From: an uncultured beta proteobacterium
GTDB taxonomy: Bacteria; Pseudomonadota; Gammaproteobacteria; Burkholderiales; Rhodocyclaceae
Assembly: GCA_903848955.1 (NCBI GenBank)
Contig: CAINHS010000034.1
Span: 1 to 33,404 of the forward strand
DNA length: 33,404 bases
Direction of reading: 5' to 3'
Under the pieces are notes generated by a model. It had not been told where the DNA came from. It did not search any database and saw nothing but the letters and a program-made list of their open reading frames with translations. Below are positions 1 to 33,404 of this stretch, one piece after another. The position numbers and the translations under genes were made by a program. Each line of letters opens with the position of its first letter. Positions within the stretch are counted from its first letter, which is position 1.

Positions 1-1569
1 GCCGTCAACGGTGACGGCAATGGTGGCACTGCTATCGCTGCTGCCAACTTGCACGGTATTGTCGCGGGTGATGCCGTCGCTGCCCGATTTGCCGGTGTCG
101 TCAACCGCGATTGTCGGTGCTGTCGGCGCGACGGTGTCGACGGTAACCGTGGTGCTGGTGCTGGCCTTATTGCCGGCCGCGTCGGTGGCGGTGACGGCGA
201 CCGTGTGTGTGCCGTCGGCCAGTGTCACGATGCCATTGATCGGCGTAGTTGCGGTGTTATCTACGGTGACCTGAATCACCGTCGTCGTGGTCGGATCCGT
301 GGCGCCGACCGCGACCGTGTTGACGTTGGTGATGTGGTCAGTAGTCGATGTGTTGTTGCTGCCGGGATCGGTGACGGTGATCGTCGGCGTTGGCGCGACG
401 GTATCGACGGTGACCGTGGTGCTGGCAGTGGCCGTATTGCCGGCCGTGTCGGTGGCGGTGACGGCAACCGTGTGCGTGCCTTCGGCGACCGTCACGGTGC
501 CATTGACGGGCGTGACGGGGGTGTTGTCGACGCTGACCTGTACCACCGGCGTCGTGGTCGGGTCTGCGGCGCCAACCGCAACCGTGTTGACGTTCGTGAC
601 GTGGTCAGTGGTCGAGGTGTGATTGGTGCCAGGATCGGTGACGGTGATCGTCGGTGTCGGCGCGACGGTATCGACGGTGACCGTAGTGCTGGTGCTGGCC
701 GTGTTGCCCGCTGTGTCGGTAGCGGTGACGGCGACTGTGTGCGTGCCGTCGGCCAGCGTCACAGTGCCATCGGCAGCCGGCGTGGTCGGCGTGCCATCAA
801 CCGCGACCTGAACCACCGGCGTCGTGGCCGGGTCAGTGGCGGTAACCTGGACGGTGTTGACGTTGGTGACGTGGTCGGTGGTGGATGTGTTATTGGTGCC
901 CGGGTCGGTGACGGCGATGGCGACGGTTACCGCGTGCGCACCGGCGGTCTGCGTCTGCATCACGGCGCCCTGCGTTCCGTTTTGTCCGGCACCGCTGCTG
1001 CCGATGCCGTCCGTGTTGAAGCCGGTCTGGACCCCGCTGGTAACGGCCTGGCCCGAAACGACTTTCTCGCCGTGGCTGCCGCGCGTGACAGAGATGCCGT
1101 CGGTATCGAAGCCGCTCTGGACCCCGCCGAGGGTCGACTTGACTTCGACAAAGCTGAGACCTTCATGGTCACGGCTGCCGTCGCCACCGGCAGCCGAGGC
1201 ATCCGTCACTTGCGTCGGATCGGCACCGCCCGCGATCCTGGCCTGGATCGAGGCGACATCGTCAAGCTCGCTCTCGCTCGCAGCAAGGATCGCGTCCATG
1301 CTGAAAATGTCATTGCTGAGCAGCAGGCTGTCGCTGCGCCCGAGGTCGGCGACCGCGCCATTGGCAAATTCGATCTGGACCGAGCCGCCCTCGCTGGTCT
1401 GAATGATGTCGTTGGGAAAGACCTTGTCGCCGGGCTGCAGCTTGCATACGCCGCCGCTGGCGCTGATGGCGACCACATCACCGTGGGTCGACTTGACGGT
1501 ACCGACTGAATTTGCCTTGCTGCCGGATGAAGCGTGAGTCGCGGAAGCGGAAGCGGGAACCTTGGCCAT
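1..1569 (-). CDS. LapA-like retention-module adhesin, N-terminal 523 residues (partial, runs off left edge)
   Basis: The reading frame starts at ATG 1569, behind a GAGGA ribosome site, and stays open to base 1. Residues ~22-90 form a LapA-type retention module: a G-x-V start, LQPGDKVFPNDIIQT and a FANG-x4-LG pattern. In characterised LapA proteins this folded plug stalls the secreted adhesin inside the TolC-like pore. An S-A-A-G stretch at 125-128 matches the di-alanine site cut by LapG. A GVQ(S/T)GF(D/N)TDGI motif occurs twice (149-159, 179-189). From ~216 the chain is Thr/Val/Asp-rich Ig-like repeats. It has no N-terminal signal peptide, as expected for a type I secretion substrate with a C-terminal signal, which would lie outside the window. 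It is encoded directly downstream of lapB-lapC. Full size and repeat number cannot be known here. Confidence 0.88.
   Translation of the reverse strand, partial: MAKVPASASATHASSGSKANSVGTVKSTHGDVVAISASGGVCKLQPGDKVFPNDIIQTSEGGSVQIEFANGAVADLGRSDSLLLSNDIFSMDAILAASESELDDVASIQARIAGGADPTQVTDASAAGGDGSRDHEGLSFVEVKSTLGGVQSGFDTDGISVTRGSHGEKVVSGQAVTSGVQTGFNTDGIGSSGAGQNGTQGAVMQTQTAGAHAVTVAIAVTDPGTNNTSTTDHVTNVNTVQVTATDPATTPVVQVAVDGTPTTPAADGTVTLADGTHTVAVTATDTAGNTASTSTTVTVDTVAPTPTITVTDPGTNHTSTTDHVTNVNTVAVGAADPTTTPVVQVSVDNTPVTPVNGTVTVAEGTHTVAVTATDTAGNTATASTTVTVDTVAPTPTITVTDPGSNNTSTTDHITNVNTVAVGATDPTTTTVIQVTVDNTATTPINGIVTLADGTHTVAVTATDAAGNKASTSTTVTVDTVAPTAPTIAVDDTGKSGSDGITRDNTVQVGSSDSSATIAVTVDG
106..909 (-). 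repeat. Three tandem Ig-like repeats of the adhesin (90, 89 and 89 codons)
   Basis: Units at 640-909, 373-639 and 106-372 each begin TDPG(T/S)N(N/H)TSTTDH(V/I)TN and end ...TVTVDTVAPT, with ADGTHTVAVTATD in the middle. DNA identity is high as well, for example GCGGTGACGGC followed by (G/A)ACCGTGTG recurs. After the third unit the pattern changes to VDDTGKSGSDGITRDN, a different Ig-like subtype. Such repeats form the extended stalk of RTX/Lap adhesins. Confidence 0.85.
1186..1197 (-). other. Predicted LapG cleavage site (S-A-A-G) in the adhesin
   Basis: Codons 125-128 read Ser-Ala-Ala-Gly in the context DASAAGGD. LapG of Pseudomonas fluorescens cuts LapA between two alanines of a TAAG motif near residue 108, just after the retention module. 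Position and sequence agree, and a lapG gene lies at 8398-9093. The cut is predicted between Ala126 and Ala127. Confidence 0.7.
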
Positions 1570-1695
1570 GATCGAATCCTCATATCGGTTGTCATGAGTC
1601 CCATGGCGCTCAAGCAGGCTTCCACGCAGACTCGCTGGCAGCCATTCTCGGCGAGGCCGTTGCGCCGCGCCATTGGACCATGGTACTAAGAGGGT

Positions 1696-3117
1696 CTAAC
1701 GCTCGCGCAGGGCGTCGTACTTGGCCTTGATGACGGGTTTCAGCAAGTAGCCCAGAACGGACTTCTTGCCGGTGCGGATATGGACTGTTGCCAGCATGCC
1801 GGGAATGATCGGCAGCAGCTTGTCCGCTGAACCCAGGCTGTTGCGGGTGGTGCGCACCCGCACCAGATAAAAACTCTCGCCCTTGTCGTTGGTGATCGAG
1901 TCGGCGGTGATGTTCTCCACGGTGGCGTCCAGCCCGCCGTAGATCGAGTAGTCGTACGCAGAAAGCTTGACCAGTGCCGGCTGGCCGGCACGCAGGAAAC
2001 CGATGTCGGCCGGCCGGACCTTGGCTTCGATCAGCAGGTTGTCCTCCAACGGGACTATTTCCATGACGTCCATGCCGGGCTGGATGACGCCGCCGACGGT
2101 GGTGATCTTTATCTGCTTGACGATGCCGGCCAGCGGCGAGCGGATCGCCGTGCGCGTCAGGCGGTCTTCGACGGCGAGGCTGGAGGCACTGGTGCCGGCG
2201 AATTCGGCCTTGGCCTGGGCGAGTTCATTGCCGGCGTCGGAACGGAACTTGGCCAGCGCACCTTCCAGCTTGCTGCGGGCCTCGGAGAGTTGTGCTTCGA
2301 GCCGCGGAATGGCAAGCCGCGTGCCCTCGAGATCGCCCCGTGTCTCGGCCACCGAGCGCTCGATGCGCAGGATTTCCACCTCGGACATGACGCCCTGGGC
2401 CAGCAGCGGCTTCGACATCTTGAGTTCCTGGGAGATCAGGTTGTAGCTCTCCTGCAGCTGGTTCAACTTGGCGCGCTTCTCGGAAATTTCCTGGCTGCGC
2501 TGGTTAACCTGCTGACGCAGGACGGACAGCGCGGCATCGAGTTCATGCTGGCGGTTCTGGAAAAGATGCAGCTCGTCCTCGGCAATCTTCGGCTCCTCCT
2601 TCATGAGGTCGGCCGGAGGACTGAAGACGACACCGTTGGTCTCGGCCGTCAGCCGCGCAACCTTGGCCATCAGCGCGTTGTTCTTGGCCTTGGCTTCTCC
2701 CATCGACGAGGCGAAACGCTTTTCATCGAGTTGAATCACCACCTGATCCTTGCGCACCAGGTCGCCGACCCGTACCGGAATATTGGCGACGATGCCGCCT
2801 TCGAGATTCTGGATCACCTGCACCTGGCTGGAAGGAATTACCTTGCCTTCGCCGATGGCGATTTCATCGAGGCTGCCGAGTGCCGCCCAGACCAGGGCGA
2901 CCGCCAGCACCAGCAAGCTGGCGCGGATGATGAGGAAAGCCGGGCGCGGCGGCTGCTGGAAAAGTGCGGCCAGGCGGTCGGGCATGAAATCGGCATCTTC
3001 CCGTCCTTCTTCCGACTGCCGGCTTGCCGGCGGGAACAGGTAGTTGCTGAAGCGCTGCCGCGCCCCCTCGACCAGGGCGCGCATGCGGGCAACGAGGCGT
3101 TCAATCCTTGGCGGCAT
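1696..3117 (-). CDS. lapC: LapC-like membrane fusion protein (HlyD family) of type I secretion
   Basis: 473 residues. This periplasmic adaptor joins the inner-membrane ABC transporter to the TolC-like pore. One membrane segment lies at ~61-82, followed by a biotinyl-lipoyl-like strand region (GKVIPSSQVQVIQNLEGGIV), a long coiled coil (~125-290, Glu/Gln/Leu/Arg-rich) and the HlyD beta-barrel end (GMLATVHIRTGKKSVLGYL). ATG 3117 is chosen because a GGAGG site lies 9 bases upstream and it overlaps the lapB end by 17 bases. A longer frame to 3165 lacks a ribosome site and reads low-complexity sequence. It is the middle gene of lapB-lapC-adhesin. Confidence 0.92.
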   Translation of the reverse strand: MPPRIERLVARMRALVEGARQRFSNYLFPPASRQSEEGREDADFMPDRLAALFQQPPRPAFLIIRASLLVLAVALVWAALGSLDEIAIGEGKVIPSSQVQVIQNLEGGIVANIPVRVGDLVRKDQVVIQLDEKRFASSMGEAKAKNNALMAKVARLTAETNGVVFSPPADLMKEEPKIAEDELHLFQNRQHELDAALSVLRQQVNQRSQEISEKRAKLNQLQESYNLISQELKMSKPLLAQGVMSEVEILRIERSVAETRGDLEGTRLAIPRLEAQLSEARSKLEGALAKFRSDAGNELAQAKAEFAGTSASSLAVEDRLTRTAIRSPLAGIVKQIKITTVGGVIQPGMDVMEIVPLEDNLLIEAKVRPADIGFLRAGQPALVKLSAYDYSIYGGLDATVENITADSITNDKGESFYLVRVRTTRNSLGSADKLLPIIPGMLATVHIRTGKKSVLGYLLKPVIKAKYDALRER

Positions 3118-5275
3118 GAACCCTGCCTCCGGAAAGTGCCGACAGCACCTGCTCCTTCGGGCCATCGGCGATGATGCGGCCGTTGTCCATGACGATCAGG
3201 CGGGTGACGAGACTGAGCAGCGAGGCGCGGTGGGTCACCAGCACCAGCGTGTGACCCGCAAGATTCTCGGACAGCTTGGCCTTGAACGACTCCTCGGAGC
3301 GGTTGTCGAGCGAATTGCTCGGCTCGTCCATCATGAGTATGGGTGGATCGAGCAACAGGGCGCGGGCGATGGCGATGGACTGCCTTTGGCCTCCCGAGAG
3401 GCCTTCACCACGTTCGCCGACCGGCAGATCGAATCCCTTGGGATGGCGGTTGGCAAATTCGGCAACGCCCGAAATATCGGCAGCGCGCAGCACGGCATGA
3501 TCGTCGACATAAGGTGCGCCGAGAACGATGTTGTCCTTGAGGCTGCCGTGGAACAGCACCACATCCTGCGCCACGTAGCCGACGTTGCGGCGCAGGTCGG
3601 CCGGGTCGATCTGCTGCATGTCGACGCCATCGATCCAGATCGAACCTTCGCCCGGCTCGTAAAGACCGAGCAGCAGCTTTTCGATGGTGGTCTTGCCCGA
3701 GCCGATGCGGCCGATGAGGCCGACGCGCTCGCCGGCAGCGATGCTGAAGGAGATGTTGTTCAGCGCCGGCACGTCGGTGCCGGGGTAGGCGAAACTGACG
3801 CCGCGAAATTCGATGTCGCCGCGGATGGTCGGACGGCTGATGAAGCTCTTGCCCGGCGGCCGTTCGACCGGTTGCTGCATGATGTTATCGACACCGCGCA
3901 AGGCCTGCAGCGTCTGGAAATAGCGTGCAATCAAACCGGCAATCTGGGCGAAGGGAGCGAGGATGCGGCTGGTCAGCAGCGAGCAGGCGATCAGGCCGCC
4001 GACCGTAAGCGTGTGGTCGAAAATCAGATAGACGCCGCCGATGATGGTCAAGACATAGGCATACTGCTGGATCAGCACCGTCAGGTTGGCCACCGTCGCG
4101 GAAAACAGCTTGGCGCGTATGCCCAGCCGGCCGGCTTCGCCGATGATGGTCTCCCACTTGCGCTGCATCGGACCTTCGGCGCCGATGGACTTGACCGACT
4201 CGATGCCGGTAAGTGTTTCGATCAACATGGCCTGCTTCTGGCTGCCAAGGCGCAGACTCTGGCGGATGGTGTGTTCCAGAGGCCGCTGCAGCATCAGGCT
4301 GGCGCCGATGATGGCCGGAATGGCCAGCAGCGGAACCAGCACCAGCCAGCCGCCCAGCCACAAGACGATGATGAGAAACAGCGCGACGAAGGGCAGATCG
4401 ATCAGCGTGGTGATGGTGGCCGAGGTGATGAAGTCGCGGAACATGTCGAACTCGTGCAGGGTGTTGGCCAGGCCGCCGACCGACTGCGGACGCGCAGCGG
4501 TCTTCATGCCCAGCACTTTTTCGAACAGCGTGGCCGACAGCACGGTATCCACCTGCTTGCCGGCAATGTCGAGGAAATAGCCGCGCAGGCCTTTCATGAC
4601 GAAGTCGAAGGTCGACACGATCAGCACGCCGATGGCCAGCACCCAGAGCGTTTCATAGGCCTGGTTGGGCACCACGCGGTCATAGACGTTCATGGCGAAC
4701 AGCGGCGTGATCAGGGCGAAGACGTTGATCGCCAGCGATGCCAGGAGGACTTCTGAATATAGCGGCCAGGCGTGCTGCAGCACCCCCCAGAACCAGTGGT
4801 CGTGGCGCGGGATGGCCTCGTCCCGGGCGCGCGAATCGAACTTGAAGGAAGGCCGGCTGAAGATGGCATAGCCGGTGTATTCGGCGGCCAGCAACTCGCT
4901 GCTCAAGACGACCTCGCCATCGCCGGATTCGGGTTGGATCACCGTCCATTCCCCCGCCGCGTTTCTGGCCGTGGCGACGCAGGCGCGGCCGTTGGCAAGC
5001 AGCAGCACGGCCGGCAGCGTGAGCAGCGAAATGTCGTCGAGTTTGCGCCGCACCACCCGGCTCGACAGCCCGGCACGCGAGGCGGCGCGGGGGAACAGGT
5101 CGGGCGAAAGTTTGGAGTCCTGCAGCGGCAGTCCGGCAGTCAGCGTCTGCGCTGAAAAGGGATGGTGGAACAGACGGGTAAGGATGACCAGACAACCGGT
5201 GAGCGGATCATCCGGCAGCAGCGTGTCGCCGGGCAGCTTCAGATCCGGTGCAGCGGATGCGGGCGCGTCGCTCAA
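3101..5275 (-). CDS. lapB: LapB-like type I secretion ABC transporter (LssB type)
   Basis: 724 residues. This inner-membrane ATPase exports the adhesin in one step through LapC and LapE. The N-terminal ~140 residues resemble a C39 peptidase-like domain: Cys28 is present in PLTGCLVILTRL, but no catalytic His motif is evident, so it probably binds rather than cuts the substrate. About six membrane segments lie between ~170 and 440. The ATPase domain has Walker A GRIGSGKTT (522-530), signature LSGGQ (626-630), Walker B ILMMDEP (646-652) and the switch His682. The start is TTG 5275, which overlaps the TGA of the upstream gene (TTGA) with GAAGG upstream; this implies translational coupling. No in-frame ATG fits better. 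Confidence 0.93.
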   Translation of the reverse strand: MSDAPASAAPDLKLPGDTLLPDDPLTGCLVILTRLFHHPFSAQTLTAGLPLQDSKLSPDLFPRAASRAGLSSRVVRRKLDDISLLTLPAVLLLANGRACVATARNAAGEWTVIQPESGDGEVVLSSELLAAEYTGYAIFSRPSFKFDSRARDEAIPRHDHWFWGVLQHAWPLYSEVLLASLAINVFALITPLFAMNVYDRVVPNQAYETLWVLAIGVLIVSTFDFVMKGLRGYFLDIAGKQVDTVLSATLFEKVLGMKTAARPQSVGGLANTLHEFDMFRDFITSATITTLIDLPFVALFLIIVLWLGGWLVLVPLLAIPAIIGASLMLQRPLEHTIRQSLRLGSQKQAMLIETLTGIESVKSIGAEGPMQRKWETIIGEAGRLGIRAKLFSATVANLTVLIQQYAYVLTIIGGVYLIFDHTLTVGGLIACSLLTSRILAPFAQIAGLIARYFQTLQALRGVDNIMQQPVERPPGKSFISRPTIRGDIEFRGVSFAYPGTDVPALNNISFSIAAGERVGLIGRIGSGKTTIEKLLLGLYEPGEGSIWIDGVDMQQIDPADLRRNVGYVAQDVVLFHGSLKDNIVLGAPYVDDHAVLRAADISGVAEFANRHPKGFDLPVGERGEGLSGGQRQSIAIARALLLDPPILMMDEPSNSLDNRSEESFKAKLSENLAGHTLVLVTHRASLLSLVTRLIVMDNGRIIADGPKEQVLSALSGGRVHAAKD

Positions 5276-5619
5276 AGGATGCCTTCTTCCGGACCGATGA
5301 TGTCGCCGCCGGCACCGAACAGCTTTTCGCGGTAGCCGCGCTTCTTCATGATCTTCTGCTGCACGGCGACCGGCAGTTCGGAAAAGATGATGACGTTCTT
5401 GGCGATAAGCAGGTCGATGAGGTCTTCGATGACGCGAATGAGTTTGAGATCCTCGAGCAGCAGCGCGAGTCCGCCGGCATCCGGCGACCCGGAGTCCTGA
5501 TGCCGGACAAGGAATTGCAAAACCTCGGGATGCTCGGCGGGCAGGAACTCGTCTGCCGGACCCGCTTCGGCTGTCAGGGCGGCGATGCTTCCATCAGGGT
5601 GGCGCTGCACATGGGGCAT
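5272..5619 (-). CDS. Small conserved protein, 'tryptophan synthase subunit beta-like' family
   Basis: 115 residues from ATG 5619; a longer open frame upstream overlaps the divergent regulator gene and looks non-coding. The start MPHVQRHPDGSIAALTAE and the middle LIRVIEDLIDLLIAKNVI with FSELP are the pattern of a small betaproteobacterial family commonly annotated 'tryptophan synthase subunit beta like'. It is far too short to be TrpB and has no PLP-binding lysine motif, so that name is misleading. Function is unknown. It is the first gene of the block leading into lapB, with a 4-base stop/start overlap, so it may be co-expressed with the secretion system. The ribosome site is weak. Confidence 0.72.
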   Translation of the reverse strand: MPHVQRHPDGSIAALTAEAGPADEFLPAEHPEVLQFLVRHQDSGSPDAGGLALLLEDLKLIRVIEDLIDLLIAKNVIIFSELPVAVQQKIMKKRGYREKLFGAGGDIIGPEEGIL

Positions 5620-5755
5620 GTCGGGCGGACGATCCGGCGTAGTGAATATTCGATGTTTCTCTGTCGACGCGTTGCAAAGACTGAGCCGCTGGCATATCGG
5701 CGCCAACCATTCTGGCATAATCATCCCGGGATTGGGAGAGTCTTGCGGTGGAAAA

Positions 5756-6421
5756 ATGTTCGTACTAGTCGCCCAGCGACCTGAGTTTCTCGACAAATGG
5801 TCACCGCTACTGTCGGCACGCGGCGAGGTGTCCGTGGTCGACGGATTGCCCGGACTGCAGGTAAAGCTGCAAGCCGGGCTGCCCGCCGCCATCGTCGTCG
5901 ATCGCCTGTTGCTGGGAGATGCCGCCCCCGGTTTTCTGGCGGTCCTGAAAAGCCTTTGCGGCGAATCCTGCCTGCTGCTGGGCGACACCGGCTATCAGGC
6001 GGAGGATGAACTGCTGGCCCTGGCCGCAGGCATTGCCGCCTGTTGCGACGCCTCGCTCGGTGCGCGCGACATCGACCGCATCGTCGGCATCGTGCTTGAC
6101 GGCGGCATCTGGATCTCGCCCAAAACCCTGCCCGAACTGGCTAACAGGTTGCAGTCGCTGACGGTCAGACCGGCCGACGGCGCTGCCGCTGAAAAAACAC
6201 TGGCCGGGCTGGGTGAGTTGACGCAACGCCAGCGCGACGTCGCCGATCTGGTGGCCAAAGGAGAAAGCAACAAGCGGATTGCGCGGCGTCTGGACATCAC
6301 GGAGCGGACCGTAAAATCCCACCTCACCACGATTTTCGACAAGCTGGGTCTGACCGACCGGCTGCAACTGGCGCTCTTCGTCAGCCGTCGTTCCAGCGAC
6401 CGGCCGGCAGACACGCAATAG
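5756..6421 (+). CDS. LuxR-family response regulator-like transcription factor with degenerate receiver
   Basis: 221 residues from ATG 5756 behind GGTGG. The C-terminus (~155-210) is a LuxR/GerE helix-turn-helix: LTQRQRDVADLVAKGESNKR then TERTVKSHLTTIFDKLG. The N-terminal ~120 residues look like a receiver fold with Asp49 after strand 3 (AAIVVDR), but the usual N-terminal acidic pair and the conserved Lys are not seen, so phosphorylation is doubtful. It diverges from the small protein-lapB block across 136 bases and converges on lapD (stops 4 bases apart), a position that suggests it regulates the adhesin/secretion genes. That role is inference. Confidence 0.85.
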   Translation: MFVLVAQRPEFLDKWSPLLSARGEVSVVDGLPGLQVKLQAGLPAAIVVDRLLLGDAAPGFLAVLKSLCGESCLLLGDTGYQAEDELLALAAGIAACCDASLGARDIDRIVGIVLDGGIWISPKTLPELANRLQSLTVRPADGAAAEKTLAGLGELTQRQRDVADLVAKGESNKRIARRLDITERTVKSHLTTIFDKLGLTDRLQLALFVSRRSSDRPADTQ

Positions 6422-6425
6422 ATCT

Positions 6426-8387
6426 TCAGTCCCAGGGTTGTGGCTTGAGGACGCCGTAGCCCTTGACGCCGTCGACCCGCAGGGCCTTCAGCATGTTCCA
6501 CTCGCCGCGGGTTTCCACCGATTCGGCGATGACCTGGATATCAAGGCCGTGCGCGTACTTGACCAGCGAGTCGACGAAGAACTGGTTGTCGCGGTTCTCG
6601 TCGATGCCGCGCGTATAGCTGCCGTCGATCTTGATGTAGTCGAGCTTGATCTCGCTGAGATAACTGAAGGGTTTGAATCCCCGCCCTACCTGGTCGAGGC
6701 CGGTCCTGGCGCCCAGCGCCTTAACCCTCTCCACCCATGCGTGCAGCACCCCGAGGTCGGCCGTGGCGCCGTGCTCCACCACCTCGAAGGCGATGCGCGG
6801 CGCCACGCCGGCATGCCGGCGCAGGGCGTCGAGCAGCCAGGCGATGAAACTCTCGTTGCGGATCGAGGTCGGGAAGAGATTCACGGCCGCAATGATTCCC
6901 GCGTTTTCCGGCCGTTCCAGCCGGTCAAGGGTATCGCTGACGACATGCCGGTCAATTTCCTGGGTCAGGCCAAGGTGCTTCGCCATGGGAATGAGGACAT
7001 TGGCCGGGATCAGCCGGCCGTCTTCGTCATGGATGCGCATCAGGGTCTCGTACTGCAGCACCACGGTTTCGTCCCGGCACGAAATGCTCGGCTGGCGGAA
7101 CAGGGCAATGCGATGATCGGCCAGAACCTTGCTCAGGATTTCCAGCCAGCGCGCTGCCGAGTAGGCGGAGAACTCGTCGCCCGCCTTGCTCTCGCTGATT
7201 TCGAAGCTGTTGGCCGCTTTGGCCTGCGCCGAGCGCAGTGCCGCATCGGCCCCGGTCAGCAATTCGCCGGTCGTTTGGCCGCGATGCATGGCGACCCCGA
7301 GGTGGCCGATCCTGTCGCTGTCGATCAGTCCGCGCTGTTGCAGCTTGAGCAGGGCATGGCTCAGCTTGTCGGCCAGGGCGACAGCATCCTCCGCCACGAT
7401 GTCCTGAATGACCAGGGCAAAACCGGCGCCGCTCGGACGCGCGGCGAAATAGTCGAGCTCGGGCAGTTCCTTGCAGGTTTCCAGAATCAACGCGGCGCAT
7501 CCGCGCAGCAGATCGTCCCCGGCCTGATAGCCCTTGCGTTCGTTGAATCCCTTGAAATCGGCCAGCTCGAGAAAGACCAGCGCATTGGTCGATGATGTTG
7601 TCCGCTGCTTGGTGATCTGCCTGAGCTGCAGGTCGAAATATTGCCGGTTGGCCAAACCGGTGACCGGGTCTGCATAGGTGCTGGCGCGCAGACGCTCCAT
7701 GGCATCCGCCTGCTCCCTGAACATCTCCTTGACCTTCTCGGACATCAGGTTCATCGCCGACACCACGCTGCGCAGTTCCAGCGTCCATGGCATCTGGCTC
7801 TGCACCGGATATTCGCGATCGCAGATCGCCTTGGCCTGGAGTTCGACGCTGCGCAAGGGGCGCAGCACATAATGCAGCGCGGTCACGCCCAGGCCGAAGA
7901 CGAAGATGGAGGAACCGAGAAACCACCAGAACGCCTCCACACTGTTGCTCCAGAGGGTGCTGTAGGCATAGCCCGGATTGGCGCTGATGCGCACCGTACC
8001 CGCCTGCTGCCAGCCGGCCATGATCAGGGCCTCGCCGACGGGCGTTTCCAGCGGGATCAACTTGATGAACCATTGCGGCACGCCCTCGATGGCTGTCGGC
8101 TGTATGCGCTCGATGAGTTTCCTGCCGTTGATGTCGGTGACGATCACCTCGCGGTAGTAGCCGCTGTCGGAAACCGCGTTGACCATGCTTTCCGCGGTAG
8201 CCGTTTCGCCGGCGGCGACATGCGGCGACAGCGACATGCCCAGCGACGTGGCCATGTCCTGCGAAATACTTCGCAACTGGTTGTTGAGGTAGTTGCGGGT
8301 GTTGTTGACGTTGATCACCACCGAGCCGGCGAAGAGCATCATGAACAGGGTGACGATGACGATGATGAGCTGGCGCAATAGCGTCAT
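6426..8387 (-). CDS. lapD: LapD-like c-di-GMP receptor (degenerate GGDEF-EAL membrane protein)
   Basis: 653 residues from ATG 8387, with GAGGA 9 bases upstream. The N-terminus MTLLRQLIIVIVTLFMMLFA is a membrane anchor, followed by a periplasmic LapD/MoxY-type domain (RSISQDMATSLGMSLSPHV...DSGYYREV), a second membrane segment (~150-175), HAMP, then GGDEF and EAL domains. The GGDEF motif reads SGAGF and the EAL motif reads YETLMR. The usual DDFGTG is LDQVGRG and QG(Y/F) is KGYG, so both enzymes should be inactive and the EAL domain acts as a c-di-GMP sensor. In the Pseudomonas system the c-di-GMP-bound form sequesters LapG and keeps the adhesin on the surface. It lies 10 bases downstream of lapG. 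Confidence 0.92.
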   Translation of the reverse strand: MTLLRQLIIVIVTLFMMLFAGSVVINVNNTRNYLNNQLRSISQDMATSLGMSLSPHVAAGETATAESMVNAVSDSGYYREVIVTDINGRKLIERIQPTAIEGVPQWFIKLIPLETPVGEALIMAGWQQAGTVRISANPGYAYSTLWSNSVEAFWWFLGSSIFVFGLGVTALHYVLRPLRSVELQAKAICDREYPVQSQMPWTLELRSVVSAMNLMSEKVKEMFREQADAMERLRASTYADPVTGLANRQYFDLQLRQITKQRTTSSTNALVFLELADFKGFNERKGYQAGDDLLRGCAALILETCKELPELDYFAARPSGAGFALVIQDIVAEDAVALADKLSHALLKLQQRGLIDSDRIGHLGVAMHRGQTTGELLTGADAALRSAQAKAANSFEISESKAGDEFSAYSAARWLEILSKVLADHRIALFRQPSISCRDETVVLQYETLMRIHDEDGRLIPANVLIPMAKHLGLTQEIDRHVVSDTLDRLERPENAGIIAAVNLFPTSIRNESFIAWLLDALRRHAGVAPRIAFEVVEHGATADLGVLHAWVERVKALGARTGLDQVGRGFKPFSYLSEIKLDYIKIDGSYTRGIDENRDNQFFVDSLVKYAHGLDIQVIAESVETRGEWNMLKALRVDGVKGYGVLKPQPWD

Positions 8388-8397
8388 GGCAGATTCC

Positions 8398-9093
8398 TCA
8401 TTCGAACTCCTTGCCCAGGCGGGCGTTGAGTTGGGTCCACAGGTTGATCCGGCTGGCACCGCCGTCGACGCGGCCCGAGCCGCGTTCTTTGGCGAGCCAT
8501 AGCCCGTCTCCGTTGAAGCTATAGACGGGCAACAGGTCAGGACGCTGCGAACCCGGCTTGATTTCAGTCACGAGATTGTCGAGAACCAGGGGGATCGCAT
8601 CCGGCTTGGCGTAGTAGGTGAGGACCATGTGCGCCTGATCGGCGGGAGGCAGATTGCGTGCCTTGACATAGGTGATGCGCAGCCTGTCAACGCTGACGCC
8701 AAGCGCCAGCAGGGTGAAATACTTGCCGATCGCGTAGTCCTCGCAATCGCCGCCGTTGCTGGCCAGCATTTCGGTCGGCGTCGCCCAGTAGTCCGGCATG
8801 TCCCAATGCCCGATGTCGGTCGCAAACGGGACCTCGTTGAAAAAATCGTTGGCCAGCTTGAGTTTTTCAGCCTCGCCTTTTTTCTTGTTTTCGGCAATCA
8901 GCCGGGTCCACGCCACCAGTCTCTGCCTGGCGGCAGTGCCATATTTCCGTTCGGCACTGGCCAGCACTTTTTCACTAAGCTGTATGGCGAAGTCGGCCGC
9001 CAGCAGGGCACTGACGGCGACCAGCAGCGCCAGCACAACTGCCACAAACGATCGGGCGGACTGATCAGCGAGCAGAAAGCCCGGCTTCCTCAA
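8398..9093 (-). CDS. lapG: LapG-like periplasmic cysteine protease
   Basis: 231 residues. LapG enzymes are calcium-dependent bacterial transglutaminase-like cysteine proteases that trim the retention module from LapA adhesins when LapD releases them. The triad is visible as Cys117 (GGDCEDYA), His155 (AHMVLTYY) and Asp172 (PLVLDNL). Asp116 and Glu118 beside the Cys correspond to the LapG calcium ligands. A hydrophobic export segment lies at ~16-34. The start is uncertain: TTG 9093 overlaps lapE by 29 bases and no strong ribosome site is present; a GTG at 9045 would cut into the export signal. It sits between lapE and lapD. Confidence 0.92.
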   Translation of the reverse strand: MRKPGFLLADQSARSFVAVVLALLVAVSALLAADFAIQLSEKVLASAERKYGTAARQRLVAWTRLIAENKKKGEAEKLKLANDFFNEVPFATDIGHWDMPDYWATPTEMLASNGGDCEDYAIGKYFTLLALGVSVDRLRITYVKARNLPPADQAHMVLTYYAKPDAIPLVLDNLVTEIKPGSQRPDLLPVYSFNGDGLWLAKERGSGRVDGGASRINLWTQLNARLGKEFE

Positions 9094-10432
9094 GATGCGG
9101 AATACCCAAGGTGTCGAACAGCAGGCCTAGATCGGCGAGAACTCTGAAGCGGGAGAACAGCTCCACGTACTGGCCGTTTATGAAATTCGTGCTGGAGGTG
9201 TAGTACTCGTTTTCAGTGTCGAGCAGATCAAGCAGGGTGCGCTGGCCCATGCTGAACTGCTTCGAGTATGCGTCGCGGGTCAGCAAACTGGACTCGGCAT
9301 GCTTGCGCAGATCGGGCAGCCGGTCGAGTGCCGAGCGGAAAGCATTCCAGGACAAACGCACGCTCTGCTCCAGTTGCCGCTGCGCACGGTCCATAATTTC
9401 CTTGGCCTCGTAGGCGAGGTGGCGGGTCTCGCCGACACGTCCCAGGTCGGTGCCGCCCTTGAAGAGGTTGTAGCGCATCCGCAGCATCAGGTACTTGTTG
9501 TTGTCGGGAAGGCTGTCGAACGGACTGACCAGATCATTTTTCTGTGTGCCGAACTCGAGATCGAGGCGCGGATACATGGCCGCCTTCGCCGCCGCGTGCT
9601 GGGCATTCGCTGCGCCGAGATCCGCCGCGGCCGATTTCAGGATGCGGTTGGCGGCGATGGCCATGACGACTGCTTCATCCGGGGTTTTCGGCAGGAGGCC
9701 CAGATTCGGCGGCACCGGCTTGACGAGTTCGCCCGGATTCTCGCCGACAACCAGCTTGTAGTTGATTCTGGCGACTATCAGGTTGGCTTCGGCGGCGATC
9801 AGGTTCGACTTCGCCAGCGCCACACGCGCTTCGATCTGGTCCTGATCCGACTTGCGGCCGACGCCACTCGAGGCGCGCAGCTTGATCTGGTCGTAGGTGC
9901 GCTCATGAACGGCAAGGTTTTCCTTGGTCAGCTTGATGATTTCGGCCTGCCGCAACACCTCGAGATAGGCTTCGACCGCCTTCAGCGACGTCTGCTCGGA
10001 GGTGGAGGCGAGCTTGTGTGCCGACGATTCGACGCGAAAGCGATTGCGATCGACTTCGCTGGATGTGCCGAAGCCGTCGAACAGCATCTGCGAAATTGTC
10101 AGGGACCGGTCCTGGCGGTTCTGATTCACCGGGCCGCCATAAGTGAAGAGTGTCGATGAATTGTCAGTCTGCTGCCGGCCCCGGCCAAGCGCCAGATCGA
10201 CCCGCGGCAGGTATCCGCCGAGCGCCTGATTGACCGCCTCGTCGGTTGCCAGCCGGCGCGCGACGTCGATCTGCACTTCGGGATTGGTCTGCATCGTCCG
10301 CTGAATCGCTTCATGCAGCGTTTCCGCCGCAACATCTGCAACGCCAGCCAAGGCAAGCACGGCGCCGATGCATAGGGGCGCTGCTGCCGAATGTCGAAAC
10401 CTCTCAACGAAACGCTGCGTAGTCTTGGTCAT
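9065..10432 (-). CDS. lapE: LapE-like TolC-family outer membrane efflux protein
   Basis: 455 residues from ATG 10432. A signal peptide ends near residue 36 (GVADVAA|E). The rest is a TolC fold, with two similar halves rich in long amphipathic helices: TLHEAIQRTMQTNPEV opens the first, and PGELVKPVPPNLGLLPKTPDEAV marks the start of the second half. In Lap systems this pore both secretes LapA and holds its retention module. It follows the FecR-domain gene by 23 bases and overlaps lapG, consistent with one transcript. The ribosome site is weak. Confidence 0.92.
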   Translation of the reverse strand: MTKTTQRFVERFRHSAAAPLCIGAVLALAGVADVAAETLHEAIQRTMQTNPEVQIDVARRLATDEAVNQALGGYLPRVDLALGRGRQQTDNSSTLFTYGGPVNQNRQDRSLTISQMLFDGFGTSSEVDRNRFRVESSAHKLASTSEQTSLKAVEAYLEVLRQAEIIKLTKENLAVHERTYDQIKLRASSGVGRKSDQDQIEARVALAKSNLIAAEANLIVARINYKLVVGENPGELVKPVPPNLGLLPKTPDEAVVMAIAANRILKSAAADLGAANAQHAAAKAAMYPRLDLEFGTQKNDLVSPFDSLPDNNKYLMLRMRYNLFKGGTDLGRVGETRHLAYEAKEIMDRAQRQLEQSVRLSWNAFRSALDRLPDLRKHAESSLLTRDAYSKQFSMGQRTLLDLLDTENEYYTSSTNFINGQYVELFSRFRVLADLGLLFDTLGIPHLEEAGLSAR

Positions 10433-10455
10433 ATGAAAATCAACATGTGGAAAGC

Positions 10456-11148
10456 TTAGCGCCGGTCGCTGCAGGTGGGGTCGTCGGCGCCCGGCCGACG
10501 TTCCTTGCCGGTGATCGGCACCGCAGACAACTGGCGGAAATCACCCAGAACGTTTGGCGGCAACTCGGATGGCTGCAGGGTTTGCGGCAACGTCGATGAC
10601 GAACTCACCATCCCGGTCGACCGCCGCACCGCGTCGAACACTTCCGTGCCCGCAGAGTTGCTTGCCGAAACCGCCCCCTGTGCGACCTGAATGTACAGGC
10701 GGGAATCAACAAGATGAAGGTTGAAGTCGGTACCGCGAATGCCGACGGTTGCCGTCACCGTGGTGAACTTGACGCTCTGCGGGGCGGTTTCACCAATGAC
10801 CCCGGTCACGGCCCGCATGGCTCCTCGCAGCAACGTTGCCACCAGGCCTCCTTCGGCCGGCTTGTGCGGATCGAAATTGTATTCGACGAGCACGAATGTG
10901 GTGTTGCCGGCGAGGGAAATCGACTGGCCGTCGTCGAAACGCAGAACCGTGCTGCTTCTTTCGCCGGTCTTGACGGTGGCGCCGGATTCGATGCGCTGGC
11001 CGACGGCGAGCGCACCTGAAACGCCTTTCTGCGAAGTCGCTTCGACACTACCCGTTACCGCCGTCGTCGTTGCGGCTGCGAGCGCGAGCCATGACCAAAG
11101 CATCAGGGCAATAAAGCTTGCAAGCGCTCGCAATCGGGTATTTTTCAT
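10456..11148 (-). CDS. FecR-domain periplasmic protein
   Basis: 230 residues from ATG 11148 (MKNTRLR) with a signal peptide cut near residue 24 (LALA|A). Residues ~30-150 are a FecR domain: VTGSVEA, LAVGQRIESGATVKTG, STVLRFDDGQSISLAGNT and ATVGIRGTDFNLHLVD. No membrane segment follows, so it is probably soluble in the periplasm, unlike the sigma-regulating FecR of iron uptake. It is the first gene of the FecR-lapE-lapG-lapD block, which implies a role in adhesin export or retention; the exact function is unknown. Its domain resembles the adhesin's retention module in layout. Confidence 0.85.
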   Translation of the reverse strand: MKNTRLRALASFIALMLWSWLALAAATTTAVTGSVEATSQKGVSGALAVGQRIESGATVKTGERSSTVLRFDDGQSISLAGNTTFVLVEYNFDPHKPAEGGLVATLLRGAMRAVTGVIGETAPQSVKFTTVTATVGIRGTDFNLHLVDSRLYIQVAQGAVSASNSAGTEVFDAVRRSTGMVSSSSTLPQTLQPSELPPNVLGDFRQLSAVPITGKERRPGADDPTCSDRR

Positions 11149-11185
11149 CAGGGAATGTTCTCGCGAAAAACCTATCCTATCATCC

Positions 11186-11199
11186 TGTTTGGCCGAACA
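11186..11199. promoter_or_regulatory. Near-palindrome upstream of the FecR-lapEGD block
   Basis: TGTTTGGCCGAACA reads almost the same on both strands (one mismatched pair) and lies 38-51 bases before the FecR-domain start codon. On the minus strand an A/T-rich GATAGGATAGG follows it and could hold a -10 element. It may be an operator. No regulator can be assigned. Confidence 0.3.
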
Positions 11200-11271
11200 A
11201 ACCGGAAATGCTCGCGCGGTGCGGCCGCCGCGGCAGATATTCCCATGGAATGATGTGCCGGCGCAAGTCCC

Positions 11272-11988
11272 TCAAACATGACAGACCACTCCCTGCCACA
11301 GCTTGCCGCCCAGAGTTGTCGCATTGAACAGACCCCAAAGACCAAAACCCAGCACCGTCAGGCCTGCACCCAGACGCAGCGTACGTCCCTGAATGACACT
11401 GCGGAAGCGCACCAGCAGCAGGCCTGCAAGCATCAGGTTGGGCAGGGTGCCGAGGCCGAAGGCCAGCATGATTGCGGCGCCACGCACGGCACTGCCGGAC
11501 AGCAGCGTCATCGCCAGCACGCTGTAGACCAGGCCGCACGGCAGCCAGCCCCAGAGCATGCCGAGCGGGAAGGCCTGGGCTACGCCGCGCACCGGCAGAA
11601 AGCGCCGTGTCGCCGGTTGCAGCCGCCGCCACAGCCATTGCCCGGCACGCTCGACAAAAGCCAGCGTCTGCGTTGCGCCGGTGAGATAGAGGCCGAGCGC
11701 AACCATCATCAGATTGGCGGCGACATACAGTGTCAGTTGTACCGGCAGCCAGTTGTTGAGCAGCAGCCCGAGGCTGCCCAATGCGCCCATCAAGGCGCCG
11801 GCAGCGGCATAACTGGTGATGCGGCCGAGGTTGTAGGCCAGATGCAGCGGCCACACCGCAGCGCTGCGGATCGGGGCAGCCGGCGTTTGCAGACTCAGCG
11901 CCGAGACGATGCCGCCGCACATCCCGGCACAATGGACGCCGCCCAGCAGTCCGATCAGAAAAACCGCAAGAAAGCCGCTGTCAGGCAC
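11272..11988 (-). CDS. Sulfite exporter TauE/SafE-type (UreH/DsbD_2 domain) membrane protein
   Basis: 238 residues with about six membrane segments. It starts at GTG 11988, ten bases after the hemN stop, with no clear ribosome site. The first helix carries GLLGGVHCAGMCGGIVSALS, the HCxGMCGG signature of the DsbD_2/UreH_2 family. A second conserved stretch is PLGMLWGWLPCGLVYSVLA. Members are often found beside cbb3 oxidase and hemN genes and are suspected of moving copper or redox equivalents; this is not proven. It is downstream of hemN on the same strand, so probably in its transcript. Confidence 0.85.
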   Translation of the reverse strand: MPDSGFLAVFLIGLLGGVHCAGMCGGIVSALSLQTPAAPIRSAAVWPLHLAYNLGRITSYAAAGALMGALGSLGLLLNNWLPVQLTLYVAANLMMVALGLYLTGATQTLAFVERAGQWLWRRLQPATRRFLPVRGVAQAFPLGMLWGWLPCGLVYSVLAMTLLSGSAVRGAAIMLAFGLGTLPNLMLAGLLLVRFRSVIQGRTLRLGAGLTVLGFGLWGLFNATTLGGKLWQGVVCHV

Positions 11989-11997
11989 CGCGCGGCG

Positions 11998-13386
11998 CTA
12001 AATGACTTTGGAATAGCGGACGCGTTCCCGGTCGGAACGGAGATAACGGTCAAACGCCATGGCGATGCCGCGCACCAGCAGGCGGCCGCGCGGCAGAACG
12101 CTGATCCACTGATCGTCGATGGAAAGCAGGCCGCCCTTTTCCATTCCGCGCAAGTCGTCCAGTTCGGAAGCAAAGTAGGACTTGAAGTCGATCAGGTGAG
12201 CAATCTCGATCGATTCGATCGACAGCTCGAAATGACACATCAATGCCTGGATGATACTGCGCCGCAAGAGGTCGTCGGCATTCAGTTCGATGCCGCGAAA
12301 CACCGGCAGCACGCCCTGATCGAGGCGGTCGTAATACTCATCGAGAGTCCGCACGTTCTGGCAGTAGCTGGGACCCACCTTGCCGATGGCGGAGACGCCG
12401 AACGCCATGAGATCGGCCTCGGCGTGCGTCGAATAGCCCTGGAAATTGCGATGCAGCCGACCCTGCCGCTGCGCCACGGCGAGTTCGTCATCCGGCTTGG
12501 CGAAGTGGTCCATGCCGATGAAGACATACCCGGCATCGGTCAGCCGCCGGATCGCCAGTTGCAGAATCTGCAAACGCGCATCCGGCGACGGCAAGTCGGC
12601 CTCGTTGATGCGACGCTGCGGCTTGGCCAGGCTGGGCAGATGGGCATAGTTGTAAATCGACAGCCGGTCGGGATCGAGCTTGATGACCTCGTCGAGAGTA
12701 TGGTTAAAGCTGATCACGTTCTGCTTCGGCAGGCCGTAGATGAGGTCGACCGAGACGGACTTGAAGCCCAACTCGCGCGCCGAGTCGATCACCAACCTGG
12801 TTTCATCGAGGCTTTGCACCCGATTCACGGCCACCTGCACATCGGGCGCAAAATCCTGCACCCCGACGCTCATGCGGTTGAAACCCAGTTCGCCGAGCAG
12901 TTTCACCGTTTCGCGATCAACCTTGCGCGGATCTACTTCGATCGAATACTCGCCGCCGGGCAGCAGGCGGAAATGCTGGCGGATGATATCCATCAGCCGG
13001 CGCATCTCTTCGTTCGAAAGGAAGGTCGGCGTACCGCCGCCGAAGTGCAGCTGGACCACATCGCGGCTGCCCTCCAGGGCCGCTTCCTGCATGGCGATTT
13101 CCTTGCCCAGATACTTGATGTACTTGGCGGAACGCCCGTGATCCTTGGTGATGATCTTGTTACAGGCGCAGTAGTAGCAGATCGTGTTGCAGAACGGGAT
13201 GTGGACGTATAATGACAGCGGTCGGCCTATCCCTCCTACGGTTCTTTGTCCGAGCCAACGAGTATAGTCATCGGCATCGAACGCTTCGACGAAGCGGTCG
13301 GCAGTAGGATAAGAGGTGTATCTCGGCCCATTTACATCAAAGCGTCGAATGACCTGCGGGTCGAAGATGAGTTCCTGATAGTCCAT
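11998..13386 (-). CDS. hemN: Oxygen-independent coproporphyrinogen III dehydrogenase (radical SAM)
   Basis: 462 residues from ATG 13386 (MDYQELIFDP), close to the 457 of the E. coli enzyme; a longer frame to 13473 is not typical of the family. It converts coproporphyrinogen III to protoporphyrinogen IX in anaerobic haem synthesis. The radical-SAM cluster motif Cys66-x3-Cys70-x2-Cys73 appears as PFCNTICYYCACNK, followed by LHFGGGTPTFLS and SVGVQDF. The HemN C-terminal domain is present. It is divergent from fnr with an FNR box between them, so oxygen-limited induction is expected. It supplies haem for the cbb3 oxidase. Confidence 0.97.
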   Translation of the reverse strand: MDYQELIFDPQVIRRFDVNGPRYTSYPTADRFVEAFDADDYTRWLGQRTVGGIGRPLSLYVHIPFCNTICYYCACNKIITKDHGRSAKYIKYLGKEIAMQEAALEGSRDVVQLHFGGGTPTFLSNEEMRRLMDIIRQHFRLLPGGEYSIEVDPRKVDRETVKLLGELGFNRMSVGVQDFAPDVQVAVNRVQSLDETRLVIDSARELGFKSVSVDLIYGLPKQNVISFNHTLDEVIKLDPDRLSIYNYAHLPSLAKPQRRINEADLPSPDARLQILQLAIRRLTDAGYVFIGMDHFAKPDDELAVAQRQGRLHRNFQGYSTHAEADLMAFGVSAIGKVGPSYCQNVRTLDEYYDRLDQGVLPVFRGIELNADDLLRRSIIQALMCHFELSIESIEIAHLIDFKSYFASELDDLRGMEKGGLLSIDDQWISVLPRGRLLVRGIAMAFDRYLRSDRERVRYSKVI

Positions 13387-13466
13387 GGGCAGAAGGCACT
13401 GTATTTGCGGCAAGCGAGGCAGACCCGCACAAGTGTATAGGATGCCGCAATTGCGGGAAAGTTGCA

Positions 13467-13480
13467 TTGACACAGATCAA
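13467..13480. promoter_or_regulatory. FNR box between hemN and fnr
   Basis: TTGACACAGATCAA matches the FNR consensus TTGAT-N4-ATCAA with one change. Towards hemN, the spacing that puts the box at -41.5 places CATCCT at the -10 site and a start near 13432, a weak but workable promoter. Towards fnr the box is only 32 bases from the GTG start, too close for class II activation, so it may repress (autoregulation). Confidence 0.8.
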
Positions 13481-13512
13481 AGGGGTACCCGTCACCGGGT
13501 AATGCAAGCAGC

Positions 13513-14271
13513 GTGCACGCAAACGTCAAGCAGAATCTAGCCCCGCTCATCAACCCCGGGCTGAAGCTCGCCTGTTCGCAGTGCAACCTGCGCGAACTGT
13601 GCCTGCCGTTCGGCCTTTCAGAAACCGACATGACTCGCCTTGACCACCTGATCGGCGGCGGGCGCAAGCTGAAGCGCGGCCATCATCTGTATCGTGCCGG
13701 CGATCCGTTCGAGTCCATCTTTGCCGTCAAGGCCGGTTTTTTCAAGACCGACGTGCTGACCGAAGACGGGCGCGACCAGGTAACCGGGTTCCAGATGGCC
13801 GGCGAGATCCTCGGCATGGATGGCATCAGCACCGAGGTACATGCCTGCAACGCGGTGGCACTGGAAGACAGCGAGGTGTGCCTGATCCCGTTCACCGAAC
13901 TGGAAAATCTGTCCAGCGAAATCCGCACCCTGCAACACCACTTGCACAAGGTCATGAGCCGCGAAATCGTGCGTGACCACGGCGTCATGATGCTGCTCGG
14001 CACCATGCGGGCGGAAGAGCGCCTCGCTGCCTTCCTGCTGAATCTGTCGCAGCGATTTACCGCGCGCGGCTATTCCCCGGCCGAGTTTCACCTGCGCATG
14101 ACGCGCGAGGAAATCGGATCCTATCTCGGCCTCAAGCTTGAAACCGTGAGTCGCGCCTTCTCCCGCTTCCAGGACGAAGGATTGATCTCCGTGCAGCAAA
14201 AGCACATCCGCATACTCGATATTCGTCGGCTGAAAACGCTGCTGGCGCCGCCCGACGGCCGTATCAGCTAG
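13513..14271 (+). CDS. fnr: FNR, oxygen-sensing Fe-S transcription regulator
   Basis: 252 residues. Cytoplasmic [4Fe-4S] regulator active without oxygen. Cluster cysteines are Cys21, Cys24 and Cys30 (CSQCNLREL-C) plus Cys123 (SEVCLIP), matching E. coli Cys20/23/29/122. A cyclic-nucleotide-binding-like beta-roll is followed by a dimer helix and a helix-turn-helix whose recognition helix LETVSRAFSRF carries the E-x2-S-R that reads TTGAT half sites. The start is GTG 13513; a nearby ATG at 13502 is in another frame. The stop codon shares the palindrome CTAG with the stop of the convergent SirB2-like gene. It probably controls the boxes listed in this window. Confidence 0.96.
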   Translation: MHANVKQNLAPLINPGLKLACSQCNLRELCLPFGLSETDMTRLDHLIGGGRKLKRGHHLYRAGDPFESIFAVKAGFFKTDVLTEDGRDQVTGFQMAGEILGMDGISTEVHACNAVALEDSEVCLIPFTELENLSSEIRTLQHHLHKVMSREIVRDHGVMMLLGTMRAEERLAAFLLNLSQRFTARGYSPAEFHLRMTREEIGSYLGLKLETVSRAFSRFQDEGLISVQQKHIRILDIRRLKTLLAPPDGRIS

Positions 14272-14663
14272 GCCAACACAGCCAGGAAGCCCATCGGATG
14301 GCGCGTCAGCGCCACCGACACGATCCAGCCGAACACCGTCAGTGCCGCCAGCCAGCAGGCGATGCGCATCGGCCGCGCTGTCCCCGTCCGCAGTGCCAGG
14401 GAACCGAGAATAATGTAGGCAATCACGCCCAGCACCTTCGCCGTAACCCAGCCGGCGACAAAGGGATACTGCTGCGACATCGCCGCCAGCGACAAGGCGG
14501 CAATCAGCAGGATGGTATCGTTGATGTGGGGCAGCACCTTCACCCAGCGCGCCTCGATCAACGGCGAGGCGCTGATCACCAGCATGCCGCGCAGGAAAAA
14601 TCCTGCCACGCTCAGAATTACGCTGGCAACATGTATGTACTTGATCAGGGTAAACATCGTCAT
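14268..14663 (-). CDS. SirB2-family small membrane protein
   Basis: 131 residues and four predicted membrane segments. It starts with TLIKYIHVASVILSVAGFFL, which with FLRGMLVISASP is the SirB2 pattern. SirB proteins were named for an invasion-gene phenotype in Salmonella, but biochemical function is unknown. Its N-terminal His in the first helix could bind haem; that is speculation. ATG 14663 follows GAGG; a second ATG two codons on is also possible. It overlaps the fnr end by four bases and diverges from the DNR-like regulator across 82 bases. Confidence 0.85.
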   Translation of the reverse strand: MTMFTLIKYIHVASVILSVAGFFLRGMLVISASPLIEARWVKVLPHINDTILLIAALSLAAMSQQYPFVAGWVTAKVLGVIAYIILGSLALRTGTARPMRIACWLAALTVFGWIVSVALTRHPMGFLAVLA

Positions 14664-14745
14664 TGACCTCGCTTACGCTCCGCGCCGGGCATCACCGCCG
14701 GGGCAATGAATGGTATCGTTCCGGCAACAGACCAAGAGACCCCCC

Positions 14746-15438
14746 ATGCAAGAGAGCCGACTCGACATCCCCCAGATCCTTTCGCGCCTGCCGCTGTTCC
14801 AGGAACTTGCCCGCGAGCAGATTGCGGCACTGGAACCGGCGTGTCGTGAGCGCCGGCTTGCCAAGGGCGGCATGCTGTTTCAGAAAGGCGACCCGGCAAA
14901 GGGATTCTTTGTCGTTGTGTTCGGCCAGATCAAATTGGCTTTCCCGTCCTCGCAGGGCAACGAAAAGGTGGTGGAAGTCCTCGGCGCGCGACAGAGCTTT
15001 GGCGAAGCGGTCATGTTCATGGATCGTCCTTACCCGGTATTTGCCGAAGCCCTGGCAGACAGCCTTCTGATGCACATCGGCAGCGCCCCCGTTTTCGCAC
15101 TCCTTGAAACCGACCCGCTGTTCGCCCGGCGAATGCTGGCAGGTCTGTCGACGCGACTGCATTCCCTGGTGCAGGACGTTGAAACCTACTCCCTGCGCTC
15201 CTCGGCACAACGCGTCGTCGGCTATCTGCTGCAGCATTGCCCGGAAAGCGAATCCGGCGAGTCCGCGTTCGACATTTCGCTGCCGACCTCGAAACAGGTT
15301 ATCGCTTCGCGCCTGAATCTGACACCGGAAACTCTTTCGCGAATTTTTCATGATCTGGCTGCCAACGGCCTGATCGGCGTCAGTGGCAAGCAAATCACCA
15401 TCAACGATGTGAAGCGGCTGCGCGAATTTGATCTCTGA
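14746..15438 (+). CDS. Crp/Fnr-family regulator without Fe-S cysteines, DNR-like
   Basis: 230 residues from ATG 14746 (MQESRLDIPQILSRLPLF); an in-frame ATG at 14710 would add twelve atypical residues. The cyclic-nucleotide-binding fold (LPLFQEL...GGMLFQKGDPAKGFFVVVFG) leads into a helix-turn-helix, LPTSKQVIASRLNLTPETLS. There is no N-terminal cysteine cluster, so it is not an FNR. The layout matches DNR, which senses nitric oxide through haem, and its recognition helix PETLSRIF has the same E-x2-S-R as FNR and should read similar sites. Its last 38 bases overlap the convergent membrane protein gene. The neighbouring hemerythrin operon supports a nitrosative-stress role; NO sensing is inferred. 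Confidence 0.85.
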   Translation: MQESRLDIPQILSRLPLFQELAREQIAALEPACRERRLAKGGMLFQKGDPAKGFFVVVFGQIKLAFPSSQGNEKVVEVLGARQSFGEAVMFMDRPYPVFAEALADSLLMHIGSAPVFALLETDPLFARRMLAGLSTRLHSLVQDVETYSLRSSAQRVVGYLLQHCPESESGESAFDISLPTSKQVIASRLNLTPETLSRIFHDLAANGLIGVSGKQITINDVKRLREFDL

Positions 15439-16696
15439 AGGCCAGGTAGCGCCTGACCGCAACCAGCAGATTCCAACCCAGCCAGGCGCAGGAGGCTGCA
15501 AACATCAGACCGGCCAACCGGGCCAGCGCCGGTTGCCAGACGGCTGACAGCAGCAACACCACAGCAAGCACATGCAAACGCAACTGGCCGGTCATGGCGT
15601 CGGCGGCAATCATCCTGTTCATGTTGGGCACGGCTGACAAGGGCGCGCCCAGGCGCTGCAGATGCAGCCAGCTGAGGAAGGGCACGATCTTGTACATCAT
15701 CCCGCTGATGGCGGAAACGAAGATTCCGGCAAAAGCCAGAACTCCAAGCCAGACAGCGCCTCGCGGATCGGCGCCGATCTCGGGCGACAAAACGATTGTC
15801 GCCCCGGAAATGCTGAAAACCAGCATGCACAACATCGTCACCCGGAAGTAGATGGACGTCGCATCGTGGATCTTCCGGCGCCGCGTATGCTGCAGCCACA
15901 AGGTCATGCCGGCATAGGCCGACACCAGCAGCAGCAGGGGCAGCGCGGCCAGCCGCGACCACGGCGCGGCGTCCGGCAAAACCTGCGCTGACCAGGCCAG
16001 CAGCAAAAGCAGCAGCAAAGGCCCGAACCAGCGCGTGAACCGGAGCAAGTAGGGTCGCGTCAGTTGGAACATCGGCACGACATAGTAAGAAACCCCCGCC
16101 AGCAACATCAGCGCCCAACCGCCCAGGCCCCAGGCCAGATGAACATTGGTCAGTTCGACGACAGGGACGGCGAGGCCTTGCGCCAGCGCCTCGACCAGCA
16201 GCGCACCCAGCAGCACGGTCAACGCCAGACCGCCGATGGCCGCGCGCAGGGTCCACAAGGTCATGCCGGTCGCCGGCGTCTGCCATAGCGACAGGGACAC
16301 AATCACGACAAAACCGCCGACCCCGAGCAGAAACAGCGGAACCGCCGCAGACGACAGGCCGGGGCGATTAAACAACAAACCCGCGACCAGCAAAAGCGTC
16401 GCCAGCAACAGCAAGGGTTGCAGCGTATTGGCAACAAGCGCGGGGCGCCAGACATTGCCGCCCACGGCAACGGGTATGAACTGCAACAGCGCGCCGCACA
16501 TGGCCTGCAGCATGAAGCCAAGGGCCAGCAGATGGGTCAGTGCCAGGCTCTCCGGCGTCCACCTTGAAGCCAGCGATTCACCGCCCGACCATGCCAAGAG
16601 GATCCCGGCCATCACGCCGAACAACGGCGCCGCCAGAAAGAAGCGGTAGGGCACCGAAATGGGCGGTGCCTGATCGAAAGACAGACTGGAGTGCAT
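15401..16696 (-). CDS. Polytopic membrane protein resembling haem-copper oxidase subunit I (NO-stress operon)
   Basis: 431 residues with about twelve membrane segments from ATG 16696. The pattern THLLALGFMLQAMCGALLQF and later NVHLAWGLGGWALMLL followed by GVSYYVVPMFQLTRPY parallels CcoN in this window ([36 protein letters not shown] then [10 protein letters not shown]). However, the paired His of the copper site and the H-x-H haem ligands of CcoN have no counterpart, so it should not be an oxidase. NnrS, another NO-response membrane family, is an alternative, but I do not see its typical signature. It is the last gene after hemerythrin and DUF2249 (13-base gap). Function unknown. Confidence 0.7.
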   Translation of the reverse strand: MHSSLSFDQAPPISVPYRFFLAAPLFGVMAGILLAWSGGESLASRWTPESLALTHLLALGFMLQAMCGALLQFIPVAVGGNVWRPALVANTLQPLLLLATLLLVAGLLFNRPGLSSAAVPLFLLGVGGFVVIVSLSLWQTPATGMTLWTLRAAIGGLALTVLLGALLVEALAQGLAVPVVELTNVHLAWGLGGWALMLLAGVSYYVVPMFQLTRPYLLRFTRWFGPLLLLLLLAWSAQVLPDAAPWSRLAALPLLLLVSAYAGMTLWLQHTRRRKIHDATSIYFRVTMLCMLVFSISGATIVLSPEIGADPRGAVWLGVLAFAGIFVSAISGMMYKIVPFLSWLHLQRLGAPLSAVPNMNRMIAADAMTGQLRLHVLAVVLLLSAVWQPALARLAGLMFAASCAWLGWNLLVAVRRYLAFRDQIRAAASHR

Positions 16697-16709
16697 CCGG
16701 CAGTGACAC

Positions 16710-16934
16710 TCAGGCGGGCAGTTTGCGAATCCGGATCTCGCGTGTGCCGTCGGCGCGAAGTTCGTCGCTCCAGGCGTAACCGTTCTTGCTCAGGATGGCG
16801 AACAGCGGATGCGGCTGGCAATACAGCAGTAGCAGCAGTTCATCGCCCTCGGCCAGCGTGTCGAGCGCCTCCAGGGCGCGCTCCAGCGGCTCCGGTGGCT
16901 GCATCTCGCGGCCGTCGATTACGCGCTCTGGCAT
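16710..16934 (-). CDS. DUF2249-family small protein
   Basis: 74 residues from ATG 16934, with GAAGG upstream. It contains MQPPEPLERALEALDTLAEG, then DELLLLLYCQPHPLFAIL and the ending TREIRIRKL, the DUF2249 (TusA-like fold) pattern. The family is often found fused to or beside hemerythrin-like and denitrification genes; its role is unproven. The start overlaps the end of the hemerythrin gene by 16 bases, indicating translational coupling. Confidence 0.88.
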   Translation of the reverse strand: MPERVIDGREMQPPEPLERALEALDTLAEGDELLLLLYCQPHPLFAILSKNGYAWSDELRADGTREIRIRKLPA

Positions 16935-17368
16935 GCTGCCTTCAGTCGTTCCGCCAGGGAAACACCGACATCCGACGCCGCCAGGGCGTTGTCACACATC
17001 GGATACAGGATGTTTTCCTCCTTCATGTTGTGCTGCTGCATGAGGATGAGCAGGGTCCCGGCGCTGCCGCCGAAGGCATCGCTGTCACGGCAAGCCAGCG
17101 CCCCTTGCATCTCCGCCAGCAGACCGCGCATCTGACGATGCTCGCTGCGCATGATTTCGGTCGGACCGGAACGCATCCCGGTCGCCGCCTCGAAGGCGGG
17201 AAACAGAAGCTCCTCCTCGCTGCTGAAATGGCTCTCGAGCTCGCCGGCCAGAGATGCAAAAGCCTGCCCGCCGGCCGTCCAGTCGCCATTGGCGCAAGAC
17301 TCTTCCGCACCGGCGAAGAGGTCGTCACAATGTTTGTGGTGCGTAAGAAGCGGCGAGGTAATCGACAT
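16919..17368 (-). CDS. Hemerythrin-like diiron protein
   Basis: 149 residues from ATG 17368 (MSITSPLLTHHKH); a longer frame to 17452 would run through the promoter. Candidate ligands are His10/11/13, His47 and Glu51 (HFSSE), His77 (SEHRQM), His113 and Glu117 (QHNMKEE), the spacing of a four-helix hemerythrin. Such proteins bind oxygen or NO, or repair iron centres after nitrosative stress. It is the first gene of a three-gene operon with a well-placed FNR/DNR-type promoter (17399-17440), so induction by low oxygen or NO is expected. Confidence 0.9.
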   Translation of the reverse strand: MSITSPLLTHHKHCDDLFAGAEESCANGDWTAGGQAFASLAGELESHFSSEEELLFPAFEAATGMRSGPTEIMRSEHRQMRGLLAEMQGALACRDSDAFGGSAGTLLILMQQHNMKEENILYPMCDNALAASDVGVSLAERLKAACQSA

Positions 17369-17398
17369 GGCGGCAGACTCCGTTTGAACAGGGGTCCG

Positions 17399-17440
17399 AT
17401 TGTGCGTGTTGGCTCGCCTTGAAACATTGACAACCGTCAA
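17399..17440 (-). promoter_or_regulatory. FNR/DNR-class promoter of the hemerythrin operon
   Basis: The perfect palindromic arms TTGAC-AACC-GTCAA lie at 17427-17440. On the minus strand CACAAT (17404-17399, four of six consensus bases) is the -10 element. This gives a start near 17392 and places the box centre at exactly -41.5, the class II position for FNR-family activators. The leader to the ATG would be ~24 bases and contains GGAG. Confidence 0.75.
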
Positions 17441-17453
17441 GAACACAGGCAAC

Positions 17454-18194
17454 TCACGTCTTCAATACCCCTATTTCGAGCCGGGAAAACCAGTCGATAA
17501 ACCGCTTCACATCCGCGCCTCTGTATATCGCTCCATGTTGCGGACAGAGCATGTCGATGTCCAGTGCCGAAACGCGGGCGCACCAGTCGTTCTTGGCCTT
17601 GTCGGAGCCCATCCAGCGCCGGTGGAAGCCTTCCGCATGACGGATGTGACGATCGAAATCCTCGACGAACAGTCCGTCCTCGCCGCGAGGCAGCAAGGCG
17701 GCGCCGACGTCGCCGGAAAACAGGATGCCGGCGCCGGCGTCGTAAAGATGGAAGTTGCCCGACGAATGCAGGTAGTGGGCCGCAATCGCCCGCAGCCGGC
17801 GGGAGCCGACAGGAATCTCCATGCCATTGTCGGGAATCGGCACGAAGGTATCCGCCTCTCCGGCGAAGTGCGGCACGAAACCTTGCCACAGCCAGCTCAG
17901 ATAGCACTTGATGCCGGGATTGAACTCAAGCCACATCGGCAGCGAGGATATGACGTCCGGATCCTGGTGCGAGGAAAATATCTTGCCGATGCAGCGCGGA
18001 TCGAAACTCGTGCTCAGCGCCGAAAAGACTGCCGGAAAGATTTCACTGCCGCCCGGATCGAGCAACATGCCGTCGCCGTCGCTGGTAACCAGGTATTCGT
18101 TGGTATCGATCAGAAATTCCGGCCGGCTTGTGTCGCGAACGATGGCGAGCCACTTGTGGTCGCCGTCTTCATAGATGATGCGTGCAGTTTTCAT
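17454..18194 (-). CDS. MBL-fold diiron protein, ODP / flavodiiron-like without flavodoxin domain
   Basis: 246 residues from ATG 18194. The metal ligands of flavodiiron proteins can be followed: His76-x-Asp78-x-Asp80 (SSHQDPDVISS), His140 or His143 (AAHYLHSSGNFHLYD), Asp162 (LFSGDVGAAL) and His220 (CPQHGAIY). The usual Glu is Asp78 and the second His of HxExDH is Val81. No flavodoxin or rubredoxin domain follows, so it may bind oxygen or NO rather than reduce them, as described for the chemotaxis-linked ODP of Treponema. It is coupled by ATGA overlap to the MCP-tip-like protein upstream, which supports a sensor role. Enzymatic NO or O2 reduction with separate partners is the alternative. Confidence 0.85.
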   Translation of the reverse strand: MKTARIIYEDGDHKWLAIVRDTSRPEFLIDTNEYLVTSDGDGMLLDPGGSEIFPAVFSALSTSFDPRCIGKIFSSHQDPDVISSLPMWLEFNPGIKCYLSWLWQGFVPHFAGEADTFVPIPDNGMEIPVGSRRLRAIAAHYLHSSGNFHLYDAGAGILFSGDVGAALLPRGEDGLFVEDFDRHIRHAEGFHRRWMGSDKAKNDWCARVSALDIDMLCPQHGAIYRGADVKRFIDWFSRLEIGVLKT

Positions 18195-18802
18195 GCGACG
18201 AAGTCCTCTTCCTGGGTTCCGCTCAGACTCTCGAGAGACTGCCGGATCTCGCCGATCATCTTCTCGAAATCACTCGACACCTGCATTAGCGCAACGGAGA
18301 AGCCCCCGCCATAGGCGGCTTCGATCTTTGCCGAGCGTGCCAGCACGCTGCCCAGTTCGACGAGTTGCACAGTGTCGGCGATCATGTGGGACAGGCCGCG
18401 ATTCAATGTCGCCATCTGCTGATTGCTGCCGGCCAGCCTGGTTTCGGCGCGAAGCTGCAACAGTTCCTGGATCAATGTCTTGCTCTCGCCCTGCGCCTCG
18501 ACCCCGGCCCGTTCCAGCAAGCGGCTGACCCGCGACTGCTTGACCAGTACCGTCACCGCTGCAACACTGGCGGAGGTGGCCTCGCGCAAGGCCGCCATCT
18601 GCTGCTGCAGATCGCCGGCAAAGCTCCGCAACTCGTTGGACAGGACCCCGAACCCAAGCGCCGACTGGCCCGCCCGCTTGGCGAGAAAGATCGCGTTCAT
18701 GGCCATGAGATTGATCTTGAATGCCGCGGCCACGACGCTCTTGATCCCTTCGTTGATGCGCACCATGCGCCGCAACTCGCGGCCGGCTTCAGCGGAGGTC
18801 AT
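18191..18802 (-). CDS. Soluble MCP-tip-like helical protein
   Basis: 203 residues from ATG 18802, without membrane segments or a sensor domain. Residues 29-58 (KINLMAMNAIFLAKRAG then LGFGVLSNELRSFA) follow the chemoreceptor hairpin-tip pattern (TNLLALNAAIEAARAG... GFAVVADEVR) with substitutions. A weaker second copy occurs at 151-178 (LARSAKIEAAYGGGFSVALM). The chain appears nearly all helical, as in a four-helix receptor bundle. The stop overlaps the diiron protein's ATG. It may pass a gas signal to CheA-type kinases, but the altered tip could equally prevent that. No che genes lie in the window. Confidence 0.75.
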   Translation of the reverse strand: MTSAEAGRELRRMVRINEGIKSVVAAAFKINLMAMNAIFLAKRAGQSALGFGVLSNELRSFAGDLQQQMAALREATSASVAAVTVLVKQSRVSRLLERAGVEAQGESKTLIQELLQLRAETRLAGSNQQMATLNRGLSHMIADTVQLVELGSVLARSAKIEAAYGGGFSVALMQVSSDFEKMIGEIRQSLESLSGTQEEDFVA

Positions 18803-18820
18803 ACCCGCCCGCTGCCCGCC

Positions 18821-18858
18821 GTCCGGATGCCGGATGGCCCGGAACCGATGATCCGGAC
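18821..18858. terminator. Inverted repeat immediately after phaC
   Basis: GTCCGGAT (18821-18828) and ATCCGGAC (18851-18858) form an 8-base inverted repeat with a 22-base loop directly after the phaC stop. No T run follows on the minus strand, so it is an imperfect terminator or an mRNA 3'-end stabiliser, and read-through into the MCP-like gene is possible. Confidence 0.35.
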
Positions 18859-18859
18859 C

Positions 18860-20593
18860 TCACTGCTCAAGCACATAAGTGCCGGGTGCATCGGCCAGCG
18901 CTGGAAACTTCCGCGGCGCCACGGCCGGCGCCGCTACCAGTTTGCCCGACTGCGGCTTGAGCCAGGCCATCCAGTCTTCCCACCAGCTGCCGTGATGAAG
19001 TTCGGCGCGTTCGCGCCACTCGTCGGGGGTATCGTGTCTTTCGGCGGCGGCGACGTGGTAATCGCGCTTGGGCGGATTCACAACCGGATTGACGATCCCC
19101 AGAATGTGACCCGAACTCGACAACACATAGCGGCGCGGGCCGGCAACGAGATTGTTGATGCGGAAGGTCTGCCGCCACGGCGCAATGTGATCGTCCTCGG
19201 CCGATACCGCATACAGCGGCTGGGAAATCCGCCCGAGATCGATGTCCTCGCCGGCCAGATTCAGCGCATCCTTCTTGATCAGCGAGTTATCGAGATAGAA
19301 GTTGCGCAGATACCAGCTGTGCATCGCTGCCGGCATGCGGGTTGAATCCATGTTCCAGAACAGGACATCGAAAGGCGGCGGCGCCTCGCCGAACAGGTAG
19401 CCGCGCACCACGTAATGCCAGACCAGGCTGTTGGAGCGCAGCAGGCGGAATGCGGACGCCATTTCCTTGCCATCGAGGTAGCCCTTCTTGGCCATCGACT
19501 TTTCCAGCCACTTGATGCTGCTCTCATCGAGAAACACTTCGATGTCGCCCGGTTTGTGGTAATCCACCAGGGTGGTCAGCAGCGTGACGGTATCGACCGG
19601 CACATCCTGCTTCTCATAGTGCGCGTTGGCCCAGGCCATCCAGGTCGCCAGCGCCGCGCCGCCGATGCAGTAGCCGACCGCATGCACCTTGGCCGAACCG
19701 GAGATGCCGCGCGCAGTTTCTATGATCCTGCCGACGCCCTCCGTCAGATAGTCGTCGAACGTGACATCGCGCAAGTCCGCCCCGGGATTCTTCCAACTGG
19801 TGATATAGACGTCGAAGCCCTGATCGACGAGGAACTTCACCATGCTCTTCCTGGCATTCAGATCAAGGACGTAAAACTTGTTGATCCAGGGCGTGACGAT
19901 GACGATGGGGGTCGCGAAAACCTTTTCCCGGGTCGGCGTGTAATGCAGGACCTCAAGAAGATGATTGCGGAATACCACCTTGCCCGGCGTCGTCGCCAGA
20001 TCCTTGCCGACGACGAAATCAGTCGGGCGCGCCATCTGCACGTCACCTGCCTGGAAATCGCTGACAAAATTGTTGAAACCCTTGAGCAGGCTCTCGCCGC
20101 GGGTTTCCATGGCTTTCTGCATGGCCGCCGGATTGGTCAGCAGAAAATTGGTGGGAGCAACGGCATTGAGCCACTTGCGCCACCAGAAAGCGGCGCGGCG
20201 ACGGTCGCGATTCGACAGGCCGGGCGTTTCATAGAGCATGTCCTGCACCTGGTGGGTCATCATCAGGTACCACTCCTTGACGATGTCCCAGCTCGCCGAG
20301 TCGCTCCAGATCGGATCGGCGAAGCGCGTATCGTCCGGATTCGGCGACACCACATCCTTGCTCGCCATGCCCAGAGCCCGGTGCCAGGAATGTGTCTGCA
20401 GTTCCCAGAGCTTGGTGGAGAATCCGGTCAAAGCCTCTGACATCTCCTGCGGATGAGACAACCACGCCAACTGCGCGTGCATCAAGGGAGTTGCCATGCC
20501 GATCGGATCGATTTTGGCCTCGACCGCCTCATTCACTGCCCGCCACGCGGCCTGCGGGCTCGTTGATGATTTGGGCTGTTTAGTCGTAGTCAT
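18860..20593 (-). CDS. phaC: Class I poly(3-hydroxyalkanoate) synthase
   Basis: 577 residues from ATG 20593, with GGAG 8 bases upstream. It polymerises (R)-3-hydroxyacyl-CoA into storage polyester on granules. The lipase-box-like GYCIGG holds the catalytic Cys309; Asp468 (SAEDDHIAPW) and His496 (SSSGHILGIVNP) complete the triad. PhaC N-terminal features such as RRAAFWWRKWLNAVAPTNF and PWINKFYVLDL are present, and length fits class I (~590). No phaA or phaB is adjacent. The divergent uspA-type gene and a perfect FNR box lie upstream; a CATAAT hexamer (20656-20651, minus) could be its -10. Confidence 0.97.
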   Translation of the reverse strand: MTTTKQPKSSTSPQAAWRAVNEAVEAKIDPIGMATPLMHAQLAWLSHPQEMSEALTGFSTKLWELQTHSWHRALGMASKDVVSPNPDDTRFADPIWSDSASWDIVKEWYLMMTHQVQDMLYETPGLSNRDRRRAAFWWRKWLNAVAPTNFLLTNPAAMQKAMETRGESLLKGFNNFVSDFQAGDVQMARPTDFVVGKDLATTPGKVVFRNHLLEVLHYTPTREKVFATPIVIVTPWINKFYVLDLNARKSMVKFLVDQGFDVYITSWKNPGADLRDVTFDDYLTEGVGRIIETARGISGSAKVHAVGYCIGGAALATWMAWANAHYEKQDVPVDTVTLLTTLVDYHKPGDIEVFLDESSIKWLEKSMAKKGYLDGKEMASAFRLLRSNSLVWHYVVRGYLFGEAPPPFDVLFWNMDSTRMPAAMHSWYLRNFYLDNSLIKKDALNLAGEDIDLGRISQPLYAVSAEDDHIAPWRQTFRINNLVAGPRRYVLSSSGHILGIVNPVVNPPKRDYHVAAAERHDTPDEWRERAELHHGSWWEDWMAWLKPQSGKLVAAPAVAPRKFPALADAPGTYVLEQ

Positions 20594-20695
20594 GACATTC
20601 TCCACTTCACATGGGCAGCTTACAATCGCGCAGCCGCCGCCGTGTTCCACATTATGCATTGTGCCTGATGCCGGCAGCTATGGTTCGGATCGCCA

Positions 20696-20709
20696 TTGAT
20701 CTTGATCAA
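20696..20709. promoter_or_regulatory. Perfect FNR box between phaC and the universal stress gene
   Basis: TTGATCTTGATCAA is an exact TTGAT-N4-ATCAA site. Towards the stress gene, TAGGAT at 20731-20736 would be the -10, giving a start near 20743 and the box at about -40.5 (class II). Towards phaC, CATAAT at 20656-20651 gives a start near 20644 and the box at about -58.5, near a class I position. One box may therefore serve both genes. Confidence 0.85.
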
Positions 20710-20759
20710 AGCTGCTGTTGTTTAGTAGGCTAGGATGCCCATTTGGAGGATCAAACGCC

Positions 20760-21203
20760 ATGTTCAAGCACATACTTGTTCCAACCGACGGATCGCCGTT
20801 GTCATCCGACGCTGCAGCGCGGGCCATCGCCTTTGCCCGCGAGACCAGAGCGAAGGTGACTTTTTTCTTCGCCAAGCCCGACTATCCGGTGGCGTTCTAT
20901 GGCGAGGGCGCATTGATTGACCCCACCACGCCGGACAAGTTTGCGGAAATCGCGGAACAGCAGGCCAGGGAGATTCTCGCCGCCCATGAAGCCGCGGCCA
21001 AAGCGGAGGGCGTCGTCAGCGCCGGGATGAGTTCGGTCAGCGACATCCCTTACGAAGCAATCATCGCCGCCGCCGAAGAGGCGGGCGCGGATCTGATTTT
21101 CATGGCTTCGCATGGCCGGCGCGGCATCAGCGGCCTCCTGCTCGGCTCTGAAACACAAAAAGTCCTGACGCATTCCAAGATACCCGTGCTGGTCTACCGT
21201 TAA
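20760..21203 (+). CDS. Universal stress protein (UspA family)
   Basis: 147 residues from ATG 20760, behind GGAGGA with a 9-base gap. It starts MFKHILVPTDGSPLSSDAA and ends in the ATP-binding region MASHGRRGISGLLLGS with TQKVLTHSKIPVLVYR. This is the G-2x-G-9x-G-S motif with Ala in place of the first Gly, so nucleotide binding is likely but not certain. Single Usp domain. The FNR box at about -40.5 suggests induction in low oxygen, as for several Usp proteins of denitrifiers. Confidence 0.93.
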   Translation: MFKHILVPTDGSPLSSDAAARAIAFARETRAKVTFFFAKPDYPVAFYGEGALIDPTTPDKFAEIAEQQAREILAAHEAAAKAEGVVSAGMSSVSDIPYEAIIAAAEEAGADLIFMASHGRRGISGLLLGSETQKVLTHSKIPVLVYR

Positions 21204-21738
21204 TGGCCGGCCGTACGCGGACGCAACGGCAAAGCCGGCAACGAAAGACAGGGGTCGGCAGTCATCAATTCCGCGCCCTCCACGGTGCCCACAACGCGCG
21301 CCCCGGAGCCGGCGTCCGCGGGCGGTTTATTTCTTGCTTATAAACTTGAAGTTAGTAATTTATTGATCTAAGTCAAAAGTCGCCCCCCGCCTGCGTTATA
21401 TCGTCGCCCTTTCGGCTTGGCCGAGGTTTTCCGGTATGCGTCGGGTCAGCGAATGGCAGGGGTCGGGCGGTACTTGCGAAGAAACCGCGCCCGCCATCGT
21501 CGTCGCCCGTTTGCCGTGAGTCCATGTTGAAGGCAACACGAGCGCCTCTAATACTCTGACTTGTAGTTATAATTTTGAAATGTTGGCAGATTCGCGGCGC
21601 CATGCTGCGGCGTGACCACGGCCAACGAACCGACACAACGGAACCGCAGAAATCCAGCGCTTCCGGCACTTGAATGGCGCTGTGCGCTTACGCACACGGA
21701 TCCGGTTTGATTTAGTTTATTTGCAAGGAGGAGTGGCT
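21204..21738 (+). other. Long intergenic region and leader before ccoN
   Basis: No convincing gene is seen in these 535 bases. An A/T-rich island (21328-21370) carries the FNR box. Downstream are a short stem-loop TCGGC-TTG-GCCGA followed by GGTTTT (21412-21430), a perfect TATAAT hexamer at 21568-21573 without a recognisable -35, and a hairpin TGTGCG-CTTA-CGCACA (21681-21696) about 30 bases before the ribosome site. If the FNR-box promoter is used, ccoN has an untranslated leader of roughly 330 bases. Confidence 0.6.
21363..21376 (+). promoter_or_regulatory. FNR box of the ccoNOQP operon
   Basis: TTGATCTAAGTCAA matches TTGAT-N4-(A/G)TCAA. TATATC at 21397-21402 or TATCGT at 21399-21404 sits 27-30 bases from the box centre, the right distance for a class II -10 element, giving a start near 21409-21411. 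The only downstream gene in this direction is ccoN. Confidence 0.8.
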
Positions 21739-23172
21739 ATGGAAGGTAATAGTGCTACACCAGTGAAGTACGACATGGAGGTGGTACGGTGGTTCACCAT
21801 CGCCGCTGCCATCTATGCAGTGGTAGGCACGCTGGTCGGCGTCATCATCGCGGCCCAGCTGGCGTTTCCGTTAATGAACTTTGATCTTGAATGGCTCACC
21901 TTCGGCCGCCTGCGACCGCTGCATACCAATGCGGTGATCTTTGCGTTCGGCGGCTGCGTGCTGTTTGCAACGGGTCACTACATCGTGCAGCGCACGGGGG
22001 GTACCCGGCTGTGGAGCAACAAGCTGGCCTGGTTCACCTTCATCGGCTGGAACCTGATCATCGTTTCAGCCGTCGTCTCATTTCCGATGGGCTGGACCCA
22101 AGGCAAGGAATACGCCGAACTGGAATGGCCGATCGACCTTGCCATCGCGGTGGTCTGGCTGGTGTACGGTTTCAACTACATCATGACCGTCGGCATCCGC
22201 AAGACCTCACATATCTATGTGTCCAACTGGTTCACCATGGCGATGATCGTGATGATCACCTATCTCCATGTGTTCAACAGTCTGGCGATACCGGTGAGTC
22301 TGACCAAGTCCTATTCCATCTACTCCGGGGTGCAGGATGCCATGGTGCAGTGGTGGTACGGTCACAATGCGGTGGGCTTCTTCCTCACCGGCGGCTTCCT
22401 CGCCATCATGTACTACTTCGTGCCCAAGCAGGCAGGCCGCCCGGTGTTCTCCTACAGGCTGTCGGTACTGCACTTCTGGGCCCTGGCCTTCGGCTATGTC
22501 TGGCTCGGCGGCCACCATCTGCAATACACGGCGCTGCCTGACTGGACCGGCTCGCTGGGTGCTGCGGTTTCCCTGGCGATGATCATCCCGTCATGGGGCG
22601 GCGCCATGAACGGCATGATGACGCTGTCCGGTGCCTGGGACAAATTGCGCACCGACTACATTCTGCGTTTCCTGGTGGTTTCGCTGGCCTTCTACGCGAT
22701 GTCCACTTTCGAGGGTCCGGTGATGTCGATCAAGACGGTCAACGCCTTGTCGCACTACACCGACTGGACCATCGGTCACGTGCATTCGGGCGCTCTGGGC
22801 TGGGTAGCCATGGTGTCCTTCGGCGCGATCTACCACCTGATCAAGAAGCTGTGGGGCGTGGACAAGATGTACTCGGACAGCCTGGTCAATGTGCATTTCT
22901 GGCTGGCGACCATCGGTACCGTGATCTACGTCGTGGCAATGTGGGTGTCGGGCATCATGCAAGGCCTGATGTGGAGGGATTACGACGAATACGGAACCTT
23001 GAGTTATACCTTCGTGGAGTCGGTTTCCGCCATGCATCCCTACTATGTGATGCGCATGATCGGCGGCCTGATCTTCAACATCGGTACCGTGATCGCTCTG
23101 TTCAACATCGTAATGACCGTTCGCACTGCCGCCTCGCTGCGCAGCACGAACGCCGTTGCGGCTCACGCCTAA
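21739..23172 (+). CDS. ccoN: cbb3-type cytochrome c oxidase subunit I
   Basis: 477 residues from ATG 21739 behind AAGGAGG; a longer frame to 21670 is not family-like. Catalytic subunit of the high-affinity oxidase, reducing oxygen to water and pumping protons. Ligands are clear: His62 (low-spin haem b), His209 (Cu[10 protein letters not shown]), the helix VII Tyr253 with His259/His260 ([10 protein letters not shown]), and His347/His349 ([11 protein letters not shown]) for haem b3 and b. Numbering is offset by two from the well-studied Pseudomonas stutzeri enzyme. First gene of ccoNOQP, expressed from the FNR-box promoter. Confidence 0.98.
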
Positions 23173-23186
23173 GGGAGGGGTAAATC

Positions 23187-24008
23187 ATGTCTGATAATCA
23201 CGACAAAATTTATTCGACCAAGTTCCAGGACAGTATGGAGCGGAAAACGCTCCTGATGTTCCTTGTAATCGCCCTCGCGGTAGCGGTCGGCGGCATCGTG
23301 GAAATCGTTCCGCTGTTTTATCTGCCGAATACGGCGATGTGCGCAACGATGGCCGGCAACGATCCGAGTTGCAACAAGACGCAACACAAGGACGCCAGCG
23401 GCAAGGTCATCCCGATGGACAAGATCATCTGGAATCCGGCGACATCGGCGCACAAGACGCTGAACGACTGGCAGCCGGGTGATGGCGTGCGTCCGTACAA
23501 GGCGCTGGAGATGGCGGGTCGTGCCGTATATATCCGCGAAGGCTGCTATCTGTGCCACTCGCAGATGATCCGCCCCTTCCGCGACGAGAAGGATCGCTAC
23601 GGTCACTACTCCATCGCCGAAGAGTCCATGTACGACCATCCCTTCCAGTGGGGCTCGAAGCGTACCGGACCCGATCTGGCTCGCGTCGGCGGCAAGTATT
23701 CGGATGACTGGCACCGCCTCCACTTGCGCTATCCGCGCAGCGTGGTGCAGGAGTCGGTCATGCCCAATTACGTCTGGCTCGAAAACAAGCCGGTGGATGT
23801 GGCTGGTACCGTGCAGACGCTCAAGGTCATGACCATAGTGCCGTTCAACGCGGTCCCGGCCAAGATTTACACCGCTGTCTATGGCGACGACTATGCCGGC
23901 GCAGCTGCGGAACTCAAGGGCAAGACGGACATGGATGCGTTGATCGCCTACCTGCAGGGACTGGGCAATCACGTCAAGTTCGAAGAGGGCGTGAACTACC
24001 GTGACTAG
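23187..24008 (+). CDS. ccoO: cbb3-type cytochrome c oxidase subunit II (mono-haem), with an insertion
   Basis: 273 residues, longer than the ~200-240 common for CcoO. An N-terminal anchor (~21-46, ending GGIVEIVPLFYLP) precedes the periplasmic haem c domain with Cys120-x2-Cys123-His124 (REGCYLCHSQMIRPF), then HPFQWGSKRTGPDLARVGGK and the conserved VMPNYVWL. Between VEIVPLF (38-44) and the PYKALEMAGR stretch lie 58 residues where typical CcoO has ~13-15; this insert contains Cys52 and Cys62. The subunit carries electrons from CcoP or cytochrome c to CcoN. It lies 14 bases after ccoN. Confidence 0.97.
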   Translation: MSDNHDKIYSTKFQDSMERKTLLMFLVIALAVAVGGIVEIVPLFYLPNTAMCATMAGNDPSCNKTQHKDASGKVIPMDKIIWNPATSAHKTLNDWQPGDGVRPYKALEMAGRAVYIREGCYLCHSQMIRPFRDEKDRYGHYSIAEESMYDHPFQWGSKRTGPDLARVGGKYSDDWHRLHLRYPRSVVQESVMPNYVWLENKPVDVAGTVQTLKVMTIVPFNAVPAKIYTAVYGDDYAGAAAELKGKTDMDALIAYLQGLGNHVKFEEGVNYRD

Positions 24009-24027
24009 GCTATTGGCATACCTAGGC

Positions 24028-24210
24028 ATGGATGTGACTGCCATGACAATGAACGACTGGACGGGTGTATTCCTTGCCCTGGTAGCGGTCATTGGCATGG
24101 TGGCTACATATGTTCTGGTATTCCGACCATCCAACAAGGAACAATTCGAAGCCCAGGGCAGAATGATCCTGGACGACGATGACCCTGTCAAATTGGGAGA
24201 TAAGAGATGA
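24028..24210 (+). CDS. ccoQ: cbb3 oxidase small subunit CcoQ
   Basis: 60 residues if ATG 24028 is used; GTG 24001 (overlapping the ccoO stop, 69 residues) and ATG 24043 are alternatives, and none has a strong ribosome site. One membrane segment (FLALVAVIGMVATYVLVF) is followed by a charged tail FRPSNKEQFEAQGRMILDDD, the usual CcoQ layout. CcoQ stabilises the complex. Its stop overlaps the ccoP start (ATGA). Confidence 0.85.
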   Translation: MDVTAMTMNDWTGVFLALVAVIGMVATYVLVFRPSNKEQFEAQGRMILDDDDPVKLGDKR

Positions 24211-25145
24211 GCGACAAACATAGTGCAGGTGAAGTGCCGACGACGGGCCACGTATGGGATGACGATTTGGGCGATTTCACCAATCAGCCACCCAAGTGGT
24301 GGATGCTTGGATTGACTGCCAGCGCCCTCTGGTGTGTGGCCTACGCCTTGTATTACCCGATGATTCCGGTCTCGTCGTCATCGATCTTCAGCAAGGGACT
24401 CGGGGGCTGGACCGCGATCAGCGAAATGGAAGCGGACAAGAGCAAGGTCGACGTGGTTCGCAGCAAGTTCGAGAACAAGCTGAAGGACATGACGCCGGCT
24501 GCGATTCTGGCCGACCGCGAGCTGACGGAGTACGTTACGCGTTCCGGCAAGGTGTTGTTCGGTGACAATTGTGCGCCGTGCCATGGTCCGAACGGTGTCG
24601 GCACGAAAGACAAGAACGCTCTGTTCGCGCCGATCCTGAACGACGATGACTGGTTGTATGGCGGCAAGATTGACGACATCCATACCTCGATCGCCGGCGG
24701 CCGCAAAGGCGTGATGATCGCGAACAAGGATTTGCTGTCCGAAGCCGAACTCGACACCCTCGCCAAGGCGGTTGCCGCAGGCAAGCCCACCTCTACCCCG
24801 CTATTCACGGAAAAAGGCTGTGTCGCCTGTCACGGCCCGGATGGCAAAGGGATGGCGGCCATGGGTTCGGCCAATCTGACCGACAGCGTATGGCGTTTTG
24901 ACAACTCGGTCGAAGGCATCAAGCAGACCATCAGGTACGGCGTGAACTCGGGCGATCCGAAAGCACGCATCGCCGTGATGCCGGCCTTCAAGGCGGCAGG
25001 CAAGCTGTCGGATGTCGAACTCAAGAAGCTGGCGGTGTATGTGTACAAGTTCGGCGGCGGCAAGCCCGACCAGGTAGCCGAGGCTCCGGCGGCTGCGGCT
25101 CCGGCTGCAGCGACTCCGGTAGCGGAAGCGCCGGCGGCCAAGTAA
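24207..25145 (+). CDS. ccoP: cbb3-type cytochrome c oxidase subunit III (di-haem)
   Basis: 312 residues. The N-terminal FixP domain HVWDDDLGDFTNQPPKWW precedes a membrane segment (~33-52). Two haem c sites follow: Cys122-x2-Cys125-His126 (CAPCHG) and Cys205-x2-Cys208-His209 (CVACHG). The second domain has the axial VMPAFK; the first has GVMIANKD at the equivalent place. The end is an Ala/Pro-rich tail (about residues 292-312) with imperfect AEAPAA repeats. It receives electrons from soluble cytochrome c. It overlaps ccoQ by four bases. Confidence 0.97.
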   Translation: MSDKHSAGEVPTTGHVWDDDLGDFTNQPPKWWMLGLTASALWCVAYALYYPMIPVSSSSIFSKGLGGWTAISEMEADKSKVDVVRSKFENKLKDMTPAAILADRELTEYVTRSGKVLFGDNCAPCHGPNGVGTKDKNALFAPILNDDDWLYGGKIDDIHTSIAGGRKGVMIANKDLLSEAELDTLAKAVAAGKPTSTPLFTEKGCVACHGPDGKGMAAMGSANLTDSVWRFDNSVEGIKQTIRYGVNSGDPKARIAVMPAFKAAGKLSDVELKKLAVYVYKFGGGKPDQVAEAPAAAAPAAATPVAEAPAAK

Positions 25146-25159
25146 GCCTCTTGTTCATC

Positions 25160-25181
25160 GGGGCGGGAGCAATCCCGCCCC
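25160..25181 (+). terminator. Strong hairpin after ccoP (no T run)
   Basis: GGGGCGGGA (25160-25168), loop GCAA and TCCCGCCCC (25173-25181) form a perfect 9-base stem with a GNRA-type tetraloop. It is followed by CACACAAAAAGG rather than T residues, so it is likely a partial terminator or a stabiliser of the ccoNOQP message ahead of the small gene at 25203. Confidence 0.6.
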
Positions 25182-25202
25182 ACACAAAAAGGTGGAACTC
25201 AA

Positions 25203-25322
25203 ATGAATCATGATGCGGTTTTCTATAGTGTCATCATCGCTGTCGCTGGCTCTGCAGTAGTGGCCGTCTGGTTGCTTTGGGTGGCATACCGCAATGCCAC
25301 CCAGGACAAGGGAAAGAAGTAA
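25203..25322 (+). CDS. 39-residue single-span membrane protein, possible CcoM-like oxidase subunit
   Basis: A small frame opens at ATG 25203 with AAAAGGTGG about 8 bases upstream and ends in TAA at 25322. The product begins MNHDAVFYSV, has a hydrophobic stretch at about 8-28 (YSVIIAVAGSAVVAVWLLWV) and ends in a short basic tail (QDKGKK). Size, single helix and place between ccoP and ccoG resemble CcoM, the 36-residue extra subunit of the P. stutzeri cbb3 oxidase; sequence identity to CcoM is not evident to me. Good ribosome site and codon use support a real gene; the CcoM role is inference. Confidence 0.72.
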   Translation: MNHDAVFYSVIIAVAGSAVVAVWLLWVAYRNATQDKGKK

Positions 25323-25704
25323 GTCCTGCCAACAACGGGCCCGGTGCGCTTTCCCGCTCGCACTGAGCCCGGCCTGCTTTCCCGATTCCTCGCTGACAAC
25401 ACCAGAATCACGGCTGAATTGCCGCCGCGGGCGGCAGTCCTTGAATCGGCCCGGTTGAGGGTGCTGATCAAACCGCGTCAGACAAGGTGGCGCACACCCG
25501 AGAGCAGATCCTGAGTCGTTGGCGACGGAGGTCAGGTTCGCGCCCGCCGCCCCGATCGGCAATCGCCCGATGCACCGGAAACCGGAAGCAATGCCGCAAT
25601 CAATCCGATTAATGCTACTAATTGCGATGAGGCGGAACTGCAGCAACCTAGTTATGATCGCAGGTTGACGCTGAAGGCGCATCTCATAAATCAGGAGCGG
25701 ACAC
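25323..25704. other. Intergenic region between the small membrane gene and ccoG
   Basis: About 380 bases with no convincing gene. A perfect hairpin TGCCGCC-GCG-GGCGGCA lies at 25420-25436. A TTGACG at 25665-25670 precedes CATAAA at 25685-25690, but the 14-base spacing is too short for a normal promoter. No FNR box with 4-base spacing is present, so how ccoGHIS is expressed is unclear. It may be by read-through. Confidence 0.5.
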
Positions 25705-27138
25705 TTGCACCCCGAAAACGGCACTAACGAAAGCGGCGAAGTCGCGAAGCTCTACGGTGAGTTTGAGACCTGGTCGGTCAACCTGGGCGACCGGACCATA
25801 CACGCCAAGCGCATGCCCGGATTCTTCAGGAGGGTCAAGAATCTCACCCAGAGCGCTCTCTGGCTGCCCTTTTTCCTGCTTCCCTACCTGCGCTGGAATG
25901 GCCAGCAGGCGATCCTTTTCGACATCGAGGACCGCCAGTTCCATCTCTTCAGCTTGTCCGTGCTGCCGCAGGATATCTGGATGCTGTCGCTGGTGTTGCT
26001 GGTAGCCGCGATGACATTGTTTGCCGTGACATCGGTTGCCTCACGGGTATGGTGCGGCTATCTGTGCTTCCAGACGGTCTGGACCGACGTCTTCACCTGG
26101 CTGGAAAGCAAGATCGAAGGCAATCCGAATGCGCGCCGCAAGCTGGATGAAGCGCCGTGGAGTCTCGACAAATTGCGCAAGAAGGCGCTCAAGCATTTTT
26201 CCTGGATGCTGGTTGCGCTTTTCACGGGCATCACTTTTTCGATCTGGTTCGTCGATGCATTTGAGTACTGGGCCGCGCTGGTCCGCTTGCAGCTGCCATT
26301 GGTGGGCTGGGTGGTACTCGCCATGTTCTTCCTCGGCACCTACATCCTGGGCGGCTTGCTGCGCGAGCAGGCCTGCTTCTGGCTGTGCCCCTACGCCCGC
26401 ATCCAGGCGGTAATGATCGATTCGCAAACGATTCTGCCCACCTATGACAAGCAGCGCGGCGAGCCGCGCGGCAAGGTACGTCATGGCAGTGATGCCGCGG
26501 AGAAGAAGACCGGCGACTGCATCGACTGCTACCAGTGCGTCCAGGTCTGCCCCACCGCAGTGGATATCCGCCAGGGGCAACAACTGGGGTGCATTACCTG
26601 CGGCTTGTGCATCGATGCCTGCGACTCGGTGATGGACAAGGTCAACCGGCCGCACGGCCTGATCCGTTACGCCTCCCTGGATGAAATTTCCGGCAAGCCG
26701 GCGAAGAAGATGTATCAGCATCCGCGCACCTGGGTCTATATCGGCATCATCCTCATTGCCCTGGGTGGCATTGTCTGGGGACTGACGCACATGGGCACGA
26801 TGACCTTGAAAGTCATCCACGAACGGCAGCCGCTGTTTGTGAGCATGAGCGACGGCTCGATCCAGAACAAGTATGAATTCAAGGTGGTGAACAAGACCGG
26901 CAAGGATTTTCGCGTCAGCGTCACCGCAGAGAGCGGTATTCCCGGGCAAGTCATTGTGACTGCCGAAAACAATCCGAACCTGCGCCATGGCCACGGCACG
27001 GCATTCACCATCTTCGTCAAGGCGCCGCTCGCCGGCATCACGGCCGAGGTCACGCCGATCGAGTTCTATCTCAGGAGCGTGGACGATCCCGCCATGTTTG
27101 CCGAATACACAAGCCAGTTCTACGGTCCGAAGCGATAA
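25705..27138 (+). CDS. ccoG: CcoG (FixG), 4Fe-4S membrane protein for cbb3 oxidase assembly
   Basis: 477 residues from TTG 25705, preceded by AGGAGCGG; no ATG fits the family start. About five membrane segments; a CGYLCFQTVW helix motif; then a double ferredoxin domain CIDCYQCVQVCPTAVDI with GCITCGLCIDACDSVM (~270-315); and a C-terminal periplasmic Ig-like part ending EYTSQFYGPKR. CcoG is thought to reduce copper for delivery to the oxidase. First gene of ccoGHIS. Confidence 0.96.
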   Translation: MHPENGTNESGEVAKLYGEFETWSVNLGDRTIHAKRMPGFFRRVKNLTQSALWLPFFLLPYLRWNGQQAILFDIEDRQFHLFSLSVLPQDIWMLSLVLLVAAMTLFAVTSVASRVWCGYLCFQTVWTDVFTWLESKIEGNPNARRKLDEAPWSLDKLRKKALKHFSWMLVALFTGITFSIWFVDAFEYWAALVRLQLPLVGWVVLAMFFLGTYILGGLLREQACFWLCPYARIQAVMIDSQTILPTYDKQRGEPRGKVRHGSDAAEKKTGDCIDCYQCVQVCPTAVDIRQGQQLGCITCGLCIDACDSVMDKVNRPHGLIRYASLDEISGKPAKKMYQHPRTWVYIGIILIALGGIVWGLTHMGTMTLKVIHERQPLFVSMSDGSIQNKYEFKVVNKTGKDFRVSVTAESGIPGQVIVTAENNPNLRHGHGTAFTIFVKAPLAGITAEVTPIEFYLRSVDDPAMFAEYTSQFYGPKR

Positions 27139-27147
27139 GGAGTTGCA

Positions 27148-27657
27148 ATGATTTCCCAGAGCAATAAATCCGGTCTGCGCAATCCATGGTTGTTGGGCTT
27201 GCTGGGCCTGATTGTGCTGGTGTTGGCGGTGAATGCGACCTTTATCTGGCTGGCCACTCATAACAGGTCCACCCTGGTGGATAGAGAGTACAAAACCAAG
27301 GATCGCAAGACCAATGCCGAGTTCCTCAGCGAACTCGGAACGCATCAGGCACTGGCGTGGCGCACCGCCATCAGAAAGCCGAAGCTGCTGGCGCTGAATG
27401 CACCGGCACTCTATGAAATCAGCGTAGCGGATCGTGACGGCAAGCCGGTCAGCGGCGAGATGACCGTGGAGGCCTACCGCGGGGCTGATGCCGGCAAGGA
27501 CTTCACCACCAGCTTCAAAGAGGTGTCGGCCGGCAACTATCAGGGCTACATCACCTTCCCGCTGAAAGGCTATTGGGAGTTGCACATCCACGTCACGCGT
27601 GGCAAGGACGAGTTCACCGTCGATACCCAGCGCTTTGCCGTTGCGGACGCTCCCTGA
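27148..27657 (+). CDS. ccoH: CcoH (FixH) assembly protein
   Basis: 169 residues from ATG 27148 behind AAGGAG. One membrane anchor (PWLLGLLGLIVLVLAVNATF) is followed by a periplasmic beta-rich FixH domain (YEISVADRDGKPVSGEMTVE; GNYQGYITFPLKGYWELHI). CcoH binds CcoP-containing intermediates and helps assemble and stabilise the oxidase. Starts 9 bases after ccoG. Confidence 0.94.
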   Translation: MISQSNKSGLRNPWLLGLLGLIVLVLAVNATFIWLATHNRSTLVDREYKTKDRKTNAEFLSELGTHQALAWRTAIRKPKLLALNAPALYEISVADRDGKPVSGEMTVEAYRGADAGKDFTTSFKEVSAGNYQGYITFPLKGYWELHIHVTRGKDEFTVDTQRFAVADAP

Positions 27658-27674
27658 GCCGAGGGTCAGTCCTG

Positions 27675-30137
27675 ATGACGGAAGCACGCCAGGCTGAATC
27701 GTCCGATTGCTTCCACTGCGGTTTGCCGATTCCGGCAAAAGTGGATTTTCAAGCCGCGCCGGACGGTGTCCAGCATCAATTCTGTTGCTTCGGCTGCCAG
27801 TCGGTGTGCAGCGCCATCTACGACGCCGGGCTGCAGGGCTACTACCAGCGCACGCCTGAGGGCGTGCTGCTGGCACCGCCACCCGAACCGCCGAAAGACA
27901 TCGAGGTCTACGACTTCGACGAAGTACAGCAGGAATTCACCACCCGTTCCGGCGACCTGCGCGAGATTCAACTGCTGGTCGAGGGCATCCATTGCGCGGC
28001 GTGCATCTGGCTGATCGAGCGCGGGTTGCAGCGTCAGCCGGGCGTCTTGTCGGCCGAGGTCAATCTGGCAGGCAAGCGCCTGCGGCTGCGCTGGGACAGC
28101 AGCAAATGCAAGCTCTCCGACCTGATTCGGGCGCTGTCGCGAATCGGCTATTCCGCCGTGCCGTACGACCCGGAAAGTGCCGAGGGGGCAATCAAGAACA
28201 GCAATCGCGCCCTGCTGTTCCGCCTGTTCTTCGCCGGTTTTGCGGCGATGAACATGATGTGGATCGCCATCGCGCTCTACAGCGGAGCCAATCACGATGA
28301 ATTCCGCAGCTTCTTCCACTGGATCGGACTGGTGCTGGCGACGCCGACACTGCTGTATGCGGGCTTCCCCTTCTATCGCGGTGCAGTCGGCGGACTGCGC
28401 GCGCGCCATCTCACCATGGATCTGCCGATCGCGCTCGGCCTCAGCGTTACCTACGCCTATTCGCTGTATGTCACGCTGACCAACAACCAGCAGGGTGAGG
28501 TGTATTTCGACACCGTCACCAATCTCACGTTCGTGATCCTTGTCGGGCGCTATCTGGAAGGCATGTTCCGCCATCAGGCGGTATCCGCCACCAGGCGCCT
28601 GATGGAATTGCAACCGCGGGTGGCGCTGGTGATCCGCGACGGACAGGAGCAGATGACGCCCATACGCGGCGTCAAGCCGGGCGACCGCGTCCTGATCAAG
28701 CCGGGAAGCGCCGTACCGGTGGATGGCACGGTGCTGGAGGGGTTCAGCGCCGTCGATGAGTCGATGCTGAGCGGCGAGTCGGTGCCGCTGCGGAAGGGCG
28801 TCGGTGACCCGGTCTCGGCAGGCACCACGAACACCAGCGGCGCGCTGCTGGTTGAGGTGCGGGTGCGGCTGCAGGACACCGCATTGTCCAAGATCATCCG
28901 TCTGGTGGAAGAGGCGCAGTCGTCGAAGGCGCCGATCCAGCGCCTGGCGGACAGCATCGTGCCCTGGTTTGTGCTGGTGACGCTGGTCTGCGCCGGGGTC
29001 ACGTTCTTCCTCTGGCACGGTCGCGATTTCGAGATCGCGCTGATGGCCGCGACTTCGGTGCTGATCATCACCTGCCCCTGTGCTCTGGGCATGGCGACGC
29101 CGATGTCGATCGCCGTGGCCTCCGGACTGGGTGCCAAGCACGGCATCCTGGTCAAGAACGGCCTGGTGCTGGAGACGCTGTCGAAAGTCACGCATTTCGT
29201 CTTCGACAAGACCGGAACCCTGACCGAAGGCCGGATGAGCCTGGCAGAACTGCACGCTGCGCCTGATGTCGATGCGCAGGAAGTCCTGCGCCTGGCCGCC
29301 GCGGTGGAGCGCTACAGCGAACACGGTGCGGCACGGGCGATCACGGCCGGCGCCGGAGAAAGACAGCTGTCCTATCGCGACCTGGCCGTAACCGGCTTCC
29401 ACGCCACTGCCGGCCTTGGCGTTGCCGCCGATGTTGCCGGCCAGACCATGCTGCTTGGCAGCGGCAACTGGCTGGCGCAGTCAGGGGTCGCAGTGGATGC
29501 CGCCTTGCAGGATCGGGCGCAGCAACTCGAAGCGCAGGCGATGAGTTGTGTCTTCGTTGCGCTGGGCGGCAGGCACGTAGCGATCTTTGCGCTGGCCGAC
29601 AGGCTGCGTGGCGATGCGCAGCGATTGATCGCCGAGTTGCAGGCGGCGGGAATCGCCATGACGCTGCTGAGCGGCGATCGCAGGCCTGTTGCCGAGGCGA
29701 TTGCCCGCCAGCTCGGCGGCGGCATGCAGGTCATCGCCGAGGTGCTGCCGCAGGACAAGGATCAGGTCATACGCAACTTGCAGCAGCGCGGCGAAACCGT
29801 GGCCATGGTGGGCGACGGGGTGAACGATGCGCCCGCGCTGATTCGGGCCGACGTCGGCATCGCGCTCGGTTCGGGAACCGATGTGTCCGTAGACAACGCC
29901 GACATCGTGCTGATGCACAACGAGCTCGGCAAAGTGGTGCAGGCGCTGCAGTTGTCGCGTCGCACCCTGCTCACCATCAAGCAGAACATCGGCTTGTCCT
30001 TCGTGTATAACATCATCATGGTGCCGCTGGCGATGATGGCCGCCGTGAGCCCCCTGGTAGCGGCGATAACCATGCCGATCAGCTCCCTGGTCGTGATCGG
30101 CAACGCGGCGCGGATACGCACCCTGTTCAAGAAATAG
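27675..30137 (+). CDS. ccoI: CcoI (FixI/CtpA-type) copper-exporting P1B ATPase for cbb3 assembly
   Basis: 820 residues from ATG 27675, 17 bases after ccoH. A Cys-rich N-terminus (Cys12-x2-Cys15; CCFGC-x3-C at 37-45) is followed by a heavy-metal domain with Cys107-x2-Cys110 (GIHCAACIWLIE), eight membrane helices including the CPC metal site (TCPCALGMATP), the phosphorylation motif DKTGTLTEG and the hinge GDGVNDAPAL. It supplies copper to the CcoN binuclear centre from the cytoplasmic side. The DUF2182-like Cys-rich extension is typical of CcoI as opposed to CopA. Confidence 0.96.
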   Translation: MTEARQAESSDCFHCGLPIPAKVDFQAAPDGVQHQFCCFGCQSVCSAIYDAGLQGYYQRTPEGVLLAPPPEPPKDIEVYDFDEVQQEFTTRSGDLREIQLLVEGIHCAACIWLIERGLQRQPGVLSAEVNLAGKRLRLRWDSSKCKLSDLIRALSRIGYSAVPYDPESAEGAIKNSNRALLFRLFFAGFAAMNMMWIAIALYSGANHDEFRSFFHWIGLVLATPTLLYAGFPFYRGAVGGLRARHLTMDLPIALGLSVTYAYSLYVTLTNNQQGEVYFDTVTNLTFVILVGRYLEGMFRHQAVSATRRLMELQPRVALVIRDGQEQMTPIRGVKPGDRVLIKPGSAVPVDGTVLEGFSAVDESMLSGESVPLRKGVGDPVSAGTTNTSGALLVEVRVRLQDTALSKIIRLVEEAQSSKAPIQRLADSIVPWFVLVTLVCAGVTFFLWHGRDFEIALMAATSVLIITCPCALGMATPMSIAVASGLGAKHGILVKNGLVLETLSKVTHFVFDKTGTLTEGRMSLAELHAAPDVDAQEVLRLAAAVERYSEHGAARAITAGAGERQLSYRDLAVTGFHATAGLGVAADVAGQTMLLGSGNWLAQSGVAVDAALQDRAQQLEAQAMSCVFVALGGRHVAIFALADRLRGDAQRLIAELQAAGIAMTLLSGDRRPVAEAIARQLGGGMQVIAEVLPQDKDQVIRNLQQRGETVAMVGDGVNDAPALIRADVGIALGSGTDVSVDNADIVLMHNELGKVVQALQLSRRTLLTIKQNIGLSFVYNIIMVPLAMMAAVSPLVAAITMPISSLVVIGNAARIRTLFKK

Positions 30138-30145
30138 GATGGCCC

Positions 30146-30346
30146 ATGGAAGTGATCTACAGCCTGATTCCCGGCATGATGCTTTTCGGCTTGCTGTTCG
30201 TCGCCGTGCTGATCTGGGCGGTAAAGAAGCGGCAATACGAGGACATGGAAGGCAACGGCAACCGCATCCTGCTTGACGACGACGAGGACAAGATGCCCTA
30301 CCCCACCAGCGTCAAGCCGGATAGCGCGAGAAAGACTAGCGACTAA
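30146..30346 (+). CDS. ccoS: CcoS, cbb3 oxidase maturation protein
   Basis: 66 residues. One N-terminal membrane segment (YSLIPGMMLFGLLFVAVLIW) precedes a cytoplasmic tail with the family hallmark YEDMEGNGNRILLDDDED. CcoS is needed for cofactor insertion in cbb3 oxidase. Starts 8 bases after ccoI; its last 11 bases overlap the convergent gene. Confidence 0.95.
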   Translation: MEVIYSLIPGMMLFGLLFVAVLIWAVKKRQYEDMEGNGNRILLDDDEDKMPYPTSVKPDSARKTSD

Positions 30347-31016
30347 CCGCCTGGCCGCCGTTGTCCAGCAGCGGCTTGACCAGTTTGCCGAAGTCCCGCG
30401 GCGGAACATATTGCATCACCGGCTTTTCCGTCGCACTCAGGCTGATATCCAGGCCGTGCTGCGGATACAGCCAGTGGGTCGCATCACCCTTGGTTTCCCT
30501 GATCACCTGGTCCGGCTTGCCGAAGCGTTTCAGCAGCAGGGAATCCTCGAGGCGCACTCCCGGCATCAGGGTCAGGCTGGTGACCGGCATGCTGCGCAAT
30601 CGCGCGATGTCATCCGGGGTCAGGGTAATCTTCTTGCCACTGCCGGTCGCAGTCATGCGCAGGCCGCGCTCATACATCTGCTGCAATTCTTCGTCCGGAA
30701 TGGCGACCGTCAGCACCACCCGCGAACGCAGACCGGCCAGATTGATCTGCTCGAAGAATACTTCGGCGGCAAGGCGACCGTCGGGCGACTTGAAAAGTCC
30801 GGCTTCAACGTGTTCCTTGAACAGTTGTTCGGCTTCGGCAGGCGTGGTCAGGCCTAGGGTCACGCCGAAGACACGGACCGAATCCGGCGTCGGATGCTCG
30901 ATGTGCCAGGGCAACTCCTCTTTCTTCGGGCGCTCGCTCGGGAACAGAAATGCCCCCAGCAGAATCGCCACCGAAATGACGCCCACGCTCCAGTAAATCT
31001 TGCTTTCGTTAGTCAT
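30336..31016 (-). CDS. Unrecognised membrane-anchored protein convergent with ccoS
   Basis: 226 residues from ATG 31016. One N-terminal membrane segment (~8-26, IYWSVGVISVAILLGAFLF), then a soluble, probably periplasmic part: RVFGVTLGLTTPAEAEQLF resembles an OmpA-adjacent or SmpA/BamE-like helix start, and LEDSLLLKRFGKPDQVIRE followed by THWLYPQHGLDISLSA resembles the 'GxP.. W.Y...G' pattern of small beta proteins. I do not recognise the family. It follows the 31037-31543 gene by 20 bases, so the two are probably co-transcribed. Overlaps ccoS by 11 bases at the 3' ends. Confidence 0.75.
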   Translation of the reverse strand: MTNESKIYWSVGVISVAILLGAFLFPSERPKKEELPWHIEHPTPDSVRVFGVTLGLTTPAEAEQLFKEHVEAGLFKSPDGRLAAEVFFEQINLAGLRSRVVLTVAIPDEELQQMYERGLRMTATGSGKKITLTPDDIARLRSMPVTSLTLMPGVRLEDSLLLKRFGKPDQVIRETKGDATHWLYPQHGLDISLSATEKPVMQYVPPRDFGKLVKPLLDNGGQAVSR

Positions 31017-31036
31017 CTGCGGGTAATGGCTAAAGC

Positions 31037-31543
31037 TCAGGCGGAAGCCTGGGAGGCCGCTGCCGGGGAGCCTCTGGGCATTTTGCTGTGGCGGGCCTGA
31101 TACATGGAATCGTTGCCGAGGACGATCAACACCAGCAATGACACCATGACGGGCAGCAGTCCGACGCCGCCGAGCAGCGCAATGGTGACGACCTTCGGCC
31201 AGCCCATCATGGCCGACAGCCAGTAGCCTCCGCCCAGCACAACGCCGGCGATGATCAAGAGCCAGATGAAATGCTTGTTGCGCCTGTCAGCGACCACCCA
31301 GTGCGCCTTGACGAACAGCGTCTCGTTACCGGCGGCGATCCGCCTGGCCTTCACCAGAAGATAGCCGGTGATCACGCATGAGGTAACCGGCACAACCAGC
31401 ACCATCAGCGGAAAGGTACTGAACACCCCGAAGGTCGAGGCGAAGACCAGGATGTGATTGAACACCAGGTTGATCAGGAAGATCTCATGCGGCCATTTGG
31501 CACGCCTGATTTCCTCCCGTGATGCGCTATAGCTCTCCGACAT
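31037..31543 (-). CDS. Unrecognised four-helix membrane protein
   Basis: 168 residues from ATG 31543, with AGGGAGG just upstream (a strong ribosome site; longer frame to 31594 rejected). A charged start (SREEIRRAKWPHEIFLINLV) carries a His-x-Ile motif, followed by about four membrane segments and an Ala-rich, probably cytoplasmic tail. A conserved-looking loop is VKAHWVVADRRNKHFIW. Function unknown. The position next to the cco locus suggests, but does not show, a respiratory role. Confidence 0.75.
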   Translation of the reverse strand: MSESYSASREEIRRAKWPHEIFLINLVFNHILVFASTFGVFSTFPLMVLVVPVTSCVITGYLLVKARRIAAGNETLFVKAHWVVADRRNKHFIWLLIIAGVVLGGGYWLSAMMGWPKVVTIALLGGVGLLPVMVSLLVLIVLGNDSMYQARHSKMPRGSPAAASQASA

Positions 31544-31720
31544 CCTGCCTCCCTGAGCGTCCGTGCTTGAAGTGCGGGGCAAACGCCATATCACGGCGCC
31601 ATCGCCTGGCGAGGCAACTGCCGCGGGCGGTCACCACCTGACGGCAGTTCGGGATAAGGAGGAATGCGAAGCGAGTCATTGCGCGACCGGGAAAAGCGCA
31701 TCCTCCAAGGTGATACGGAT

Positions 31721-31743
31721 GGCCTCGCCAAACCGGCAAGGCC
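31721..31743 (-). terminator. Possible hairpin terminator downstream of the 32-residue gene
   Basis: On the minus-strand RNA, GGCCUUGCC (31743-31735), loop GGUUU and GGCGAGGCC (31729-31721) form a 9-pair stem that includes one U-G pair. No T run follows. It lies 47 bases after the small gene's stop and may end or stabilise its message. Confidence 0.35.
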
Positions 31744-31790
31744 GGGCCGCAGGCGATTGCCGGCGACGCCCGGCTAAGTACCTTCCCGCG

Positions 31791-31889
31791 TCAGTTCTGG
31801 TCGCTGAATACCTGCTTGACCATCCACACGGAAAAAATCACGACCACAATTGCAGTGCCGATTGCAGCGACATCAGAGATCAGTGCCAT
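31791..31889 (-). CDS. 32-residue single-span membrane peptide
   Basis: ATG 31889 has an excellent ribosome site (AAAGGAG, about 7 bases upstream) and the frame ends at TGA 31791. The product starts MALISDVAAIGTAIVVVIFS and ends in a short VKQVFSDQN tail, so almost all of it is one membrane helix. Family unknown; small extra subunits of terminal oxidases have this size and layout. Upstream (31890-32052) a TTGACA at 31998-31993 lacks a good -10, and a CCGGCGA-ATGG-TCGCCGG hairpin lies at 31963-31980. It could also be read from a promoter further upstream if the 32053 terminator leaks. Confidence 0.65.
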   Translation of the reverse strand: MALISDVAAIGTAIVVVIFSVWMVKQVFSDQN

Positions 31890-32052
31890 TTCCACTCCTT
31901 TCAATAATTCAAGACGATTGCAACGAGAACCAAAACGGCAACGTTTCTTGCCATGCCCCTCTCCGGCGAATGGTCGCCGGCCGCCGCACAAATGTCAAGA
32001 TGCTTTACCCCTAAACGAGGCGAACCGCGATCAGTGCCGGCTTAATACGCCG

Positions 32053-32079
32053 AAAAAAAAGGGTGCGCATCGCGCACCC
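32053..32079 (-). terminator. Rho-independent terminator
   Basis: On the minus strand GGGTGCGC (32079-32072), loop GAT and GCGCACCC (32068-32061) form a perfect 8-base stem followed directly by eight T (32060-32053). It is the clearest terminator in the window. It could end the small RNA, the SDR gene message, or both. Confidence 0.92.
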
Positions 32080-32134
32080 CGAACCCCAACAGAGAGCCTT
32101 CGGGCGACGACGCGAAGTCATCACCATAAAACCC
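32053..32134 (-). ncRNA. Candidate FNR-activated small RNA (~82 nt)
   Basis: A predicted start at G 32134 follows a class II FNR promoter and ends in a perfect intrinsic terminator at 32053. The RNA would open GGGUUUUAU, form a 9-pair stem-loop (GGUGAUGAC 32125-32117, loop UUCGC, GUCGUCGCC 32111-32103), then a linker with GGCUCUCUGUUGGGG, then the terminator. Two of the nine stem pairs are G-U on the minus-strand RNA and would be A-C mismatches on the other strand, which fixes the direction. A frame beginning AUGGUGAUG has no stop before the terminator, so it is not a normal peptide gene. Stem-loop, open C/U-rich linker and an eight-U tail are the layout of Hfq-type sRNAs such as FnrS and AniS. 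Confidence 0.68.
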
Positions 32135-32140
32135 GCTGCA

Positions 32141-32182
32141 AGTATGGTTACTTGCCGCCCGGGGCGTTTTGATCTGAGTCAA
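32141..32182 (-). promoter_or_regulatory. Class II FNR promoter reading away from the SDR gene end
   Basis: The box TTGATCTGAGTCAA (32169-32182) differs by one base from the ccoN box. On the minus strand CATACT (32146-32141, four of six consensus bases) lies exactly where a -10 element must be for the box centre to fall at -41.5. The start would be G 32134. On the plus strand no gene follows, so the minus direction is the sensible one. Confidence 0.75.
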
Positions 32183-32196
32183 CAATAGCGCTATTG
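32183..32196. promoter_or_regulatory. Perfect 14-base palindrome next to the FNR box
   Basis: CAATAGCGCTATTG reads identically on both strands and abuts the FNR box. Relative to the predicted start at 32134 its centre is at -55.5, a place for a second regulator. It could alternatively be part of the 3' structure of the SDR message. Confidence 0.4.
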
Positions 32197-32218
32197 CCGG
32201 CGCCTGACGCAGCGCCGG
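32197..32218 (-). terminator. Hairpin directly after the SDR stop codon
   Basis: CCGGCGC (32197-32203) and GCGCCGG (32212-32218) form a 7-base stem with an 8-base loop, two bases beyond the SDR stop on the minus strand. No T run follows, so termination would be incomplete. Confidence 0.4.
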
Positions 32219-32220
32219 AT

Positions 32221-32988
32221 TTACTTCGGCGCCATGCGGATGGCGCCGTCCAGCCGGATCACCTCGCCATTGAGCATCTCGTTCTCGACGATATGCCGGA
32301 CCAGCGCCGCATACTCGGACGGCTTGCCCAGCCGCGGCGGAAAGGGAACCATCTTGCCCAGCGCGTCCCGCACCTCCTGCGGCATGCCGAGCAGCATCGG
32401 CGTCTCGAAGATTCCCGGTGCGATGGTCATGACGCGAATGCCGAAGCGCGCCAGTTCCCGCGCGATGGGCAAGGTCATGCCGACCACGCCACCCTTCGAA
32501 GCCGCGTAGGCCGCCTGGCCGATCTGTCCGTCATAAGCCGCCACCGAAGCCGTGCTGACGATGACGCCGCGCTCGCCGGCCGCATTCGGCTCGCCCTTGC
32601 TCATGGCCTCGGCAGCCAGGCGGATCATGTTGAAGCTGCCGATCAGATTAACGGTAACGACCTTGGCAAACATCTCCAGCGAATGCGGGCCGTTCTTGCC
32701 CAGTACCTTCTCGGCCGGCGCAACACCGGCGCAATTGACCAGGCCGTGCAAGCCGCCGAAAACCTTCAGCGCCTCGGCCACGCAGGCCTTGCCGCTGGCT
32801 TCGTCGGCGACATTGGTGGCAACGAAACGGGCATTGCCGCCGAGCTCTGCCGCCAGTGCGTTCCCTGCCGCTTCGTTGAGATCGGCCAGAACGACCTTGG
32901 CGCCTTGCGCCAGCAGCATCCGTCCGGTTCCCTCGCCAAGGCCCGAAGCCCCGCCGGTGATGATGAATACGCTGTCCTTGATCTGCAT
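32221..32988 (-). CDS. SDR-family 3-hydroxyacyl-CoA dehydrogenase (type 2 / HSD17B10-like)
   Basis: 255 residues from ATG 32988 with GAGGAG upstream; a longer frame to 33060 crosses the tRNA terminator region. The NAD site TGGASGLG (11-18) with Asp36 favours NAD over [12 protein letters not shown], Asn114, Ser148 ([14 protein letters not shown]), Tyr161 and Lys165 (YAASK) are the SDR catalytic set. The [16 protein letters not shown] stretch and the ending [15 protein letters not shown] are typical of bacterial homologues of HSD10, which oxidise 3-hydroxyacyl-CoA in beta-oxidation or isoleucine breakdown. Substrate not determined. Confidence 0.92.
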
Positions 32989-33043
32989 GAGCGTCTCCTC
33001 TCTGCGGCTGCTACCTTCCCGCGGCGGTGTCCGCGGGGCACAA

Positions 33044-33073
33044 AAGGAAAAGGGCTGCAATGATGCAGCCCTT
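33044..33073 (-). terminator. Terminator downstream of tRNA-Thr
   Basis: On the minus strand AAGGGCTGCA (33073-33064), loop TCAT and TGCAGCCCTT (33059-33050) form a perfect 10-base stem followed by a T-rich stretch (TTCCTTTT). It starts 9 bases after the tRNA CCA end. Confidence 0.88.
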
Positions 33074-33081
33074 CAAATCTT

Positions 33082-33157
<76 letters not shown>

Positions 33158-33174
33158 GTCCTGAAAGGCGGCGA

Positions 33175-33204
33175 ATTATACCTGCTTGGCCCATTGCAAG
33201 GCAA
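33175..33204 (-). promoter_or_regulatory. Promoter of tRNA-Thr
   Basis: On the minus strand a perfect TATAAT (33180-33175) is preceded, 18 bases upstream, by TTGCCT (33204-33199, four of six consensus bases). The start would be near 33168. The bases after the -10 are GC-rich (TCGCCGCC), the discriminator type of stringently controlled stable-RNA promoters. Confidence 0.75.
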
Positions 33205-33235
33205 CGCGCTTGCCTTGCGCGCTTGCCTTGCAATG
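33192..33235. repeat. Long inverted repeat overlapping the tRNA-Thr promoter
   Basis: CATTGCAAGGCAA (33192-33204) and TTGCCTTGCAATG (33223-33235) are perfect 13-base complements. CGCGC (205-209) and GCGCG (217-221) extend the stem to 18 pairs with one bulged base and a TTGCCTT loop. It has no T run. It may end the upstream gene's message or act on the tRNA promoter, whose -35 it covers. Confidence 0.75.
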
Positions 33236-33326
33236 TTGCGAAATGGAATGCTGGACGATTGACGCAGCTGGCGGCGGCGCGTGTTCCCCCGGTGCCAGGG
33301 CTCTATGCAACCGCTTCGCGGGAAGT

Positions 33327-33404
33327 TCAGTAGCGTTCGCGCAGGTAGATGTAGGGAGCCTTGGGGGAGCCGAACTTGATGCGAGCTATTGGCGGTTCCG
33401 TATA
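33327..33404 (-). CDS. C-terminal 25 codons of an unrecognised gene (partial)
   Basis: Reading on the minus strand from the right edge, the frame gives PPIARIKFGSPKAPYIYLRE and two further residues, then TGA at 33327-33329. It is open at the edge. The strand, frame and distance to the tRNA promoter fit the end of an upstream gene. Too short to name. Confidence 0.5.
   Translation of the reverse strand, partial: YTEPPIARIKFGSPKAPYIYLRERY

Follow-up and report, generated by a model that had tools for sequence, protein, structure and literature searches.

FnrS, a small RNA (sRNA) of Enterobacteriaceae, is activated by FNR and represses its targets anaerobically (PMC4263372). AniS of Neisseria meningitidis is induced by anoxia and is a ligand of Hfq (PMC4423775, PMC11912907), its control by FNR being given in a title cited there. 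The stretch of DNA analysed here, 33,404 nucleotides in full and hereafter called the window, carries on its minus strand what is likely a stand-alone regulatory RNA activated by FNR (32053-32134), with both transcription and FNR dependence inferred from sequence alone. An earlier, sequence-only reading had proposed an RNA of this kind, and the comparative data support that interpretation as by far the best one, transcription remaining an inference. The window sRNA would share its predicted FNR control with FnrS, from which it differs in its presumed pairing region (CUCUCUGUUGGGGUUGGGG) and in the position of its gene in or near a cbb3 locus. AniS is betaproteobacterial like the window sRNA but comes from a different order of bacteria. 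As predicted from the sequence, the new RNA would be controlled like FnrS and AniS, and kinship to either has not been shown. Searched at the Rfam cut-offs, the window and 20 homologous loci yielded a single hit, a tRNA close to the window end, and no FnrS was among the Rfam matches reported for the locus and its relatives, the presence of FnrS in the Rfam copy being unconfirmed. No report of the sRNA was found in the open-access PMC text searched. The earlier suggestion of a possible new family still stands in the sense that no Rfam family reaches its cut-off.

Other likenesses concern the shape of the RNA. S17, the Betaproteobacteria toxic sRNA (RF02278), shares with the window sRNA a C/U-rich conserved module followed by a terminator, and both modules start with UGUCUC, but the two differ in their core (TGTCTCCTCCACCCTCCTCCTTTGGTGTGGATT). 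RF02278-like matches occur in 39 of 41 family genomes (over the cut-off in 29 of the 41), and the genome of the window has them on contigs C116 (over the cut-off), C86 and C83 (both below), with none on C34. A search of the locus with RF02278 at E up to 10 gave no match, and no FNR box was present within 200 nt upstream in the 11 RF02278 loci that were read. RF02278/S17 is a separate RNA that coexists with ours in the same genomes. S17S is a processed 3' form of S17 (PMC11722255); conservation in our RNA sets in abruptly near (U)GUCUC, which resembles S17S, and by this analogy a processed short form is possible, although only inferred.

SorY of Rhodobacter sphaeroides (RF02651) is similar in size, shape and in its CUC-CUGUUGG-UUGGG linker. 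Full-length matches below the threshold were obtained for the window (20.3 bits) and for six of 12 relatives (20-33 bits, the best of 33 in L041), and neither the window nor the relatives reached the gathering cut-off of 111 bits. SorY differs in control, since it depends on RpoHI/RpoHII (PMC5036791), and in place, its 5' end lying at 1,632,642 (PMC6238624) and ccoN near 2.44 Mb (PMC4263372). Homology was not accepted on this evidence; with sub-threshold scores and a different control and place, a common origin is possible and unproven. The idea that SorY is the FnrL-bound RSs2461 was also ruled out, RSs2461 being SorX and SorY being RSs1543 (PMC5036791).

Promoter and structure of the predicted RNA

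The layout described by the sequence-only reading, with an FNR box at -41.5, a CATACT element and a start at G 32134, was confirmed as an arrangement of sequence (Table 1), the transcript start itself being inferred. On the minus strand, 6 nt separate CATACT from G32134 and 41.5 nt separate the box centre from it. An FNR box at the class-II position together with a -10 element, taken as the criterion for an FNR-activated sRNA, is met by sequence. The promoter was not among the sites returned by a sigma-70 scan of the window, presumably because it has no -35 hexamer. FNR class-II promoters are known without a -35 hexamer.

Table 1. Positions of the predicted sRNA gene and associated features (window coordinates unless a locus is named)
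Feature	Position	Strand	Basis or remark
FNR box TTGACTCAGATCAA	32169-32182	minus	matches TTGAY-N4-RTCAA exactly; centre 32175.5 = -41.5
-10 element CATACT	32141-32146	minus	22 nt after FNR box
predicted sRNA, ~82 nt, 5' end G32134	32053-32134	minus	5' end inferred from promoter spacing
5' hairpin, 9 pairs	32103-32125	minus	structure kept, sequence variable
conserved linker CTCTCTGTTGGGGTT, presumed base-pairing region	32082-32096	minus	aligned homologous sites
intrinsic terminator, 9-pair stem, eight U at RNA end	32053-32080	minus	fold and terminator prediction
fnr, presumed activator	13513-14271	plus	NCBIfam PRK11161 Fnr, homology match 13537-14244
cbb3 oxidase cluster, ccoN to ccoS	21670-30346	plus	Pfam/NCBIfam: ccoN, FixG/ccoG, ccoI-type ATPase, ccoP, FixS/ccoS
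sRNA module as ompW 3'UTR	L046 2001-2052 (-); L193 1249 (+)		Pfam OmpW and FNR box upstream

The window is rich in FNR boxes, with nine at no more than one mismatch versus 2.17 expected. Four more exact matches lie at 13467-13480, 17427-17440, 20696-20709 and 21363-21376; the further exact boxes include one just 5' of fnr and one upstream of ccoN, and one precedes a universal-stress-protein-like frame (weak NCBIfam match). The fnr gene of the window scores 250 bits against PRK11161 (cut-off 228), and fnr is present in 39 of 41 family genomes searched. A box of this type cannot distinguish FNR from DNR-like regulators, so that DNR or another FNR-like protein may possibly share the control. A 14-nt palindrome, CAATAGCGCTATTG, occupies 32183-32196 immediately upstream of the box; it was not found by eye in the printed sequences of relatives.

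Comparison of homologous sites shows the promoter to be conserved. Upstream of 68 of the 70 aligned sites there is a TTGAY-N4-RTCAA box, followed in 66 of these 68 at a distance of 21 or 22 nt by the start of the best -10 hexamer; for the remaining L060 and L064 the script chose a nearer hexamer, and by eye another exists at 21 nt in both. These 70 sites were chosen by similarity including the module, the promoter being outside the match except in the closest loci. Scanning the GTDB genome collection for an exact pattern gave at least 119 stretches; 115 of these 119 have an FNR box within 150 nt, compared with 738 of 20,000 random 150-mers from the same loci (3.7%); the spacing from box to -10 is 21 or 22 nt in 109 of the 115. 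The 70-site and 119-site sets overlap in genomes. Among the four scan sites without a box (L212, L233, L220 and L193), L212 and L233 are truncated by the end of the fetched stretch, and L220, apparently the same contig as L029 of the 70-site set, is a longer form with a box at -212 and CATACT 21 nt after it. In L193, and in L046 of the 70-site set, the module directly follows the stop codon of OmpW (Pfam E-values of 2.6e-42 and 3e-45, respectively) and forms the 3'UTR of an ompW gene that itself has an FNR box upstream.

Folding confirmed the structural elements first seen by eye, namely a 9-pair stem with two G-U pairs, a linker and a terminator with eight U. The 82-nt RNA (32134-32053) folds at -37.2 kcal/mol (z -4.65; none of 200 shuffles equally stable) into the hairpin, a single-stranded linker and a 9-pair terminator ending in eight U, the terminator being also recovered by an independent prediction. 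The fold additionally pairs the 5' GGGUUUU with AAGGCUC, which leaves the linker partly masked; this helix could not be tested by covariation because six of its seven pairs are constant in 14 sequences. The covariation set comprised those 14 sequences, from the window, 12 congeners and G038, a genome of another genus. In the 5' hairpin 97.6% of cells are paired, and none of 500 shuffles attained the observed covariation score of the whole structure. Since the outer helix is nearly constant and the terminator constant in this set, covariation says nothing on either; covariation of the hairpin is shown. The sequence-only reading had stated that homologous loci keeping the terminator without the box, the -10 element or compensatory changes in the first stem would refute it. 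The outcome was the opposite, all three being conserved, because the spacing of box and -10 is fixed in nearly all sites and five of the nine hairpin pairs have changed on both sides. Eight members from elsewhere gave fold z-scores from -1.4 to -5.4; a strong fold is common among members and not universal.

The conserved module is likewise shown by comparison. TCTCTGTTGGGGTT is invariant across 42 aligned rows, all of them recruited by similarity including the linker, so that this invariance is partly selected. In the 70 aligned sites the 5' part is free to differ between genera, with the linker and a large share of the terminator stem constant, and the sequence of the terminator stem itself is mostly conserved among relatives. 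Mean pairwise identities in 14 close loci were 94% for the box, 96% for the -10, 89% for the RNA start, 100% for the linker and 93% for the terminator, as against 39% upstream, 56% in the spacer, 35% after the -10 and 26% downstream; as the box (TTGAY-N4-RTCAA) and linker were located by pattern, the values for these two are in part a consequence of how they were found.

That the RNA is a short mRNA under FNR control which encodes a peptide (a dual-function RNA) can practically be dismissed. In favour of this reading, the window has an ATG frame that stays open through the module, and an ATG close to the predicted start also occurs in some other genera. Against it, the ATG at RNA position 8 is lost in L003 (AAGG) and L009 (CTGG), so there is no conserved small ORF; moreover, the hairpin loop differs by one base between relatives and the linker shows no change at any of the three codon positions. 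The frame from this ATG, read by eye, does not close before the terminator, as had been claimed at the outset.

Distribution and genomic neighbourhood

The 191-nt region has a single match in its own genome. BLAST with a 141-nt region hit 224 of the 297 family genomes sampled, from 54 of 68 genera, and gave no match in the other 73. Most of the 224 align in the 3' part only; nearly the full region aligns in 13 genomes of the same genus (the own one included, one partial) and in G038, and the further listed matches cover linker and terminator only, at ~85-96% identity. A covariance model of the 3' module, run on a sample of 300 genomes of the order, matched 16: nine in the family of the window, two others at 57-59 bits and five at 23-32 bits, the last five being possibly chance matches. 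About 60 of 80 titles read from the GTDB scan are what we take to be Rhodocyclales, the remainder being mostly broadly named MAGs. The genera include Azoarcus, Aromatoleum, Thauera, Zoogloea, Dechloromonas, Azospira and Accumulibacter, and Hydrogenophilus thiooxidans is also listed. An sRNA family spread through the Rhodocyclales is likely, its transcription being inferred from sequence.

Synteny was read in 189 oriented loci, in subsets set by the available flanking sequence, and shows an association with the cbb3 genes, the usual order being ccoI-ccoS-sRNA-[second FNR box]-ccoN. The window departs from this order: its sRNA is flanked by an SDR gene and a small unassigned frame, at a distance from ccoN and ccoS. 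A frame at 31791-31889 (minus), ~160 nt downstream of the sRNA terminator, would encode a 32-aa membrane peptide with a single span; its ribosome site, AAAGGAG, is good, and it has no Pfam or NCBIfam match. In L259 two unassigned frames lie between ccoS and the sRNA, and the window has relatives of both on the other side of its sRNA. These window frames, 30336-31016 and 31037-31594 (minus), whose relatives adjoin the sRNA of L259 on its upstream side, have no Pfam or NCBIfam matches either.

A first alternative, already raised by the sequence-only reading, is that the hairpin and U-run are simply the terminator of the SDR gene 140 nt upstream, with box and -10 occurring by chance. It is favoured by the SDR gene being immediately upstream on the same strand in the window, and by an SDR match ~3 kb upstream in 49 of 119 named loci. 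Against it, 173 of 180 loci with enough sequence have the end of ccoS or ccoI no more than 1.5 kb upstream of the sRNA, the FNR box and -10 keep a fixed spacing in nearly all sites, and the linker is conserved beyond the needs of a terminator. This rival failed, contradicted by the homologous loci, and we regard it as next to excluded.

A second alternative sees the RNA as the 5' leader of ccoNOP, with transcription started by FNR and the terminator acting as an attenuator before ccoN. In its favour, of 168 loci with 1 kb or more of downstream sequence, 139 have a ccoN match beginning after the sRNA on its own strand; measured from inside the terminator, the extrapolated start of ccoN is a median of ~134 nt away. 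However, a second FNR box stands between terminator and ccoN in 130 of 140 ccoN-adjacent loci, and 29 of the 168 lack a ccoN match over 2.5 kb, or over as much flank as was fetched, including the window and Zoogloea loci, where other genes follow the sRNA instead. Six named loci have an fnr match ~1.1 kb downstream, and three Zoogloea loci that were read have downstream what we take to be an Ndk-like start or RlmN-like frame. We consider the leader reading very improbable. Promoter and module are retained through these rearrangements, which speaks strongly against a simple SDR terminator and leaves a ccoN leader improbable. Independence from ccoN and the SDR gene is shown at the level of compared sequences.

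Candidate targets of the conserved linker

Pairing in trans is inferred. A 12-mer search for targets gave no conserved one in the own genome. The best-supported target, with pairing inferred from sequence, is dsrC/tusE in another genus, here called g10, where a site was found in the 5'UTR in five of seven genomes. In four of them CCCCAACCCCAACAGAGAGA, a 20-nt perfect complement of the module, lies 5-7 nt before the dsrC ATG, and the fifth has one mismatch; the site is absent from the other two of the seven g10 genomes and is confined to that genus. The gene was identified by Pfam DsrC (2.8e-39). Two computed sRNA-dsrC duplexes reach -39.7 and -49.6 kcal/mol, and 300 mononucleotide shuffles of the second dsrC mRNA stretch gave a mean of -23.6 and a lowest value of -34.9 kcal/mol. 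The silencing of aerobic or metal-containing proteins, suggested earlier by analogy, is not established, the best target being dsrC/tusE of another genus. A recurring inverted repeat around TTTGACA...TGTCAA was also observed upstream of g10 dsrC/tusE (L446, L447, L449, L450, L454), perhaps the site of an unknown regulator.

Other, shorter sites are repeated in two genera, preceding a thiol-peroxidase-like gene (Pfam Redoxin; L389, L445) and a 151-aa protein that has no counterpart in Pfam (L479, L502, L504). In the own genome, a 12-mer with up to one mismatch finds the sRNA itself and five other sites, and the only long match close to a start is an 11-nt one in the 5'UTR of a gene that we take from its sequence to be dksA-like. 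This candidate was rejected, its site being lost in a congener, and so was the fnr 5'UTR, which has a 12-nt match in G010 only and 8 nt in G004.

Wider counts give little support. Two exact 12-mer seeds occur at 15 places each in 69 family genomes versus 19 and 18 for reversed patterns, hence without enrichment. Exact seeds lie near any start in 12 of 30 cases versus 11 of 31 for a permuted control, with no clear difference, and near ATG in 10 versus six; a crowding of seed sites before start codons was unsupported on this recount, whose permuted control pattern belongs to a repeated element. A dispersed repeat with TCACCACAGAGACACAGAG is present in the own genome (G000) and other family genomes, and the own genome has 19 occurrences of the 12-mer pattern DCACCACAGAGA. 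A gapped seed-ATG pattern was found in 158 of 249 genomes versus 63 of 249 for a permuted control that retained the AGAGAG, an excess partly due to RNase P RNA; one recurring site, CAACAGAGAGCAGACCGCCGATG, was rejected as a target, being RNase P RNA in four of four cases tested. ORFs of at least 100 aa follow 76 of 119 gapped sites versus 17 of 40 in the control, and the next complementary base is not preferred at the gapped sites. This sample consisted of 121 rows kept by eye from a subset of the sites after removal of RNase P-like, known-sRNA and repeated-ATG rows, with G003:C38 omitted and the RNase P row L387 excluded to leave 119; for the control, 40 of 82 rows were taken. Overall the seed evidence is weak, and no target is secured in the own genome of the window.

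An RNA that sequesters a protein, for instance by titrating a regulator, instead of pairing with mRNAs would fit the invariance of much of the terminator stem, which exceeds what linker pairing requires, and the weak or absent general target enrichment. Against it, a 20-nt perfect dsrC complement in four related genomes is hard to explain without pairing, and we find sequestration unlikely.

Proposed mechanism and biological meaning

In the reading that we prefer, an mRNA-pairing sRNA, a drop in oxygen would lead FNR, whose gene lies in the same window, to bind at -41.5 and start transcription of an 82-nt RNA that would end at its own terminator. The 5' hairpin would serve structure or stability, and the near-invariant 3' module (CUCUCUGUUGGGGUUGGGG plus terminator) would be the working part, pairing with the translation-start regions of mRNAs and lowering their translation. 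From where the dsrC site lies, repression is inferred to work by blocking ribosome binding. Hfq or another chaperone is probably involved, which is again an inference, the U-rich 3' end being the sole Hfq-related feature of the predicted sRNA.

A bolder reading, which we hold to be a little more likely wrong than right, is that of an undescribed sRNA of the Rhodocyclales, encoded in the cbb3 locus and built around a portable module, which retunes dsrC and other genes at the loss of oxygen. The ompW 3'UTR forms, seen in two lineages, are examples from nature of how an sRNA module passes between a gene of its own and the tail of an mRNA. If the bolder reading is true, the genes of the low-oxygen oxidase and a silencing RNA would be co-induced from adjacent FNR boxes. 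The seven genera named above from the GTDB scan, Azoarcus to Accumulibacter, drive denitrification, the degradation of aromatics and phosphorus removal as conditions change between oxic and anoxic. An FNR-controlled RNA common to them in the cbb3 locus, if confirmed as such, would add a post-transcriptional layer to the oxic-anoxic switch of these bacteria.
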